Part shown: positions 1 through 64,000 of the stretch, piece after piece
Layout of the letters: each line of letters opens with the position of its first letter
Position numbering within the stretch: the first letter of the stretch is position 1
From: Aurantiacibacter odishensis
GTDB lineage: Bacteria > Pseudomonadota > Alphaproteobacteria > Sphingomonadales > Sphingomonadaceae
Length of the DNA stretch: 64,000 nucleotides
Reading direction: 5' to 3'
Assembly (NCBI RefSeq): GCF_003605195.1
Contig: NZ_QYOS01000019.1
Span: 62,001 to 126,000, forward strand
Made by a program: the position numbers and the translations under genes
Notes under the pieces: model-generated
Told to the model about the DNA's origin: nothing
The model's input: only the letters and a program-made list of their open reading frames with translations
The model's database searches: none

Positions 1-213
1 GTCCACCGTTTCTCCGGTGCGCGGATTGCGCCCCGTGCGCGCATCGCGCTCACGCGTGGAGAACGTGCCGAAGCCGCGCAGTTCGACCCGGCCGCCTTCA
101 GCCAGTCGCTGCGTGATTTCCTCGAAGAAGATGTCGACCACCTGTTCGACTTCTTCGGGCCGCAGGTCGGGATTGTCTGCCGAAAGGGCTTGGAGAAGTT
201 CGGACCTTATCAT
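1..213 (-). CDS. ihfB: Integration host factor subunit beta, 5' part (runs off left edge)
   Basis: This is the first 71 codons of a HU/IHF-family DNA-bending protein, cut by the window edge. The visible protein starts [20 protein letters not shown] and contains the family signature region [11 protein letters not shown] followed by [10 protein letters not shown], where the DNA-contacting arm begins. An N-terminal MIRSEL with ELRGFGTFS fits IhfB better than HU or IhfA. The ATG (213-211) follows a G-rich ribosome binding site (GGGGGG about 7 bases upstream), which supports this start. IHF acts with its alpha subunit on nucleoid structure, replication and sigma-54 promoters. The C-terminal arm is not visible, so the beta assignment rests on the N-terminal half only. 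Confidence 0.88.
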
Positions 214-371
214 TTATTTCCCCCCAGAGGCTCGGCCACGCGAACGCGTTGCCGTTGTTATCGTCCAATGCGCGCGACCCGAAGCGCAGCTAACATTTGT
301 TAACGTGCCAGAACATGTGCGCAAGCGCAATTATTTGGGTCAATTATCGGCGGGGCCGGGAGTGACGAAAT

Positions 372-710
372 CTAGGCGTGATCGAGCAGGTCTGCCGGGT
401 CGAGACCGAGGCGCTCTATCCGCGCGCGAATGTCGGGCCATTCGTCCTTGAGAAAGGTCTCCCGCTCCGCCTGGCGCAGCGCCTGAGCCGCGCCTTCGCG
501 CACGAACATGCCGACCCCGCGCTGCACCCGGATCAGGCCGTCCGCCTGGAATTGCTGGTAGGCCTTGGCCACCGTCAGCGGATTGGCGCCCTGTTCCGCC
601 GCGAACGCGCGTACGGAAGGCAACATCTCGCCCTCAGGATAGCTGCCGTCGATGATCGCGGCGGCAATCTGCTCTCGCAAGCGAAGGTAGACGGGGCGGG
701 TATCGGCCAT
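372..710 (-). CDS. GntR-family transcriptional regulator (YtrA-like, short)
   Basis: This is a 112-residue protein with an N-terminal GntR winged helix-turn-helix (about residues 8-75: VYLRLREQIAAAIIDGSYPE, then LPSVRAFAAEQGANPLTVAKA and the wing GLIRVQRGVGMFV). The C-terminal remainder is only about 35 residues, a short helix typical of the YtrA subgroup, which lacks a large ligand-binding domain. Such regulators usually repress nearby transporter operons, often together with their own gene. The nearest neighbour is the divergent peptide transporter starting at 885, so regulation of that gene is possible, but no operator was identified. The effector is unknown. Confidence 0.85.
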   Translation of the reverse strand: MADTRPVYLRLREQIAAAIIDGSYPEGEMLPSVRAFAAEQGANPLTVAKAYQQFQADGLIRVQRGVGMFVREGAAQALRQAERETFLKDEWPDIRARIERLGLDPADLLDHA

Positions 711-884
711 AGGTGAGTGAGTGCCATAATACAGCGGGTCAGGTCAAGGGATTGGCCCGTAAGCGCCCAACAAAATTCGGTTTCATGCGCAACTTGGCTT
801 CACATGACCGAAACAATCGCTAGGGTGCCCGTTTTTCGGGACAAGCCTGGCAAGCCGGGCAAGCAGTGAATTCGGGGAGTACGA

Positions 885-2522
885 ATGAAAGACATGGCCT
901 TGTGGAACGAGGGCGACTGGATCGTGGCGATCGCCTCGGTCGTCCTTGCGCTCTTCCTGATAGCCGGCGCCTGGGCGGTGACCCGCAAGGAGCCGGAAGT
1001 CGGCGGACACCCGAAGGGTCTCTACATTCTGTTCTTCGCCGAGATGTGGGAGCGTTTCTCCTACTACGGCATGCGGGCTTTGCTGATCTTCTACCTTACG
1101 CAGCACTGGCTCTATAACGACAGTTCCTCGAACATCATCTACGGCGCCTACGTCAGCCTCGTTTACATCACGCCGGTCCTCGGCGGCTGGTTGGCAGACC
1201 GCTACCTCGGGCAGCGCAAGGCGGTGCTGTTCGGCGCGGTTCTGCTGACGCTGGGCCACTTCTTCATGGCCTTCGAGGGTACCGGCGGGCAGAACGATCC
1301 CACGATCAACATCTTCTGGCTGGCGCTCAGCTTCATCATCGTCGGCTCGGGCTTCCTGAAAGCCAACATCTCGGTGATCGTCGGCCAGCTCTATCCGCGC
1401 ACCGACGTGCGCCGCGACGGTGCCTACACCATCTTCTACATGGGCATTAACGTGGGTGCTGCCGTCGGCACGATCATCGCCGGCTACCTCGGCCAGACAC
1501 TCGGCTGGGCTTACGGCTTCGGTGCGGCCGGCATCGGCATGCTGCTCGGCCTCGTCGTCTTCATCCTCGGCAAGCCGCTCCTGCTGGGCCGGGGCGAGCC
1601 GCCGCGTCCGCTTGCAAAGCGCACCGAAACCACGATGTACGCCATCGGTATCCTTGGCGTTGCCATCATGTGGGTGCTGATCCAGTACCAGTCGGTCGTC
1701 GGCTGGCTGATGCTGGTCTGCGGTGCCGCGCTGCTGCTCTACGTGCTCATCGAAGCCTTCAAACTTGAGAAGCACCCGCGCGAGCGCATGTTCGCCATTC
1801 TCTTCCTTATCGCCCTGCAGCCGCTGTTCTGGGGCCTGTTCGAACAGGCTGGCGGCTCGCTCAACCTGTTCACCGATCGCTACATCGATCGCCAGGGCGT
1901 GCCTGCTTCGCTGTTCCAGTCGATCAACCCGATCTACATCATCCTGCTGGCACCCGTGTTCGCCGGACTGTGGACCTGGCTGGGCCGACGCGGCCTGGAA
2001 CCGTCCACCCCGGCCAAGTTCGGCCTGGGCCTCGTGCAGCTGGGCTTCGGCTTCCTCGTGCTGGTCTGGGGCGCGGCCACGGTCAGCCCGGAAGCGCTGA
2101 TCCCGGTGATCTTCCTGTTCGGCATCTACCTGTTCCATACCACCGGCGAGCTCTGCCTCAGCCCGGTCGGCCTCTCGGCCATGAACCGGCTTGCGCCGAA
2201 GCACCTGGCTTCGCTCATCATGGGCGCATGGTTCTTTGCGACGGCTGGCGGCAATTTCGTGGCCGGCCTGATCGGCGCTGCCACCGGCGGCGAAGACGGG
2301 GAAATGACCCGTGAAGGCACGCTTGCGGTTTACCAGCAGATCGGCTGGGTCGCGATTGTCGTCGGCATCGTGGTCATCGTGATCGCCCGCTTCGTGAAGA
2401 AGCTCATGCACCTCGATACGCTGGCCGACGACGATGTCGGTGACGACCTCGAAGGTCAGGCTGAAGGTCCCGGCGAGCCCCAGGGCGCCGGCATCCACCC
2501 CAGCACCCGCCCGCAGGAGTAG
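885..2522 (+). CDS. Proton-dependent oligopeptide (POT/PTR) MFS transporter
   Basis: This 545-residue inner-membrane protein matches POT-family di/tripeptide:H+ symporters. The proton-coupling ExxER motif is intact at residues 53-57 (EMWERFSYYG), followed by the usual run of membrane helices and a motif resembling the second PTR signature near residues 170-200 (FYMGINVGAAVG). An additional hydrophobic segment at residues 12-32 precedes the canonical HPKGLYILFFAEMWERF beginning. Start: ATG after CGGGGAG, 6 bases upstream. It is followed after 8 bases by two exported amidohydrolases, so the three genes probably form a peptide uptake and hydrolysis operon; that functional link is inferred. The C-terminal tail after the last helix is acidic and Pro/Gly-rich. 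Confidence 0.93.
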   Translation: MKDMALWNEGDWIVAIASVVLALFLIAGAWAVTRKEPEVGGHPKGLYILFFAEMWERFSYYGMRALLIFYLTQHWLYNDSSSNIIYGAYVSLVYITPVLGGWLADRYLGQRKAVLFGAVLLTLGHFFMAFEGTGGQNDPTINIFWLALSFIIVGSGFLKANISVIVGQLYPRTDVRRDGAYTIFYMGINVGAAVGTIIAGYLGQTLGWAYGFGAAGIGMLLGLVVFILGKPLLLGRGEPPRPLAKRTETTMYAIGILGVAIMWVLIQYQSVVGWLMLVCGAALLLYVLIEAFKLEKHPRERMFAILFLIALQPLFWGLFEQAGGSLNLFTDRYIDRQGVPASLFQSINPIYIILLAPVFAGLWTWLGRRGLEPSTPAKFGLGLVQLGFGFLVLVWGAATVSPEALIPVIFLFGIYLFHTTGELCLSPVGLSAMNRLAPKHLASLIMGAWFFATAGGNFVAGLIGAATGGEDGEMTREGTLAVYQQIGWVAIVVGIVVIVIARFVKKLMHLDTLADDDVGDDLEGQAEGPGEPQGAGIHPSTRPQE

Positions 2523-2530
2523 AACAGAAC

Positions 2531-3928
2531 ATGGGTCGTCACTCGAAAAAGGGCGGCCCTGTCGCCCTGCTGCTTACCACTGCCGCGTCACTGGCGCTGG
2601 CGGGCTGCACCTCGGCATCGGGCAACGATCGCCCTGCCGTGGCTGCTGCGCCCGTCGCGGCGGAGGAGCCTTACGCCTCCACTTACGAACGCTATCCGGG
2701 CGTGCCGACCGCCATCGTGGGCGCCACGATCTACGATGGCGCGGGCGGCATGATCGAGAACGGCACCGTGCTGTTCGCCGATGGCGAAGTGGTCGGCATC
2801 GGCGGGGCGGACCTTGCCATTCCCGCAGGCTACACCCGCGTCGATGGCACGGGCCGTTTCGTGACGCCGGGCATCATCGATATCCACTCGCACCTGGGTG
2901 ACTATCCCACGCCTTCTGTCGACGCGCACAGCGACGGCAACGAGGCGACCGATCCCACCACGCCGGAGGTCTGGGCCGAACATTCCGTCTGGCCGCAGGA
3001 CCCCGGCTTCAGCCGCGCGCTGGCGAACGGCGGGATCACCAGCCTGCAGATCCTTCCCGGCTCGGCCAACCTGATGGGGGGCCGCTCGGTCACGCTGAAG
3101 AACGTGCCCAGCCGCACGGTGCAGGGCATGAAGTTCCCCGGCGCGCCCTATTCGCTGAAGATGGCCTGCGGCGAAAACCCGAAGCGCGTCTACGGCGGCC
3201 GCAACCGCATGCCCAGCACGCGCATGGGCAACTTCGCCGTCAACCGCGAGACGTGGATCGAGGCGCAGGAATACATGGCCGAGGAAGAGCCCGACCGCGA
3301 CATCGCAATGGAAACCCTGGCAGGGGTCCTCTCCGGCGAGATCATGATCCAGAACCACTGCTACCGCGCTGACGAAATGGCGCTGGTGCTGAGCATGGCG
3401 GACGAATTCGGCTACCGCGTCTCCGCCTTCCACCACGCGGTGGAAAGCTACAAGATCGCCGACATGCTGCGCGACAACGAGGTATGCAGCGCCGTCTGGG
3501 CCGACTGGTACGGCTTCAAGATGGAAGCCTACGACGCCATTCCCGAAAACGCCGCGCTCATTCACAACCAGGGTGCCTGCGTCGTCATCCACTCGGACGA
3601 CGAGAACGGCATCCAGCGCCTGAACCAGGAAGCCGCCAAGGCGCAGGCCGACGGCCGCCGCATGGGCATCGACATTGCCGACGCGGACGTGATCAGCTGG
3701 ATTACGCTCAACGCCGCGCGGGCGATGGGCATCGGCGACGTCACCGGCAGCCTCGAAGCGGGCAAGATGGCCGACGTGGTGCTGTGGAACGGCGATCCGC
3801 TCTCCATCTATTCGCGCCCGGAAATGGTCTGGATCGACGGCGCGGTCATGTACGACATGAATGATCCGCAAATGCGTCCGGTGAGCGATTTCGAACTGGG
3901 CCAGCCGGGTGAAGGAGACGTGAAATGA
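2531..3928 (+). CDS. Exported amidohydrolase lipoprotein (imidazolonepropionase/prolidase-like)
   Basis: This 465-residue amidohydrolase-superfamily enzyme has a lipoprotein signal (lipobox LAGC, Cys26), so it is probably tethered in the periplasm. The metal-ligand set looks complete: HxH at 119/121 (IIDIHSHLG), His276 (QNHCYRAD), His301/302 (AFHHAVES) and Asp356/357 (VIHSDDENG). The C-terminal MADVVLWNGDPL segment is typical of the small beta-sandwich domain of this superfamily. It lies 8 bases after the peptide transporter and overlaps the next amidohydrolase by 4 bases (ATGA), so an operon is very likely. By context it may cleave peptide-like or cyclic amide substrates outside the cytoplasm. 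The true substrate cannot be read from the sequence. Confidence 0.88.
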   Translation: MGRHSKKGGPVALLLTTAASLALAGCTSASGNDRPAVAAAPVAAEEPYASTYERYPGVPTAIVGATIYDGAGGMIENGTVLFADGEVVGIGGADLAIPAGYTRVDGTGRFVTPGIIDIHSHLGDYPTPSVDAHSDGNEATDPTTPEVWAEHSVWPQDPGFSRALANGGITSLQILPGSANLMGGRSVTLKNVPSRTVQGMKFPGAPYSLKMACGENPKRVYGGRNRMPSTRMGNFAVNRETWIEAQEYMAEEEPDRDIAMETLAGVLSGEIMIQNHCYRADEMALVLSMADEFGYRVSAFHHAVESYKIADMLRDNEVCSAVWADWYGFKMEAYDAIPENAALIHNQGACVVIHSDDENGIQRLNQEAAKAQADGRRMGIDIADADVISWITLNAARAMGIGDVTGSLEAGKMADVVLWNGDPLSIYSRPEMVWIDGAVMYDMNDPQMRPVSDFELGQPGEGDVK

Positions 3929-5292
3929 AGCGCCTCCTGACCCTTGCCGTCTCTTCCCTGGCCCTCGCCGCCTCCCCCGCCCTTGCACAGGATGTCGCCA
4001 TCACCGGCGCTACCGTCGCGCTCGGCGATGGGAGCGATCCGGTGGAGAACGCCACCGTCGTCGTACGCGGTGGCCGCGTGGTGGCCGCTGGCGCAGGCGT
4101 CAGCGTGCCAGCGGGCATGACCGTGCTGGACGGCACCGGCACGTGGGTGACGCCCGGCATTTTCGCCTCGATCACCAATCTCGGTCTGGTGGACGTGGGT
4201 GCGGTTTCTGAAAGCAACGATGTCGATGCAGACGATTCGCCGTTCGGCGCGGCGCTCGACGTATCGCCCGTCATCAATCCCAACGCGCAGGATTTCGGCT
4301 ACAGCCGGGCAGGCGGCGTCACCCGCGCCAGCGTGATGCCCGAGGCCGGAGCCTCGATCTTCGGCGGACAGGGCGCGATCATTGATCTTGGCGCGGATTA
4401 CGACGCGGTGCGCCATCCGCGCGCCTTCCAGGTCGTCGAATTCGGCGAACGCGGCGCACGCCTTGCGGGCGGCAGCCGCACCTCGGTCCACGCCCTGCTG
4501 CGCAATGCACTGCACGAAGCGGGCACTTACGGCGATGCCGGAGAATTGCGAACCGCGGGCAGCGCGGGCGGCCAGCGCGAGGGGCTTGGCCTCGATTCCC
4601 GTATGCCCAACAACGTAGACCGGCAGGGCGACGTGTTACTGACTCGCTTCGATGCTGCCGCGCTGGTGCCTGTCGTGCGCGGCGAGCAGAAGCTCTACGT
4701 GCAGGTCGAACGCGCCAGTGACATTCTTTCCGTGCTTGCCTTGCGGGAGGAATTCCCTGCACTCGATATCGTGCTGGTCGGCGCGACCGAGGGGTGGATG
4801 GTGGCGGACAGGATCGCCGCAGCGGACGTACCGGTCATCGCCAACGCGCTGCGCGACCTTCCTGCCTCGTTCGAGCAGTTGGCGGCAACGCAGAGCAACG
4901 TCGGGCGCCTGGTGGATGCAGGCGTGAAGGTCGCCATCGGCGGCTACGACAGCAGCGGGGACCACCCGCGCAACCTGCCGCAGCAGGCGGGCAACATGGT
5001 CGCCCTGAACCGGGTGCCGGGCGCGACGGGCCTGACCTGGGGCGAGGCATTCGCCGCGATCACGTCCGTCCCCGCCGAAGTCGCCGGGCTGGGCGGGCGC
5101 ATGGGCGTGCTGGCCGAAGGTGCCCACGGCGATCTCGTGGTGTGGGATGGCGACCCGCTGGAGACCAGTTCGGCACCTGTGAGGGTTTTCGTGGATGGCG
5201 TGGAGCAACCGCTCACCAACCACCAGACGCGGCTGCGCGACCGCTACCGTTCGCTCGACGAGAGCGAGCGGCCGCGCGCCTACGAATGGTGA
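3925..5292 (+). CDS. Amidohydrolase-like exported protein lacking metal ligands (probable pseudoenzyme)
   Basis: This 455-residue protein has a Sec signal peptide (cleavage after ALA, about residue 21) and clear homology to the upstream gene, which it overlaps by 4 bases (ATGA). The superfamily fold markers remain: VTPGIF at the first strand and GDLVVWDGDPLE at the C terminus. The HxH position, however, reads FASITN (Ile83, Asn85), and the places aligned with His276 and His301/302 of the partner are Gln/Val and Val/Gly. An active binuclear centre therefore seems impossible. It may be a structural or regulatory partner of the active enzyme. Tandem intact/degenerate amidohydrolase pairs could form heteromers; that is inference. 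Confidence 0.83.
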   Translation: MKRLLTLAVSSLALAASPALAQDVAITGATVALGDGSDPVENATVVVRGGRVVAAGAGVSVPAGMTVLDGTGTWVTPGIFASITNLGLVDVGAVSESNDVDADDSPFGAALDVSPVINPNAQDFGYSRAGGVTRASVMPEAGASIFGGQGAIIDLGADYDAVRHPRAFQVVEFGERGARLAGGSRTSVHALLRNALHEAGTYGDAGELRTAGSAGGQREGLGLDSRMPNNVDRQGDVLLTRFDAAALVPVVRGEQKLYVQVERASDILSVLALREEFPALDIVLVGATEGWMVADRIAAADVPVIANALRDLPASFEQLAATQSNVGRLVDAGVKVAIGGYDSSGDHPRNLPQQAGNMVALNRVPGATGLTWGEAFAAITSVPAEVAGLGGRMGVLAEGAHGDLVVWDGDPLETSSAPVRVFVDGVEQPLTNHQTRLRDRYRSLDESERPRAYEW

Positions 5293-5314
5293 TGCCATCC
5301 TGAACGGGGGGAGA

Positions 5315-5343
5315 GGGCGGAACCGCGAAGGTTCCGCCCTTTT
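5315..5343 (+). terminator. Rho-independent terminator of the POT/amidohydrolase operon
   Basis: A perfect 10-bp stem (GGGCGGAACC / GGTTCCGCCC) with a 5-base GCGAA loop is followed by TTTT. It begins 22 bases after the stop codon of the second amidohydrolase and ends before the next gene at 5395, so it should close the three-gene operon. Confidence 0.9.
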
Positions 5344-5394
5344 CGCGTCGGCTGGCCGCGTGATATCCTGCGCCCGTAGAGGGAGGGGGATGCC

Positions 5395-6072
5395 GTGGAC
5401 GAGTCGCTGGTTCAACTGATCGCTGCAAGCACAGCATTCGTCGGAACGCATTTCGCCCTGTCCCACCCGCTGCGCGCGCCGCTCGTCCGCATGCTTGGCG
5501 ACAATGGGTTCATGGCGCTCTATTCGGTCGTCGCGCTGGCCTGCCTCTACTGGATGTCGGAAGCGTTCAAGGCCGCCGCAGCGGCATCGCTGGGCGGCAG
5601 CGGCATTGTCGGCTGGATCGTCGCCAGCGCACTCACCGTAGCGGCGCTGGTGTTGCTGCTCGGTTCGTTCCGCGCCAACCCCGCCCTGCCCGCGTCCGGG
5701 GCCGAGAACATCGCCGCCACGCGTGAGCCGACCGGCGTGTTCGCCGTCACCCGGCATCCGATGATGTGGGCTTTCGCGCTCTGGTCCGTGTCGCACGTGG
5801 TGCTTTGGTGGAGCTGGCGCACGAACGTGGTGGCCATTGCCGTGCTCATCCTCGCCCTCGTCGGCGCGCATTTGCAGGATCGCAAGAAGGAGGCGCTGAT
5901 GGGCGAGGCGTGGACCACCTGGGAAGCGAAAACACGCTACTGGCCACGCTGGGGCAAGCTGCTTTCGGCTGGCTGGGCCCTGTGGCTGGCAGCAATCCTC
6001 GCATGGCTGGGTATAACCTGGATGCACCTGTGGCTGGCCGGTATTCCAGCGGGCGCCTGGCGCTGGCTCTAG
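5395..6072 (+). CDS. NnrU-family integral membrane protein
   Basis: This 225-residue protein has about six hydrophobic segments and the NnrU-type pattern: an N-terminal FVGTHFALSHPLR motif, a central TGVFAVTRHPMMWAFALW motif with conserved RHP, and a later RKKEALMGEAWTTWEAKTRYWP segment. The RHP...E arrangement is shared with the wider isoprenylcysteine methyltransferase/NnrU fold. NnrU proteins were first linked to nitric-oxide and denitrification regulons, but many relatives occur without denitrification genes and have no known role. Start is GTG at 5395 with GGGAGGGGG about 6 bases upstream; an ATG at 5390 is out of frame. The stop shares a CTAG palindrome with the convergent hydrolase gene. 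Confidence 0.82.
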   Translation: MDESLVQLIAASTAFVGTHFALSHPLRAPLVRMLGDNGFMALYSVVALACLYWMSEAFKAAAAASLGGSGIVGWIVASALTVAALVLLLGSFRANPALPASGAENIAATREPTGVFAVTRHPMMWAFALWSVSHVVLWWSWRTNVVAIAVLILALVGAHLQDRKKEALMGEAWTTWEAKTRYWPRWGKLLSAGWALWLAAILAWLGITWMHLWLAGIPAGAWRWL

Positions 6073-6890
6073 GGGCGGGAAATCGCCTCGACGAACGCTG
6101 CAATCCGGTCCTGCACGGGCTCGTGCGCGATCAGGTCGTGGCCCCAGCCGGGAAAGGTCTCGATCACCGTATCGTCGCGCACGGAGGCAAGCGCCTGCGC
6201 CTGTTCCAGCGCGATGAGCGAATCCTCCTCTCCATGCAGGATCAGGATGGGTTCGCCGATCTGCACGATCTTTTCGTCGTTGGCATAGCGATCCTGCAAC
6301 AACAGGCGCATCGGCAACCAGCGCGCGCGGCGTGCGGCGGTATCGCCGAGGTTGTTGAAGGGCGAGACGAGCACGAGGGCCCGCGCCGTCACTTCGGTGG
6401 CAAGCTGCAGCGCCACGGCCGCGCCCAGCGAATTGCCAACCAGCACGATGTCGCCATCATCCACGCCCTGCCCGCGCAGGAAGGTCCACGCCCCGCGCGC
6501 GTCCTGATAGAGCGCTTCCTCCGACGGCGTGCCCGGATTCCCGCCGTACCCGCGATACTCCACTGCCAGCAGGCCGTAGCCCTTTGCCATGAGACGCTGC
6601 GAGACCATGATGGAGCTCTGCCAGCTTGCGCCGTTGCCGTGGAAGAAGGCGATGGTCGGCATCCCGTCGCGCGCGGGGCGGTATCCGGCCACGAGTTCCA
6701 GCCGGTCCGGCGTCCTGATCGTCACCCGCTCAAAGCCGGAAGGGACCCCGCCCTGCACCGGCGGGGCGGGATAGATGAGCTGGCGCTGGTTGAAATAGAC
6801 GATGGACACTAGCCCGCCGTAGATCACCGTCAGGCTCACGGCGAAAAAGACGAACATCCGTACCCCCTTATTCTTCCAGGACTCCGCCAT
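6069..6890 (-). CDS. Alpha/beta hydrolase, membrane-anchored
   Basis: This 273-residue serine hydrolase carries an N-terminal membrane anchor (about residues 8-30, MFVFFAVSLTVIYGGLVSIV). The nucleophile elbow is GNSLGA (LVGNSLGAAVAL), the acid is in ILHGEEDSLI and the catalytic His is in FPGWGHDLIA, so the triad is complete. The layout (HGNGASWQSS oxyanion region) matches the BEM46/ABHD13-like family of small hydrolases, whose physiological substrates are mostly unknown. Its catalytic domain would face the periplasm if the anchor is a signal anchor. The gene stands alone and converges on the NnrU gene, with the two stop codons overlapping within CTAG. Confidence 0.85.
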   Translation of the reverse strand: MAESWKNKGVRMFVFFAVSLTVIYGGLVSIVYFNQRQLIYPAPPVQGGVPSGFERVTIRTPDRLELVAGYRPARDGMPTIAFFHGNGASWQSSIMVSQRLMAKGYGLLAVEYRGYGGNPGTPSEEALYQDARGAWTFLRGQGVDDGDIVLVGNSLGAAVALQLATEVTARALVLVSPFNNLGDTAARRARWLPMRLLLQDRYANDEKIVQIGEPILILHGEEDSLIALEQAQALASVRDDTVIETFPGWGHDLIAHEPVQDRIAAFVEAISRP

Positions 6891-7005
6891 GGCACCCCCA
6901 CATCCGTAGCCGCCAGCGCGATGCTACCCGAATTGGGGGCACGCGCAAAGGCAGCGGCGGCGAAGGGCCGCCCGCACTATGCCGGGAGGGAAATGGCGGG
7001 AGCCG

Positions 7006-8943
7006 TCAGGCGCGGGCTTCTTCGACGCCTGCCGAATTGTGCCGCAGGGCGTTCAGCACCGTATCGACGATATGCGGCGCGTTCAGCTTCGCCTGTTCGT
7101 ACTGCTTTTCGGGCGAGTCATGGTCGATGAAGACATCGGGCAGGCGCATGGTGCGGATTTTCAGGCCGCCATCTGTCAGGCCCTCGTCGCTTGCCATCGT
7201 CAGCACGTGCGCGCCGAGGCCGCCGATCGCGGCTTCCTCGACTGTCACCAGCACATCGTGCGTGGCGGCCAGCTTGCGGATCAGCTCGCTGTCGATGGGC
7301 TTGGCAAAACGCATGTCGGCAACCGTGGTGGCAAGTCCCTTGGCCTCGAGCTGGTCGGCGGCCTTCTTCGCCTCTTCCAGGCGTGCGCCGAGCGAGAGGA
7401 TGGCGACCTTGCCGCCTTTCTCCGCGTCGCCGCGCACGATCCGACCCTTGCCGATTTCCAGCTTCTGCAGCGTCTCGGGAATTTCCACGCCCACGCCGTT
7501 GCCGCGCGGGTAGCGGAAGGCGATGGGGCCTTCGTCGTACTCGACAGCGGTGTAAGTCATGTGCGCCAGCTCCGCTTCGTCGGCGGCGGCCATCACCACG
7601 AAATTGGGCAGACTCGCGAGGTAGGTCACGTCGAAGCTGCCCGCGTGGGTCGCGCCATCGGCACCGACCAGACCGGCACGGTCGATGGCGAAGCGGACGG
7701 GCAGGTTCTGGATCGCGACGTCGTGCACCACCTGATCGTAGGCGCGCTGGAGGAAGGTGGAATAGATCGCGGCGAACGGGCGCATACCCTGCGCGGCAAG
7801 GCCTGCTGCGAAAGTGACGCCGTGCTGTTCGGCAATGCCGACATCGAAGGCGCGTTCCGGATGCGCCTTGGCGAACTTGTCCACGCCGGTGCCGCTCGGC
7901 ATGGCGGCGGTGATGGCACAGATCCGCCTGTCGGTTTCGGCCAGCCTGGCCAGCGTTTCGCCGAACACGTTCTGGTAAGCGGGCGGACCAGCCTTGGACT
8001 TGGCCTTTTCGCCCGTCACCACGTCGAACTTGGGCACGCCGTGGTACTTGTCGGCGCTGGTCTCTGCCGGTTCGTAGCCCTTGCCCTTGGTGGTGACGAC
8101 ATGGATCAGGACAGGGCCCTGCTCGCTGTCGCGCACGTTTTCGAGCACCGGCAGCAGGTGATCGAGGTTATGGCCGTCGATGGGGCCGACGTAGTAGAAG
8201 CCCAGCTCCTCGAACATGGTCCCGCCGGTCACCATGCCGCGGGCATATTCCTCGGCCTTTTCGAGACCGTGGTGCACCTTGCGCGAAAGCTTGCGCGCCA
8301 CCTTTGACGCGAGCGAGCGAAGGCCCAGATATTCGCTGCTAGACACCATGCGCGCCAGATAGGCGGACAGGCCGCCAACCGGCGGGGCGATCGACATATC
8401 GTTGTCGTTCAGGATCACGATCAGGCGATTGCCCGCCTGCTCGGCGTTGTTCATCGCCTCGTAGGCCATGCCTGCGCTCATCGCGCCGTCGCCGATCACG
8501 GCGATGGCCTTACCCGGCTTGTCGTTCAGCTTGTTGGCGATGGCAAAGCCGAGGCCTGCCGAGATCGAGGTGGAGGAGTGCGCCGCGCCGAACGGATCGT
8601 ATTCGCTCTCGCTGCGCTTGGTGAAGCCCGACAGGCCGCCGCCCTGGCGCAGGGTGCGGATGCGATCGCGCCTGCCGGTGATGATCTTGTGCGGATAGGC
8701 CTGGTGGCCGACGTCCCAGATCAGGCGATCTTCGGGCGTGTTGAACACGTAGTGGAGCGCAACGGTCAGTTCGACAACGCCGAGGCCGGAGCCGAGGTGC
8801 CCCCCGGTCGATCCCACGGCGTCGATCATTTCGGTCCGCAATTCGTCGGAAAGCTGCCGCAATTGCTCGGGCTTGAGCTGGCGGAGATCGGTGGGTGTGT
8901 CGACGGTGTCGAGCAGGGGGGTGTCAGGACGATTGGCTGTCAT
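7006..8943 (-). CDS. dxs: 1-deoxy-D-xylulose-5-phosphate synthase
   Basis: This 645-residue enzyme is full length for DXS, the thiamine-diphosphate enzyme joining pyruvate and glyceraldehyde 3-phosphate at the start of the MEP isoprenoid pathway. Visible markers are [11 protein letters not shown]-type N-terminal region ([17 protein letters not shown]), the ThDP/Mg motif [17 protein letters not shown]...NDNDMSI, the central [15 protein letters not shown] pyrimidine-domain motif, and the C-terminal transketolase domain ([15 protein letters not shown]). Isoprenoid supply would feed hopanoids, quinones and carotenoids. A perfect 10-bp dyad lies 31-54 bases upstream of the start. The upstream fur-type gene is on the same strand, separated by 87 bases. 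Confidence 0.97.
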
Positions 8944-8974
8944 AACCTTCGGCTCTACACGCTCAAATCTGGCC

Positions 8975-8997
8975 TGTCGATGAACGCTTCATCGACA
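8975..8997. repeat. Perfect dyad upstream of dxs
   Basis: Two 10-bp arms, TGTCGATGAA and TTCATCGACA, flank a 3-base centre (CGC). The element lies between the stop of the Fur-type gene (9031) and the dxs start (8943). No T-run follows on the minus strand, so a classical terminator is unlikely. It could be an operator, an mRNA leader hairpin for dxs or a weak terminator. Confidence 0.5.
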
Positions 8998-9030
8998 AAT
9001 TAGCACGGCTCGTCGCTGTCATATCGAGGC

Positions 9031-9495
9031 TCACGCGGCGCAGTCGCTGCACAGGCCGCGCAGTTCCACAACCGGGCGCACATCGGAATAGCCGTGAGCC
9101 TTGCCCGCTTCGCGCAGCGCGCCGGTCAGCTTGTCGTCGTCGAAATGCTCTGCCTGTCCGCAATCATCGCAGATCAGGAAGATGCAATCGTGGCGGCAAC
9201 CGGGGTGCGCGTTGGCGAGATAGGCGTTCGCGCTCTCGATCCGGTTAGCGAGATTGGTGCGCACGAACAGGTCGAGAATGCGGTAGACGGAGTTTGCCGC
9301 AACCCGCTTGCCGCGGCGTTTGCCCACTTCCTCCGCGATGTCATAGGCCGATGCGGGCCGGTCATGGTCCGCCAGCGCGCGGAACACGTCCTCGCGCATC
9401 GTGGTCCACTGTTCGCCTGCGTCGGCGAGAACTTTGCCCGCTTCGTCGACGAGCCGATCGCCGGAATGTTCGTGATGCTTATGCTGCGTAGCCAT
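9031..9495 (-). CDS. zur: Fur-family metalloregulator, probably Zur
   Basis: This 154-residue Fur-family protein has an N-terminal winged helix (ASAYDIAEEVGKR...VAANSVYRILDLFVRTNLANRI) and a C-terminal dimerisation domain. The structural-zinc cysteines form CDDCG and the C-terminal LCSDC pair. The segment HPGCRHDCIFLICDDCGQAEHF resembles zinc-responsive Zur more than iron-responsive Fur, which would show a classic HHDH motif. The N terminus is His-rich (HKHHEH). It would act as a cytoplasmic zinc-dependent repressor of zinc uptake genes; no candidate target or operator was found in the window. The Zur identity is an inference from this local resemblance, and Fur or PerR remain possible. Confidence 0.75.
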   Translation of the reverse strand: MATQHKHHEHSGDRLVDEAGKVLADAGEQWTTMREDVFRALADHDRPASAYDIAEEVGKRRGKRVAANSVYRILDLFVRTNLANRIESANAYLANAHPGCRHDCIFLICDDCGQAEHFDDDKLTGALREAGKAHGYSDVRPVVELRGLCSDCAA

Positions 9496-9562
9496 GGAAC
9501 CTACATAGGACGGGCAGCCGGGTACGGCAATCTGTCCCTAAGGCGGTTGCGGGTTTCCGGGT

Positions 9563-10237
9563 TCAGCCCGTGCGGAAGCGCGAACGGTAGAACCGCGGGA
9601 ACATCTCCTGCAGCGCTTCTACCTTGGGCGCATCCCAGCGCACGATATAGGCGGCACGCGGGTTCTTCAGCATGTAGTCCTGATGATAGTCCTCAGCCTC
9701 GTAGAACGTGCGGTAACGCTCGATCGCAACGGCCATGGGGCGATCCCACACACCGGAGCGCTCCATCTGCGCCACATAGGCCTGCGCCACGGCACGCTGT
9801 TCGTCCGTTGTCGGCACTATTGCCGCGCGGTACTGCGGGCCACGGTCCGGGCCCTGGCGATTGTGCAGTGTCGGGTCCGCGCCAACCGAGAACAGGATCT
9901 GCAGCAACTGGTCATAACGGATTACGCTGGGATCGTAGGTGACGCGCACGGATTCGGCGTGACCGGTCGTGCCGCTGACAACCTGGCGATAAGTCGCCGT
10001 GTTCGCCGTTCCGCCGTGATATCCGGAAACCGCGCTGGTGACGCCGCGCGTATGACTGAAAATACCTTCGATACCCCAGAAACAGCCGCCGGCGAAGATC
10101 GCGGTCTGGAGGCCGCTTTCGTTTGCCTGGCGCGCGGCCACCGGCGCGTCGAACACTTCATCCGCCATTGCCATGCTTGGAAGCGCGCAGGCCGAAAGGC
10201 CCAGCGCGGCGGCAGCAAAGAGCGATTTGATATGCAT
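9563..10237 (-). CDS. msrA: Peptide methionine sulfoxide reductase A, exported
   Basis: This 224-residue MsrA has the catalytic signature GGCFWGIEGIF (Cys52) and later conserved SGYHGG, GHAESVRV and QYRAAI segments. It reduces methionine-S-sulfoxide in proteins. An N-terminal signal targets it to the envelope: the region LSACALPSMAMADE allows either lipidation at Cys17 (lipobox LSAC) or cleavage after AMA. Apart from Cys17 the catalytic Cys is the only cysteine, so the usual C-terminal resolving cysteines are missing. Translation appears coupled to a 34-residue membrane ORF: its stop and this ATG overlap as TAATG, and the Shine-Dalgarno GGAGG lies inside that upstream ORF. Confidence 0.94.
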   Translation of the reverse strand: MHIKSLFAAAALGLSACALPSMAMADEVFDAPVAARQANESGLQTAIFAGGCFWGIEGIFSHTRGVTSAVSGYHGGTANTATYRQVVSGTTGHAESVRVTYDPSVIRYDQLLQILFSVGADPTLHNRQGPDRGPQYRAAIVPTTDEQRAVAQAYVAQMERSGVWDRPMAVAIERYRTFYEAEDYHQDYMLKNPRAAYIVRWDAPKVEALQEMFPRFYRSRFRTG

Positions 10238-10341
10238 TACATTCCTCCGATTTGCGGCAGAATATTCGCTGCAAGTACTACAGCGGTTACAGCAAATCCG
10301 GCAAGGAAAGAGCGGTAGAGTTCGGCGTTGAAGAGTTCCAT
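10237..10341 (-). CDS. 34-residue single-pass membrane ORF coupled to msrA
   Basis: The frame ATG...TAA encodes 34 residues, beginning MELFNAELYRSF and continuing with one hydrophobic helix (about residues 12-28, rich in Ala/Val/Leu) and the ending QIGGM. Its TAA overlaps the msrA ATG (TAATG), and msrA's GGAGG binding site lies within its last codons. The coding-like composition, the membrane helix and the precise coupling argue that it is translated. Its own ribosome binding site is weak: only ACTTCCCG immediately precedes the ATG. I do not recognise a named family. It may anchor or assist the exported MsrA, or serve as a leader that couples translation. Confidence 0.55.
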   Translation of the reverse strand: MELFNAELYRSFLAGFAVTAVVLAANILPQIGGM

Positions 10342-10488
10342 CGGGAAGTGTCCAGTCGGGTCGTGTGTCTGTCTTTATGTTCGACCCGAACCTAGCAAAC
10401 AGTTACTTACGACCGACTGAACCTCACGCGCAGCAACGCGCGCCCATCGCAGGTGCGCCACGCTTCGTCGCACATGGTTAAGATCGTG

Positions 10489-12078
10489 TTAGTGGCGGAA
10501 GTGCCGCATTCCGGTGAAGACCATGGCAATGCCCGCCTCGTCGGCGGCGGCGATCACTTCGTCATCACGCATGGAGCCACCCGGCTGGATCACCATGGTC
10601 GCGCCCGCTTCCACCGCGCTCAGCAGGCCATCGGCGAAGGGGAAGAAAGCATCGGAAGCCACCGCGCTGCCCACGGTGCGCGGTTCGCTCCACCCGGCAG
10701 CTTCCGCCGCCTCGCCCGCGCGCACGGCGGCGATGCGGGACGAATCGCGGCGGTTCATCTGGCCTGCACCGATGCCTGCCGTCACGCCGTCTTTTGCGTA
10801 AACGATGGCGTTGGACTTCACATGTTTCGCCACCTTCCACGCAAACAGCGCATCGGCCACTTCCCGGTCGGTCGGCTGGCGCTTGGTGACGACTTTCAGA
10901 TCGTCATCGCCGATCACGCCGTTGTCGCGCGACTGGAACAGCATGCCGCCGGCGATGCTCTTCATGTCGAGGCCGGGACGCGCGGGGTCGGGAAGGTCTT
11001 CCAGGATCAGCAGGCGCAGGTTCGGCTTGGCGGCAAAGGCCTCGCGCGCGGCATCGTCTGCGCCCGGCGCGATCACGACTTCGGTGAAGATTTCGGTGAT
11101 GGCCTTCGCGGTCGCCCCGTCCAGCGGCACGTTCGCCGCCACGATCCCGCCGAATGCGGAAACGCTGTCGCAGGCAAGCGCCGCCTGCCACGCTTCCAGC
11201 AAGGTGTCGGCCACGGCCACGCCGCAGGGGTTGGCGTGCTTGACGATGACGATGGCGGGCTTGTCGGCAGGGAATTCCGCGACAAGGCCCAGCGCTGCAT
11301 CGGCATCGTTGAGGTTGTTGTAGGAAAGTGCCTTGCCCTGCACCTGGTCGGCCTGCGGCACGCCCTTCGTTGCCGGGCCGTTCGGCAGGTAAAGCGCCGC
11401 CTGCTGGTGCGGGTTCTCGCCGTAGCGCAGCGTATCGCCCAGCTTTCCGGCAACCGTCAGCGCGGCGGGGAACTGCTCGTGCTGGTCGGCAAAGGCGAAC
11501 CAGCTGCTGATGGCCGAATCGTAGGCTGCGGTCGCGGCAAAGGCCTTGGCTGCCATGGCCTTGCGGAAGGCAAGCGTCGTTGCCCCGTCATGCTCGGCCA
11601 GCTCGTCGTACAAGCCGTGATAGTCCGCAGGATCGGTCACGATGGTGACATAGGCGTGGTTCTTCGCCGCACTGCGCACCATCGAAGGGCCACCGATGTC
11701 GATGTTCTCGATGATGGTCTCCCGGTCCGCGCCGCTCATCACGGTGTTCACGAAGGGGTACAGGTTCACCACGACAAGGTCGATCGCGCCGATATCGTGC
11801 GCTTCCATCGCGGCGGCATGATCCGGATCGTCGCGCACGGCCAGCAGGCCGCCGTGTACCATCGGGTGCAGCGTCTTCACCCGCCCATCCATCATTTCCG
11901 GAAAACCGGTCACGTCCGACACGTCGAGCACGTCCAGCCCCGCGTCGCGCAGTGCGCGCGCCGTGCCGCCGGTGGAGACCAGTTCCACCCCCGCCTTGGC
12001 AAGGCGGCTTCCCAGTTCCACAATACCGCTCTTGTCGGACACCGAGAGCAGTGCCCGCTTGATCGCCACATCAGTCAT
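10489..12078 (-). CDS. purH: Bifunctional AICAR formyltransferase / IMP cyclohydrolase
   Basis: This 529-residue PurH is of normal length and catalyses the last two steps of IMP synthesis in the cytoplasm. The N-terminal IMP cyclohydrolase domain (about 1-195) shows [29 protein letters not shown] and [13 protein letters not shown]. The C-terminal transformylase domain shows [13 protein letters not shown] and the catalytic [13 protein letters not shown] (Lys-His pair), ending with the substrate-site [20 protein letters not shown]. It is the last gene of a run rpe, heparinase-like, purH on the minus strand, with a 10-base gap to the heparinase-like gene. purD lies elsewhere in the window (53415). 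Confidence 0.97.
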
Positions 12079-12088
12079 CGTGTTAAAT

Positions 12089-13945
12089 CTATCCCATTCG
12101 TTTGAGCAGCCAGGCGAAATTTCCGCCCCCGCGCGAGGCGAATCCCTCGATCACGAGCTGCTGTACCGGATGCGGCCTGCCATTGCCATCGACCCACAGG
12201 CTTTCTTCCAGCGTCACGCCTTCGGCGCCCGTCATGAATTGCCACAGGCTGCCATCGGGCAGTAACAAGCTGGCGCCCTTGCCGTTGTCCGCCACTTTCG
12301 CCTCGATATTGCGGCCAAGGTGGAAGCGGATAGCGAAGGGCACCTTGCCGCGCTTGCCCTTGCGGCCGGAGGGAACGAGCACGTCCTCCCCACGCAGTTC
12401 GTGGCCATCGTCCCGCAGCATCAGGATGCGGCGGTGCACGAGGCCGAAGCGCGAGGCATAGCCATCGTGGCTGGCCTCGATCCGGGTGGCGGAACCGTTG
12501 CCCAGCTTCACCTGCCGGGTGTCGATCTCAACCTCGCCGACGCCCGCGCCCAGCTTGCCGTCGATCATCACCGCGGTGGAATTGGCATCGCCCAGCACCA
12601 TCGTGGAATGGGCCGCGGTGGCGCGCAGGCCCTGCTCGATGCGCACCGGTACCTGCCCGCCTGCCAGCGCCGCGCCGCCGCAATTGACGATCAGGCGGTG
12701 TTCGCCGTGGCTGAATTCAAACGCCAGCGTGGACGCGCAGCCGTGGCGCGCGTGCTTGCCGTGGGGCGGCGGAGCGCCATCAACCAGCAGCGTGGCCTTG
12801 CGCGCAGTCACCCGCTGATAACCCCATCCGCTCGGGTCCTTCAGCGGACGGGCGCGCACACCGCTCGCCTCGATCAGCTTGCCGAGGCGGGAGGCCTTGA
12901 TCGCTCCGCTGCCCTGCCAGTTGCCGATCCCGCCATCGCCGTGCGTTAGCGCCAGCAGGGGCGGCACCAGCATGTGCAGCATCGTGGCAAGCAGTTGCGG
13001 CGGCTCGCGCCCCGCCGCCTTGTAGCAGGCGCGAAGGTCGACGAGGCTGGCAATCGCCTGCATCTGCGCATCCGGGCTGCGTGACAGCAGGCCGCCATCT
13101 TCGCCCACCGCTTCGCCCAGCGACTTGGCAAGACCCGCTTCGCCGTAAAGGCGGCGCGGCTTGCCTTCGGGCAGCAGCAGGCCGGCGGCGATGATCGCGC
13201 ACCAGCCGATCACTTCGCCCAGCCGGTCGTCGGCCTTGCGCACGTTGCGATCCAGCCAGCGGGCGGTATCGGCCATCACGCCCAGCACGCGGTGGCGCAG
13301 TGCACGGTCCTCGCCGGAAATCAGCAGCGGGGCATGGACCAGCCAATTCAACAGGCGAAGGCCGACGTTCTCCACCCGCCATGCAGGCCCCTTGCCCGCC
13401 GTCGGGTTGGCATCCAGCCACGCGGCAACCAGCCGTTCTCCTACCGGGCGGCACTGGTGCAGCAGGCCGGAACTGGAAAGGTCCTGCAACCAGGTGAAGC
13501 CTTGCACCACCCGCTCGAACGGGGGACTGAGATTGCCGAGCGGGCCCATGTCGACTTGCGCGAACGGCGCTTTCACGCCGTGGATGTAGAAATGCCCTGC
13601 CCGCAAGGCCATGCCCGCCGCGCGGTCACCCTCCAGCGGTGCCTCAACCGTTGCCAACAGGCGCGGGCGCAGGGGCTTGCGGAAAGGCGCGACAATCGTC
13701 GAGTGCGAGACGCCCAGGCTGAATGCGAGCCGCATCAGGCGGTCCGACGGAGAGGCGGCGGGCGGCGAGAAATCGGTGATCACCAGCGCCCGATCGGGCG
13801 CGAGGTCTTCCGTCCTGCCGGTATCCTCTTCGCTCTCGATAAGGTCCTCGCGCTGTTCCGCACCCAGCGGCATCGCCATCTGGCCGGCTTTCTCCAGCCT
13901 CTCCCTCGAGACCTTGCGCGAAAGCTCGGCAGAATGTGCGTTCAC
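12089..13945 (-). CDS. Heparinase II/III-family protein
   Basis: This 618-residue protein has the two-part layout of the heparinase II/III family: an N-terminal helical (alpha/alpha)-toroid-like region (about 60-350, including [17 protein letters not shown] and [14 protein letters not shown]) and a C-terminal beta-sandwich (about 360-600, with [24 protein letters not shown] and [14 protein letters not shown]). Such enzymes cleave uronic-acid polysaccharides, but the natural substrate of the sphingomonad form next to purH is unknown. I chose the GTG at 13945: GGGGAG lies 7 bases upstream and its GTGA overlaps the rpe stop, which indicates coupling. A much longer frame extends upstream, but it runs through rpe out of frame and is not coding. 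Confidence 0.85.
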
Positions 13946-14607
13946 CGACTGTCTCCCCGAAGAGCCGCGATATTGGCGGCGTAGCAATCCGGTCCGCCCT
14001 TGAAGGTGGCAGATCCCGCCACCAGCACGTCGGCCCCTGCGTCGACGCATTGCCGGGCGGTATCGACGTTCACGCCCCCGTCCACTTCGATCAGGACGTC
14101 GTATCCGCCCTTGTCGATGGCCTTGCGCACGGCTTCTATCTTGCGCAGTTGCGAGGGGATGAAGCTCTGCCCGCCGAAACCGGGATTGACGCTCATGATC
14201 AGCACCAGGTCGATTTCCTCGAGCAGGTAATCGAGCATCTTGGCCGGCGTGCCGGGATTGAGCGAAATGCCCGCCTTGCAGCCCGCCGAGCGGATCGCCT
14301 GCACGCTGCGATGCACGTGCGGACCCGCCTCTGGGTGGACCGTGATGATATCGGCCCCCGCCTTTGCGAACGGCTCGATCCACATGTCCACCGGCGACAC
14401 CATCAAGTGCACGTCGAAGGTCTTTTCGGTATGCGGGCGAAGTGCTTTCACCACGTCCGGCCCGATGGTGAGGTTGGGCACATAGTGCCCGTCCATCACG
14501 TCCACGTGCACCCAGTCGCATCCTGCCGCGTCGATCGCGCGCACTTCTTCGCCCAGCTTCGAAAAATCGGCTGAAAGGATCGAGGGTGAAATGAGTGGTT
14601 GGGCCAT
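13942..14607 (-). CDS. rpe: Ribulose-phosphate 3-epimerase
   Basis: This 221-residue TIM-barrel enzyme interconverts ribulose-5-phosphate and xylulose-5-phosphate in the pentose phosphate pathway. The family markers are present: [16 protein letters not shown] at the N terminus, the metal-binding [19 protein letters not shown] (DVHLMVSP), the ISLNPGTP motif, [14 protein letters not shown] and the C-terminal EVDGGVN. Length is normal. It is the first gene of the rpe, heparinase-like, purH run, and its stop codon overlaps the GTG start of the next gene by 4 bases. Confidence 0.97.
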
Positions 14608-14835
14608 GATTAACTATTCGCGTTAGAGGGGCACGAATCGCCTAACAAGCGCTGTGCAAGGCGTTTTCCACCAGTGTTGCGACGCATTGCCCTTAGCGTG
14701 CGATTTCGGGACGCTTCAGCCCCGGTTCACTGCGCCGGCGGCAAAAGACTGGCAACTATCAGTTATTGTCAGTGGAAATTGCCGGATCGATGCCCATTGT
14801 CTGCGGCACGGCCGTTTCGTTGGCGAAAAGGAATT

Positions 14836-15330
14836 ATGATTTCGATGACCAAGCGCTTTCTTCGCCTTGCTGCCGCCGCGGCCATCGCGGTGGGTCTTTC
14901 CGCCCCGGCGGGCGCGCAGTTCCGTAACGAGATTACCCATTCTGTCGTACCGTGCCAGGGCAATGGCCCGGCGGTGTGGATCCAGGTTTCGGGGATCGAA
15001 GGCTCGACAGGCACCATGCGCATCCAACTCTATCCCGGCACGTCTGCCGACTGGCTGGAAACGGGGCGCTGGATCAACCGGATCGAGGTGCCTGCGCGCG
15101 CAGGTTCCATGCAGGTCTGCATGCCGGTGCCGCGTCCGGGCAACTATGCCATCGCGATCCGGCACGACAAGAACAACAATGGCCGCACCGACATCACCAG
15201 CGATGGCGGGGGCATGTCGAACAACCCCAGCATCAACATCTTCAATCTCGGCAAGCCGTCGATCGACAAGACCCGCTTCTCGATCGGCCGCGAAGTGCTG
15301 CCGATGTCGATCCGGATGCGCTACCTGTAA
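14836..15330 (+). CDS. DUF2141-type exported protein (copy 1)
   Basis: This 164-residue protein has a Sec signal peptide (cleavage after GAQ or PAGA, near residue 28) and a single beta-rich domain with IQVSGIEGSTGTMRIQLYPG, then PRPGNYAIAIRHDKNNNGR and a C-terminal SIRMRYL. The PGxYAIAxxHDxNxNGK-type motif is diagnostic of DUF2141, a periplasmic or surface family of unknown role. Two in-frame ATGs exist (14836 and 14845); AAGGA at 14828-14832 is close to the first and slightly far from the second, so the start is uncertain by three codons. A paralogue lies at 38648, sharing the HDxNxNG core and the IRMRYxL ending. Confidence 0.82.
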   Translation: MISMTKRFLRLAAAAAIAVGLSAPAGAQFRNEITHSVVPCQGNGPAVWIQVSGIEGSTGTMRIQLYPGTSADWLETGRWINRIEVPARAGSMQVCMPVPRPGNYAIAIRHDKNNNGRTDITSDGGGMSNNPSINIFNLGKPSIDKTRFSIGREVLPMSIRMRYL

Positions 15331-15332
15331 GA

Positions 15333-16226
15333 CTAGTCCCGGTTTGCCCGCTTCGCCCGCCAGAGCTGAAAAGCGACGGCGGGCGCGGACAGGATCGGGT
15401 GCTTTTCCCGGAACGGCGTGACTTCGATCTTCGTGCCGGTGTGCCGCTCCACTTTCCAGGCTGCGTAGCGCGCGGCCCCGTCGAACGTGCGGGTGGCGCG
15501 TGCCAGCCTTGCCACGTTCAGCGGCTTGCCCATGCGCCGCCGCTTCTTCCACCAGCGCAGCACCTGCTCGCGCTCCGCCACGGTGATGCGCGGAGTCAGG
15601 ACCTTGCCGTCGCGGCCGTAGGGAATGCCCCCCGCGGCCAGGGCCGCTGGCAGCAGGCCATCGAAATGCGCGGCATTCAGCGTGAGGATCGAGTCCTCGC
15701 GCCCCGGCTTCTCCACGCGGAATTCGGCCCGGTAGGTGGCCTGGAACAGGGCGCGCCAGAACTGGTCTTCCGTCCCGCTGTCCGGGCCGACGGCAACGGC
15801 CAGCCGCGCCGCCGTCATCGCAGCTGCCGCGATACTGACAGCGACCTGTTCGTTCGCGTTCTCGTCCGCCTGCCACACCAGCGCGCTGGGCTGCACGAAG
15901 CGCGCCCAGATCGTGGTGTCGATGCTCTCACCGCGCGCAGCCTCGGTGAACTTGGCCAGCGTCATCGTGGCGATCTTGGCGCGCAGGGGTTCGCAGTCGT
16001 GCTCCCATTCGCGGTAGGAAACGGTCGGCCACAGGCCTTTCTCGGCCTCACCCTCTGTCAGAACGTAGAAATCGAGCACGCCCTCGCGCGAACCGGTGCG
16101 CAGGTTGGAGCCGTAGAACAGCACCGCGCGCGCATCCGCCTCGCCAGCGAGACGCGCCGCGAAGGCGGTAACGGCGGGATCGACTTCCCGCGATAGCGCC
16201 GCGCGGACGCGCGCGCGAAGGTTCAC
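15333..16226 (-). CDS. Nucleotidyltransferase-like protein, possibly Tam41-type phosphatidate cytidylyltransferase
   Basis: This is a 297-residue soluble protein. Near the N terminus VLFYGSNLRTGSREGVLDFY gives a GS...D nucleotidyltransferase signature (Gly39-Ser40, Asp52). A downstream segment, AKIATMTLAKFTEAARGESI followed by WARFVQPSALVW, resembles the region of the mitochondrial CDP-diacylglycerol synthase Tam41 that reads roughly GVIS..L..DL..W..LY.AGRL.KPV. The rest (RITVAEREQVLRWWKKRRRM) is helical and basic. Its start overlaps the stop of a diacylglycerol kinase gene (ATGA). Together these would convert diacylglycerol to phosphatidate and then to CDP-diacylglycerol, which supports the guess. 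The similarity is by eye and remote; another nucleotidyltransferase role is possible. Confidence 0.5.
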   Translation of the reverse strand: MNLRARVRAALSREVDPAVTAFAARLAGEADARAVLFYGSNLRTGSREGVLDFYVLTEGEAEKGLWPTVSYREWEHDCEPLRAKIATMTLAKFTEAARGESIDTTIWARFVQPSALVWQADENANEQVAVSIAAAAMTAARLAVAVGPDSGTEDQFWRALFQATYRAEFRVEKPGREDSILTLNAAHFDGLLPAALAAGGIPYGRDGKVLTPRITVAEREQVLRWWKKRRRMGKPLNVARLARATRTFDGAARYAAWKVERHTGTKIEVTPFREKHPILSAPAVAFQLWRAKRANRD

Positions 16227-17251
16227 GGGACCACGAACCGCAGCTTGGGCCCGGCAGAAAGGCGATACTGGCCAGCAGGGAAAGCCTCTCCGTCGAGGAT
16301 GAAGGAATCGCCGATGTCGAGGTGCACCGCCTCGTCCCCGAAAGCGTGATATCCGCGCCGCTTCGTTTCATCCGAAGCCGTGCCACGGAAAATCGAGGGC
16401 AGGCGCAGCAGCAGCCCGCGCCGCGGATTGTCCATCACCGCCAGTTGCAGCGGCGTTTCCACATCGCGGAAGGGATCGAGCCCGGCGGGGAAGGATTGCA
16501 GCGTGGAGGCGAAAAGCAGGTAACGCTCGTCCTCTGGCAGACCGCCCCGGTGCGCCAGCTCGCTGCCATCGGCCATTTGGAGGCGCATAGGCGTGCCCTG
16601 TCGCCATTTGTTGCCCGCCCGTCCGAACATCGCCTGCAACACGCTCCACACCGTGGTGACGCCCACGACCGCCTGGTTAAAAGCGCCAAGCTGGTGGCTG
16701 CGCTGGCCAAGGTTGATGACCTGGTTGAAAGCACCCCCGCCCAGCACGAAACCGCGCACCTGCGAGCGTTCGTCTCCGCGCTCGGCGACCACCAGCGGCT
16801 GCCTGCGGGCAAGCTTCCCGCGCTGCACCGCGGCCAGCGCATCGTCGAGCGACCAGTCCGTCGGCACGCCAAGATCCAGTGCCAGCGCGTTGGTCTTGCC
16901 GCCCGGCAGCACGATCAGCATGGGCCAGCTGTCGCCGAACAGCCCGGCGCCGCAAGTCAGCACGTCGCGCACCGTCCCGTCGCCGCCATCGATGGCGATG
17001 TAGTCCACCCGCTTTTCGGCAAAGTCTGTCAGCACGCCCAGCAGTTCGCTGCGGCGGCGCGGCGTTGCCAGCAGCACGCCCTCGCGCAGTTCTTCGGTTC
17101 CCGAGCGGCCTTCGTTGCGATGGCTTCGGGCGTTGCGGATCACCCCGATCAGCGGGCGCGTGCGCACGGGCGATGGCGCAGGGTCGTTCGCCGCGCGCGG
17201 ATTCGCGCCTATCTGCGGCAAGCGCTCGAAGAGATGGATGCTCTCGTGCAT
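16223..17251 (-). CDS. Diacylglycerol/sphingoid-base kinase family protein
   Basis: This 342-residue protein has the DAGK catalytic-domain signature IDGGDGTVRDVLTC (GGDGT at residues 89-93) and the second conserved loop LPGGKTNALALDLGVP. These lipid kinases phosphorylate diacylglycerol or related lipids using ATP at the inner face of the membrane. The C-terminal half forms the beta-rich domain (GLLLRLPSIFRG, LDIGDSFILDGEAFPAG, the last being the conserved xxxDGE motif). It overlaps the downstream Tam41-like gene by 4 bases. Lipid substrate specificity cannot be deduced; sphingolipid-producing sphingomonads also use related kinases. Confidence 0.85.
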   Translation of the reverse strand: MHESIHLFERLPQIGANPRAANDPAPSPVRTRPLIGVIRNARSHRNEGRSGTEELREGVLLATPRRRSELLGVLTDFAEKRVDYIAIDGGDGTVRDVLTCGAGLFGDSWPMLIVLPGGKTNALALDLGVPTDWSLDDALAAVQRGKLARRQPLVVAERGDERSQVRGFVLGGGAFNQVINLGQRSHQLGAFNQAVVGVTTVWSVLQAMFGRAGNKWRQGTPMRLQMADGSELAHRGGLPEDERYLLFASTLQSFPAGLDPFRDVETPLQLAVMDNPRRGLLLRLPSIFRGTASDETKRRGYHAFGDEAVHLDIGDSFILDGEAFPAGQYRLSAGPKLRFVVP

Positions 17252-17443
17252 GACCTCGTCGCCTTAAACATGGGGCCGCGCCAAATACTACGCTTTTGTC
17301 GGCACGGAGCGCAAACTGTCGCCACATTGCAACAAGTCGGTCCACGCACTGTGCCTTTATCGCACCACACATGTCGGGCGGTTTCATGGATGCGCGTCGC
17401 GGAAATGGGTGGCATAATGCCGCAATCAACTCCGGGATCATCC

Positions 17444-18655
17444 ATGCTGACCGAAAACCTGCTCAACGCCGCTCGCGATCATGCCGACGCGATCACCGCC
17501 CTTCGCCGCGCCATCCATGCGGAGCCGGAACTGGGGCTGGAAACACCGAAGACGTTGGCCAAAGTAAAACAAGCCCTCGCCGACCTGCCGTTGGAATGGC
17601 GCGAAGGCCCTTCGTGCACCGGTGCGGTGGCCGTACTCAAGGGCGGCAAGCCAGGCCGTGCCGTTCTGCTGCGCGGCGATATGGATGCTCTGCCGATGGA
17701 CGAACATACGGGGCTGGATTTCGCCTCCAACGTGCCGGGCCGGATGCACGCCTGCGGCCACGACGCCCACACCGCCATGCTGGCGGGCGCCGCGCGCGTG
17801 CTGGCTACGCGGGCAGACGATCTCGCAGGCGAAGTGCGCTTCATGTTCCAGCCGGGCGAGGAAGGCTTTCACGGCGCGCGGCACATGCTGGAGGATGGCC
17901 TGCTGGGTGGCAGTGGCGATTATGCCCTGCCCGACGCAGCCTTTGCCCTGCATGTCTGGCCCAATGCCCCGCACGGCCGACTGGAAGCGCGCGCGGGTGC
18001 GATGATGGCATCTGCCGACATGCTGGAAATCACCGTGAAAGGGAGCGGCGGCCACGCCTCCATGCCCTACGATTCGATCGACCCGGTGCCCGTCGCTGCC
18101 GAGATCGTGCTGGCGCTGCAGGTGATGATCACCCGCCGCTTCGCCGCTGCCGAGGCCAGTGTGCTGACGATCGGCAAGATCGAGGCGGGCAGCAACAACA
18201 ACATCATTCCCGACAGCGCCTACCTGCTCGGCACCATGCGCAACCTTTCGCCCGAACGGCGCGAAGCGATGAAGGATGCTGTGCGCGAGGTTGCGGAGAA
18301 CATCGCCAAGGCCCACCGCTGCACGGCAGAGGTGACGATCACCCCCGGCTTCCCGCCCACCATCAACGATGCCCGCGCCGTCGCACTGGGTCAGCAGGTG
18401 GCAGAAGGACTGGGCGGCGAGGAACCCTGGGCCACCCGACCTGCGCCCACGATGGGAGCAGAGGACTTCTCCTACGTGCTGGAGAAAGTGCCCGGCGCGA
18501 TGTTCTTCCTCGGCGTGGCGGCGGAAGGGGTCGACTGGCAGGGCTGCTGCGGCCTCCATTCCAGCCGCATGGTCGTGGACGAAAGCGTGATGCCCAAGGG
18601 CAGCGCCTTCCTGGCGGGATGCGCGGTGCAGTTTCTGGAAGACGGCTGGAGCTAG
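17444..18655 (+). CDS. M20-family amidohydrolase (hippurate hydrolase/aminoacylase-like)
   Basis: This 403-residue zinc-dependent amidase belongs to the M20D group that cleaves N-acyl amino acids or auxin-conjugate-like amides. Metal-site motifs are HACGHDAHTAMLAG and MFQPGEEGFHGARHM, with GCCGLHSSRMVVDE near the C terminus, where the final His ligand lies. The dimerisation domain is inserted in the middle (ITVKGSGGHASMPYDSIDP). The ATG at 17444 begins MLTENLLNAARDH, the normal family N terminus; the frame is open much further upstream, but that part has no family resemblance. It is not in an operon with the glucan locus: its stop overlaps the convergent halogenase gene in a CTAG. Confidence 0.93.
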   Translation: MLTENLLNAARDHADAITALRRAIHAEPELGLETPKTLAKVKQALADLPLEWREGPSCTGAVAVLKGGKPGRAVLLRGDMDALPMDEHTGLDFASNVPGRMHACGHDAHTAMLAGAARVLATRADDLAGEVRFMFQPGEEGFHGARHMLEDGLLGGSGDYALPDAAFALHVWPNAPHGRLEARAGAMMASADMLEITVKGSGGHASMPYDSIDPVPVAAEIVLALQVMITRRFAAAEASVLTIGKIEAGSNNNIIPDSAYLLGTMRNLSPERREAMKDAVREVAENIAKAHRCTAEVTITPGFPPTINDARAVALGQQVAEGLGGEEPWATRPAPTMGAEDFSYVLEKVPGAMFFLGVAAEGVDWQGCCGLHSSRMVVDESVMPKGSAFLAGCAVQFLEDGWS

Positions 18656-20133
18656 GCGGCGAAGTTCCGCGCGCAGGCATCCAGCATCGCGGAAACCTTG
18701 CCGAGATCGGCAGGCTTCGCGCCGGGCGGGAGCGGCTGCATCTTCTCCGGCGGCGGAAAGGTGCCGTAGCCTGCGAACAGGCAGTGCCAGCTCATCGGGG
18801 CGTAGGCGGGCACGGCGTAGTTCTGCCGGTTGGCGGCGGCCATGTCCTGATGCGTGAACCACGCCGTCATCATCGCTTTCAGCTGGTCTGACAGTGCGTG
18901 GTTCGCGGCGTTGTCGCGCCAGAAGGCGGAATCGCTGCGCTGGTTCATCCGGTAATGCGCCACGATGTAATCGCGGATGCTCTCGTAACGCGCGGCGATG
19001 TTGCGGTTGAAGGTATCGCGGTGCTGGGAGGTGAAGCCGCCCTGCTCATGGGCCTCGGCAAATTCCAGCGCGGTGGCAATCACTATGTGCAGCGCGGTCG
19101 CCTCCAGCGGCTCTATGAACCCCTGCGCCAGACCTGCGGCGAGACAATTGCGGCTCCAGCTCTTCTCTAGCCGTCCCACTTTCATCTGCAGGAAACGTGC
19201 AGGCTGGCCTTCGCCTTCCATACCGATCGCCGCGCGCAGTTCCGCTTCCGCGTCCTCGTCCGAGATATATTTCGAAGAATAGACGTATCCGTTGCCGGTG
19301 CGCGTGGTGAGCGGGATGTGCCAGCGCCACCCTGCCGACATGGCCACCGCCTCGGTCTGCGGGCGGAAGTGTGCGACGCGCGGCGTGGGCATGACTACGG
19401 CACGGTCTGCGAAGAGGTTCTCGGCAAAGGGCAGGAACGGTTCGCCTAGTGCACCCTGCGCGATCATGGCGCGAAAGCCGGAGCAATCTACGAACAGGTC
19501 GCCCTCGACACGCTCTCCGCCGTCGCACAGCAGCGCGGCAAGGTCGCCCTCGCCCGATAGCTCCACCTCGCTCACTTTCAGCGGGCGATGGTCCACGCCG
19601 CGCGAAGTGGCCCAATCACGCAGGAAGGCGCCCAGCTTGTAAGCGTCGAAATGATAGCCGTAGCTGGGCGCGAAGGGGAAACTGTCGTCCGGATGCGGAC
19701 CCTTGCCCTCTGCCGCCAGCCTGGCTGCAAGGAACCAGTCGTCGGGCAAGGCAGGCACATCGAACCCGCGCCGGGCGAGCGAGCAGTTCTGCACGAAGCC
19801 GGGCTCCGTATGCAGGTCGACCGGGCCGGGGAACGGGTGGAAATAGCTGCCGTACCCCTCGCGCTCGCTCCAGCCGGTGAAGCGGATACCCAGCTTGTAA
19901 GTGGCATCGCAGGCGGCCATCCAATCGGCCTCGGCGATGCCGAGGTGATCGAACATGGCCTTCAACTGCGGGGTCGAGCCTTCGCCCACGCCAATGATGC
20001 CGATGTCCGGGCTTTCGACGACCGTGACTTTCCCGCCCCTCTCGCCCCAGCGATGGTGCAAGAGGCAGGCGGTGATCCATCCCGCGCTGCCGCCACCAAG
20101 GACGACGACGTGCGGCGGCGAGGGCGCGCTCAT
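18652..20133 (-). CDS. Flavin-dependent tryptophan-halogenase-family protein 1
   Basis: This 493-residue FAD-dependent protein of the tryptophan halogenase family keeps the Rossmann GGGSAG motif (13-18), a lysine (Lys80 in CDATYKLGIRF) at the position of the catalytic lysine of PrnA, the WxWxIP motif (Trp269-Pro274, WRWHIP) and the FIEPLEAT segment with Glu344. By these markers it could be a real halogenase, but tryptophan is not the likely substrate of this TonB-locus subgroup. It is the last gene of the alpha-glucan operon and overlaps the esterase gene by ATGA. No flavin reductase gene is nearby. Function in sugar uptake is unknown. A second family member starts the same gene chain at 28002. 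Confidence 0.88.
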   Translation of the reverse strand: MSAPSPPHVVVLGGGSAGWITACLLHHRWGERGGKVTVVESPDIGIIGVGEGSTPQLKAMFDHLGIAEADWMAACDATYKLGIRFTGWSEREGYGSYFHPFPGPVDLHTEPGFVQNCSLARRGFDVPALPDDWFLAARLAAEGKGPHPDDSFPFAPSYGYHFDAYKLGAFLRDWATSRGVDHRPLKVSEVELSGEGDLAALLCDGGERVEGDLFVDCSGFRAMIAQGALGEPFLPFAENLFADRAVVMPTPRVAHFRPQTEAVAMSAGWRWHIPLTTRTGNGYVYSSKYISDEDAEAELRAAIGMEGEGQPARFLQMKVGRLEKSWSRNCLAAGLAQGFIEPLEATALHIVIATALEFAEAHEQGGFTSQHRDTFNRNIAARYESIRDYIVAHYRMNQRSDSAFWRDNAANHALSDQLKAMMTAWFTHQDMAAANRQNYAVPAYAPMSWHCLFAGYGTFPPPEKMQPLPPGAKPADLGKVSAMLDACARNFAA

Positions 20134-21041
20134 TGCTCCGCCAGCAGCCATGCGAAGACCTCGGGCAGGCGCGCGGCCCATGCGTTTTCCTCGTGCGCGG
20201 CACCGTCGTAGACTTCGCTGCGGAAGTGCTCTCCCTCCCGCCAGCCGCTCGCGCGAAAGCGCGCATCGATCGCCTGCTGATACGGCGCATAATAGGCATC
20301 GAGCGTAGCGGTGCCGTGATCCATCCACACCCGCCGCCCGTAGGGGTCGCCAAGACGCTCGGCAAACCAGCGGTCCCACAAGGCGATCAGTTCCGGATTC
20401 GCCTCACCCACGATGCGAGGATCGGCGGCCGGCCAGTGCGAGGAGATGCATCCCGCGCGGCCATAGACATCGGGCCGTTCGAGAAAGGCATAACACGACA
20501 TGAGGCCGCCCATGCTGGAGCCCGCAATGGCGGTGGCATCGCGCCCGGTCTGCGTGCGGTAATTTGCGTTCACCCAGTGCCGCAGCGGACCTGCCAGCCA
20601 GTCAAGATAGGCGCTTCCGACGGGCGGTCCCTCGATCATCGCATCCATCGCCGCGCGCGGCGCGCCTTCAGCCTCCTCGTAGAGCGACTGCGGCAGGTAC
20701 TGGCGATAACGGTCTTCGCCCGGCGCCCAGATGCCGACGATGATATGCGGCTCGATCCCGTCATCGCGCATGGCTGCCAGCATGGCCTTGTCTGCCGCCC
20801 ACACCTTGTCGAAGTTCGACTTGGCCGGGTCGAACAGGTTATGCCCGTCGTGCATGTAGAGCACCGGGTAACGACGCTCCGAACTGTCGTAGCCGGGCGG
20901 GAGCCAGATCGTCAGCCGCTGGTCCGGCAGTCCCGCCGCTGCCATCTGCTCCACCTCGACGAAGCGCGCCGGGCTCCCGGCAGGGCCTGCGGTGGTGCAG
21001 CCCGCCAGGACCAGCGCCAGCAGGGCCGCCAGCAGCTTCAC
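20130..21041 (-). CDS. Exported esterase (enterochelin-esterase-like alpha/beta hydrolase), lipoprotein
   Basis: This 303-residue alpha/beta hydrolase of the putative-esterase (Fes/EstA-like) group has a lipoprotein signal (VLAGCTTAG). The N-terminal PPGYDSSERRYPVLYMHDGHN region and the nucleophile motif IAGSSMGGLMSCY are typical; catalytic acid and histidine are probably in GYGRRVWMDHGTATLD-type and VYDGAAHEENAW segments. Members hydrolyse acyl groups on sugars, siderophores or xylan. In this operon it might deacetylate substituted glucans before the glycosidases act, which is inferred only from position. It overlaps both neighbours: ATGA with halogenase 1 downstream and ATGA with GH97 upstream. 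Confidence 0.85.
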   Translation of the reverse strand: MKLLAALLALVLAGCTTAGPAGSPARFVEVEQMAAAGLPDQRLTIWLPPGYDSSERRYPVLYMHDGHNLFDPAKSNFDKVWAADKAMLAAMRDDGIEPHIIVGIWAPGEDRYRQYLPQSLYEEAEGAPRAAMDAMIEGPPVGSAYLDWLAGPLRHWVNANYRTQTGRDATAIAGSSMGGLMSCYAFLERPDVYGRAGCISSHWPAADPRIVGEANPELIALWDRWFAERLGDPYGRRVWMDHGTATLDAYYAPYQQAIDARFRASGWREGEHFRSEVYDGAAHEENAWAARLPEVFAWLLAEQ

Positions 21042-23080
21042 GGCACCGGCTCGAGCCGGATCGCCAGCCCGCCGCCGGGGGCGAGGTGGAAGGTGTGCTC
21101 ATCCCCGGCGCGGACTTCGAAATCGTCGTAAGCGATGTTGTGCCGCGCTTCGGTTTCGTAGGTCGCGCCCTCGCCATCCTTCCACACGCTTGCGCGGTAG
21201 GTCACGCCGGGTTCGAGGAAGGCGAAATCCAGAGTCACGTCACGCGGCGTAGCATCGTTGATGCCGCCGGCATACCAGTCGTCGGAGCCTCGATCCTTAC
21301 GCGCGAAAATCGCGTAGTCCCCCACTTCGCCCGACACGAGGTGGCTCTCCGCCCAGTCGGCGGGCACGGCGCGGATGAATTCCAGCTCGCGCGGATGTTC
21401 TGCCAGGCTCTCGATGAAATCGGCGGCCATCTGGATCGGCGAATAGATCGCGAGATAGAGGCCAAGCTGCTTCGCCAGCGTCGAGGCGAGGGGCACGTCG
21501 TTGTCGCCTTTCAAGCTCAGCACGCCGGGGGTGTAGTCCATCGGGCCCGACAGCATGCGGGTGTAGACCAGCGTCGGCTCGTGGTCCGGGCCGTTACTGA
21601 AAGCGCCCCAGGCGTTGTATTCCTGCCCCCGCGCGCCCTCGCGGCTCACCCAGTTGGGATAGGTCCGCCTGAGGCCTGTATCCTTCACCGGTTCGTGCGG
21701 GTTCACCGCCACGCCGTTGGCGGCAGCAGCTTCCAGTACGCGGATGTGGTGCTGCACCTGCCGCTGGCCGTCGTGCCATTCCATCACCTGCCCCTCGCAG
21801 GGGTCGGCAATATCGGCGTTGCAACTGATGATCGCGCCCGCATCGGCGACGTAGCCGGTCTTCACCCAGTCCACGCCGAGGCGACCGTACAATTCCATCG
21901 CATCGTCCAGCTGCGCTTCGTAATTGGCGATGTTGCCGCCCGTCTCGTGATGGCCGACGAGGCGCACACCGCGTTCGCGCGCGTAGTCTGTCACTTCCTC
22001 AAGGTCGAAATCGGGATAGCTTTCGGTAAAGCTGAAATCGCGGCCGTTGCCGAACCAGGTGCCGTCCCAGCCGTAGTCCCAGCCTTCCACCAGCACGCCG
22101 CGAAAGCCGTTCTCGGCGGCGAAATCGAGATATTCCTTGGTCCGCTCGGTCGTTGCGCCGTGGCGCGGCCCCTGCGCCCAGGTCCAGCGGTTGGAAATCA
22201 TGCCCCACCAGATGCCGATGTACTTGCCCGGCTCCACCCAGCTGACATCGCCCAGCTTGTTCGGCTCGTTGAGATTGAGTTCAAGGTCGTTCTCCACCAG
22301 CCCCGCGGCATCGTCGGCAATGCGGATCGTGCGCCACGGCGTGGTGAAGGCACCCTCGCGCACCACTTTCGCACCGCGGCTCGAAGGCGCGAGGGTGGAG
22401 CGGAAGCGCTGTCCGTCCATGCGTTGCAGCCACATGCCCGAATAGTCGACCAGCGCGGCCTCGTGCATGGACAGGTGCGTGCCGTCCGCCAGCCGCATGG
22501 TAATGGGCGTGTGCGCGACGGACACCGCCTCGATCGGCGTGTGGTGATAGAGGTATTCGTAGCGGTTCCAGTCGCCCGCCTGGATCCACCACGCCTCGCC
22601 TTCGGACGCGATATTGAATTCGGTCAGCTCCTCGGCAATGCGCGTTTCCCCGCGATCAGGGAATTCGTACCGAAAGCCCACGCCTTCATCGAACACGCGC
22701 AGCCGCACGGTGAATTCGCGCGCCGCATCGTCCTGCTGGCGGAAGGTGACGGCCAGTTCGTTGTGCCGGTCGGTCACGAACTGGCGTTCGCCCCATGGCT
22801 GTTCCCAAGTCGTATCGGCACTGGAGGTGCCCTGCGCCACGACGGTGAAATTGCGCCGCAGCGGGTCCTCGTTCTCGAGGTTGAAGCCGAGGCCGGACGG
22901 AGCGATGAGTTCCTCCCCATCGCGCTCCACCGCCCAAGTCGGCTTGCCTTCGCCATCGGCGGCGAGCGAGGCGGTGATGCGGCCATCGGGCGAGGATACG
23001 CTCTGCGCCAGCGCCGCGTGCGAGGTGCCGAGCGCGAGCGTTGTCAGGGCGGCGGCGAGCGAGAAATGCAGGGGGCGCAT
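21038..23080 (-). CDS. Glycoside hydrolase family 97 alpha-glucosidase (SusB-like)
   Basis: This 680-residue protein has a signal peptide (cleavage after ALA, about residue 25) and the GH97 three-part layout: N-terminal beta-supersandwich (25-260), catalytic barrel (about 265-560, starting near PGKYIGIWWGMIS) and a C-terminal beta domain. The barrel shows VKTGYVADAG, EGQVMEWHDGQRQV, VNPHEPVKDTGLRRTYPNW and REGARGQEYNAW. Glu residues in MEWH, PHEP and GQEY match those of the calcium-dependent inverting SusB type, not the retaining alpha-galactosidase type, which has an Asp at the TGYV region. It should release glucose from alpha-glucans in the periplasm. It lies 4 bases from the GH13 alpha-glucosidase gene upstream. 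Confidence 0.93.
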   Translation of the reverse strand: MRPLHFSLAAALTTLALGTSHAALAQSVSSPDGRITASLAADGEGKPTWAVERDGEELIAPSGLGFNLENEDPLRRNFTVVAQGTSSADTTWEQPWGERQFVTDRHNELAVTFRQQDDAAREFTVRLRVFDEGVGFRYEFPDRGETRIAEELTEFNIASEGEAWWIQAGDWNRYEYLYHHTPIEAVSVAHTPITMRLADGTHLSMHEAALVDYSGMWLQRMDGQRFRSTLAPSSRGAKVVREGAFTTPWRTIRIADDAAGLVENDLELNLNEPNKLGDVSWVEPGKYIGIWWGMISNRWTWAQGPRHGATTERTKEYLDFAAENGFRGVLVEGWDYGWDGTWFGNGRDFSFTESYPDFDLEEVTDYARERGVRLVGHHETGGNIANYEAQLDDAMELYGRLGVDWVKTGYVADAGAIISCNADIADPCEGQVMEWHDGQRQVQHHIRVLEAAAANGVAVNPHEPVKDTGLRRTYPNWVSREGARGQEYNAWGAFSNGPDHEPTLVYTRMLSGPMDYTPGVLSLKGDNDVPLASTLAKQLGLYLAIYSPIQMAADFIESLAEHPRELEFIRAVPADWAESHLVSGEVGDYAIFARKDRGSDDWYAGGINDATPRDVTLDFAFLEPGVTYRASVWKDGEGATYETEARHNIAYDDFEVRAGDEHTFHLAPGGGLAIRLEPVP

Positions 23081-23084
23081 CGGA

Positions 23085-24668
23085 TCAGATCTCCAGGATA
23101 AGGGCAGCGTAGGGGGGAAGGGTTTGCGCCTCCGCGCCGTTGGCGGTGAACAGCGTGGTGCCCGCCGCATCGCCCAGCGCAATCGGCGCGGGGCCGAGGT
23201 TGAACAGGCAGCGCAGGCGCTGGCCTTCGCTCGCCCGCGTCAGGTCGAGCAGGTCGCCATCGACCTTGCATGAAGTGACCGCGCCGTGGTGAAGCGCGGG
23301 GTTCGCCTTGCGCAAGGCCAGCATCGCCCTCGTATGTTTGAGCAGCGAAGCGTCGTCCGCCTCCTGCCGATCGACGGCCCGCGCGTGGTTTTCCTCGCCC
23401 AGCGGCAACCAGCTCGCCTCGGACCCGAAGCCGCCGTCCGCACTCTGCGTCGTCCACGGCATGGGCGTGCGCGCTCCGTCGCGGCTTAGCGTCAGCGGCC
23501 AGTTTGCGATGGCTTCGGGATCGTGCAGCTGGTCGAACGGGATATCGACCTGAGTCAGGCCCAGCTCCTCGCCCTGGTAGAGGATGATGTTCCCGCGCAG
23601 CGCCGCCAGCAGCGTCATCTTCAGGCGGGCGAAGGCATCGCGGTGGCCGTTGTCAATCCAGCGCGAAAGGGCACGCGGGGCGTCGTGGTTCTCGAAGGCC
23701 CAGCTGGGCCAGCCGAGACCCGGCTCGTCGGGCCAATTGCCCAGCGCCTTGCACACCAGTTCCCCGGTCAGCTTGTCGGCATAGAGGAAATCGAAGCCGT
23801 AGGCGGAGTTCAGGTGTGTCTCGCCCTGCGTAAAAGCTTTCATCTCGCGGTCGGCATCGTCGCCGCCCACTTCGGCCACGGTGAAAGTGCCGTCATAGCG
23901 GTCGGTCAAGGCGCGGATACGCTCGATGAAACGCGGAATGTCGGCGTGCGACTGGTTGTGCAGCTTCAACTGGAAATCGAACGGGCGTGTACGCGGCTTG
24001 CCGTTTGCGGGTGCAGGCGGATTGTCGGTGAGCGCAGGGTTGTGCATGCAGAAATTCAGCGCATCGATGCGGAAGCCGTCGACCCCGCGGTCGAGCCAGA
24101 ACTGCATCACGTCCAGCACCGCGTCCTGCACCGCCATGTTGTGCAGGTTCAACTGCGGCTGCGAGGACAGGAAATTGTGCAGGTAATATTGCCGCCTCCG
24201 GGCGTCCCACGTCCACGCGGGACCCCCGAAGACGGACTGCCAGTTGGACGGCGGCGACCCGTCGGGCTTGGCGTCGGCCCAGACATACCAGTCCGCCTTG
24301 TCGCTATCTGCGCTGGACCGGCTCTGCGTGAACCACGGGTGTTCGTCGGATGTGTGCGAGTAGACCTGGTCGATCAGCACTTTCAGGCCGAGTTCGTGCG
24401 CGCGGGCGACCAGCGCGTCGAAATCGGCAAGCTCGCCAAAGATCGGATCGACATCGCGGTAGTCCGAAACGTCGTAGCCGAAGTCCTTCATCGGGCTGGT
24501 GAAGAACGGGCTGATCCAGATCGCGTCCACGCCAAGATCGGCCACGTAGCCCAGACGCTGCGTGATGCCGGGCAGGTCGCCGATGCCGTCGCCGTTCGCG
24601 TCCATGAAACTGCGCGGATAGATCTGGTAGATCGCCGCGCCCTTCCACCAAGGCAGTTGTGTGGTCAT
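23085..24668 (-). CDS. GH13 alpha-glucosidase (cytoplasmic or periplasmic, no signal peptide)
   Basis: This 527-residue GH13 enzyme starts WWKGAAIYQIYPRSFMDANG, the usual beginning of oligosaccharide-acting alpha-glucosidases (subfamily 23 style). Catalytic residues are in GVDGFRIDALNF (nucleophile Asp), FTVAEVGGDD (acid Glu) and FENHDAPRALSRW (Asp). The calcium-site-like DANGDGIGDLPG loop is present. No signal peptide is visible, so it probably cleaves maltose or short maltodextrins in the cytoplasm after import. It overlaps the alpha-amylase gene upstream by ATGA. The start ATG at 24668 is preceded by the end of that gene; longer in-frame extension has no family match. Confidence 0.94.
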   Translation of the reverse strand: MTTQLPWWKGAAIYQIYPRSFMDANGDGIGDLPGITQRLGYVADLGVDAIWISPFFTSPMKDFGYDVSDYRDVDPIFGELADFDALVARAHELGLKVLIDQVYSHTSDEHPWFTQSRSSADSDKADWYVWADAKPDGSPPSNWQSVFGGPAWTWDARRRQYYLHNFLSSQPQLNLHNMAVQDAVLDVMQFWLDRGVDGFRIDALNFCMHNPALTDNPPAPANGKPRTRPFDFQLKLHNQSHADIPRFIERIRALTDRYDGTFTVAEVGGDDADREMKAFTQGETHLNSAYGFDFLYADKLTGELVCKALGNWPDEPGLGWPSWAFENHDAPRALSRWIDNGHRDAFARLKMTLLAALRGNIILYQGEELGLTQVDIPFDQLHDPEAIANWPLTLSRDGARTPMPWTTQSADGGFGSEASWLPLGEENHARAVDRQEADDASLLKHTRAMLALRKANPALHHGAVTSCKVDGDLLDLTRASEGQRLRCLFNLGPAPIALGDAAGTTLFTANGAEAQTLPPYAALILEI

Positions 24669-26515
24669 TCGGCCACCTCGCTCACCCGGCACAGCGCCCA
24701 TCCGAATGCCGGCAGCGTAAAGGCCGCGCTGCCGGGAGCGGGCACGGCCGCAGGGCAGGTGCCCGCCAGCGTCTCGAACGCGCGCGCCTCGTAACTGAGC
24801 CACACGTTGGCGCTGCGCTGTTCGTCGGCGGTGTTGAACACGGCGAGGTATTCTGTGCCGTCGTCGGGATCGAAGCGGGAGACGGCGAAGAAGCCCGGCT
24901 CCTGCTCGTAATGGCGCACCTGTTGGCGCCCCAGCGTGAAGGCATCGTGCCCGCGCCGGATGGCAGAGAACTGCGCGATCAGCCGATAGAGCGGATGATC
25001 CTCGTCGAAGTTGCTTTCCGCCGTCGTCGCATCGGTGCCGATCAGGTCGTTGTCGTTGTAATCGGGCGTGCGGCTGGGGAACATGTCCTCACGCGCCTGC
25101 TGATCGTTGCCGTCGCCCACGAAGCCCTGTTCGTCGCCGTAGTAGATGACCGGAGAGCCGCGCAGGCTCAGCATCATGGCGTGGCCCAGCATCACGCGGG
25201 AGAGCAGTTCGTCCTGCGAAATGTCGGGCTGGTCGGCGCGGATCAGGGTGGAGAAGCGGCCCATGTCGTGATTGCCGAGGAAAGTCGGCATGGCGCGTGC
25301 GGCCTCCTCGCCGCCTTCGTAGAGCACGTCACCATCGAACATCTCGGACAGCACCACGGTGCCGGTCTCGCGCCCCAGCAGGTCGCGCATGGCGGCCTGG
25401 AAGGCGAAATCGAGCACGGCGGGGAAGCCGTCGCGGCGGGTGTACTGGGCGATGTAGCCACTGTCGGGCACGTCCTTGTAGACTTCGCCGAAGATGTGGA
25501 AGTTGGGGATGCCTACAACCTCGCTGCGCGCTTCCATTGCGGGCACGAAATGCTGCCAGAAGCCGGGATCGACGTGGCGCGCGGTGTCCACGCGGAAGCC
25601 GTCGATGCCGAAATCGGCGATCCAGCTTTCGAAGATCTCGGTCATTCCCTCGCGCACGCGGGGATGTTCGGTGAACAGGTCGTCCAGTCCGGCGAAGTCG
25701 CCCATGCGGCTGTCTTCGCCCGTAAAGGTCGTGCTGCCGCGGTTGTGGTAGTAGATCGGGTCGTTGAGCCAGGCGGGCACTTTTACGTCGCTCTCGGCTT
25801 CGGGCACTTCGACGGTGTAGGCGTAGTTCGGGTTCACCAGTTTCGCGAAGTTTTCCTCGCTCGAATCCTCGTGGCCCATGAAGCCGGGGTTGATCGGCGC
25901 GCCGTCGGGGCCACCGCGCGTGGAATAGGGATAGTCGCCGAGGCTGCGGTAGGCGAAGCCGGTGTCGTCACCTTCGGTAAACTGGATCACGTCGGCGGTG
26001 TGGTTCGTGATGATGTCCATGTAGACCTTCATGCCGCGCGCATGGGCGGCTTCGACGAAGGCGGCGAACTCCTCGCGCGTGCCGAAATGGCTGTCGGGCC
26101 GGGTGAAGTCCGTCACCCAGTATCCGTGGTAGCCTGCGGACTCGTTGCCTTCCGGCCCCTGCACCGGCTTGTTCTGGAAGATCGGCGCGAACCAGATGGC
26201 GGTGATGCCGAGGTTTTCGAGGTAATCGAGACGCGCGGTCAGCCCGGCAAGGTCGCCGCCGTGGAAGAAGCCGCGCGCGGTGGGGTCGAAGCCGTGATCC
26301 AGCCGGCCGCCCTCGAAACCGCCGGTGTCATTGGACGTGTCGCCGTTCTCGAACCTGTCCGGCAGGACGAAGTAGACGATCTCCTCCGACGGCTCACGCT
26401 CGCGGAAGTCGGCGGATGCGTCCGCGGTGTCGGCCTGCGCCGTGGCACAGCCCGGCAGGGCGAGCGCGGACATGGCGAGCGCGAGGGCGGTCTTGTGGAT
26501 TGCGGTGTTTGTCAT
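24665..26515 (-). CDS. GH13 alpha-amylase lipoprotein
   Basis: This 616-residue GH13 alpha-amylase begins with a lipoprotein signal (LALPGCATAQ, Cys about 23), so it is probably membrane-tethered in the periplasm or at the outer membrane. Catalytic motifs are FGIDGFRVDTARHV (nucleophile Asp), FHIFGEVYKDV (acid Glu) and TFLGNHDMGRF (Asp). Between barrel strand 3 and helix 3 lies a long domain B (about 130-290). It would cut starch-type polymers or large maltodextrins into fragments for the GH97 and GH13 glucosidases. It overlaps genes on both sides by ATGA. The C-terminal beta domain ends PAFGWALCRVSEVAE. Confidence 0.93.
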   Translation of the reverse strand: MTNTAIHKTALALAMSALALPGCATAQADTADASADFREREPSEEIVYFVLPDRFENGDTSNDTGGFEGGRLDHGFDPTARGFFHGGDLAGLTARLDYLENLGITAIWFAPIFQNKPVQGPEGNESAGYHGYWVTDFTRPDSHFGTREEFAAFVEAAHARGMKVYMDIITNHTADVIQFTEGDDTGFAYRSLGDYPYSTRGGPDGAPINPGFMGHEDSSEENFAKLVNPNYAYTVEVPEAESDVKVPAWLNDPIYYHNRGSTTFTGEDSRMGDFAGLDDLFTEHPRVREGMTEIFESWIADFGIDGFRVDTARHVDPGFWQHFVPAMEARSEVVGIPNFHIFGEVYKDVPDSGYIAQYTRRDGFPAVLDFAFQAAMRDLLGRETGTVVLSEMFDGDVLYEGGEEAARAMPTFLGNHDMGRFSTLIRADQPDISQDELLSRVMLGHAMMLSLRGSPVIYYGDEQGFVGDGNDQQAREDMFPSRTPDYNDNDLIGTDATTAESNFDEDHPLYRLIAQFSAIRRGHDAFTLGRQQVRHYEQEPGFFAVSRFDPDDGTEYLAVFNTADEQRSANVWLSYEARAFETLAGTCPAAVPAPGSAAFTLPAFGWALCRVSEVAE

Positions 26516-28002
26516 GCGGGAATCTCCACGCGGGCATTTCCGCGCACACAGGATTGCAGATAGTCGAGATGGCGCGGCAGAGCCGAAGCCTGCTGGGCGA
26601 GCGTTGCTTCGAGGCCGTCGAGCATCGCGCGAAGGTCGGCCTCGCTCATGGCATCGGCCACGGGGTTGTAGCCTGTTGCCTCCACGCCCTGCCCTGCCAG
26701 CACCTGCAACCAGCCCACTTCGGTGAACAGTTCCTCGTGTTCGCGGTGAATGTGGCCGGAGGCGCGCCACTGCTCCAGCTTGGCGGTCAGCGTTTCGGGC
26801 AGGTCCATGTGCCGCACCTCGTCCCAGAAAGGCTCTCCTTCGCGGCCATTGGCCCAGTAGTGCAGCACGAGAAAATCGCGGATGCGCTGCCATTCGAAAT
26901 CGGCCTGCGCGTTGAACCAGTCGATCGTGGCGGCAGGCGCGCGGCCCTTCGGCAGGACCTGAATGAAGCGGCTGATGGCGCTCTGGATCAGGTGGATCGA
27001 GGTCGATTCCAGCGGCTCCATGAAGCCTGCCGACAGCCCGATGGCAAGGCAGTTGCCGATCCACTGCTGCCGCCGCTTGCCAGTGGTGAAACGGAGCGGT
27101 TTCGGCTCTGCCTGCGGTGCGCCGTCGAGATTGGCGAGCAGCAGGTCCGCCGCCTCATCATCGCTCATGTGCGCACTGGCGTAGACCAGGCCGTTGCCGA
27201 TGCGGTGTTGCAGCGGGATGCGCCACTGCCACCCGGCCTTTCGCGCGATGGCGCGGGTGTAAGGTGTGAATTCGCCCTTCGTCGCGCAAGGCACGGCCAT
27301 TGCACGGTCGCAAGGCAGGTAGTGGGTCCAGTTCTCAAAGCCCGCTTCCAGCGCACCTTCGATCAGCAATGCGCGAAAGCCGGTGCAGTCGATGAAGAAG
27401 TCGCCTGCGATCCGCTGCCCGTCCTTCAAAATCAGCGCGCCGATCTCGCCGCTCTCGCCGTCACGCTCCACGCTCTCGATCATGCCTTCGATGCGCGTGG
27501 CGCCGCTCCCTTCGGCAAAGCGGCGCAGGTACGCGGCATAGAGCCCGGCATCGAGGTGATAGGCGTGCGGCATGGCCTCGCGCTGCATCCGGAGGTCGCG
27601 CGCTGCGATCTCGTTAAGCGAAAAGTGCGCCAGCGACTTGGCGAAGCCCGCCTGCTTCGCTCGCAGCCAGTAGTGCTGAAACGGCAGCACACCATGCGCG
27701 CGGCCAACGGGGCCGAAGGCGTGCATGTATTCGTGGCCTTCGCCCAGCCAGCCCTCGAACGCGATGCCCAGCTTGAACGTGGCCCGCGTCTCGCGCAGCA
27801 GGGCGTTCTCGTCGAGGCCCAGCGCCTTGTTGAACAGGCGGATCTGCGGGATCGTCGCCTCGCCCACGCCCACCGTGCCTATGGCTTCGGATTCCACCAG
27901 CGTCACCCGGCACGGGGTCAGCTTCGAAAGCGCTGCCGCCGCCATCCAGCCCGCGGTACCGCCGCCGGCGATCACGATGCTGGGAAATGGCGTATCGGTC
28001 AT
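26512..28002 (-). CDS. Flavin-dependent tryptophan-halogenase-family protein 2
   Basis: This is a 496-residue paralogue of the halogenase-like protein at 18652. It keeps GGGTAG (13-18), the catalytic-type Lys77 (ETRATFKLGIAFEGW), the WQWRIP motif (WxWxIP) and FMEPLESTSIHLI. It is therefore a plausible FAD-dependent halogenase or a related oxidoreductase. It is first of the chained enzymes downstream of the TonB receptor, separated from it by 125 bases containing a strong stem-loop, and it overlaps the alpha-amylase gene by ATGA. Homologues of this type are commonly found beside TonB receptors in Caulobacter, Xanthomonas and sphingomonads. Free indoles have been tested as substrates for some, but the native substrate is not established. 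Confidence 0.88.
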   Translation of the reverse strand: MTDTPFPSIVIAGGGTAGWMAAAALSKLTPCRVTLVESEAIGTVGVGEATIPQIRLFNKALGLDENALLRETRATFKLGIAFEGWLGEGHEYMHAFGPVGRAHGVLPFQHYWLRAKQAGFAKSLAHFSLNEIAARDLRMQREAMPHAYHLDAGLYAAYLRRFAEGSGATRIEGMIESVERDGESGEIGALILKDGQRIAGDFFIDCTGFRALLIEGALEAGFENWTHYLPCDRAMAVPCATKGEFTPYTRAIARKAGWQWRIPLQHRIGNGLVYASAHMSDDEAADLLLANLDGAPQAEPKPLRFTTGKRRQQWIGNCLAIGLSAGFMEPLESTSIHLIQSAISRFIQVLPKGRAPAATIDWFNAQADFEWQRIRDFLVLHYWANGREGEPFWDEVRHMDLPETLTAKLEQWRASGHIHREHEELFTEVGWLQVLAGQGVEATGYNPVADAMSEADLRAMLDGLEATLAQQASALPRHLDYLQSCVRGNARVEIPA

Positions 28003-28081
28003 CCTGCTGGCCTTTCGCTGGCGTCAGTCACCCTGCTGCCCCGTTATGGGCGCGCAGGGTAATCGATGGTTCAGCCCATGA

Positions 28082-28120
28082 ATCGGCGGGGAGCAAGAGG
28101 AGGAGCGTCTCCCCGCCGAT
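28082..28120 (-). promoter_or_regulatory. Strong intercistronic stem-loop between the TonB receptor and halogenase 2
   Basis: Perfect 12-bp arms (ATCGGCGGGGAG / CTCCCCGCCGAT) surround a 15-base loop and lie 8 bases beyond the receptor stop codon. No T-run follows on the minus strand, so it is unlikely to be a simple intrinsic terminator. It may protect the 3' end of the receptor mRNA and lower expression of the downstream enzymes, as such hairpins do in other nutrient operons; that role is inferred. Confidence 0.7.
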
Positions 28121-28127
28121 CAGGAAC

Positions 28128-30905
28128 CTATCGGAAACGATAGGTGAAGCCTGCGAGGAAACGGCGTCCGTATTCCTGGTAGTCGATCACGGCGCGCGGC
28201 TCGGGCACGTCGAACTGCGACACGAACGGTGCGTTCGTCAGGTTCTGGCCCTGAAGGTAGACCGACAGGCCATCCAGCGCGCCGCCGTCGAAATCGTAGC
28301 CCACCTGCGCGTCGACGATCGTCTCTGCGCGGGCCAGGCGGCGCGTCGGCGATCCGCCGAAGCCGGTGAAGTCGGCGAGGAATTCGGAGCGGTAGCGCAC
28401 GCTGCCGCGAGCATTGAACCCGCCGCGCTCGTAATAGAGCGTGCCGTTCGCCACCCACTTCGAATAGCCGGGGATCACGTCGGTATCGCCGTTGGCGTTC
28501 TCGATCGCGGTCTTGGTGTAGCCCACGCCGCCGGTCACGCCGAAGCCGTCAAGCGCGGTGGTGAACACGTCGAACGGGATCGTGGCCGAGAGTTCCGCAC
28601 CGTAGAAGCTGCCGCCGCCGGTGTTCACTTCGGAATCGAGGAAGCCGACGGTGGTTTCGGGCGTCTGCCCGGCAGGTGTCGGCAGTCCGGCGAAATCGAA
28701 GATCGTACGCGAGGAGTCGACGTAGTTGACGAGGTCCTTCACGAACAGCTGCAAGGCCACCACGCCAGCGCCCCCGGCAAAATACTTCTCGATATTCATG
28801 TCGAGCGCATTGGCACGGTAGGGGCGCAGGAACGGGTTGCCGCCGCTGCCGCTGATGAACGGCGCTACGCCGGTCGGGCTTTCGGCTTCGTTGTTGTTGA
28901 TGCCATAGCTGATGGCGGAACGCAGGTCGTCGAGCTGCGGACGCTGAATCTGGCGCGAATAGGCGAGGCGCAGCACCCAGTCGCTGTCGAAACGCACGGT
29001 GAAGTTGGCGCTGGGCAGCACGTCCCAGAACTTGTCGCCCAATTCCACGTCCACGCGCTGGCCGCCGGCAAAGGCGATACCGCTCGAGCTCTGGTCGGTG
29101 CGGATCGCCTGCACGCCGATGTTTCCGGTCACCACGCCGCTGTCGAAGGGGCGCTCGAAATCGAGCTGAACGTAGCCGGTCATCAGCTCTTCGGAAATGG
29201 TGAAGGCCTTGGCCGGGATGTCGTTGGAGGGGTTTTCCTCCAGCACCAGCGTGCCGTCCGCGATCAGGTCGCGCGCGTCGTAGCTGACAATGGGACCGAG
29301 GCCGAGATAGCCGAGGTTGGTGGCGCGCAGCAGGAATTCTGAGGGGATGGCGAGTTCTTCCGCGCCGCCTGCGGGAACGACGAAAAACTCGTCCGGCGTC
29401 AGGCTCTTGCTGCGGTCGGTGTAGTTCGCGCCCACGTGCAGGGCGGTGAACAGGCCGTCCATCTCGAAGGTCAGGCCGGTGCGATACTGGAACAGCTCGT
29501 CTTCAAGGATGCGGTTGTTGTAATAACCCGCCTGGATACGGTCGCCGCCCCAACCCAGCGGGTCGGTCAGCACGATCAGGTTCGGATCGGAGTAGTCGAG
29601 CGTCGGGTTGAAGCTGGTGCCGTTGCTGTCGGATACGAAACCGATGGTATCGGTCGCCCCGCCGTCCACATTGTAGCCGGTACCCGAATAGCTCTCGATG
29701 CTCAGCTCGTTACGGTCGGTGCGCGAGTAGCCGAAGTCGAAAAAGGCACTCCAGCCGTCGTCGCTTTCGTAGTCCAGGTTCACGCCGCCCGAATAGAGAT
29801 CAGCCTGGCGCTGGAAGATGTCGTTGCGCACGACGCCCTGCACGTTCTCGAACGTACCGGCTTCGGCAAACCCGCCGAAGGGGCCGTCCACCACGGTGGC
29901 GGTGTCGGGATCAAAGGTGGTGCCGAATGCCTGGAAGCCCAGCGGCAGTTCGATGCCGCGCTTGGACTGGTCGTCGTCAAAATTGGAGTAGAAGCCGTCG
30001 ACCGTCAGCATCAGGTTGGGCGAAGCTTCCCACTGCAGCGTGCCGTTCACGCCGATCCGCTCCAGCTGGGTGGAGGTGACGAAGCTCTTGCTGCCGCCGA
30101 TGACGAAGGGGCTGCCTTCCTCGCCGCTACCGGCATAACCCCAGGCATTGAATTCCTGCAGCTGGTAAGGCTCGTTGGTGTAGGCCGCCGACAGGGCAAG
30201 GCCGATGGTGTCGTTGGCGAACTGGTCCACGTAGGTGGCGTTCACGCGGTAGCCGTATTCCTTCGAGCCTGCGTTCAGTGCGCCGATATCGGCGTAGGAG
30301 CCCTTCGCACCGATAGCGAGAACCTGCTCGCCCGCTTCGAGCGGACGAATGGTGCGCACGTCGATCGTGCCGACGAGGCCCTGACCCACCAGGCTGGCGG
30401 ACGGAGTCTTGTAGACCACCACCTGGCTGACGACTTCGGAAGGATACTGGTCGAATTCCACGGCGCGGTTGTCACCGGTGGAAGTCTGCTCGCGTCCGTT
30501 CAGCAGGGTCTGCGAGAAATCCGGGCCGAGGCCGCGAATGGCGATCACGTTGGCGCGGCCATTGAGGCGCTGCGAGGTGACGCCGGGCAGGCGGGCGATC
30601 GATTCGCCGATGGAATCGTCGGGCAGCTTGCCGATGTCCTCGGCCGTCACCGATTCCACGATCAGCGCGTTGCTCCGCTTCTCGCCCACGGCGCTTTCCA
30701 GCGCGGCGCGGAAGCCTTCGACGATGATCACGTTGTCATCGGCAGGAGCGGGCGAAGCCTCGGTTTCCTCTTCTTCCTCAGTATCCTGCGCCAGGGCATG
30801 GGCCGGGAAAGCGGCAAGGGTGGCCAGCGCCATGCCCGCAGCCAGTGCCCGCGTGCTGATGCCCCCACAGAGCGTATTGCGGTGAAGCGAATTGCGAATT
30901 GCCAT
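28128..30905 (-). CDS. TonB-dependent receptor, probable maltodextrin/alpha-glucan uptake
   Basis: This 925-residue outer-membrane transporter has a signal peptide (cleavage after ALA, about residue 39), a short acidic linker (EEEEETEASPAP), a plug domain (about 55-190: SVTAEDIGKLPDDSIGESIA, RLPGVTSQRL, IRGLGPDFSQTLLNGREQ) and a 22-strand-type barrel ending AGFTYRFR with a terminal aromatic-x-basic residue. The IAxRLPGVxxxRxxGR and GLGPxxxxxxxNGR pattern is that of the Caulobacter/sphingomonad carbohydrate receptors. Substrate assignment rests on the GH13/GH97 neighbours and the LacI regulator. Start ATG follows GAGAGGAC. It is first in the minus-strand glucan operon; a candidate LacI operator lies about 127 bases upstream. 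Confidence 0.93.
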   Translation of the reverse strand: MAIRNSLHRNTLCGGISTRALAAGMALATLAAFPAHALAQDTEEEEETEASPAPADDNVIIVEGFRAALESAVGEKRSNALIVESVTAEDIGKLPDDSIGESIARLPGVTSQRLNGRANVIAIRGLGPDFSQTLLNGREQTSTGDNRAVEFDQYPSEVVSQVVVYKTPSASLVGQGLVGTIDVRTIRPLEAGEQVLAIGAKGSYADIGALNAGSKEYGYRVNATYVDQFANDTIGLALSAAYTNEPYQLQEFNAWGYAGSGEEGSPFVIGGSKSFVTSTQLERIGVNGTLQWEASPNLMLTVDGFYSNFDDDQSKRGIELPLGFQAFGTTFDPDTATVVDGPFGGFAEAGTFENVQGVVRNDIFQRQADLYSGGVNLDYESDDGWSAFFDFGYSRTDRNELSIESYSGTGYNVDGGATDTIGFVSDSNGTSFNPTLDYSDPNLIVLTDPLGWGGDRIQAGYYNNRILEDELFQYRTGLTFEMDGLFTALHVGANYTDRSKSLTPDEFFVVPAGGAEELAIPSEFLLRATNLGYLGLGPIVSYDARDLIADGTLVLEENPSNDIPAKAFTISEELMTGYVQLDFERPFDSGVVTGNIGVQAIRTDQSSSGIAFAGGQRVDVELGDKFWDVLPSANFTVRFDSDWVLRLAYSRQIQRPQLDDLRSAISYGINNNEAESPTGVAPFISGSGGNPFLRPYRANALDMNIEKYFAGGAGVVALQLFVKDLVNYVDSSRTIFDFAGLPTPAGQTPETTVGFLDSEVNTGGGSFYGAELSATIPFDVFTTALDGFGVTGGVGYTKTAIENANGDTDVIPGYSKWVANGTLYYERGGFNARGSVRYRSEFLADFTGFGGSPTRRLARAETIVDAQVGYDFDGGALDGLSVYLQGQNLTNAPFVSQFDVPEPRAVIDYQEYGRRFLAGFTYRFR

Positions 30906-31211
30906 CGAAATGTCCTCTCAATCACCGGCATTCTTTGCACCGGTTGTCCCACGGACTCGGCAGCCTGATCCAGATGTGGCCGCGTCCTTGGCCCTCTGGA
31001 TAGGCGCGACATTTCGCATATTTGAAGATAGCATACGTATGTGATGCATTCATGCCACAGTTCGGCAGGGCTGCGCCGAGCAGCGGCAAGGCCGTTGTTT
31101 ACCCCTTGTGCCGCGTTGCCAACGCCCGGCGGTGGGCTATAGCCGGAAAGGCCCGTGACACCGCGCCAAAGACGGCGCGCACCGGACGACATCGGGCAAG
31201 AGGAGAGCGAA
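30906..31211. promoter_or_regulatory. Divergent regulatory region between the TonB receptor and the LacI gene
   Basis: These 306 bases contain no convincing gene. They include the receptor's ribosome binding site (GAGAGGAC), an AT-rich stretch around 31012-31060 unlike the surrounding GC-rich sequence, and a palindrome at 31032-31041. The left part (30906-31010) is a long leader for the receptor transcript. A GTG at 31155 is in frame with the LacI gene but lacks a good ribosome binding site. I could not place -35/-10 boxes with confidence. Confidence 0.6.
31027..31046. promoter_or_regulatory. Candidate LacI-type operator upstream of the TonB receptor
   Basis: The 10-bp palindrome CATACGTATG (31032-31041) has a central CG, as is usual for LacI-family operators. 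It lies about 127 bases upstream of the receptor and about 170 bases upstream of the LacI start, in the only AT-rich part of the intergenic region. It shares the ATACGT core with the candidate site at 32283-32302 upstream of the sugar transporter. Confidence 0.5.
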
Positions 31212-32258
31212 TTGGGACGCAAGCCGAGCGGCAGGCCAACCAGCTTCGACATCGCATATCGGGCGGGGGTATCGCAGCCCACCGTCAGCCGTGCCCTGCG
31301 CGGCGACAAGTCCGTCAGCCCCAGCACCCGCGAGCGAATCGAGGAGATCGCGCGGGAGCTGAACTACACCGTCGACAAGAACGCATCGTCGCTCCGCTCG
31401 CAGCGATCGAACACCATCGCCCTGCTCTTCTTCGAGGACCAGACGGCGGACGAGAGCATGATCAACCCGTTCTTCCTCTCCATGCTCGGCTCGATCACCC
31501 GCGCCTGCGCCAACCGCAAGCTGGACCTCTTGATCTCGTTCCAGCGCATGGAGGACGACTGGCACGTGCAGTACCAGGACAGTCACCGGGCCGACGGGCT
31601 GATCCTGCTGGGCTACGGCGACTACACGCTTTACCGCAAACGGCTGGACCAGCTCGAGCGGCAAGGCACGCATTTCGCCCGCTGGGGATCGGTGACGAAC
31701 GACAGTTCCGGCTCCACCATCGGCTCCGACAATTTCGGTGCAGGCAAGCTGGCAGGAGAGCACCTGATCGAGCGCGGACGGCGCAGACTCGCCTTTCTCG
31801 GCCATGCGGACGATCACTATCCCGAATTCGCCCAGCGCTATCGCGGTATGTGCGCCGCGATGGAGGAAGCGGGCCTTGCGCCCGACGCTGGCCTGCAGCG
31901 CGATGCCATCACCACCGAAGAGGCCGGGCAGGCCGCAATGCGCAGCCTGATCGAAAGCGGCGCGCAGTTCGACGGCATTTTCGCCGCCAGCGATCTCATC
32001 GCGATCGGCGCGATGCGCGCGCTGGCCGAGGCCGGGATGACGGTGCCCAAGGACGTGGCGCTGGTGGGCTTCGACGATATCCCCGCGGCCAGCCTCACCA
32101 GTCCGCCGCTCACCACCATCATGCAGGACATCAAGGGCGCGGGCGAACGGCTGGTGGAAACGCTGCTGGCCAAGGTAGACGAGCGCGACATGCCCGATAA
32201 TCGCCTGCCCACCCGCCTGATCGTGCGCGCCAGCAGCGGAACGGCCCGGAGCGACTAA
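31212..32258 (+). CDS. LacI-family transcriptional regulator of the alpha-glucan locus
   Basis: This 348-residue regulator has an N-terminal LacI helix-turn-helix (SFDIAYRAGVSQPTVSRALR, about residues 9-28) with the hinge-proximal ELNYTVDKNASSLRSQ, and a periplasmic-binding-type sensor domain (NTIALLFFEDQ to the C terminus; GIFAASDLIAIGAMRAL and VALVGFDDIPAAS are typical). I prefer a TTG start at 31212 because AGGAGAG lies 5 bases upstream and the protein then begins LGRKPSGRPTS, as usual for the family. A GTG at 31155 would add 19 residues with no family resemblance. It is divergent from the TonB receptor and upstream of the transporter, so it most likely represses both units until a maltodextrin-type sugar binds. 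The inducer is inferred. Confidence 0.9.
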   Translation: MGRKPSGRPTSFDIAYRAGVSQPTVSRALRGDKSVSPSTRERIEEIARELNYTVDKNASSLRSQRSNTIALLFFEDQTADESMINPFFLSMLGSITRACANRKLDLLISFQRMEDDWHVQYQDSHRADGLILLGYGDYTLYRKRLDQLERQGTHFARWGSVTNDSSGSTIGSDNFGAGKLAGEHLIERGRRRLAFLGHADDHYPEFAQRYRGMCAAMEEAGLAPDAGLQRDAITTEEAGQAAMRSLIESGAQFDGIFAASDLIAIGAMRALAEAGMTVPKDVALVGFDDIPAASLTSPPLTTIMQDIKGAGERLVETLLAKVDERDMPDNRLPTRLIVRASSGTARSD

Positions 32259-32282
32259 GCGCCGAAATCCTGCCTGCAATAC

Positions 32283-32302
32283 ATTCGTATACGTGTTGTC
32301 CG
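32283..32302. promoter_or_regulatory. Candidate LacI-type operator upstream of the sugar transporter
   Basis: The sequence CGTATACGTGTT, including the 8-bp palindrome CGTATACG (32286-32293), lies about 96 bases upstream of the transporter start and just after the LacI stop. Aligned on ATACGT it resembles the site near the TonB receptor. A TTGACG at about 32334 may belong to a promoter between this site and the gene. Confidence 0.45.
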
Positions 32303-32384
32303 GCCTCGCCATTCGTGCCAGCCACCGGGGATTGACGCGAGACGGCCACAAGACCGTCCGCGCTACGGGATAGGGACACGTTCG

Positions 32385-33911
32385 ATGCAAAAACCGCGTC
32401 AGAGTTTCTGGGGGCTGTGGAATATCAGCTTCGGCTTCTTCGGAATCCAGATCGGCTTCGCGCTGCAGAATTCCAACATGAGCCGGGTGTTCCAGACGCT
32501 GGGCGCGAGCATGGACGACCTGCCCGCGCTATGGGTCGCCGCGCCGCTAACAGGCCTGATCGTGCAGCCCATCATCGGTCACCTGTCGGACCGCACGTGG
32601 AACCGCCTTGGCCGTCGCCGCCCCTATTTCCTGACCGGGGCGATCTTTGCCGCGATCTCGCTGTTCGTCATGCCTCTGGCGCCTACGTTCGGCGCGCCGC
32701 TGCTGTTCGCCGCGGCCATGCTGTGGGTGCTCGATGCTTCGCTCAACGTTTCAATGGAGCCGTTCCGCGCTTTCGTGGGCGACATGCTCGATACCGACCA
32801 GCACAGCGCGGGATACGCCGTGCAGACGGCCTTCATCGGGGCAGGCGCGGTGGTCGGTTCGATCTTCCCATACCTGCTGGAACAGCTTGGCGTCGCCAAC
32901 ATCGATCCCGCTGGCGGCATTCCCGATACCGTGCGCTGGAGCTTCTGGGCAGGCGCCGCCGCGCTGCTGATCGCGGTGGTATGGACCGTGGTGACAACGA
33001 AGGAATACAGCCCCGAAGAACAGGCTGCCTTCGCTGGCGGGCAACCGGTGGAGGACGGCCATCCGATCCGCCTGCTGGCGCAGAAAACCTACCTCTCCAG
33101 CTTCATGTGGATCATCGCGGGCGCGATCCTGCTCGCCATCGTGCAGGTTTTCGCGCTCGAGAAGGAGCTGTTCCTGCTGGGCGGCCTGCTGGCAGTCTAC
33201 GGCCTGCTCTCCGCAATCGCCATCGGCCTCGCCCGCGATGGCCGGACGACCAACATGCTCTCCAGCATCGTGGGTGATTTTTCGGGAATGCCGGAAGTGA
33301 TGAAGCGCCTCGCCGTGGTGCAGTTCTTCAGCTGGTCGGCGCTGTTCATCATGTGGATCAACACCACGCCGGTGGTGACGCAATACGTGTTCGGCAGCAC
33401 CGACACCACCAGCGCCGCCTACAACGAAGGGGCGAACTGGGTGAACGTGCTCTTCACCGTCTACAACGGTGTGGCCGCGATCGCCGCCCTCGCCCTGCTC
33501 CCGTGGCTCAGCCGCCGTTTCGGGCAGGTGTGGACCCACTCGATCTGCCTGACGCTGGGCGCGCTGGGCTTCCTGATGTTCTTCTTCGTGCGCGATGCGC
33601 AGGCGCTGCTGCTGGCCGAGGTTGGCATCGGCATCGCCTGGGCCAGCATCCTGGCGATGCCCTACGCCATCCTCGCCAGCAATCTGCCGCAGGCGAAGCT
33701 CGGCATCTACATGGGGCTGTTCAACATCTTTATCGTCGTGCCGCAGCTGCTGGTGGCGACCGTGATGGGCCAGATCATGCTGTGGCTGTTCCCCGGCGAG
33801 CCGGTGTGGACGATGCTGTTCGCGGCCATCGTCTGGCTGATCTCCGCCGCCGCCATGCTGCGCGTGCAGGCCGTCCTTCCTTCCGCCAAGCCCGAGGTTT
33901 CCCATGCCTAG
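32385..33911 (+). CDS. SLC45-like MFS sugar transporter
   Basis: This 508-residue, 12-helix inner-membrane transporter belongs to the glycoside-pentoside-hexuronide/SLC45 branch of the MFS. The beginning, FWGLWNISFGFFGIQIGFAL, followed by QPIIGHLSDRTWNRLGRRRPYF (the RxGRRRP loop between helices 2 and 3), is characteristic of sucrose/maltose carriers. It should import maltose or short maltodextrins released in the periplasm, feeding the signal-less alpha-glucosidase. Start ATG follows GGGATAGGGACACG. Its end overlaps the next gene by 8 bases, so the two are translationally linked. The sugar specificity is inferred from the locus. Confidence 0.9.
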   Translation: MQKPRQSFWGLWNISFGFFGIQIGFALQNSNMSRVFQTLGASMDDLPALWVAAPLTGLIVQPIIGHLSDRTWNRLGRRRPYFLTGAIFAAISLFVMPLAPTFGAPLLFAAAMLWVLDASLNVSMEPFRAFVGDMLDTDQHSAGYAVQTAFIGAGAVVGSIFPYLLEQLGVANIDPAGGIPDTVRWSFWAGAAALLIAVVWTVVTTKEYSPEEQAAFAGGQPVEDGHPIRLLAQKTYLSSFMWIIAGAILLAIVQVFALEKELFLLGGLLAVYGLLSAIAIGLARDGRTTNMLSSIVGDFSGMPEVMKRLAVVQFFSWSALFIMWINTTPVVTQYVFGSTDTTSAAYNEGANWVNVLFTVYNGVAAIAALALLPWLSRRFGQVWTHSICLTLGALGFLMFFFVRDAQALLLAEVGIGIAWASILAMPYAILASNLPQAKLGIYMGLFNIFIVVPQLLVATVMGQIMLWLFPGEPVWTMLFAAIVWLISAAAMLRVQAVLPSAKPEVSHA

Positions 33912-35286
33912 AATCGCTCTCACCGCCGCCCTTGCGCTGGCAGCCACACCGCTCGCAGCGCAGCAGGCCGATCCATGGCAGCCGCAGCAATACGTGCAGA
34001 TCGAGGCGCCGGAATGGTCGCGCGATGCAGTGCTCTACCAGATCAACACCCGGCAATTCACGCCGGAGGGCACTTTTACCGCTGCCGAGCAGGAACTGCC
34101 GCGCCTCAAGGAACTGGGCGTCGATATCCTCTGGCTGATGCCGATTCACCCCATCGGCGAAGTGAACCGCAAGGGTACGCTCGGCAGCCCCTACTCGGTG
34201 CAGGACTATTACGCGGTAAATCCCGAGTTCGGCACCGAGGAAGACCTGAAGAGCTTCATCGAGGCGGCCCACGATCAGGGCTTTCGCGTCATACTCGACC
34301 TGGTGGCCAACCATACGGCATGGGACAACCAGCTCGCGAGCGACCATCCCGACTGGTACGAAAAGACCTGGGACGGCCAGTTCCGCCCTACCCCCTGGTG
34401 GGACTGGTCCGACATCATCGATCTCGACTGGAGCCAGCCCGGCGTGCGCGAGCACGTGGGCGGAGCAATGGAAATGTGGGTGCGCGATTTCGAGGTCGAC
34501 GGCTTCCGTGCCGACGTTGCTGGCTATGTCCCCATCGATTTCTGGGAGACGATGCGCGCCCGGCTCGATACCATCCGCCCGGTCTTCATGCTCGGCGAAG
34601 TGCAGCAGGTGGTCCACCACCGCGCCGCCTTCGATGCGACCTATGCGTGGGACTGGCATCATACGTCGAAACGCATCGCCAAGGGCGAGGCCGACGCCAC
34701 CGGCCTGTTCGGCTACTATGCCGAGAACGAGAGCCTGTGGCCGCGCGAGGCCATGCGCCTCACCTATATCGAAAACCACGACAGCAATGCGTGGGAAGGC
34801 ACGATCTACGAGAACTACGGCCCCGCGCTGCCGGCGATGACCGCGCTCTCTTTCACCGGCGAAGGCCTGCCGATGATCCACAACGGGCAGGAAGCCTGCA
34901 ACGCCAAGCGCCTCGAATTCTTCGAGAAGGACCCGATCGACTGGAGCCAGGGCGAGGACTGCGCATACGGCGACCTCCTGACGGACCTGATCGCCTTCCG
35001 CGATGCCAACCCGGCGCTGCACAACGGTGCCTGGGGCGCTGTGATGAGCCAAGTGGTGAACGACAGGCCGCAGCAGCTCTTCGGCTGGGTTCGCCAGCGC
35101 GATGGCAACAAGGTCGTCGGCCTGTTCAACCTGGCGGACGAACCCGTCGAGGCAACGCTGGCCGATGGCCTCGCCGCCGGCACGTACCAAGAGTTCCAGT
35201 CCGGGGCGGTGGTGACGATTGGCGTCGGTGACACCGTGTCGCTGCCTGCATGGGGCTTTCGCCTGTTGTCGGCTGGCGGTCATTGA
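33904..35286 (+). CDS. GH13 alpha-amylase-family protein, exported
   Basis: This 460-residue GH13 protein has a Sec signal (cleavage after LAA/AQQ, about residue 20). Its barrel begins [20 protein letters not shown] and carries [15 protein letters not shown] (nucleophile Asp), [11 protein letters not shown] (acid Glu) and [12 protein letters not shown] (Asp), so the catalytic set is intact. Compared with the amylase at 24665 it has a short domain B and a compact C-terminal domain. It resembles exported oligosaccharide-acting alpha-amylases. It overlaps the transporter gene by 8 bases. With the tethered amylase and GH97 enzyme it would complete periplasmic breakdown. Fine specificity is unknown. 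Confidence 0.92.
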
Positions 35287-35292
35287 AAGAAC

Positions 35293-35369
<77 letters not shown>

Positions 35370-35457
35370 CGGTCGCCACTATTGGCAGCGGCGCGCCCGT
35401 AGCAATGGCACGGGGCATCGCCAAGCGCAATCTCGCGTTTAACCTGCGGGCGAAAGC

Positions 35458-35853
35458 TTATTGCGCGCGGGGCAGTTGCACCAGTTCGGTGCCGTCTTCC
35501 TTGATCACCCGCACGTTGAAGCCGCCGCGGCGTCCGTCGCGCAGGGGATAGTAGCCCACGGTAATCACCTCGCCCGGTGCCAGCGAGCGGCGGTTCCAGC
35601 CGAAGCGGCTCAGCGTGTTGGGCGTCATCCCCTCGAATGACCAGCGCCGATCGCGCGTATCGCGGGCGTAGATGAACGTGTGCGGATTGGTCCACACCCA
35701 GCGCTCCACCGTCATCTGCTCCAGCGTGCTCTCCGCTCCCCACTCGAACATGGCGGTGGAATGGTGCGCCGAGCCGGGCACGGACATGCCTGCAACCACG
35801 GCCAGGGCAGCCCCTGCGGCCAACGCAATGCGGCGGAACGGTTTCGTGGTCAT
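35458..35853 (-). CDS. DUF6152-family exported protein
   Basis: This 131-residue protein has a signal peptide (cleavage after GSA, about residue 29) and then the family beginning HHSTAMFEWG, with the conserved VERWVWTNPHTFIY, SFEGMTPNTLSRFGW and GEVITVGYYPLRDGRRGG segments. It looks like a small periplasmic OB- or beta-barrel-type domain with a conserved N-terminal His pair, which could bind metal; no function is established for this family that I know of. Start: ATG at 35853, with GGAGAGAG 9-10 bases upstream; a GTG at 35862 is an in-frame alternative. It is divergent from the exported unknown protein at 36020; such proteins often occur near each other. Confidence 0.8.
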   Translation of the reverse strand: MTTKPFRRIALAAGAALAVVAGMSVPGSAHHSTAMFEWGAESTLEQMTVERWVWTNPHTFIYARDTRDRRWSFEGMTPNTLSRFGWNRRSLAPGEVITVGYYPLRDGRRGGFNVRVIKEDGTELVQLPRAQ

Positions 35854-36019
35854 GCGTCTCACTCTCTCCGCAAATGGGCAAGCTGTCTGCGCCGCTCGCC
35901 TCTAGTCTGGAAAGATCATGCCAGCAAGAACCGGACAAAATCAACCCGTCGCTTGACTCGTCCCTGTAAAGCACCGCAACCTCGTGCGAAACAGGATCAA
36001 CATGGGTGAGGAAAACCGG

Positions 36020-36838
36020 ATGAAACTCAACGCAGGATTCCTGCGCGCGGCAGCTGTAACCGCGCTGGCGACGCTGGCTGTTCCGGCCGTTGCTGAGGAA
36101 GGCGACTACACGCCCCCGCGCGCGGAGGGTTATGCCGAACTGGCAGATCTGCCCGACTGGACCGGCACCTGGCACCAGGACTGGGCGCGCCTGTTCGGCG
36201 TCACCGTGGCCCCCGTCGTGCTGACGCCCGAGGCGCAGGCTGTGCAGGACGAGTTCGAGGCGCGCTACGCCGAAACCGGGCCGCCGCTGGAAGCCGAAGC
36301 GCGGTGTCTGCCGCCGGGCGTGCCGCTGATCATGAGCGTGGGCGGTATGCCGATCGAAGTGCTCTATTCACCCGGCCGTGTGACAATCCTCACCGAAGCA
36401 TACGGCCAGGCGCGGCGCATCTTCACCGACGGGCGCGCGCTGCCGGACGATCCCGAACCCTTCTTCAACGGCAATTCCGTGGGTCACTGGGAAGGCGACA
36501 CGCTGGTGGTGGAAACCGTGGGCCTGCACGAGATGAACGGCATCGCGCGCGGCATCTACGTGCCGCATTCGGAACAGATGCGGGTGAGCGAGCGGATCTA
36601 CATGCCGGCGGAAGGCGAGCTGGCGGTGGAGATTACCGTCACCGATCCGCCCGTGCTGGCAGAGCCGCACGTGATGCACCTGTTCTACAAGCGGCAGAAC
36701 GAATTCCCGATCCGCGAATACGTGTGCGAGAACAACCGCCTCGTCACCGGGGAGGACGGCGCGAACATCGATCTGGGTCTGGATGACGAGGGCGATCCCT
36801 TCGGCCCGCCGTTTACGGAGAACTCTACGGAGGATTGA
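36020..36838 (+). CDS. Exported conserved protein of unknown function (DUF6152 partner type)
   Basis: This 272-residue protein has a signal peptide (cleavage after AVA, about residue 25) and no membrane segments. A central block reads VEVLYSPGRVTILTEAYG-like (IEVLYSPGRVTILTEAYGQ), RRIFTDGRALPDDPEPFFNG and SVGHWEGDTLVVETVGL, a pattern I recognise from uncharacterised periplasmic proteins that co-occur with DUF6152. A single Cys pair (EARCLPPGVP, REYVCENNR) may form a disulfide. I chose the ATG at 36020 because GAGGA lies 8-9 bases upstream and the signal peptide then begins MKLNAGFL; ATGs at 35984 and 36002 are in frame but add a poor N terminus. Function is unknown. Confidence 0.75.
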   Translation: MKLNAGFLRAAAVTALATLAVPAVAEEGDYTPPRAEGYAELADLPDWTGTWHQDWARLFGVTVAPVVLTPEAQAVQDEFEARYAETGPPLEAEARCLPPGVPLIMSVGGMPIEVLYSPGRVTILTEAYGQARRIFTDGRALPDDPEPFFNGNSVGHWEGDTLVVETVGLHEMNGIARGIYVPHSEQMRVSERIYMPAEGELAVEITVTDPPVLAEPHVMHLFYKRQNEFPIREYVCENNRLVTGEDGANIDLGLDDEGDPFGPPFTENSTED

Positions 36839-36902
36839 GCGCGGCTTTTTGCGTGCGGATCGCTAAGAGATTGGCAACCTACGCGGCGCTATCGCGCATG
36901 GC

Positions 36903-37298
36903 ATGAATGCACCCTCGGTCAATTTCGGCAATTCCCATTCCCGCTCCACCCTCAATGCCAGCAGCACGTCGATGCGCTGGGCCGCTCTTGGCGAGGCGGG
37001 ACAGGTGGTGGCCATGCTGGCCGGGCTGGAACCGGAGCGGCCGAGCAAGGAGATTCGCAACTTCCCGGCCCTCATCCGCGATGCAGAGAAATGGCGGCGC
37101 GACCTTGTCGACAACGGCTGCGCCGATCTCGCCGCGGTGATGGAGCCGGGAATTACCGCGCTGCTTTCGGTGAATGCGCGCGGGGCCAACTGCAAGCCTG
37201 CCGCTCTCGCCCTGTGGCGCGAATTCGTGATGGCGCGCTCCGCCCTGCTGGCGCTGCTTCCTCCCACTGGCGAGTACGGCCCGCGGCGCAGCGCGTGA
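36903..37298 (+). CDS. Conserved hypothetical protein, 131 residues
   Basis: I do not recognise a named family. The protein is cytoplasmic-looking and helical, with a polar Ser/Asn-rich first 25 residues and then WAALGEAGQVVAMLAGLEPE, FPALIRDAEKWRRDLVDNG and LALWREFVMARSALLALLPP. Codon use and base composition match the neighbours, and the frame is free of stops with GC-rich third positions, which supports coding. It precedes mmcB by 58 bases, but the SOS box between them suggests a separate promoter for mmcB. There is no clear Shine-Dalgarno; the ATG lies directly after GCATGGC. A role cannot be inferred. Confidence 0.6.
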   Translation: MNAPSVNFGNSHSRSTLNASSTSMRWAALGEAGQVVAMLAGLEPERPSKEIRNFPALIRDAEKWRRDLVDNGCADLAAVMEPGITALLSVNARGANCKPAALALWREFVMARSALLALLPPTGEYGPRRSA

Positions 37299-37329
37299 GC
37301 GGAAAAGAGAATCGGCACGACTTGACCGT

Positions 37330-37344
37330 GTTCGCTTTTCGTTC
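37330..37344 (+). promoter_or_regulatory. LexA (SOS) box of the alphaproteobacterial type
   Basis: GTTC-N7-GTTC is exact (GTTC GCTTTTC GTTC), 12 bases before the mmcB ATG. This is the known consensus for LexA operators in alphaproteobacteria. A TTGACC at 37323-37328 just upstream may be the -35 element, so bound LexA would block the promoter. Confidence 0.85.
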
Positions 37345-37356
37345 CAGTTTCGGAAT

Positions 37357-37896
37357 ATGGCCGATTCGCTGATCCAACCCTCCGCACACGTCCTTGCAAG
37401 TGCCTCGCACGATGCGGGCGACGATCCCTTCACCCTGCGCTCGCGGGCCGTGTGCCGCGGCATTTCCCGCCTGTTCGCGCGCAACAACGTATGGGCCCTG
37501 CCCGAAATGCCGCTGCGCAATGGCAGGCGTGCAGACCTTATGGGCATCGATGCCAAGGGCAAGATCGTGATCGTCGAGGTGAAGACCGCACGCGGAGACC
37601 TGATGGGCGATGGCAAGTGGCCGGACTACCTCGATTTCTGCGACCGATTCTACTGGGGCTTGCCGCCGGAGCTTGACCGTGCCTGCCTCGACGGGCCGGA
37701 TTTCCGCCCGGAATGCTGCGGCGTGATCGTGGCCGACGAATACGATGCCGAAATCGTGCGCCCTGCCCCCAGCCATCCTCTCGCCGCGGCGCGTCGCCGG
37801 GTGGAAGTGGAGCGATTGTCACGCACGGCGCTGCGCCGCCTGCAAGTGGCGGCGGACCCGCATTGCAACACCTGGGGCGCGGAACTGGCGGGTTGA
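37357..37896 (+). CDS. mmcB: MmcB-family DNA repair protein
   Basis: This 179-residue protein matches MmcB, an SOS-induced mitomycin C resistance protein described in Caulobacter. The fold is PD-(D/E)XK nuclease-like: RRADLMGIDAKGKIVIVEVK supplies the Asp and the E-x-K pair, followed by GDGKWPDYLDFCDRFYWGLPP. N-terminal FTLRSRAVCRGISRLFARNN and C-terminal LSRTALRRLQVAADPHCN are family-like. An exact GTTC-N7-GTTC LexA box lies just upstream. There is no clear Shine-Dalgarno between the box and the ATG, so the message may be nearly leaderless. It should act in DNA damage repair; biochemical activity is not established. Confidence 0.9.
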   Translation: MADSLIQPSAHVLASASHDAGDDPFTLRSRAVCRGISRLFARNNVWALPEMPLRNGRRADLMGIDAKGKIVIVEVKTARGDLMGDGKWPDYLDFCDRFYWGLPPELDRACLDGPDFRPECCGVIVADEYDAEIVRPAPSHPLAAARRRVEVERLSRTALRRLQVAADPHCNTWGAELAG

Positions 37897-37967
37897 GCCG
37901 CGACTTTCGCGAACCATGCAGCAGGTAATGGAATAATTACGCGGCTTGCGCCATAAGCCTTGCGCCA

Positions 37968-38693
37968 ATGCTTCTCGCGATCATCCTTTCGGCCCTTGTC
38001 ATGACGGCCATCGTCGCCGTGCGCTACCTGCTCACTAGCGGGGGCTTCGCACTTGCGACGCGCGCCGTGCGTCCGGGCCTGTACAACGGGCTGAACCCGC
38101 AGATCCGCAAGGAAATCGGCTGGTCGATGGTGTCGGCGGCGATCTACGGCATACCCGCAGGCGTGGTGGCCTGGGGCTGGCAGGAACTGGGCTGGACGCG
38201 CATCTATACCGATCTGGCGGCCTATCCGCTGTGGTACCTGCCGCTCTCGCTGTTCCTTTACCTGTTCGCGCACGACACTTGGTTCTACTGGACCCACCGC
38301 TGGATGCACGAACCAAAATGGTTCCGCATCGCCCATGCCGTGCACCACGCCAGCCGCCCGCCGACGGCATGGGCGGCGATGAGCTTCCACCCGATCGAGG
38401 CAATCACAGGCGCGGTGGTGATACCGTTCCTGGTGTTCTTCATACCCGTGCACGTCGGTGTGCTGGGCCTGGTGCTGGGGATCATGACAGTGATGGGGGT
38501 CACCAATCACATGGGCTGGGAAATGTTTCCGAAATGGCTTGTTCATTCCCGCGCAGGGAATTGGGTGATAACAGCCAGCCATCACCAGCGGCACCATGAC
38601 GAGTACCGCTGCAACTATGGCCTCTATTTCAGGTTCTGGGATCGCTTGTGCAAAACGGATCGCGGGCTGGCAAAGCCCTCCTCGCCCTCTTGA
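37968..38693 (+). CDS. Sterol desaturase / fatty acid hydroxylase family membrane enzyme
   Basis: This 241-residue integral membrane di-iron enzyme has the three histidine clusters of the fatty acid hydroxylase superfamily: HDTWFYWTHRWMH (HxxxxxxH then HRWMH), HAVHHASRP (HxxHH) and HHQRHHDEYRCNYG (HHxxHH), plus FHPIE and NHMGWEMFP. Four or so hydrophobic segments flank these. Such enzymes hydroxylate or desaturate lipids, sterols or carotenoids; the presence of NYGLYFRFWDRL suggests the sterol-desaturase subgroup. Its last 46 bases overlap the start of the next gene, which is in another frame. Substrate is unknown, with membrane lipids, hopanoids or carotenoids possible. Confidence 0.88.
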   Translation: MLLAIILSALVMTAIVAVRYLLTSGGFALATRAVRPGLYNGLNPQIRKEIGWSMVSAAIYGIPAGVVAWGWQELGWTRIYTDLAAYPLWYLPLSLFLYLFAHDTWFYWTHRWMHEPKWFRIAHAVHHASRPPTAWAAMSFHPIEAITGAVVIPFLVFFIPVHVGVLGLVLGIMTVMGVTNHMGWEMFPKWLVHSRAGNWVITASHHQRHHDEYRCNYGLYFRFWDRLCKTDRGLAKPSSPS

Positions 38694-39118
38694 CCGCCGC
38701 CCTGCTGGGCGCGCCCGCCGCGCAGCTTTCGGCTGAGCCTTCGGGCACGCAGGTGGTGATCGAAGTCGCCAACCTGCGCAATGCCGATGGCGTGGTGCGC
38801 GCCTGCATGACTCGCGATTCGCAGCGTTTCCCGCGCTGCCAGAATGCGGCGCAGGGCTATCGCACGGTGGTGCCCGCCGGGCAGGCCGCCACCCTTCGCT
38901 TCACCAACGTGCAGCCAGGCACCTATGCCATCGCGCTGCTGCATGACGAGAACGACAACGGCAAGGCGGACAGGGTGCTGGGCATGATGCCGCGCGAGGG
39001 CTTCGGATTCTCGAACGATGCGCCCGTCAGCATGGGCCCGCCGTCGTTCGGCGATGCCGCCATCCAGGTGGGCGCGCGCGAAATGCACCAGACCATCCGC
39101 ATGCGCTACATGCTGTAA
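38648..39118 (+). CDS. DUF2141-type exported protein (copy 2)
   Basis: This 156-residue protein has a Sec signal (cleavage after LSA, about residue 29) and one DUF2141 domain: VVIEVANLRNADGVVRACM, NVQPGTYAIALLHDENDNGK and the closing TIRMRYML. It starts at GTG 38648, inside the desaturase gene, overlapping it by 46 bases; the ribosome binding site is weak (TGGGA), so translation may depend on the upstream gene. Two cysteines (RACM, PRCQ) could pair. It is a paralogue of the protein at 14836, and the pairing with a sterol-desaturase-like enzyme hints at an envelope-lipid role, which is speculative. Confidence 0.8.
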   Translation: MQNGSRAGKALLALLTAALLGAPAAQLSAEPSGTQVVIEVANLRNADGVVRACMTRDSQRFPRCQNAAQGYRTVVPAGQAATLRFTNVQPGTYAIALLHDENDNGKADRVLGMMPREGFGFSNDAPVSMGPPSFGDAAIQVGAREMHQTIRMRYML

Positions 39119-39256
39119 AGGCTGGCAGATTTTCTCCGGGCAGACTCGTTTTTCCGCGTCCCGGCCCTGAAAAGCCCGGCACAACTTCACACAATTTTTA
39201 CCAAAAATGGCCAAAGGTGTCTTTGTCACAAGGACACATGAAAAGGCGATTTTGGC

Positions 39257-40624
39257 ATGGATACTTTGCGCGGCAACTTCGAAGCGCTCGACACGGCAGA
39301 CCTGGGCCCCGGCCTCGATGCCATGGATTACGAGCACGACGACGCGGTGGATAACACCCCGCCGCCTGCCATCGGCACGGACGAGCGCCGGATGCAGGTG
39401 CGCGCCTACAATTTCTGGGCCAGCCTGCTCGACAATCGCAATTTCCCCGCCATCGACGATCTCGATCCCGAGGCCCTGCCCGACTTCGGCCCCAACTCGG
39501 TGCTGCTGGATTTCTCGCGCGGGCTGGAAAACCCTGAAGTCGCCTATCTCGGTGCCGGGCTGGCGCAGGAATGCGACAGCAACTCCGCCGAGATCAACCA
39601 GCTTTCCGACGTGCCTGCGCGCTCGCTGCTGAGCCGCATCACCGACCATTACATGCAGATCATCGCCAACCAGGCGCCGATCGGGTTCGAGGCCGAATTC
39701 GTCAACCAGCGCGGGGCGACGATCCTCTATCGCGGCATCCTGCTGCCGTTTTCCAGCGACGATGAGACGATCGATTTCATCTACGGCGTCATCAACTGGA
39801 AAGAGATGGCGAGCAACGAGATATCGGACGAACTGGTGCTGGAAATGGGCCAGGCGCTGGACCACGAGGACGACGACGATCCCTGGGAAACCGGGGCACG
39901 TCGCCCGGCGGCGGACGAAATGGTCGACTGGGCCGATGGCCCGGCAAGCCTGGACCTTGCCGCAGGCGACATCGCCGAACCTGAAGTCGCCCCTTCCGTC
40001 ATGCTCGACCCCGCGCAAATGGAGCTGGCCGACTGGCTGGCCGCCGCGCGCGAAATGGCGCACACCGCGCAGAGCAGCGAGGAGCGTACCCGCACCTCGC
40101 TCTACGAAGCGGTCAGCCGCGCCTACGATTTCGCCATCGCCGCTCTCGATGCACCGGCCGACTTTACAGAGCTGCTGCGCGATTCGGGCCTGACCATGCA
40201 GGAGCGTGCGCCGATGACCCCAGTGGTGAAGCTGGTCTTCGGCGTCGATTACGACAAGACGCGCCTCACCGAATATGCCGCCGTGCTGAGTTGGGCTAAG
40301 CGCACAGGCGTGGAGCGCGGCGCGCTGGCCGAACACCTGAAGACTGCCGAGGGCGGCCTCAAGGGCATCATCGCGGCAGAGCGCGCATACCGCCGCGAAC
40401 AGGACGGCAAGCCCGTCGCCCCCAAGGCGAAGGGGCCTAAGAAGTCCGTCGTGCGCAAGCTGCGCGCCATGGAACCGCGCCGGTTCGAATCGCTGGCGGG
40501 CGAAGGCGAGGAATTCGGGCTGGTAATGATCCGCCGCACCGAAGATGGCGACGTGGTGATGCTGGGCGAAGTGCCCGCCAACGCCGCGCTTATCGAAAAG
40601 GCTGCGCGCGGCCTCTTCGACTGA
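39257..40624 (+). CDS. PAS_5-domain-like protein with long acidic linker
   Basis: This 455-residue soluble protein begins with a region like the PAS_5 family (about residues 45-185: QVRAYNFWASLLDNRNFPAI, DDLDPEALPDFGPNSVLLDF, then YRGILLPFSSDDETIDFIYG). Next comes a very acidic, Pro/Ala-rich linker (about 200-260, including DHEDDDDPWE). A helical C-terminal part (265-455) contains PVVKLVFGVDYDKTRLTEYA, then a basic stretch KAKGPKKSVVRKLRAMEPRR and a small final domain FGLVMIRRTEDGDVVMLGEV. No kinase, cyclase or DNA-binding output domain was recognised. It may be a sensory adaptor; PAS_5 proteins occur widely in alphaproteobacteria without clear function. AAAAGG lies 10 bases before the ATG. 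Confidence 0.65.
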   Translation: MDTLRGNFEALDTADLGPGLDAMDYEHDDAVDNTPPPAIGTDERRMQVRAYNFWASLLDNRNFPAIDDLDPEALPDFGPNSVLLDFSRGLENPEVAYLGAGLAQECDSNSAEINQLSDVPARSLLSRITDHYMQIIANQAPIGFEAEFVNQRGATILYRGILLPFSSDDETIDFIYGVINWKEMASNEISDELVLEMGQALDHEDDDDPWETGARRPAADEMVDWADGPASLDLAAGDIAEPEVAPSVMLDPAQMELADWLAAAREMAHTAQSSEERTRTSLYEAVSRAYDFAIAALDAPADFTELLRDSGLTMQERAPMTPVVKLVFGVDYDKTRLTEYAAVLSWAKRTGVERGALAEHLKTAEGGLKGIIAAERAYRREQDGKPVAPKAKGPKKSVVRKLRAMEPRRFESLAGEGEEFGLVMIRRTEDGDVVMLGEVPANAALIEKAARGLFD

Positions 40625-40681
40625 CGGGTTCTTCCTGCCGCGAGGCGGAACCGACAGGCCGACATCAAGGTTGGGAAAGGC

Positions 40682-41824
40682 ATGCCTCTTTTCCCGACCC
40701 GGCCGCTCCGCATCCAGCCCTATTTCGGCCACCGCAGCCGCTCCCGCCTCGTCCTGTCCGCTCGCGCGCTGCGGGTGAAGGAAGCCAATTTCGACAGGCA
40801 GAGCACGCTTGGCGCGATCGGTACCATGCTCGGCCAGTTCATCAGCCACGAGGTGGCGGGCGTGGCCGTGACGCTGGTGGTCCACGGCAAGGACGGCCCC
40901 ATCCTCTCGCACGAGATGCAAAGCGACGAGGAAGGATTCGTCCATTTCGACGTTCCGCTGGAGCCGGAGTGGGACCTGCCCGAACACCCGGCATGGGAAG
41001 TGGTGCACCTGCACTGGAACGCGCCAGACGGCGTGCAGGAGGTGGAGGCGCATGTGCTGGCGCCCGGCTGCGACGGCAGGCTGGCCGTCATCTCCGACAT
41101 CGACGATACCATCATAGAGACCGGCATTACCGGCGGCATCGGCTCCGTCGCGCGCAACTGGGACCGCGTGTTCGCGCAGATGCCCGGCCAGCGCACCGTG
41201 GTGCCCGGCGCGGCCACCTTCTACAGCGAACTGGGCGGCGCTGGCGATAGCGGCAAAGCGGACAAGCCCAGCGAAACCCTCGTCGCCACGCGGCGGCCGT
41301 TCTTCTACGTGTCGTCCAGCCCGTGGAACCTGTTCACCTACCTCGTCGCGTTCCAACAGATGCGCGGCCTGCCACTGGGGCCGATCAAGCTGCGCGACTG
41401 GGGCCTCAACCGGCAGACGTTCGGCAAGTCCAGCCACGGCAGCCACAAGGTCGAGGCGATCGCCGGTATCCTGAAGATGTATCCCGACATGCATTTCGCG
41501 CTGATCGGCGACGATACCCAGGGCGACCTGCCCGCTTTCGCCAATGCGGCAGAGGCGTTCCCCGGTCAGATCGCCGCCGTCTTCATGCGCACTGTATCGA
41601 GCGAGGGGCTCTCCACGAAGGAGCAGGACGCCATCGACGCGATCCGCGCGGCGCAGATCCCGCTGTGGATGGGCGAGGATTACGAGACCGGGCTGGAGTT
41701 CCTATCCGCCAACGGCTTCACCCCCAGCGGCGAGACACAGCAGATCGTCAAGACGGTCGACCGTGTGCCCGAAGCGGACGAAGGCACGGCAGCCGCGAAT
41801 GCCGAAGGGCAGACGAGCGCCTAA
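40682..41824 (+). CDS. App1-family phosphatidate phosphatase (DUF2183)
   Basis: This 380-residue protein has the App1/DUF2183 catalytic domain. The HAD-like motif is DIDDTII (Asp139-x-Asp141-x-Thr143, in VISDIDDTIIETG), followed by the conserved FFYVSSSPWNLF, LRDWGLNRQTFGKSSHGSHK and ALIGDDTQGD segments. Yeast App1 is a Mg-dependent phosphatidate phosphatase producing diacylglycerol. The bacterial form has no signal peptide or membrane segment, suggesting a peripheral cytoplasmic enzyme. An N-terminal beta-rich region (about 15-130) precedes the catalytic part. The C-terminal tail is Ala/Glu-rich. Its reaction is the reverse of the diacylglycerol kinase at 16223, but the genes are distant. 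Confidence 0.88.
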   Translation: MPLFPTRPLRIQPYFGHRSRSRLVLSARALRVKEANFDRQSTLGAIGTMLGQFISHEVAGVAVTLVVHGKDGPILSHEMQSDEEGFVHFDVPLEPEWDLPEHPAWEVVHLHWNAPDGVQEVEAHVLAPGCDGRLAVISDIDDTIIETGITGGIGSVARNWDRVFAQMPGQRTVVPGAATFYSELGGAGDSGKADKPSETLVATRRPFFYVSSSPWNLFTYLVAFQQMRGLPLGPIKLRDWGLNRQTFGKSSHGSHKVEAIAGILKMYPDMHFALIGDDTQGDLPAFANAAEAFPGQIAAVFMRTVSSEGLSTKEQDAIDAIRAAQIPLWMGEDYETGLEFLSANGFTPSGETQQIVKTVDRVPEADEGTAAANAEGQTSA

Positions 41825-41870
41825 ATCTTCAGTTCCGGTTCATGGCGCAAGCCGCTAGGCTGCGGCCCTC

Positions 41871-43334
41871 ATGGCCACGATAAAAACCCTCGCCACCCGC
41901 CTGCTTGCCCTGCTGGCCGCGATCGCCGTCACCGTGCAGCCCGCTGCTGCGCAAAGCCTCTCCATCCTGCGCGATGCCGAGACGGAGCAGCTCTTGCAGG
42001 ACATGGTCGATCCGCTGGCCGAGGCCGCCGGGCTGGGCGAAGGCGCGGTGGAAGTGGTGCTGATCAACGACAATTCGATCAATGCCTTCGTCGCCGGCGG
42101 GCAGCGCATCTTCGTGCATTCCGGCCTCATCAACGCCGCCGACAGCGCCAACGAGGTGCAGGGCGTGCTGGCGCACGAGTTGGGCCACATCACCGGCGGC
42201 CATATCAACCGTTTCTCCGAAGGCGCGGGTAATGCAACGCGCATCACCCTGCTTTCAGCGCTGCTGGCCGTCGGTGCGGCACTGGCTGGCGGCGGCGAAG
42301 CGGCGATGGGCGTGCTGGGCGCGGGGCAACAGGCCGCGATGGGTAGTTTCCTCGCCTTCAGCCGCGTGCAGGAAGCCAGCGCCGATGCTGCGAGCGTGGA
42401 ATACATCGAATGCGCCGGAATCGACGGCGCGGGGCTGATCACGTTCTTCGGCAAGTTGCAGAACATGGAATACCGCCGCCACATCCCGCAGGACGAGAGC
42501 GCAGGCTATTCGCGCACCCACCCGCTGACGGGCGACCGCATCGCCCGGCTGACGGATGCCATTAACAACGGGTCGGGCGGACCTGAGGCCGATCTCTACG
42601 CCGAAGTGCAGGAAGCGCCGTCCGTACAGGGAGGGCAGACGATTGCGCGGGATCCCGGCATCTGCGCCACCGCTCCCGTCGACACGACCGTGTTGGAAGA
42701 GCGGTTCCAGCGGGTGAAGGCCAAGCTTTACGGCTATCTCGCCCCACCAGAGCGCACGCTGAACAACTACCCTGCCTACATGACCGGCGCACCTGCCCGT
42801 TATGCCCGCGCCTATGCCTACCACCAGCAGGCCAAGGTGGACGAGGCGCTGGCGGAAGTGGACGCGCTGATCGCGATGGACCCGCAAGACCCCTATTTCC
42901 TCGAATTGAAGGGGCAGATCCTGCTCGAATCGGGCCGGGTGGAGGATGCCCTTCCCCCGCTGCGCGAGGCAACGCGTCTTACCGGGTCCAACCCGCTGAT
43001 TGCCGGGAGTCTGGGCCATGCGCTGATCGCCACGGAAAACCCTGCCAATCTCGACGAGGCGGAAAGCGTGCTGCGCGCTGCCGTGGGGCGCGACCACGAG
43101 AACCCCTTCGCCTGGTATCAGCTTGGCGTGGTCTACGGCCAGCGCGGGGATACGCCGCGCGCCCGTCTCGCCAGTGCGGAACAGCAGGTGATGCAGGGCA
43201 ATTTCCAGGGTGCGCTGGTGAATGCGCAAGCGGCGGAAAGCAACCTGCCCGTCGGCTCGCCTGACTGGATTCGCGCGCAGGACGTGGCGCTGCAGGCGCG
43301 CGGACTGCTTGAACGCCAGCGGGATCGACAGTAA
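41871..43334 (+). CDS. M48-family periplasmic metalloprotease with TPR repeats (BepA-like)
   Basis: This 487-residue protease has a signal peptide (cleavage after AAA, about residue 27), the zinc motif HELGHITGGH (HExxH at 102-106) and the third ligand region EASADAASVEYIECAG. A hydrophobic, Gly/Ala-rich stretch sits between them (LLSALLAVGAALAGGG). Residues about 290-480 form TPR-like helices (RYARAYAYHQQAKVDEALAE, YFLELKGQILLESGRVEDAL and others). BepA-type proteins oversee outer-membrane protein assembly and LPS transport. It is followed by a ScsC/DsbA-like gene after 11 bases, so they are likely co-transcribed and both act in envelope protein quality control; that link is inferred. Confidence 0.92.
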   Translation: MATIKTLATRLLALLAAIAVTVQPAAAQSLSILRDAETEQLLQDMVDPLAEAAGLGEGAVEVVLINDNSINAFVAGGQRIFVHSGLINAADSANEVQGVLAHELGHITGGHINRFSEGAGNATRITLLSALLAVGAALAGGGEAAMGVLGAGQQAAMGSFLAFSRVQEASADAASVEYIECAGIDGAGLITFFGKLQNMEYRRHIPQDESAGYSRTHPLTGDRIARLTDAINNGSGGPEADLYAEVQEAPSVQGGQTIARDPGICATAPVDTTVLEERFQRVKAKLYGYLAPPERTLNNYPAYMTGAPARYARAYAYHQQAKVDEALAEVDALIAMDPQDPYFLELKGQILLESGRVEDALPPLREATRLTGSNPLIAGSLGHALIATENPANLDEAESVLRAAVGRDHENPFAWYQLGVVYGQRGDTPRARLASAEQQVMQGNFQGALVNAQAAESNLPVGSPDWIRAQDVALQARGLLERQRDRQ

Positions 43335-43345
43335 CCCCTTCCGCC

Positions 43346-44038
43346 ATGCGCTGGATCATCACCATTGTCATCGCCCTAGTCGCCGGTTTTGCGGGGGCCG
43401 CCGCCTGGGACTACGCCGGGCTCGGTCCGGACAGGACGCGCGAAGCCATCATGGCCAATCCCGAAATGCTTCCCGAAGCGATCGAGGAACTGCAGCGGCG
43501 GGAGGCGGTGGCGAGGCTGGAGCCGGTGCGCGACGAGATCGAGGAGCCGTTCCCCGGCGCCGTGCTGGGTAACCCCGATGGTGAAATCACTCTTGTCGAA
43601 TTCTCCGATTACGCCTGCGGCTACTGCCGCATCAGCGTCGACCATGTGAACCAGCTTATTGCTGCCAACCCCGACCTGCGCGTGGTCATCCGCGAATATC
43701 CCATCCTCTCGGCAGGCAGCGCCGATGCCGCGCGCATGGCGCTGGCCGCCGCGCAGCAGGGCAGGTTCGAGCAATTCCACAACGCCATGTTCGAATTCGA
43801 GGGACTGACGTCTGAGAACATCGAGGCTGCGGCGCAGCAGGCCGGGGTCGACATGGAGCGCGCGCGCACCGCCATCGAGGCGGGCGTTTTCGAAGGGCAG
43901 TTGCAGAACAACGTCTTCCTCGCGCGTAACATGGGCCTTACCGGCACGCCGGCCTGGGTGGTGGGGGACCAGGTGCTTTCCGGCGCGGTCGGCGTGGAAA
44001 CCCTGAGCGCGGCTATCGACGAGGCGCGCGATTCCTGA
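43346..44038 (+). CDS. DsbA/ScsC-like thiol oxidoreductase
   Basis: This 230-residue protein has an N-terminal membrane signal or anchor (residues 3-20), a charged helical stretch (31-70: ANPEMLPEAIEELQRREAVA) like the trimerisation stalk of ScsC proteins, then a thioredoxin/DsbA fold with active site Cys91-Gly-Tyr-Cys94 (DYACGYCRIS). The cis-Pro loop is probably TGTPAWVVGD. It would form, reduce or isomerise disulfides in the periplasm; the stalk suggests an oligomeric isomerase, but CGYC alone does not decide. Its gene follows the M48 protease by 11 bases. Confidence 0.88.
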   Translation: MRWIITIVIALVAGFAGAAAWDYAGLGPDRTREAIMANPEMLPEAIEELQRREAVARLEPVRDEIEEPFPGAVLGNPDGEITLVEFSDYACGYCRISVDHVNQLIAANPDLRVVIREYPILSAGSADAARMALAAAQQGRFEQFHNAMFEFEGLTSENIEAAAQQAGVDMERARTAIEAGVFEGQLQNNVFLARNMGLTGTPAWVVGDQVLSGAVGVETLSAAIDEARDS

Positions 44039-44117
44039 GGCAGGCCGCCTTGCACGGGAGACCAATTCCGCACGGCAGCCGATGGCAAGCGGCGCAAGCG
44101 ATACCAGATTAGCCGGC

Positions 44118-45353
44118 ATGAACATGCTGCCGATCAGCCCCCGGCCCTTCTTCGCCGACAAGAACAAGGCGTTCTGGCGGTTGCAGTTGCTGGGCTGGGG
44201 CGGCGCTTTCGTGTTCCGCTCCGCCACCACCATCGCCAACGAACGGCCGCTCGACTTCCTCATCACCGTGTTGATCACCGCCATTGCGGGCTTTTCCATC
44301 AGCACCGTGCTGAGCGTCATCTATTCCAACCTCATCAACCGACGTCCGCTGATCACCTGGACGTCCACCGCCGTCGTGCTGCTGATGGCCGTAGGGGTTT
44401 CCGCCTTCATCAACGCCTGGACGCTCGACGTGTACCAGGGCGGCGCGGAATCCAGCTTCCTCCAGCTGATGCTGGGCGTTGCCTACATCGACATGACGCT
44501 GCTGGGCGCATGGTCGGCGCTGTATTACGCGATCAATTTCTTCCTGCAGGTGGAGCAGCAGGCCGAAAGCCTCGAACGGCTGGAAACGCAGGCCACCAGC
44601 GCGCAGCTTGCCATGCTGCGCTACCAGCTCAACCCGCACTTCCTGTTCAACACGCTGAACTCCATCTCCACCCTCGTGCTGCTGGGCGAGACGAAGCCTG
44701 CCAACGCCATGCTCACCCGCCTGTCCAGCTTCCTGCGCCATACGCTGGTGAACACGCCGGGCGGCAAGGTAACGGTGGCGCAGGAGGTGGAGACGCTGAA
44801 GCTCTACCTCGATATCGAACGCATGCGTTTCGAGGAGCGTCTGCGCACCGATTTCGAGATCGGCGAGCGCGCCGCGCGAGGGTACATCCCCTCGTTCCTG
44901 CTCCAGCCGCTGATCGAGAACGCCATCAAGTACGGCGTTTCCGCACAGGAAGAAGGCGCGCGCATCAGCCTCTCCGCCCACGTGATCGGCAACATGCTGC
45001 GCATGATCGTGTCCGACACCGGCCCCGGCTTGCAGGGCGCACAGCGCAACGCCGAATCGCTGGTGCACACGCCATCGTCCACCGGTGTGGGTCTCGCCAA
45101 TATTCGCGACAGGCTGGCCCAGGCTTACGGCGAGAACAGTCGCTTCGAGATTGAAACCCCGCCCGATGGCGGCTTTACAGTGATTATCGAACTGCCCTTC
45201 GAACCGGCGGAGGCAGAGCAGGAACAGCAAGGCCGGGGGAAACCTCCCCGCGCCTCGCGTGTTTCACACTCACCGGCTGCAACAGGGAACGCACAACCTA
45301 ACGAAAGCGACGGCGAAACCGTCCCAGCCCCCCGAACCGGAGCCAATGCATGA
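44118..45353 (+). CDS. LytS/YehU-type membrane sensor histidine kinase
   Basis: This 411-residue kinase has four hydrophobic segments in the first 160 residues (no recognisable extracytoplasmic sensor domain), a short coiled stretch (QQAESLERLETQATSAQLAM) and the His_kinase domain: LRYQLNPHFLFNTLNSIS supplies the phospho-acceptor His, and LLQPLIENAIKYGVSAQEEG and DTGPGLQG with STGVGLANIRDRLAQAYG form the ATP site. I chose the ATG at 44118 (MNMLPISPRPFF); an upstream GTG/ATG frame from 44082 adds only a short uncharacteristic tail. It overlaps the response regulator gene by 4 bases (ATGA). The C-terminal tail is Ser/Glu-rich. The signal is unknown. Confidence 0.92.
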   Translation: MNMLPISPRPFFADKNKAFWRLQLLGWGGAFVFRSATTIANERPLDFLITVLITAIAGFSISTVLSVIYSNLINRRPLITWTSTAVVLLMAVGVSAFINAWTLDVYQGGAESSFLQLMLGVAYIDMTLLGAWSALYYAINFFLQVEQQAESLERLETQATSAQLAMLRYQLNPHFLFNTLNSISTLVLLGETKPANAMLTRLSSFLRHTLVNTPGGKVTVAQEVETLKLYLDIERMRFEERLRTDFEIGERAARGYIPSFLLQPLIENAIKYGVSAQEEGARISLSAHVIGNMLRMIVSDTGPGLQGAQRNAESLVHTPSSTGVGLANIRDRLAQAYGENSRFEIETPPDGGFTVIIELPFEPAEAEQEQQGRGKPPRASRVSHSPAATGNAQPNESDGETVPAPRTGANA

Positions 45354-46144
45354 GCATCCGCACAATCATCGTCGATGACGAAAAACTGGCCATCCAGGGC
45401 CTGCAACTGCGCCTGGAACCCTTCACCGATATCGAAGTGATCGAAACCTGCGCCAACGGGCGCGAAGCGATCCGCGCGATCAAGACGCAGAAACCCGACC
45501 TCGTCTTCCTCGACATCCAGATGCCGGGGTTCGACGGGTTTTCCGTGGTGAAAGGCGTGATGGACGTCGATCCGCCGCTGTTCGTCTTCGTCACCGCCTA
45601 CCAGGAACACGCTATCCGTGCGTTCGAGGCGAATGCCGTGAACTACCTGATGAAGCCGGTGGACGAGGACAAGCTGGCCGACACGGTGGAACGCGTGCGC
45701 CAGCGCCTTGCAGAAATGCGCAGCGCGGAAGAGGCGGAAAAGCTGAAGGACGTGCTGGCCGAAGTCAGCCCCGACAGCCTCGAGGCGATTTCCGAGGGCG
45801 AGGATCCCACGGGCCGCTACGAGAAGATGATCAACGTGAAGGATCGCGGCCAGATCTTCCGCGTCGATGTCGACACCATCGAGCATATCGAAGCTGCCGG
45901 CGACTACATGTGCATCTACACCGGCGACAACTCGCTGATCCTGCGCGAGACGATGAAGGACCTGGAACGACGGCTGGACCCGAAGAACTTCCAGCGCGTC
46001 CACCGCTCCACCATCGTGAACCTCGACCAGGTGCGACAGGTGAAACCGCACACCAACGGCGAATGCTTCCTCGTGCTGGATTCGGGCGCGGAGGTCAAAG
46101 TAAGCCGGTCGTACAGGGACGTGGTGGCCCGCTTTGTCCATTAA
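45350..46144 (+). CDS. LytTR-family response regulator
   Basis: This 264-residue regulator has an N-terminal receiver domain (1-120: IIVDDEKLAIQGL, phospho-acceptor Asp55 in LVFLDIQMPG, conserved Lys in NYLMKPVDED) and a C-terminal LytTR DNA-binding domain (about 160-262: VDVDTIEHIEAAGDYMCIY, RETMKDLERRL, FQRVHRSTIVNL). A helical linker joins them. It forms a two-component pair with the overlapping LytS-type kinase. LytTR proteins bind direct repeats upstream of envelope, virulence or surface genes; no target site was seen in the window. The gene ends just before the palindromic repeat at 46156. Confidence 0.95.
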   Translation: MSIRTIIVDDEKLAIQGLQLRLEPFTDIEVIETCANGREAIRAIKTQKPDLVFLDIQMPGFDGFSVVKGVMDVDPPLFVFVTAYQEHAIRAFEANAVNYLMKPVDEDKLADTVERVRQRLAEMRSAEEAEKLKDVLAEVSPDSLEAISEGEDPTGRYEKMINVKDRGQIFRVDVDTIEHIEAAGDYMCIYTGDNSLILRETMKDLERRLDPKNFQRVHRSTIVNLDQVRQVKPHTNGECFLVLDSGAEVKVSRSYRDVVARFVH

Positions 46145-46155
46145 TCCCTGACCCC

Positions 46156-46246
46156 GCTCGCCCTGAGCTTGTCGAAGGGCTGCCTTTTCTTCTAGCGCAG
46201 CGCCGGAAGGGAAAAACAATCCTTCGACAAGCTCAGGATGGGCGAG
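46156..46246. repeat. Palindromic intergenic repeat (CTTGTCGAAGG type)
   Basis: The left arm (46156-46178) contains CCCTGAGCTTGTCGAAGG and the right arm (46221-46246) the complement CCTTCGACAAGCTCAGG, separated by 42 bases; the outer GCTCGCC/GGGCGAG parts pair imperfectly. This CCTTCGACAAGCTCAGG motif is a widespread dispersed element in proteobacterial intergenic DNA. It sits between the LytTR gene and nadC, and its right arm leads into the nadC ribosome binding site (GAGGAG). It may act as a terminator or mRNA-processing hairpin. Confidence 0.75.
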
Positions 46247-46254
46247 GAGTTGGC

Positions 46255-47127
46255 ATGGAATTCAAACTGGAAGGCTTCGACCTTCACGCATTCGTCCGCG
46301 AAACGCTCGCCGAAGACCTTGGCGAAGGGCTGCCCGGCGGCGGCGTGGATGTCACCGCCACCAGCGTGATCCCGGCTGATGCACGCTTCCAGGGCGTGAT
46401 GGACAGCCGCGATGCCATCACCGTCGCGGGCCTGCCCATTGCCGTCGCCTTCTTCCGCCATCTCGATCCTGACATGGCTGTAGACCTGCTTGTGGAGGAA
46501 GGCGCGCAGGTCCAACCCGGCACGGACCTGATGCGCCTGTCCGGCAACGCCCGCGCCATGCTGACAGCGGAGCGAAGCGCGCTGAACACGGTGCAGCACC
46601 TCTCCGGCATCGCCACGCTGGTGCGCCAGTATGTCGATGCGATGAGAGATGGGGGAGGCAACGCCGATTGCACCCTGCTCGATACCCGCAAGACCATTCC
46701 GGGTCTCAGGCACATCGAGAAATACGCCGTACGCATGGGCGGCGGCAGCAACCACCGCATGGGCCTGTGGGACGCGGCGATGATCAAGGACAACCACATT
46801 CTCGTTGCCGGGAACGTGGGCGAAGCGGTGCGCCGCGCACGCGATGCGGGCGTCACGAACATCATCTGCGAGGTCGACCGGCTCGACCAGATCGAGCCCG
46901 CGCTCGCCGCAGGGGCGGACCATATCCTGCTCGACAACATGAACCCGGAAACCTTGCGGGAAGCGGTGGCCATGATTGCCGGTCGCGCGAAGACCGAGGC
47001 GAGCGGCGGCATCGATCTCGACACGATCAGGGCGAAGGCCGCGACGGGCGTGGACTACGTCTCCGTAGGCCGCCTGACGCAAAGCGCGCCCGCCGCCGAT
47101 ATCGGGCTGGATTTCACTGTAGAATGA
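46255..47127 (+). CDS. nadC: Nicotinate-nucleotide pyrophosphorylase (quinolinate phosphoribosyltransferase)
   Basis: This 290-residue NadC makes nicotinate mononucleotide from quinolinate and PRPP in de novo NAD synthesis. Family motifs are ETLAEDLGEG at the N terminus, SALNTVQHLSGIATL, LLDTRKTIPGLRHIEKYAVRMGGG (given here in part: LDTRKTIPGLRHIEKYAV), NHRMGLWDAAMIKDNHI and the C-terminal VSVGRLTQSAPAADIGLDF. Start ATG at 46255, with GAGGAG 7 bases upstream. The stop overlaps the following membrane protein gene by ATGA, and RNase T2 follows, so a three-gene unit is likely. No nadA or nadB is in the window. Confidence 0.96.
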   Translation: MEFKLEGFDLHAFVRETLAEDLGEGLPGGGVDVTATSVIPADARFQGVMDSRDAITVAGLPIAVAFFRHLDPDMAVDLLVEEGAQVQPGTDLMRLSGNARAMLTAERSALNTVQHLSGIATLVRQYVDAMRDGGGNADCTLLDTRKTIPGLRHIEKYAVRMGGGSNHRMGLWDAAMIKDNHILVAGNVGEAVRRARDAGVTNIICEVDRLDQIEPALAAGADHILLDNMNPETLREAVAMIAGRAKTEASGGIDLDTIRAKAATGVDYVSVGRLTQSAPAADIGLDFTVE

Positions 47128-47561
47128 GAACGGTGAGCGGGCCGCGCCCGTTTCCGATCCGGCTGTTTGCCGCGCTATTCCTGTTCGCGGCGCTGATCCG
47201 CCTCATCGCTGGATTGATCGACACAACGCCGATGATCGCGGACCTGTTTCGCTGGCTGCCCCTTACGGTCATCACGCAGGACCTCGCCATCGTGGCGCTG
47301 AGTGCGGAATTCACCATCGCCTGCATTCCGGTGGCCCTGGTGTGGTTTCGCGCGATGCGCATCGCTCGCGTGCTGGTGGGCGTGATGGCAGGCGTGCGGC
47401 TCGTCTCCTTCGAGACTGCGCCTTGGCTGATCGGGCTGCCGGTGCACGAAATCGCGCTGGCCTGCTCCGTCATCGCCGCGCTGCTGCTTTTTACGCCGCC
47501 AGCGACACGCTGGTTTGCGCACAGGGGGAGGCGCAGAAGCAATGCCGAGATTTTTGAATAA
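47124..47561 (+). CDS. Small integral membrane protein, 145 residues, unknown
   Basis: I do not recognise a family. The protein has four clear hydrophobic segments (about residues 13-32, 45-65, 68-85 and 95-125) with basic ends (MRTVSGPRPFPIR and RWFAHRGRRRSN), so it should sit in the inner membrane with the C-terminal tail in the cytoplasm. It overlaps nadC by ATGA at its start and the RNase T2 gene by 20 bases at its end, which shows that it is translated as part of this unit. Whether it serves NAD synthesis or RNase T2 export cannot be told. Confidence 0.7.
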   Translation: MRTVSGPRPFPIRLFAALFLFAALIRLIAGLIDTTPMIADLFRWLPLTVITQDLAIVALSAEFTIACIPVALVWFRAMRIARVLVGVMAGVRLVSFETAPWLIGLPVHEIALACSVIAALLLFTPPATRWFAHRGRRRSNAEIFE

Positions 47562-48258
47562 GGCCGCATTCCTCGCAGCCGCGCTCGCGCTGCCCACGTC
47601 GGCTTATGCGCAGGCCTACCAGTGCCGCGTGCCGAACGGCCCCGTCTCCCTTCCCCCTGTCGAACGCGACGGCCCGGTGCGCGAATCGCGCGTCACCGGC
47701 TACACCCTCGCGCTCAGCTGGAGCCCTGAATTCTGCCGCTTCCGCGACGAGCAGGCTCGCCATGCGCGCCAGTGCGGCGGGCGGGCCGGGCGTTTCGCCT
47801 TCGTGGTCCACGGCCTCTGGCCCGAAAGCGGACCCGGACGCTGGCCGCAGTGGTGCCCCGCCCTTCGCCAACCGAGCGCTGCCGAAGTGCGCGCCAGCAT
47901 GTGCATGACGCCGGACCTGTCGCTGCTCGCTCGCCAGTGGCGCAAGCACGGCGCCTGCATGACGCGCGACCCGGACACCTACCTGCGCGTAACCCGCATC
48001 CTGTGGAACTCCCTGCGCTGGCCCGACTTCGACCGCCTCTCCCGCCGCGACAACCTGACCGCAGGCATGATCCGCGAGACCTTTGCCGAGGCGAACCCCT
48101 ACTGGGACGCGGAAGACGTCGGGCTGGTGGTCAATGAACGCGGCTGGCTGCGCGAAATGCGCCTCTGCTACGATGCGGACTTCATGCCGACGCCGTGCGA
48201 CCGGCAGCGGTTCGGACCGGGAGATGACGCGCGGGTGCGAATATGGCGGGGGCTTTAA
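47542..48258 (+). CDS. Ribonuclease T2-family protein, secreted
   Basis: This 238-residue RNase T2 has a signal peptide (cleavage after AYA/AQA, about residue 24) and both active-site blocks: HGLWPE with His90 (FVVHGLWPES) and WRKHGAC with His136 and Cys139 (ARQWRKHGACM). Seven or so cysteines could form the usual disulfides. The first block region reads YTLALSWSPEFCRF, as in bacterial T2 enzymes like RNase I. It would degrade RNA in the periplasm or outside the cell for nucleotide or phosphate salvage. The start ATG at 47542 has GGAGG 10 bases upstream and lies inside the end of the previous gene. Confidence 0.92.
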   Translation: MPRFLNKAAFLAAALALPTSAYAQAYQCRVPNGPVSLPPVERDGPVRESRVTGYTLALSWSPEFCRFRDEQARHARQCGGRAGRFAFVVHGLWPESGPGRWPQWCPALRQPSAAEVRASMCMTPDLSLLARQWRKHGACMTRDPDTYLRVTRILWNSLRWPDFDRLSRRDNLTAGMIRETFAEANPYWDAEDVGLVVNERGWLREMRLCYDADFMPTPCDRQRFGPGDDARVRIWRGL

Positions 48259-48320
48259 TGTCCGAAATGGGGTGGGAAGCTGAAATTGCAGAATGATGAT
48301 CCTCGTGGCACTGACAGCAA

Positions 48321-48848
48321 ATGTATAGGCCCATTGAGATAGGCAGTGGCTTGATTTCTGCCACTATGGTCGCGACAGCTTCAACAGCTGGGATCGTATC
48401 AGTTGTGTCCAGTATCGACGATTTGTTCTGGCTGATCGAAAACAATCAAAGTATTTCGATGTGGCCAATCAGGGTCGTTTTTTCGGCCATAGGCACGGCG
48501 GGTGCTGGTGTCGTCTTCGGATTCATTGGCGCTGTCTTATTTCTCGCTGTCGGCCTCCTTCCTCTGCTCAAGAGAGGCTCGAAAGTCCTGATGATTGTTG
48601 CGGGCGGCCTTGCTGGTCTCGCCCATTCAATCGTTGGCTGGGCGTTGCGTATCGCAGACAATTACGTCGGACCTCTAAGCCAGCTTGAGGGTTTGTTATT
48701 ATCGGTGGGGGCGTGGGGGGGCTTCCTTTTGACAGACGGTCGACAAACCGTGGCCATTGCAACCGTGCCCGCCTCTATCGTTGGCGGTTGTGCAGCCGGT
48801 TGGATTTTTTATCACATTGTGATTGGTCGGCCACCAGCAACACAATAG
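48321..48848 (+). CDS. Hypothetical membrane protein with lower GC than neighbours
   Basis: I recognise no family. The 175-residue protein has about four hydrophobic segments (10-30, 50-80 including VFGFIGAVLFLAVGLLPLL, 88-108 and 125-165) with a GRQTVAIATVPASIVGGCAA stretch near the end. Base composition of 48260-48880 is clearly less GC-rich than surrounding genes and third positions are less biased, so it may be recent acquisition. There is no good Shine-Dalgarno before the ATG. It stands between RNase T2 and the convergent tadA gene and has no evident partner. Confidence 0.5.
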   Translation: MYRPIEIGSGLISATMVATASTAGIVSVVSSIDDLFWLIENNQSISMWPIRVVFSAIGTAGAGVVFGFIGAVLFLAVGLLPLLKRGSKVLMIVAGGLAGLAHSIVGWALRIADNYVGPLSQLEGLLLSVGAWGGFLLTDGRQTVAIATVPASIVGGCAAGWIFYHIVIGRPPATQ

Positions 48849-48885
48849 CGTCCGCAATCGGGTCGTTAGCGGACATTCCCGCCCC

Positions 48886-49341
48886 TCACCGCCGCTCAGC
48901 AAAGAAGGTCCGCAGCAATTCCGCCGCCTCGCCCTCACCCAGCCCGCTGTAAACCTCCGGCTTGTGCAGGCATTGCACCTGCTGGAACACCCGGCTCCCG
49001 TGTTCGACCGCGCCGCCCTTGGGGTCGCTTGCGCCGTAATAGAGCCTCCCAACCCGCGCATGGCTGATCGCGCCGGCGCACATCGGGCAAGGTTCCAGCG
49101 TCACGTACAAATCGCAGCCGGTCAGGCGTTCATCGCCAAGCTTCTCCGCCGCCGCGCGAATCGCCACCATCTCCGCGTGGGCGGTGGGATCGCGATGGGT
49201 GCGGGTGAGATTGTGGCCCTCGCCCACCACCACGCCGTCCTTGACCACCACCGCGCCAACGGGCACTTCGCCTGCGGCAGCCGCCTCGTGCGCCAGTTGC
49301 AGGGCGCGTCGCATCGGTTCGGGAGTGGACCATTTCGCCAT
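48886..49341 (-). CDS. tadA: tRNA-specific adenosine deaminase
   Basis: This 151-residue cytidine-deaminase-fold enzyme carries the zinc motif HAE (His55, Glu57 in PTAHAEMVAIRAA) and PCPMC (Cys85, Cys88 in LEPCPMCAGAI). The ARVGRLYYGASDPKGGA and FAERR ending match TadA, which converts the wobble adenosine of tRNA-Arg(ACG) to inosine. Length is normal. A related guanine or nucleoside deaminase is a less likely alternative. The start ATG lies 111 bases from the divergent rpmB. Confidence 0.92.
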   Translation of the reverse strand: MAKWSTPEPMRRALQLAHEAAAAGEVPVGAVVVKDGVVVGEGHNLTRTHRDPTAHAEMVAIRAAAEKLGDERLTGCDLYVTLEPCPMCAGAISHARVGRLYYGASDPKGGAVEHGSRVFQQVQCLHKPEVYSGLGEGEAAELLRTFFAERR

Positions 49342-49451
49342 GCGGCAGGGCTACCGCGAAGCTTGACGAATCTCCACCCCCCCTGTATGCGCGCGCCTTT
49401 CCCAGCCCAAAAAGCTGTTTCGAACAACCGTTGTAAACGAGAGAATTCGCC

Positions 49452-49748
49452 ATGTCGCGCATCTGCGAACTTACCGGCAAGGGCCGCCAGGTCGGCCACA
49501 ATGTCAGCCACGCCAACAACAAGACCAAGAAGGTCTTCCTGCCGAACCTGCAGAACGTCACGCTGATCAGCGAGAAGCTGGATCGCAGCTTCAAGTTCCG
49601 CGTGTCGACCCACGGCCTGCGCTCGGTGGAGCACAACGGCGGTCTCGACAACTGGCTGCTGAAGACCCGCGACGACAAGCTTTCGGGCAACGCCCTGAAG
49701 GTAAAGCGCGAGCTGAAGAAGGCGATGGCTTCCAGCGAAGCCGCCTGA
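49452..49748 (+). CDS. rpmB: 50S ribosomal protein L28
   Basis: This 98-residue L28 has the typical alphaproteobacterial sequence [20 protein letters not shown], then [20 protein letters not shown] and the C-terminal [13 protein letters not shown]. It is a structural protein of the large ribosomal subunit near the exit site. Start ATG follows ACGAGAG at a proper distance. It is a single-gene unit, closed by a strong intrinsic terminator at 49793-49826. Confidence 0.97.
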
Positions 49749-49792
49749 CGTCGGGCTAGCTCGGCGCGTTCCAGCACTGGAGATTGCAAAAG

Positions 49793-49826
49793 GCGCGTGA
49801 GGTTTACGGTTCCTCACGCGCTTTTT
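49793..49826 (+). terminator. Rho-independent terminator of rpmB
   Basis: Perfect 10-bp arms GCGCGTGAGG / CCTCACGCGC flank a 9-base loop and are followed by TTTTT. On the other strand the left arm is preceded by A-rich GCAAAA, so it could also end the convergent gene whose stop codon (49804-49806) lies in its loop. Confidence 0.9.
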
Positions 49827-50787
49827 CGTGCGCGAAATCCGGGTCCCAGTCGAGCCGAGCGAGCAGGGTGCGCTGGAACGAGGCGATGTTGTCGTCCGAT
49901 GCCAGCCACAGCCGCACCGTGCCGTCCGCGTCCACTCCGTCCACCGCCAGCGCCTCGTAGTTCTCGCGCGGCAGGATGTCTTCCAGCCTGATGAGGAGTT
50001 CGAGGTCCAGCGTCTCGCCTTCTTCAAGCCCCGTCGGGTCGGCGATCGCAATGGCGGTGGCGAACGGCGGGACGGCCCAGGCCACCTGCCGCAGCAGCAC
50101 CAGCACCCGGCCATCGGGAAGGGCGGCCATGTCGGTCGGGCTGTATCCTTCGGGAACGGCGAACCGGAAAGCCAGCGGCTTGAGGTCATCGGTCGGATCG
50201 GAGGGATGGAGAAGCCCGACGGAATCGCTTTCGGGCAGCACGAGAAAGCGCCCGTCGGGCAGGCGCGCCATGGCCTCTGCGCCGCTATTGTCCGGCCAGT
50301 GTTGCCACTCGGGCGGCTGTCGCGAGGCGAGGTATCCGCTGGCGACCGAGAAGCGCACTACGGCATTGGTATTCTCGAAAGCCAGCCAGTAATCGCCCGT
50401 CGCGGGGTCGCGCGCAGCCGCCTCGATATCGGGCAGGGTCGCGCTGAGGGGGCCGCGATCCCAGACGGTCGCCACGCGTGGCTCACGCGTGCGCGGACCA
50501 TCGGGCGATGCGAGTGTCAGCATTTTGCCCCTGTCCGAAAAAAGCCGAAGGGTGTCTTCGCCAAGCACCAGCATCGCGGAATAGCCGCCGAAATCGATGC
50601 GGGAGTTCGACAGTTCCCAAACGCCTTTTCGAGTGAAACCGCCAATGCTGGCCAGGGCCGGCAGGTCCTCCACCGCGCTTACCGAGAGATCGACCTCCGA
50701 CCCGGTAGGGATCTGGGTTCGTACCAGGGTGCCCGGCGCCAGGGCCAGGGTGACGAGCAGCGCCGCAGCGAGCTTTCTTCGCTTCAT
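49804..50787 (-). CDS. Phytase-like / esterase-like exported beta-propeller protein
   Basis: This 327-residue protein has an N-terminal signal or anchor (residues 5-22, AAALLVTLALAPGTLV) and repeated beta-rich stretches such as GGFTRKGVWELSNSRIDFGG, TGDYWLAFENTNAVVRFSVA, AEAMARLPDGRFLVLPESDS and DMAALPDGRVLVLLRQVAWA, the pattern of the esterase-like activity of phytase family. Members are exported and thought to bind calcium, with phytase activity inferred for few. The last codons overlap the rpmB terminator. It is followed upstream (same strand) only by other genes read in the same direction but separated by 20 bases from the M23 peptidase gene. Confidence 0.82.
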   Translation of the reverse strand: MKRRKLAAALLVTLALAPGTLVRTQIPTGSEVDLSVSAVEDLPALASIGGFTRKGVWELSNSRIDFGGYSAMLVLGEDTLRLFSDRGKMLTLASPDGPRTREPRVATVWDRGPLSATLPDIEAAARDPATGDYWLAFENTNAVVRFSVASGYLASRQPPEWQHWPDNSGAEAMARLPDGRFLVLPESDSVGLLHPSDPTDDLKPLAFRFAVPEGYSPTDMAALPDGRVLVLLRQVAWAVPPFATAIAIADPTGLEEGETLDLELLIRLEDILPRENYEALAVDGVDADGTVRLWLASDDNIASFQRTLLARLDWDPDFAHEKAREEP

Positions 50788-50806
50788 GCCCCCCAGCCAG
50801 CCGCGA

Positions 50807-51727
50807 TCAGGGCATGGGGCCGGTGAACAGGATGGGATCGAGGCGGGTGAGGTGCCATTTCAGGCTCCAGTGCAGGTGCGGCCCCGTCGCCCGGCCGGAA
50901 GAGCCGATACGGCCCAGCACCTGCCCCTGCTCCACCCGGTCTCCCTCTTCCACGGCAATGTCGGACAGGTGCAGGAACGCGCTGTTGAGACCCGCGCCGT
51001 GGTCGATGATGAGGAGGTTGCCTTCGAGGCTGAAGCCTTCGACGGCGAGCGTCACCACGCCGCTGGCAGGGGCGACGAACGGGTCGCCGCTTCCGCCTGT
51101 CGCGATGTCGATGCCCGAATGGTAGCTGCCCGGTTCGCCGCGATAGATGCGCTGCGAGCCGAAGCGGCCCGAAATGCGGCCCGTCAGTGGCCAGATGAAA
51201 TCCTCTTTCCACCCGTCGACGGGCGAATCGGCGGTGCGCGCGTCCCAGATCGCGTCGAGTTCGGGCTGGCGGCGGCGCATGAAGCTTTCGCTCGCCCCGC
51301 CCGCACGGCGCGCCACGTTCACGCGTTCGATATCCCAGTCGCGCGGGGATACGGCCAGCTCCTCGGTGACGATGGAGCCATCGGCCATGGTGGCGACAAG
51401 CATTTCCGACGTTCCGGCATCGCGGTCGAACGCGGCGAAGAACCGGCCTTCGTCGTCCAGCTTCACCGGCGTCTCACCCAGCGTGGCGGATACCGCGCCA
51501 CTGGGGGCCTGACCGCGAATCCAGCCGCCCTGCGTCAGTTCTCCGGCATAGGAGAAATCTCCCCGCAAGGCGGGATCGGCAGCAGGCGCAGCAGAAGCAC
51601 TGGCACTGGCACTGGCGAGATTTTCCGCCTGCGTGGGCTCGTCACCGGCATGGGCGGGCTGCGATGCACAACCGGCGAGGGCCAGCGCGCAGGCAATGGC
51701 GGAAGGAAATAGCAGGGCCTTGATCAC
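50807..51727 (-). CDS. M23-family peptidase (LytM domain), lipoprotein
   Basis: This 306-residue protein has a lipoprotein signal (LALAGCASQ, Cys20) and a C-terminal LytM/M23 domain (about 195-290) with the zinc ligands in SYHSGIDIATG (HxxxD) and GPHLHWSLKW (HxH). The N-terminal half is beta-rich and ends VARRAGGASESFMRRRQPEL. It should cleave or sense peptidoglycan cross-bridges in the periplasm. It overlaps the DUF2093 gene upstream by ATGA. All ligands are present, so it is likely active. Confidence 0.93.
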   Translation of the reverse strand: MIKALLFPSAIACALALAGCASQPAHAGDEPTQAENLASASASASAAPAADPALRGDFSYAGELTQGGWIRGQAPSGAVSATLGETPVKLDDEGRFFAAFDRDAGTSEMLVATMADGSIVTEELAVSPRDWDIERVNVARRAGGASESFMRRRQPELDAIWDARTADSPVDGWKEDFIWPLTGRISGRFGSQRIYRGEPGSYHSGIDIATGGSGDPFVAPASGVVTLAVEGFSLEGNLLIIDHGAGLNSAFLHLSDIAVEEGDRVEQGQVLGRIGSSGRATGPHLHWSLKWHLTRLDPILFTGPMP

Positions 51728-51927
51728 AGGTCCTCAAGCGCGCGGCGGGTGGAAAGTTCCGCGCTGGCATAGGCTTCCTGCCGCTCCACGCTCCAGTAGC
51801 GCAGTTCTTCCAGCGGGACGGGCACGCCGCTCATCGCGCAGACCACGAAGTGGCCGGGTTTCACGACGCGAAAGCCATTGGGGCCGTACATCAGGGTGGC
51901 GGCTTTATCGGATGATGACATCAACAT
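51724..51927 (-). CDS. DUF2093-family small protein
   Basis: This 67-residue protein matches the DUF2093 pattern: ATLMYGPNGFRVVKPGHFVV followed by CAMSGVPVPLEELRYWSVER and EAYASAELSTRRAL. It is conserved in alphaproteobacteria, has no known function and lacks signal or membrane segments. It overlaps the M23 peptidase gene by ATGA and follows xseA by 37 bases on the same strand, so it could be co-transcribed with either. Two or three alternative ATGs at the N terminus (MLMSS) leave the start slightly uncertain. Confidence 0.88.
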   Translation of the reverse strand: MLMSSSDKAATLMYGPNGFRVVKPGHFVVCAMSGVPVPLEELRYWSVERQEAYASAELSTRRALEDL

Positions 51928-51964
51928 GGTTGCCTATGTAGTGCGTGGAGCCTGTCGGCGCAAT

Positions 51965-53416
51965 TTACAGCAGTTTCGGTTGCCCGCTTTCGGGTGCTTC
52001 CTTCGGGCGCTTGGGCGTCTTCTTCGGCGCGGAGCCGGGCACCACCTGCAGCGAGCCGTCGGCGAATTCCAGTGTCAGCAACGGCTGCGCGGCGGCCACC
52101 GCCTGCGATTTCACCACCGGGTGCCCCCCCGCGCTCACCAGCGCATAGCCGCGCTTCAGCGGAGCCTTGGGGTCGAGCTGAAGGCGCAGGCGCTCCAGCG
52201 CGGCAAGGCGTTCGCGACGTTCGGCTATCGGACGGGTGACGAGGGCAGGGGAGAGCCGCGCGGAGGCGAGCCGCTGGCGCGAATCGCGCAAGGCACCGCG
52301 CAGGATCGCGGGCGAGAGGCGTAGGTCGGCCAGCTTCTCGCGGCCCTTCGCGGCACGGTCCACCAGCCCGCGGCGCAGGCGTTCGCCCAGCTCGTCCAGC
52401 CGCTGCGCGTGGGGTTGCAGCAATTGCTCCAGCTTCGGCAGCCGGTCGGCTCGCGCGGCAAGGCGTTCGCGGCCAAGCTGCACCGGGCGCAGCGCGCACT
52501 TACGCTGGCGCAGGGCAAGGTCGTCTATCGTCGCTTCCAGTTCGCGCAGCACCGGCACGGCGATTTCCGCTGCTGCGGTGGGCGTGGGGGCGCGGCGGTC
52601 TGCGGCATAGTCGCACAGGGTCGTGTCGGTCTCGTGCCCCACTGCGCTGATCGTGGGGATCGGCGATTCGGCCACGGCGCGCACGACGATCTCCTCGTTG
52701 AAGCTCCACAGATCCTCGATCGAGCCGCCGCCGCGCGCTACGATCAGCAGGTCTGGCCTCGGAACAGGTCCATCAGGTTCAAGCGCGCCGAAGCCGCGAA
52801 CCGCGTTGGCAACCTGCTTCGCCGCACCGTCGCCCTGCACAAGCACCGGCCACACGATGACGCGGGTGGGGAAGCGATCTTCCAGCCGGTGCAGGATGTC
52901 GCGGATCACAGCGCCCGTGGGCGACGTCACGACGCCGATAATGCGCGGCGCGAAGGGCAGGGCGCGCTTGCGGGCCGGGTCGAACAGCCCCTCTGCCTCC
53001 AGCCGCGCCTTGGTCTTTTCCAGCAGCGCCAGCAGCGCGCCTTCGCCCGCGATCTCCATGCGCTCGATCACGATCTGGTACTTGCTGCGCCCCGGATAGG
53101 TCGTCAGCTTGCCGGTCGCGACCACCTCGATCCCGTCTTCGGGCTGGAACGCCAGGCGCGGCACGGCGCTGCGCCACATCACGCCATCGAGCACAGCCTT
53201 CTCGTCCTTCAGCGCGAGGTAGAGGTGCCCCGAGGCCGCCCGCTTCACGCCCGACAGTTCGCCGCGCAGCCGCACGTAGCCGAACCGGTCCTCCACCGTG
53301 CGCTTCAGCGCCTGCGAAATCTCGGTGATCGTCAGCGGTGCGGAATTGTCGCCCGCCTCGCTGGTCGCTAGGAGCCTGTCGTCACCTGTATCGTCGTAGG
53401 GAGTGTTGGCGGCCAT
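51965..53416 (-). CDS. xseA: Exodeoxyribonuclease VII large subunit
   Basis: This 483-residue XseA has an N-terminal OB-fold (about 25-125: [40 protein letters not shown]), the catalytic domain ([59 protein letters not shown]) and a long helical C-terminal stalk ending in a Pro/Lys tail. With XseB it degrades single-stranded DNA. The ATG at 53416 ([11 protein letters not shown]) has AAGGA 5 bases upstream. A longer in-frame extension upstream would run through purD and is not coding. Its start codon overlaps that of the divergent purD gene. Confidence 0.95.
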
Positions 53417-54698
53417 GAATATCCTTGTCCTGGGCGGAGGCGGCCGTGAACATGCCCTGTGCTGGAAGCTGGCGCAATCCGCAGCGATCACCGAAAATGA
53501 GGGCAAGCTGTTCGCCGCGCCCGGAAATCCCGGCATTGCCGAGTGCGCGCAGCTGGTGACGCTGGACGAGAAGGACCACGCCGCAGTCGCCGCCTTCTGC
53601 GCCGAGAACGCCATCGGCCTCGTCGTGATCGGGCCGGAGGCACCGCTGGTGGATGGCCTCGCCGATTCCCTGCGCGCCGCCGACATCGCCGTGTTCGGCC
53701 CGTCGAAAGCCGCCGCGCAGCTGGAAGGCAGCAAGAACTTCACCAAGGCGCTGTGCGACCGGGCGAACATCCCCACCGCGGGCTATGTTCACTGCACCTC
53801 GCTGGAGCAGGCGAAAGAGGCGCTTGCCACCTTCTCCCCGCCCTTCGTGCTGAAGGCCGATGGCCTCGCGGCGGGCAAGGGCGTGGTGATCGCGGAGAGC
53901 GAGGAACACGCGCACGAGGCGCTGGAAGACATGTTCGGCGGCGCTTTCGGGTCTGCGGGCGCAGAAGTGGTGATCGAGGAATTCATGGAAGGCGAGGAAG
54001 CCAGCTTCTTCGCCCTGACCGACGGCGAGACGGTGATCCCCTTCGGCACCGCGCAGGATCACAAGCGCGTGGGCGAGGGCGACAGCGGCCCCAACACCGG
54101 CGGCATGGGCGCCTACAGCCCCGCGCGCGTGCTGACGGAGGAACTGGTGGCCGAAACGCTGGAGCGGATCGTCTTCCCCACAGTGCGCCAGATGCGCAAG
54201 GACGGCACACCCTATGTCGGCGTGCTCTACGCCGGGCTGATGCTGACGGACGAGGGCGTGAAGCTGGTGGAATACAACTGCCGCTTCGGCGACCCGGAAT
54301 GCCAGGTGCTGATGATGCGGCTGCAAAGCGACCTCGCCGAATACATGCTCGCCTGCGCCAGCGGATCGCTCGCCGCGCTGCCGGAACCGACCTTTGCCGA
54401 GGATACCGCGATGACCGTGGTGATGGCCGCGAAGGGCTATCCCGGCACGCCGGAGAAGGGCGGGGCGATCGTGCTGGACGATACCGAGGGGGAGGGCACC
54501 AAGGTCTTCCACGCGGGCACGAAGCTGGACGGCGAGACGCTGGTGGCGAACGGAGGCCGCGTGCTGAACGTCACCGCCACCGGTGCGGATACGCGCGCCG
54601 CGCAAGCCGCCGCCTATGCTGCGGTGGAAAAGGTGGACTTCCCCAGCGGCTTCTACCGGAAGGACATCGGCTGGCGCGAGATAGCGCGCGAGGGGTAG
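53415..54698 (+). CDS. purD: Phosphoribosylamine-glycine ligase (GAR synthetase)
   Basis: This 427-residue PurD has the family start [20 protein letters not shown], the ATP-grasp segments [20 protein letters not shown] and [20 protein letters not shown] and the closing [19 protein letters not shown]. It makes glycinamide ribonucleotide in purine synthesis. TAGGGAG about 12 bases upstream is the likely ribosome binding site and lies inside the xseA coding sequence. A GTG at 53403 is an in-frame alternative (adds MLAA). The ATG shares two bases with the xseA ATG on the other strand. Confidence 0.96.
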
Positions 54699-54895
54699 GA
54701 ATGCGCTGCGCGCGAACGGTTTTGGTACAGCGCACCTGGTGTGAAACAGGGCGATTCGCCACCGTTCGGAGGCGCCGCAATCATCAGCCGGGTTCACTTA
54801 ACGTCATTAAAACGAGGCGTTAACCGACCTTCGGGCAAAGAGCTTTGTGATCCTGCGCCCTGTCGCTACTCTGGTCGGGCAATAGGGAGACTGCC

Positions 54896-56377
54896 GTGAC
54901 CAGAATAGATCGGGTAATTTTCCCAAGGTCTCCACTGGTCCAGAACGCGCTTGCGATTCTGGCGGAGACCTCAAAGATCGTGGGAGAGGGCTACTTTCCC
55001 GTGCTCGTCGAAGCGCTTGCCCGCTCATTGAGCGTGCGGTGGGTATTCGTTGGAAAGTTTGACAGAGCAGATCCGACCCGATCGGAGACCATTGCCTTCT
55101 GGGACAATGGTCCCGCAGAGAATTTTTCCTACTCGCTCGAGAACACGCCGTGCGCGAATGTGGCGTCTGATAGTGTCTGTTGCTTTCCGGACAACATTTG
55201 TGACCTGTTTCCGGATGACCAGCTTCTTATCGATATGGGTGCCCGAAGCTATGCCGGCATGCCGCTGCGCGCTGCGGATGGGCGGGTTCTCGGCCTGGTG
55301 GCGGTTCTCGATGAAGAACCCTTCTCCGACCCGGAAGCCGTCGAGAACATCATCGCGCTGTTTTCTGGCCGGGCCGCCGCCGAGCTGGAGCGACTTGCCA
55401 CCCGATCAGTAAACGAGCAACTCGGAAGGATCGTCGAGGCATCGGTGAGCGAGGCTTTCGTTTTCAACGGCGATTCCTACCAGTTCGAACTCGTGAACCG
55501 CGGTGCCCGGCAAAATCTCGGGTATACGATGGAGGAGCTTCGAACCCTGACGCCCTGGGACATCAAGCCCGAATTTTCCAAGGATGAGTTTCTTGCCTTC
55601 CTGCAGCCGCTGATTTCCGGTGAGGAAGAAACGCTCGTCTTCGAGACGGTGCATGTCCGCAAGGATGGGTCGACTTATCCGGTGTGCGTGCAGCTGCAGT
55701 ATTTTCCCGACGTCGGAAACGTCTTCTTCGCCTCGATTACCGACGAGACCGAGAAGAAGAAGCAGGAAGACCACGAACGGCTCATCCTGCGTGAAATGAG
55801 CCACCGAGCGAAGAATGTACTGGCGATTGTCCAGGTTCTCGCGCGGCAAACGGTGAAGAACCATCCGGAGGATTATTTAGCCAGTCTGGAAGCGAGAATC
55901 GCAGCTCTTTCCGCCAGTCACGATATCCTGATCCGGAATGAATGGAAGGCCGTCCCCCTTCAGGACCTTGTACGCTCGCAGCTTGCCCATTTCAGGGATC
56001 TGCTGGAGAGCAGGATACAGTTGAGCGGCCCGCACATCCTGCTCACCGCCCAGGCGGCTCAGGGCTTCGGGCTGGCGCTGCACGAGCTGGGGACGAATGC
56101 CGCCAAATATGGGGCGCTTTCGAACGCGGACGGCATCGTCACCATATCCTGGCAGGAAATCTGCGAAGGCGGCGAACAGGTCTTCGAATTGACCTGGAAG
56201 GAAGCGGGCGGCCCCGAAGTGATACCTTCCGAGACAAAGGGTTTCGGGTCGTTCCTGATCGAGAAAGGGCTCTCCTCGCAATTTGGCGCTGATGTCCGGA
56301 TCGCCTTTGATCGGACAGGCATCGTCGCAAGGTTCCGCGCACCGTGCGACAGGGTGCAGGCAGATGAACAGCGATAG
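54896..56377 (+). CDS. HWE-family sensor histidine kinase (GAF-PAS)
   Basis: This 493-residue soluble kinase has an N-terminal GAF domain (about 15-170: FPVLVEALARSLSVRWVFVG, GARSYAGMPLRAADGRVLGL), a PAS domain (about 178-290, with RRGARQNLGYTMEE-like region NRGARQNLGYTMEELRTLTP) and an HWE kinase core. The phospho-acceptor is His303 in REMSHRAKNVLAIVQVLARQ and the ATP site includes HELGTNAAKYGALSN (Asn401). HWE kinases are typical of alphaproteobacteria and often feed PhyR or single-domain regulators; none is adjacent. Start is GTG at 54896 after AATAGGGAG. Codon use is somewhat less GC-biased than in neighbours. Three TTAA motifs lie 73-98 bases upstream. Confidence 0.9.
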   Translation: MTRIDRVIFPRSPLVQNALAILAETSKIVGEGYFPVLVEALARSLSVRWVFVGKFDRADPTRSETIAFWDNGPAENFSYSLENTPCANVASDSVCCFPDNICDLFPDDQLLIDMGARSYAGMPLRAADGRVLGLVAVLDEEPFSDPEAVENIIALFSGRAAAELERLATRSVNEQLGRIVEASVSEAFVFNGDSYQFELVNRGARQNLGYTMEELRTLTPWDIKPEFSKDEFLAFLQPLISGEEETLVFETVHVRKDGSTYPVCVQLQYFPDVGNVFFASITDETEKKKQEDHERLILREMSHRAKNVLAIVQVLARQTVKNHPEDYLASLEARIAALSASHDILIRNEWKAVPLQDLVRSQLAHFRDLLESRIQLSGPHILLTAQAAQGFGLALHELGTNAAKYGALSNADGIVTISWQEICEGGEQVFELTWKEAGGPEVIPSETKGFGSFLIEKGLSSQFGADVRIAFDRTGIVARFRAPCDRVQADEQR

Positions 56378-56568
56378 GTAAGCCATCGGGCAAGGCCGCA
56401 CCTTTCCTACAGCGGGTGCGCCTGCCACAGCCGCGCCCGCTCTTTCTCGCCGTCCGCTATCGCTTCCAGTTCGCGTCCATTCGCATGCGCGCGCGAGGCA
56501 CGCCTATGGAAACAGACGAAACCCTACGCCGTGCATGTATTTCATCAACTAAAGTCGCCGTCGCCCGA

Positions 56569-57564
56569 TCAGCCGAGCTTTACGGCCATCAGCTTGGCAA
56601 GGTCCGTTTCCGGGCGCGCGCCGTAGTGGCTGATGATTTCCGCCGCCGCGATGGCGCCGCGCTTCAGGCAGCGGTTCGGTTCCTCGCCGCGCACGTGGCC
56701 GAACAGGAAGCCTGCGGCGAACAGGTCGCCCGCGCCGGTGGTGTCCACTACCTTGTCGATCGGCTCTGCCGCCACTTGGTAAAACTCGCCGCCCGTGGCG
56801 CAGACCGCGCCCTTCTCGCTGCGGGTCACGACCAGCGTGGGCACCTTGTCCTTCAGCGCGTCGATCCCGGCGTCGAAATCCTTCTCGCCCGTCAGCGCGC
56901 CCAGTTCCACCTCGTTGGCGAACAGGATGTCGATCAGGCCATCGTCGATCAGCGCGCGGAAATCGTCGCCGTAGCGTTCGATCACGAAAGCGTCGGACAG
57001 GGTGAACGCCACCTTGCGGCCCGCCTGCTTTGCCGTCGCGATGGCAGAGCGCATGGCCTTGCGCGGCTCTTCCGGATCCCAGAGATAGCCTTCGAGGTAG
57101 AGGATCTCAGCGCCTCCGATGGCTTCCTCGTTCAATGCACCTGCCGGCAGGAACTGCGTTGCGCCAAGAAACGTGTTCATCGTGCGCTGGCCGTCGGGCG
57201 TCACGAAGATCAGGCAGCGCGCGGTCGGCGGCTCGCCCTCACGCGCGGGCACGTCGAAATCGATGCCCACGGCGCGAATGTCGTGCGCGAAGACGTTGCC
57301 CAACTGGTCGTCCGCCACCTGCCCCACGAAAGCGCACTGCGCGCCCATGCCGGAAAGACCTGCCAGCGTGTTGGCTGCCGAACCGCCCGAAATCTCCTTC
57401 GCAGGGCCCATCGCGTCGTAGAGTTCCTTCGCCTGGTCGGCATCCACCAGCGTCATGCCGCCCTTGGTCATGCCCAGCTCCTCGACCAGTTCGTCCGAAG
57501 CGGGGGCCATCACGTCGACAATGGCGTTACCGATGGCAATTACGTCGTAACGGGGGGCAGTCAT
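56569..57564 (-). CDS. Adenosine kinase (PfkB/ribokinase family)
   Basis: This 331-residue PfkB-family kinase has the N-terminal substrate region YDVIAIGNAIVDVMAPASDE, the GGSAANTLAGLSGMG signature (first PfkB motif) and the C-terminal anion-hole motif DTTGAGDLFAAGFLFG with catalytic Asp. The overall pattern with EISGGSAANT and FLGATQFLP matches bacterial adenosine kinase, which salvages adenosine to AMP. A different sugar or nucleoside kinase cannot be excluded. It is a single gene divergent from the EI24 gene with an 89-base gap. Confidence 0.88.
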   Translation of the reverse strand: MTAPRYDVIAIGNAIVDVMAPASDELVEELGMTKGGMTLVDADQAKELYDAMGPAKEISGGSAANTLAGLSGMGAQCAFVGQVADDQLGNVFAHDIRAVGIDFDVPAREGEPPTARCLIFVTPDGQRTMNTFLGATQFLPAGALNEEAIGGAEILYLEGYLWDPEEPRKAMRSAIATAKQAGRKVAFTLSDAFVIERYGDDFRALIDDGLIDILFANEVELGALTGEKDFDAGIDALKDKVPTLVVTRSEKGAVCATGGEFYQVAAEPIDKVVDTTGAGDLFAAGFLFGHVRGEEPNRCLKRGAIAAAEIISHYGARPETDLAKLMAVKLG

Positions 57565-57653
57565 GCAGTCTCCTGAACTCTATCCGGCGCGTTTTCCGGT
57601 GCGGGCGCGCCACGCGGCGTTGACTTGGCCGATAGGGCGCGCAATCGCAAGGA

Positions 57654-58364
57654 TTGATGGGTTCACTTGCAACTTCCCTGGCACTGGGCCTGCGCCAACT
57701 GGCGGACAGCACAGTGCTGCGCATCCTGCTGAAGAGCCTGGGCGTGACGATCATCGTGTTCCTGATCGTCGCCACGGGCGGGTGGTTCGCGCTCGACTGG
57801 CTGCTGGCCTGGGGCGGGCTGGAGGACAGCCTGTTCACAGGGGCGGGCGCGGTTCGGGGCGCTGTCTCCGCGCTGCTGGCGGTAGTCGGCCTGTGGCTCA
57901 CCTGGCGCATCGTCGCCATGGCGGTGATCCAGTTCTACGCCGACGAGGTGGTGCAGGCGGTGGAAGCCCGTCACTATCCGCAGCAGGCCGAACTGGCGCG
58001 CGACCTGCCGTTTGCAGAGCAGATGCGCAACGCCCTCTCCGCCTCCGGGCGCGCCTTGCTGGCGAACCTTGTTGCGCTCCCGCTCGCGCTGATCTTGCTA
58101 TTCACCGGCATCGGCACCTTCGCGCTGTTCCTGCTGGTGAACGCCGTGCTGCTTGGGCGGGAGTTGCAGGACATGGTCTGGCTGCGCCATTGCCATTCCG
58201 CTGGCGACTGCGCGCCGGTCAGCCGTGCGCAGCGTTTCCTGCTGGGCGGGGTGATCGCGGCCATGCTGGCCGTGCCCTTCGCCAATTTCCTCGCGCCTGT
58301 GCTGGGGGCGGCATCGGCAACCCATCTCGTCCACCGCAATTCCCGCAACCGGTCCAATCCGTAG
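57654..58364 (+). CDS. EI24/CysZ-like integral membrane protein
   Basis: This 236-residue protein has about four to six hydrophobic segments and matches the EI24-domain (CysZ/DUF540-like) pattern: N-terminal ATSLALGLRQLADSTVLRIL, a central ARDLPFAEQMRNALSASGRA and NAVLLGRELQDMVWLRHCHS near the C terminus. E. coli CysZ is a sulfate channel, but the role of the shorter alphaproteobacterial proteins is not known. It is followed after 13 bases by a small lipoprotein gene, and both may form a unit. Confidence 0.85.
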   Translation: MMGSLATSLALGLRQLADSTVLRILLKSLGVTIIVFLIVATGGWFALDWLLAWGGLEDSLFTGAGAVRGAVSALLAVVGLWLTWRIVAMAVIQFYADEVVQAVEARHYPQQAELARDLPFAEQMRNALSASGRALLANLVALPLALILLFTGIGTFALFLLVNAVLLGRELQDMVWLRHCHSAGDCAPVSRAQRFLLGGVIAAMLAVPFANFLAPVLGAASATHLVHRNSRNRSNP

Positions 58365-58377
58365 AAAGACGCCACCT

Positions 58378-58812
58378 ATGCGCCTGACAGCCGCTCTCCT
58401 GCTGGCCGCCACCCTTTCCGCCTGTGTTTCCGCTCCCCGGCAGCAAGCCCCGGCCCCGCCGCCGATCACGGTCGATCCGAGGCAGGTCCCGCCGACCGAT
58501 CCTGTGGCTGTGCCGCCGCCGAGGTCAGGCTTCCGCGTGCCGGAAATCATGGAAGGTCCAGGGCTGGCGGGTCTTATCCGCGAACCCGCCTCCACGCTGG
58601 TCTCGCGCTTTGGTCAGCCACGGCTCGACACGCCAGAGGGCGACATGCGCAAGTTGCAGTTCAGGGGCGAGGCCTGCGTGCTCGACTTCTACCTCTATCC
58701 CCTGTCGCCCGGTGCTGAGCCGGTGGCGACCTGGGTGGAAGCGCGCCGCTCCAGCGACGGGGCAGCGGTCGACCGGCTCGCCTGCATCCAGGCGCTTTCA
58801 CGGCGGCGCTGA
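58378..58812 (+). CDS. Small lipoprotein of unknown function
   Basis: This 144-residue protein has a lipobox (TLSACVSAP, Cys about 17), a Pro-rich linker (PAPPPITVDPRQVPPTDPVA) and a small domain with EGPGLAGLIREPASTLVSRF, LQFRGEACVLDFYLYP and VDRLACIQALSRRR. The motif L..R.G.P......G...W.Y....C.LD.FLY is common in alphaproteobacterial lipoproteins of unknown function. The paired cysteines (ACVLD, LACIQ) may form a disulfide. It probably sits at the inner or outer membrane facing the periplasm. It follows the EI24 gene by 13 bases. Confidence 0.75.
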   Translation: MRLTAALLLAATLSACVSAPRQQAPAPPPITVDPRQVPPTDPVAVPPPRSGFRVPEIMEGPGLAGLIREPASTLVSRFGQPRLDTPEGDMRKLQFRGEACVLDFYLYPLSPGAEPVATWVEARRSSDGAAVDRLACIQALSRRR

Positions 58813-58890
58813 GGGGCGAATTCGGGTCTCGGTAACGCGAATTTAAGCCTGTTGCGGCATGACCTTCCCCGCACAGGAGGATTTGCCCCG

Positions 58891-59832
58891 ATGAGTTTTG
58901 AATTCGCCGAGATCGCCCGGCACGCCGCTGCCGATCGCACCATCAGTTCGGAAGAAGTGATGGCCCTGCGCCGCGAAGGTTGGGCCGACGGACGGATGAG
59001 CCGCGAAGAGGCCGAAATGGTCTTCGCCACGCAGCACGCCATCGACAATCCCTCGCGCGAATGGTCCGACTTCTTCGTGGAGGCGATCCGCAACCACGTG
59101 CTGAACGGGTCCGACCCACGCGGTTTCGCCAGCGCCGAGGAAGCTGAGTGGCTGATCGCGCAAGTGGAGGCGGACGGCGCTGTCTGCTCGATGACTGAAC
59201 TGGAACTGCTCACTTCCATCATCGAGCGCGCGCATAACGTGCCCGAAACGTTGAAAAGCTACGTGCTCGGCGTAATGGAGCGCGAGGTGCTGGAAGGCAC
59301 CGGCCCCACCCGGTGCGGCGGAGAACTGTCGGACAGCCACGTCAGCGCGGCTGAATGCCGCATCATGCGCCGCGTGATCTTCGGTCAGGCGAGTGATCGT
59401 CCGGCAGCAGTCAGCCGCCGGGAAGCTGAAGTGATGTTCCGCATCAAGGACGCAGTCGCAGGCAGCGGCAATGCCCCGGAATTCAAGCGGTTGTTCGTGC
59501 AGTCCGTCGGCAATTACCTGATGGGTTTTGCCCATGCGAACGGGCAGATCAGCCGCGAGCGGATGCTGGAACTGGAAACCTTCGTGGCCGACAACAAGGC
59601 CAACGTGGGCCGCTTCATGGGCCGTATGGCGAAGCAGGCGCCCAATGCCTTCGGCGTCGTCTTCGGCAGGAAGGACGACAGCTCAAGCCGTGAAGAACAG
59701 GTTGCCGCAGATGCCGAGGTCACGGCGTTCGAACAGGACTGGCTCGACGCGCAAATCGCCCGAAGTGGCGACGTGGACGAATACGACCAGGCGCTGCTGG
59801 AATTCATCGCCGAGGAAACCGGCGAGGCCTGA
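58891..59832 (+). CDS. Helical protein with duplicated TerB-like modules
   Basis: This 313-residue soluble, acidic, mostly helical protein has two repeated units. Residues about 35-78 (REEAEMVFATQHAIDNPSRE, then FVEAIRNHVLNG) resemble about 178-220 (RREAEVMFRIKDAVAGSGNA, then FVQSVGNYLMGF), each preceded by a segment starting with ISSEEVMALRR or VSAAECRIMRR. The pattern recalls TerB/DjlA-like helical bundles, but I cannot assign a family firmly. The C-terminal tail is acidic (EDQALLEFIAEETGEA-like). The start ATG at 58891 has CAGGAGG 10 bases upstream. It ends 20 bases from the convergent sufA-like gene. Function is unknown. Confidence 0.7.
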   Translation: MSFEFAEIARHAAADRTISSEEVMALRREGWADGRMSREEAEMVFATQHAIDNPSREWSDFFVEAIRNHVLNGSDPRGFASAEEAEWLIAQVEADGAVCSMTELELLTSIIERAHNVPETLKSYVLGVMEREVLEGTGPTRCGGELSDSHVSAAECRIMRRVIFGQASDRPAAVSRREAEVMFRIKDAVAGSGNAPEFKRLFVQSVGNYLMGFAHANGQISRERMLELETFVADNKANVGRFMGRMAKQAPNAFGVVFGRKDDSSSREEQVAADAEVTAFEQDWLDAQIARSGDVDEYDQALLEFIAEETGEA

Positions 59833-59852
59833 GCCTCACGCGATAGAAAGCC

Positions 59853-60212
59853 TCAAACCATGAAGCTTTCGCCGCACCCGCAGGCGCCCTTGGCGTTGGG
59901 GTTTTCGAACACGAAACCGGCGGTGAAGTCGTCCTCCACCCAGTCCATCGTGCTACCGACGAGGTAGAGCACGCTGGCACCGTCGATGTAGAACACGCCG
60001 CCGGGCGTCTCGATCTTCTCGTCGAAAGCCTGTTCCTCGGTGACGTAATCGACCGAATAGGCAAGCCCCGAGCATCCGCGGCGCGGGGTGGAAAGCTTGA
60101 CGCCGATCGCATCGTCGGGCGCTTTTGCCATCAGGTCTGCCACGCGCTGCTCGGCAGCGGGCGTCAGCACGACGGCGGCTTTTGGCGCGGGTCGGGTCTT
60201 TGTCTCGGTCAT
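59853..60212 (-). CDS. sufA: HesB/IscA-type iron-sulfur carrier (SufA/ErpA-like)
   Basis: This 119-residue A-type carrier has the three conserved cysteines in RRGCSGLAYSVDY and GACGCGESF, which bind the cluster. It follows the suf assembly genes and passes clusters from the SufBCD scaffold to target enzymes. Its start overlaps the stop of the upstream DUF59 gene by one base (TGATG). The N-terminal extension TETKTRPAPKAAV is Lys/Pro-rich. ErpA or IscA are alternative names; the operon position favours SufA. Confidence 0.93.
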   Translation of the reverse strand: MTETKTRPAPKAAVVLTPAAEQRVADLMAKAPDDAIGVKLSTPRRGCSGLAYSVDYVTEEQAFDEKIETPGGVFYIDGASVLYLVGSTMDWVEDDFTAGFVFENPNAKGACGCGESFMV

Positions 60213-60730
60213 CACAGCATCCCCAGTTCGAGGCGGGCTTCGTCGCTCATCTTGGAGGGGTCCCACGGCGGATCCCACGTCACCACGACTTCGGCATCGC
60301 GCACGCCGGGAAGGCCCATCACGCGCATCTCGATTTCGTTGGGCATGGTTTCGGCGACAGGACAATGCGGCGTGGTGAGCGTCATGGTGACTTTCACGTC
60401 AGCATCTTCTGCTACCTCGACATTATAGATCAGGCCAAGGTCGTAAATGTTCACCGGGATTTCCGGATCGTAGATATCCTTCAGTGCATCGATCACCGAC
60501 TGGTGCAGTTCGCCGCCCGGTTCACCGGCGGGCACGCCCTCGGGTTTCTTCTGCAGGAAACCCTCCAGGTAGTCTCGCTTTCGCTCGAACTTCTCGCCCG
60601 CTGTCTCTTCGGGCAGCGGCGCATCCGACACGCGGGCACGCGGCGGCTTCTCGACCACGTTCTCGGTGGGCGAGGGCGCTGCCACGAAATCCTTGTCGTC
60701 GTTCTGGGTCATGTCCTCGTGATTTGACAT
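60212..60730 (-). CDS. sufT: SUF-system maturation protein, MIP18/DUF59 family (SufT-like)
   Basis: This 172-residue protein has a polar, probably disordered N terminus (about 1-65) and a C-terminal DUF59 domain: HQSVIDALKDIYDPEIPVNI, YDLGLIYNVEV, TLTTPHCPVAETMPNEIEMR (the conserved TxxxCP), and VVVTWDPPWDPSKMSDEARL. SufT-type proteins help load Fe-S clusters onto targets. It overlaps sufS by one base upstream (TGATG) and the sufA-like gene by one base downstream, so the three are coupled. An internal ATG at residue 7 is an alternative start. Confidence 0.9.
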   Translation of the reverse strand: MSNHEDMTQNDDKDFVAAPSPTENVVEKPPRARVSDAPLPEETAGEKFERKRDYLEGFLQKKPEGVPAGEPGGELHQSVIDALKDIYDPEIPVNIYDLGLIYNVEVAEDADVKVTMTLTTPHCPVAETMPNEIEMRVMGLPGVRDAEVVVTWDPPWDPSKMSDEARLELGML

Positions 60731-61923
60731 CAGCCGAAAATCCTCTTGGTGCGTTCGATGCCGCGGATCAGCGCGGCGACGTCTTCTTCGTCGGAGTATA
60801 TCCCGAAGCTGGCGCGCGCGGTGGCGGGAATGCCCAGCTTCTCCATCAGCGGCTGCGCGCAGTGGTGGCCTGCGCGGATCGCCACGTTCTCTTCATCCAA
60901 TATGGTGCCCAGATCGTGCGGGTGAACCCCTTCCATCATGAAACTGACGATCCCGGCGCTGTCATCCGGCCCGTAGAGCGTCACGTCGTTCATGCCGCGA
61001 AGGGCCTCGCGGGTCTGGCGCACCAGTTCCGCCTCGTGCGCGTGGATCGCTTCCAGCCCGATCTCCGCCACGTATTCGCAGGCCGCGGCAAAACCGATTG
61101 CCTCGACGATGGCAGGCGTGCCCGCTTCGAACCGCTGGGGCGCGGGGGCATAGGTGGTCTTTTCGAAAGTTACCTTGTCGATCATCGCCCCGCCGCCCTG
61201 CCAGGGGGCCATGGTGGCAAGCAGATCAGCCCGGCCCCATAGCGCGCCGATCCCGGTCGGGCCATAGAGCTTGTGCGAGGAAAAGGCGTAGAAGTCGCAA
61301 TCGAGCGCGGCCACGTCCACAGGCACGCGAGGCACCGCCTGGCAACCGTCGAGCAACAGCTTTGCACCAACCGAGTGCGCAAGGTCGGCGGCGCGTTTGC
61401 CGTCTACCACGCTGCCGAGCACATTCGACACGTGCGCGAAAGCGACCATCGTGTGCTCGCTCGTCAGCATCGCCTCGGCAGCGTCGAGGTCGATCTGCCC
61501 GTCTTCGGTGATCGGGCACACGTCCACCTGCCATCCGGCCAGTTGCCACGGCACGATGTTGGAGTGGTGCTCCAATTCGGACAGCAGCACGCGGCCTTTG
61601 TCTGGGTAACTGTAAGCAAGCAGGTTGATCGCCTCGGTCGCGCCACGGGTGAAGACGATCTCGTCCTCCTGCCCGCCGATAAATTCCGCCACCCGGCGAC
61701 GCGCTGCCTCGTATCCCAGCGTCATCTCGGCGGAGCGCGAATAGACACCGCGATGGACCGTCGCGTAGTCGGCGCCCAGCGCGCGCGACACTGCGTCGAT
61801 GACCACCTGCGGCTTCTGCGCCGTCGCGGCGGAATCAAGGTAGTGCCACGGCTGGCCATCGGCAGTGACCATGCCGGGGAAATCGGCCTTGCGGGACTTC
61901 GTGGCAGCGTCGGTCGGGCTCAT
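60730..61923 (-). CDS. sufS: Cysteine desulfurase SufS
   Basis: This 397-residue PLP enzyme takes sulfur from cysteine for Fe-S cluster assembly. Visible motifs are HYLDSAATAQKPQVVIDAV, the PLP lysine in FYAFSSHKLYGPTGIGALWG (given in part), HVSNVLGSVVDGKRAADLAH, and the catalytic Cys in RAGHHCAQPLMEKLGI. The start ATG at 61923 overlaps the sufD stop by ATGA; upstream in-frame sequence belongs to sufD in another frame. No SufE gene is visible. The SufT-like gene follows with a one-base overlap. Confidence 0.95.
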   Translation of the reverse strand: MSPTDAATKSRKADFPGMVTADGQPWHYLDSAATAQKPQVVIDAVSRALGADYATVHRGVYSRSAEMTLGYEAARRRVAEFIGGQEDEIVFTRGATEAINLLAYSYPDKGRVLLSELEHHSNIVPWQLAGWQVDVCPITEDGQIDLDAAEAMLTSEHTMVAFAHVSNVLGSVVDGKRAADLAHSVGAKLLLDGCQAVPRVPVDVAALDCDFYAFSSHKLYGPTGIGALWGRADLLATMAPWQGGGAMIDKVTFEKTTYAPAPQRFEAGTPAIVEAIGFAAACEYVAEIGLEAIHAHEAELVRQTREALRGMNDVTLYGPDDSAGIVSFMMEGVHPHDLGTILDEENVAIRAGHHCAQPLMEKLGIPATARASFGIYSDEEDVAALIRGIERTKRIFG

Positions 61924-62678
61924 GCGATGCGGTCTCCCGCATCGTCTAAAACGTCGAGGGCGGCTTCGAGCAAACGCTCCGCCTCGCCCTCGTCTTCCAG
62001 AGCGGCAAGCGCATCGGCAATGAAGGCGCGCACCAGCAGCTTCTTGGCCAAGTCGGGCGAAATGCCTCGGCTGGCCATGTAGTAACGCGCCATCTCGTCC
62101 ATCTGGCCGATGGCCGCGCCGTGGGCGCATTTCACGTCGTCGGCAAAAATCTCCAATTCCGGCTTGGCATTCGCGGTGGCGCCCTTCTCCAGCACCAACG
62201 CCTTGAAATCCTGCCCCGCATCGGTGCGCTGCCCGCCCCGGCCCACGTTGATCGCGCCGAGGAAGTTGCCCGTCGCCTCGCCCCAGTGAACGGCGCGCAC
62301 CACCTGATTGGACGTCGCCTCGGGCAGGTCATGAGTCGTGCGGGTCACGAATTCGCGCACGGCATCCCCGCCGCCGATCGTGACGCCGCCGAATTCGAAA
62401 TGCGCGCCCGTCGCGAGCTCGGTTTCCACTTCCACGCGGGCGTAGTCATTGCCCACGATGACGACGAACAACTCGGCCCGCGCGCCTTCACCCGCCTTGA
62501 TGCGGATGCGATGCAGTTCGGGCGCTTCGTCGCCCACGATCATGCACTGGCGCTTCGTTTCACCAGCGGCGAGTGTGATCTCCTCCCACTGGTCGAGCGC
62601 CGCCGCGCCGAGTTTCTGGACTGCGGCAATATCAGAATAGCGCCAGGCTTCGTCTCTGGTTGTCGGCATGGTAGTCAT
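61920..62678 (-). CDS. sufD: SufD-family Fe-S assembly protein (short form)
   Basis: This 252-residue protein contains the SufB/SufD beta-helix and C-terminal region: RDEAWRYSDIAAVQKLGAAA at the start, QVVRAVHWGEATGNFLGAIN, RTDAGQDFKALVLEKGATAN and, near the end, FADDVKCAHGAAIGQMDEMA followed by YYMASRGISPDLAKKLLVRA. It is much shorter than the E. coli protein (about 420 residues) because the N-terminal helical part is missing, as seems usual in sphingomonads. It would form the scaffold with SufB and SufC. AAAGGAG is 8 bases before the ATG, which overlaps the stop of a 20-residue ORF (ATGA). Confidence 0.92.
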   Translation of the reverse strand: MTTMPTTRDEAWRYSDIAAVQKLGAAALDQWEEITLAAGETKRQCMIVGDEAPELHRIRIKAGEGARAELFVVIVGNDYARVEVETELATGAHFEFGGVTIGGGDAVREFVTRTTHDLPEATSNQVVRAVHWGEATGNFLGAINVGRGGQRTDAGQDFKALVLEKGATANAKPELEIFADDVKCAHGAAIGQMDEMARYYMASRGISPDLAKKLLVRAFIADALAALEDEGEAERLLEAALDVLDDAGDRIA

Positions 62679-62737
62679 GCTTCGCTCCTTTCAAGAGCTT
62701 CGCGTAAGTAATCGGTGAGGAGTTTCGCGGCGATCAT
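62675..62737 (-). CDS. 20-residue ORF linking the 126-residue gene to sufD
   Basis: The frame MIAAKLLTDYLREALERSEA plus stop begins with an ATGA overlap on the stop of the preceding gene and ends with an ATGA overlap on the sufD start. It also carries the sufD ribosome binding site (AAAGGAG). The peptide would be a short amphipathic helix. Ribosome binding site GGGAG lies about 10 bases upstream. It may simply be a translational bridge; I cannot show that the peptide has a function. Confidence 0.4.
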   Translation of the reverse strand: MIAAKLLTDYLREALERSEA

Positions 62738-63114
62738 GATCCGGCGCGCTCCCATGCCATGCGGGTCAGCACGGCGTCTTCGTAGTCTTCGGCGCAAGGG
62801 CCGACGGTTTGCGCCAGTTCGCCGATGCGAGCGTCTCGCTCCCGGCGCGGGAGGTCGAGCGCGGCCAGCGCCTGCACGTCGGCGTCCACCTGCATTGCGC
62901 AATAGCGCAGGGCATTGCAGCGGATATCGTCGAGCGCGGCATCGCCCGTGCTTTCGTCGATGTCGCAGGCAAAGGCCCCGTCCGCACGGCGCACGCGGCC
63001 ACGAAATGCGTCCATGCGCTCTGCCAGCACGCGAATTTCCTCCGCGACCGCTGGCGGCATCGGTGCCTCTGGTGCCGTCTGCACCATGGCAGCAAGGGCG
63101 AAAGCCGCGATCAC
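62734..63114 (-). CDS. 126-residue exported four-cysteine protein in the suf operon
   Basis: I recognise no family. The protein begins with a hydrophobic signal-like stretch (MIAAFALAAMVQTAPEAP) and then a charged helical domain with four cysteines at 50, 66, 72 and 107 (FACDID, IRCNALRYCAM, VGPCAED) that could make two disulfides. It overlaps sufC by ATGA upstream and a 20-residue ORF by ATGA downstream, so it is embedded in the translational chain of the suf operon although it probably acts in the periplasm. Its relation to Fe-S assembly is unknown. Confidence 0.7.
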   Translation of the reverse strand: MIAAFALAAMVQTAPEAPMPPAVAEEIRVLAERMDAFRGRVRRADGAFACDIDESTGDAALDDIRCNALRYCAMQVDADVQALAALDLPRRERDARIGELAQTVGPCAEDYEDAVLTRMAWERAGS

Positions 63115-63857
63115 GCCGCCATCACCTCGTCGTAGCCCTCGTCTTCCAGCTTCTTCGCCAGGTCCGCGCCGCCGGTCTTCACGATGCGGCCGGCGGAAAG
63201 GATGTGCACGAAATCGGGCTGCACGTAGTCGAGCAGGCGCTGGTAGTGGGTGATCAGCAACACGGCCTTGTCGGGCTTACGCATGATGGCGTTGATGCCT
63301 TCGCCCACGACCTTCAGCGCGTCGATGTCGAGGCCGGAATCGGTTTCGTCCAGCACCGCGAAGGCGGGGTCGAGGATGCCCATCTGCACCATTTCGTTGC
63401 GCTTCTTCTCGCCGCCGGAGAAGCCGACGTTCACGTTGCGCTTGAGCATTTCCATGTCGAGCTTCAGCAGCCCGGCCTTTTCCTTGGCGAGCTTCAGGAA
63501 TTCGCCGCCGGTGAGTGGTTCTTCACCGCGCGCCTTGCGCTGCGAGTTCAGCGCCTCACGCAGGAACTGCACGTTGGAGACGCCGGGAATCTCGACCGGG
63601 TACTGGAAGCCCAGGAACATGCCCGCCGCCGCGCGTTCGTGCGGCTCGAGGTCCATAAGGTCCTTGCCGTTGAAGGTAACGGAGCCCTGCGTGACTTCGT
63701 AGCCCGGACGTCCGCCCAATACGTAGGCCAGCGTGGACTTGCCCGCGCCGTTCGGCCCCATGATGGCGTGCACCTCGCCCGCGTTCACTTCGAGCGAGAG
63801 GCCCTTCAGAATTTCCTTGCCGTCGATTTCGGCGTGGAGGTTTTCGATTTTCAGCAT
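63111..63857 (-). CDS. sufC: Fe-S cluster assembly ATPase SufC
   Basis: This 248-residue ABC-type ATPase powers the SufBCD scaffold. Motifs are Walker A GPNGAGKSTLAYVLGG, signature SGGEKKRNEMVQMG, Walker B PAFAVLDETDSGLDID and the switch His in LLITHYQRLLDYVQPD. Length is normal and no membrane segment is present. Start ATG at 63857 lies 12 bases after the stop of an upstream small membrane protein gene. Its stop overlaps the four-cysteine gene by ATGA. Confidence 0.96.
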   Translation of the reverse strand: MLKIENLHAEIDGKEILKGLSLEVNAGEVHAIMGPNGAGKSTLAYVLGGRPGYEVTQGSVTFNGKDLMDLEPHERAAAGMFLGFQYPVEIPGVSNVQFLREALNSQRKARGEEPLTGGEFLKLAKEKAGLLKLDMEMLKRNVNVGFSGGEKKRNEMVQMGILDPAFAVLDETDSGLDIDALKVVGEGINAIMRKPDKAVLLITHYQRLLDYVQPDFVHILSAGRIVKTGGADLAKKLEDEGYDEVMAA

Positions 63858-63869
63858 TTCGTACGTCTT

Positions 63870-64000
63870 TCAAACTTCCATGAGGTTGATCGCAGAGGGG
63901 GCGAAGTAGATGGCAACGGCGGCAAACAGGAAAGCGAGCAGAAGGCCGGTTCCGCGTCGGTCGCTGTTCATCGCGGTCAGCAGTGAGAGGATTGCAATGG
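63870..64000 (-). CDS. C-terminal part of a small membrane protein upstream of sufC (runs off right edge)
   Basis: Only the last 43 codons are visible. The end of the protein reads IAILSLLTAMNSDRRGTGLL, then a hydrophobic helix (LLAFLFAAVAIYFAP) and the tail SAINLMEV. This gives two membrane segments separated by a short polar loop (NSDRRG). It is 12 bases upstream of sufC in the same direction. In related suf operons small membrane proteins between sufB and sufC are common, but no function is known to me. An internal ATG (MNSDRRG) could also be the start. Confidence 0.6.
   Translation of the reverse strand, partial: IAILSLLTAMNSDRRGTGLLLAFLFAAVAIYFAPSAINLMEV

Follow-up and report, generated by a model that had tools for sequence, protein, structure and literature searches.

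What lipid is acted upon when a lipid kinase gene is joined to a gene for a nucleotidyltransferase resembling Tam41? This question is raised by two overlapping genes in the window, the stretch of 64,000 nucleotides of Aurantiacibacter odishensis DNA analysed here. The first-pass annotation had proposed that the pair makes CDP-diacylglycerol from diacylglycerol, as a bacterial counterpart of a mitochondrial pathway. By analogy with the sphingolipid genes of Caulobacter, we instead favour, as the likely though by no means certain reading, a ceramide kinase acting with a CTP:ceramide-1-phosphate cytidylyltransferase, together a diverged member of the CpgB-CpgC module. The features of the locus are collected in Table 1.

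Table 1. Features of the locus, numbered from the first nucleotide of the window.
Feature	Position	Strand	Assignment and basis
Lipid kinase, DAGK_cat family, 342 aa, ATG start	16223..17251	-	Proposed ceramide kinase, CpgB-like; basis PF00781, GGDG and gene order
Tam41-like nucleotidyltransferase, 297 aa, GTG start	15333..16226	-	Proposed CTP:ceramide-1-phosphate cytidylyltransferase, CpgC-like; basis fold and family sequence
Four-base overlap, GTGA	16223..16226	-	Kinase stop TGA and nucleotidyltransferase start GTG; read from the sequence
DUF2141 gene, convergent neighbour	14674..15330	+	PF09912, E 1.8e-20

The two overlapping open reading frames, a kinase followed by a 297-residue protein, lie on the minus strand exactly where they had been placed before. 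A four-base overlap was also described correctly, although its sequence is GTGA rather than the ATGA reported, because the second gene begins with GTG. In the 30 loci fetched from the A. odishensis genome and its relatives (30 of 37 match rows), the Tam41-like gene is without exception immediately preceded by the kinase gene, and in 20 of them the two overlap by four bases; the Tam41-like gene is present in 35 of 41 such genomes. A further set, the named loci, was cut to the best 80 of 590 relatives; it favours resemblance to L034, the first row of the query, and is not a fair sample. Some of these loci come from the same genomes as the unnamed ones, giving identical tree rows, and the two locus counts are not independent. 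Of these best 80 of 590, 78 have enough upstream sequence, and 74 of the 78 carry the kinase gene immediately before the Tam41-like one; in L090, one of the four without it, a kinase sits just past the distance limit. This profile count replaced a looser count by clustering on the same 80 of 590 (kinase upstream in 61 of 80, convergent serine palmitoyltransferase in 42 of 80), which was probably spoilt by the calling of ORF starts. The pairing is kept in records labelled as alpha-, gamma- and deltaproteobacteria and Nitrospirota, again within the best 80 of 590 relatives. Given this conserved adjacency across loci, the pairing is more than chance.

The claim that the second protein is Tam41-like, previously made by eye, is now backed by agreement between the predicted fold and the sequences of distant family members. 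An AlphaFold2 model, made with an alignment of 26 sequences, has a mean pLDDT of 92.0 and a pTM of 0.89, and its five best Foldseek matches in the PDB are all Tam41 (E 2e-8 to 3.8e-6; TM-scores 0.50-0.54 by query length; rmsd 4.8-8.0). In VIA, the Firmicutes Tam41 7ecd aligns with a Z of 17.1 (3.2 A over 218 residues, 12% identity) and mitochondrial Tam41 with Z of 16.1 and 15.9. These matches span 209-218 residues within residues 1-248 of the model, and residues 249-297 lie outside all three. The next family in VIA is the aminoglycoside nucleotidyltransferase ANT(4'), with a Z of 7.4 over 114 residues, and Tam41 therefore stands far above other families in this comparison (17.1 against 7.4). 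In Tam41 a mostly helical part comes after the nucleotidyltransferase domain, and as modelled the 297-residue protein has this fold.

Taken by itself, the protein matches no Pfam family, the Tam41 family PF09139 (cut-off 24 bits) included, and a search of PDB sequences gives nothing at E of 10 or below. Within its family, PF09139 is matched by 20 of 84 members at E up to 1 (best 2.6e-9, the window protein not among them), and any other Pfam family by at most two of the 84. When 20 family proteins were scanned singly, four matched PF09139, two of them over the cut-off (L101 with 37.3 bits and L051 with 29 bits). Four family profiles were compared with PDB sequences. The near-relative profile A1 (26 rows, the window protein and 25 of L002-L030) had ANT(4') as its sole match, at E 0.18. 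The broader profiles A2 (41 rows, hand-picked from those available in L001-L140) and A3 (84 rows, hand-picked from L001-L140, the window protein and 83 others) found no Tam41 and only a small nucleotidyltransferase at E 0.02. Profile A4, with 18 distant members in all (the delta/Nitrospirota branch plus L051), was alone among the four in finding Tam41, with E-values of 4.7e-6 for chain 6ig2 and 5.5e-6 for 6ig4 that are somewhat favoured by the choice of subset, which was made after the Pfam match of L051 was known and on the guess that the other matching members lay in this branch. Over 398 genomes of the phylum, PF09139 gave three weak matches at E up to 0.01 and none over its cut-off, and 0 of 14 control genomes, Caulobacter vibrioides included, had a match.

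The residues singled out by the first-pass annotation, Gly39-Ser40, Asp52 and WARFVQPSALVW (residues 107-118), are all present. In nucleotidyltransferase motifs the residue two after the motif aspartate is usually acidic. Asp52 is invariant in the 84 family sequences, and the second acidic site is occupied by a nearly invariant tyrosine, Tyr54. In the alignment of profile A4, Lys84, Arg109-Phe110, Pro113, Tyr165 and Arg170 (window numbering, transferred via the family alignments) are identical in Tam41. Of the three acidic positions of the nucleotidyltransferase fold, Tam41 itself is described as keeping just one (PMC11646218). These data bear on the idea that the protein is simply an aminoglycoside-modifying type of nucleotidyltransferase that happens to sit beside the kinase. 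ANT(4') provides both the structural matches that follow Tam41 and the single PDB sequence found with the near-relative profile, but it aligns over 114 residues against 218 for Tam41 and with a far lower Z; Tyr54 departs from the usual acidic residue; and the kinase pairing recurs across the four groups of records named above, from the best 80 of 590 relatives. We consider this idea very improbable.

The kinase matches the Pfam family DAGK_cat (PF00781) at E 4.4e-10 and carries the GGDG motif at residue 89. Both this motif and CxxxCxxC are described in PMC10331486; GGDG is common to other lipid kinases and is a weak test of likeness to CpgB, and the window kinase, with a single cysteine, lacks the CxxxCxxC of the eukaryotic ceramide kinases. 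A second DAGK_cat gene of A. odishensis (G000:C23:142894-143232) lies on the same contig outside the window. It is over the Pfam cut-off and scores 19.5 bits against the profile of the window kinase family, and its matched part is too short for inclusion in the kinase tree.

The probable lipid substrate is suggested by the association of the pair with serine palmitoyltransferase (SPT), the first sphingolipid enzyme. In 27 of the 37 loci from outside the window genus (L022-L030 and L033-L060) an SPT gene is convergent with the pair; in one it runs in the same direction, and in nine the flanks, 1.5 kb long at most, contain no SPT. SPT also adjoins the pair in 47 of the 76 named loci with enough sequence, among the best 80 of 590 relatives. 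The SPT query, taken from L030, matches serine palmitoyltransferases of the PDB with E down to 1.2e-167. Across 289 genomes of the class, where SPT was counted as present on a match at E below 1e-80 (40 genomes), 34 have both genes, none has the Tam41-like gene only, six have SPT only and 249 have neither (Fisher p 1.8e-38, a value that ignores shared ancestry). SPT without the Tam41-like gene occurs in six of the 41 genomes of A. odishensis and its relatives, and in the same set the 800-contig assembly G036 carries the Tam41-like gene but gives no match at SPT level. Within the window genus, SPT is beside the pair in none of the 21 loci L001-L021, of which L021 is cut by a contig end; in A. 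odishensis SPT (530.7 bits) is on a contig other than that of the pair.

These distributions can be weighed against the route first proposed, in which the kinase would turn diacylglycerol into phosphatidate and the Tam41-like enzyme would turn phosphatidate into CDP-diacylglycerol, bypassing CdsA. Such a route would agree with the clear fold match to Tam41, which itself takes phosphatidate (PMC11646218), with the family name of the kinase, diacylglycerol kinase, and with the separation of the pair from SPT in the window genus. Yet in the class sample the Tam41-like gene is confined to genomes with SPT (34 of 34, against 0 of the 249 without SPT), and A. odishensis already possesses one CdsA (E 1.1e-41), encoded elsewhere in its genome. 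In Caulobacter, moreover, ceramide is the substrate of the kinase (PMC10331486), and formation of ceramide phosphoglycerate requires the gene at the equivalent position (PMC11324152). We regard the route to CDP-diacylglycerol as unlikely, and less likely than one starting from ceramide. Because the genes around the pair, its co-occurrence with SPT and the published genetics of Caulobacter all point to ceramide, this is probably the lipid acted on; the proposed conversion of diacylglycerol is not supported, while the succession of a kinase and a cytidylyltransferase-type enzyme is upheld. A bacterial counterpart of the mitochondrial pathway would not be new in itself, because a bacterial Tam41 making CDP-diacylglycerol has already been described (Kimura et al. 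2022, as cited in PMC11646218).

The Caulobacter genes provide the closest precedent for a ceramide substrate. There CpgB (CC_1160) is a proven ceramide kinase that phosphorylates ceramide (PMC10331486), and mutants of CC_1161 (CpgC), a gene needed for ceramide phosphoglycerate, are reported to lack CPG and CPG2 (PMC11324152). The same source gives CC_1161 an InterPro domain suggesting a CDP-diacylglycerol synthase, assigns a CDP-alcohol domain to CC_1159 and spt to CC_1162, and suggested in 2024 an NDP-activated ceramide as a possible product of CC_1161 (PMC11324152). In papers from 2025 and 2026 the mechanism of CpgC is termed unidentified (PMC12275187, PMC13228409), and no enzyme assay of CpgC was found in the literature searched. 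Between them, the clusters scanned in L061, L066, L067, L079 and L123 contain genes for a GNAT (CerS-like) protein, a fatty-acid hydroxylase, a member of the polysaccharide-flippase family, LptF/LptG, a metallophosphoesterase and two NTP_transf_3 proteins. A CDP-alcohol transferase gene lies just upstream of the kinase in L079 and L123, and past SPT in L061 are an epimerase (CerR-like) and an AMP-binding enzyme (AasR-like). Among the 80 named loci, the best of 590 relatives, CerS-like genes occur in 52, CerR-like in 50, AasR-like in 50 and CpgA-like in 27. This content fits most of the description of CC_1168-CC_1152 in PMC11324152. By gene order and domains, the Tam41-like gene appears to stand in the place of CC_1161, and the pair would correspond to CC_1160 and CC_1161.

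A role like that of CpgC would also be compatible with chemistry that involves no lipid-CDP, in which the enzyme would add a group of the glycerate type or employ a different nucleotide, and ceramide-1-phosphate would become ceramide phosphoglycerate by another route. Attachment of glycerate to ceramide-1-phosphate by CC_1161 was earlier proposed from mass spectrometric data, as told in PMC11324152, and Caulobacter has a separate CDP-glycerate synthase, CpgD (PMC12275187). Against this, the Tam41 homologues of known activity use CTP (PMC11646218), the family retains the GS...D nucleotidyltransferase motif with one aspartate, and direct attachment of glycerate is held to be energetically not very favourable (PMC11324152). 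We judge such chemistry improbable.

Our structural and genomic data suggest a model for the ceramide route. The kinase would phosphorylate ceramide to ceramide-1-phosphate, and the Tam41-like enzyme would then move CMP from CTP onto this product, yielding CDP-ceramide, the sphingolipid counterpart of CDP-diacylglycerol. A further enzyme would couple CDP-ceramide to a polar alcohol. That the window genes keep the roles of their Caulobacter counterparts, that CTP is the donor and CDP-ceramide the product, and the nature of the final head group are all inferred. The A. odishensis genome encodes a CerS-like protein (288.2 bits); within the 20-kb stretch around its SPT gene, neither CerR nor AasR gives a match. 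CpgA and CpgD were each sought with one distant query; the best matches (E 0.001 over 79 residues and E 1.2e-8 over 65 residues, respectively) are not convincing, and because they are weak and partial no enzyme is obvious for the step that follows CDP-ceramide. For Zymomonas, a similar inference has been drawn, of CPG but no CPG2 (PMC11324152). Only two CDP-alcohol transferases were found in the A. odishensis genome. We tentatively suggest, as an idea slightly more apt to be wrong than right, that many bacteria have a CDP-ceramide route parallel to that of CDP-diacylglycerol, in which a ceramide kinase and a Tam41-type CTP:ceramide-1-phosphate cytidylyltransferase provide a common activated sphingolipid for varied head groups, and that in A. 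odishensis, with these two transferases and no convincing CpgA from that one query, one of these standard phospholipid enzymes may also accept CDP-ceramide to give sphingolipid versions of ordinary phospholipids.

The pair in the window genus appears to have a history of its own within the order. Trees of the two proteins were drawn with midpoint roots, that of the kinase covering 89 of 127 sequences. In both, the window genus falls apart from the other families of its order, together with Niveispirillum, family f33 and Nevskia/Lysobacteraceae, and is reached by a long branch. The agreement of the two trees suggests that both genes moved or diverged together, and the separate clustering fits a joint lateral transfer or a replacement of the pair. 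Because the pair of the window genus is unlinked from SPT, groups oddly and has a long branch, its substrate may have drifted. Some labels in the trees are themselves doubtful: L061, labelled Candidatus Kuenenia, is 69% identical to L034 and has alphaproteobacteria-like genes, and L083, L114 and L118, with labels from distant phyla including Marinimicrobia, fall among alphaproteobacterial tree rows. All four are probably mis-binned contigs.

In place of SPT, the Tam41-like gene of the window genus has the DUF2141 gene as its convergent neighbour, in 20 of the 20 loci L001-L020 (L021 being cut by its contig end). The true start of this gene is likely near 14845, as judged from a signal-peptide-like stretch. 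A DUF2141 gene also lies upstream of the kinase in L061 (L061:6234-6920) and, within the same order, in eight of the nine loci L022-L030. For the 80 named loci, the best of 590 relatives, the methods disagree, with 46 DUF2141 genes by clustering and 28 by profile. DUF2141 has been linked to crtG in Sphingomonadales and Qipengyuania (PMC5989583, PMC9241875). As a guess, its product might be a partner of the pair with a role in the handling of envelope sphingolipids.

In the literature searched, outside which most subscription journals lie, no mention was found of CDP-ceramide, cytidine diphosphate ceramide, CDP-activated ceramide or ceramide cytidylyltransferase. The idea of ceramide activation is itself prior (PMC11324152); the additions made here are the structural evidence for Tam41 and the finding that the gene and SPT so closely co-occur. 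If the CpgC family has the Tam41 fold, the question of how CpgC acts narrows to a single enzyme assay with CTP and ceramide-1-phosphate, and if CDP-ceramide is made, one enzyme fold would serve two parallel routes of lipid activation. The viability of Caulobacter without LPS is reported to depend partly on an anionic sphingolipid from this CpgB-CpgC pathway (PMC12275187).

The pair can be compared with known systems. The model of the window protein has the same fold as Tam41/TAMM41 (PF09139; 6ig2, 6ig4) and the Firmicutes Tam41 (7ecd), and a single conserved aspartate in the nucleotidyltransferase motif appears common to both families, whereas sequence identity is 12 to 16%, PF09139 does not detect the window protein by itself, and the lipid substrate, phosphatidate for Tam41, would here probably be ceramide-1-phosphate. 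CdsA (PF01148) would likewise form a CDP-lipid, but is an integral membrane family unrelated to the Tam41-like protein (PMC7018664). The window kinase shares its DAGK_cat domain with lipid kinases of the YegS/DgkB type, yet the YegS-type NCBIfam models match it far below their cut-offs; with CpgB it has both the kinase family and the GGDG motif in common. As described for CpgC in the CpgB-CpgC pair of Caulobacter crescentus (CC_1160-CC_1161), the Tam41-like gene of the relatives usually lies between a DAGK_cat kinase and SPT, and much of the surrounding gene content appears to be common to both sets of clusters. In contrast to CpgB-CpgC, the pair of the window genus is detached from SPT and stands beside a DUF2141 gene; it branches apart from the other members of its order; and the A. 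odishensis genome, searched with one distant query each, shows no convincing CpgA or CpgD.
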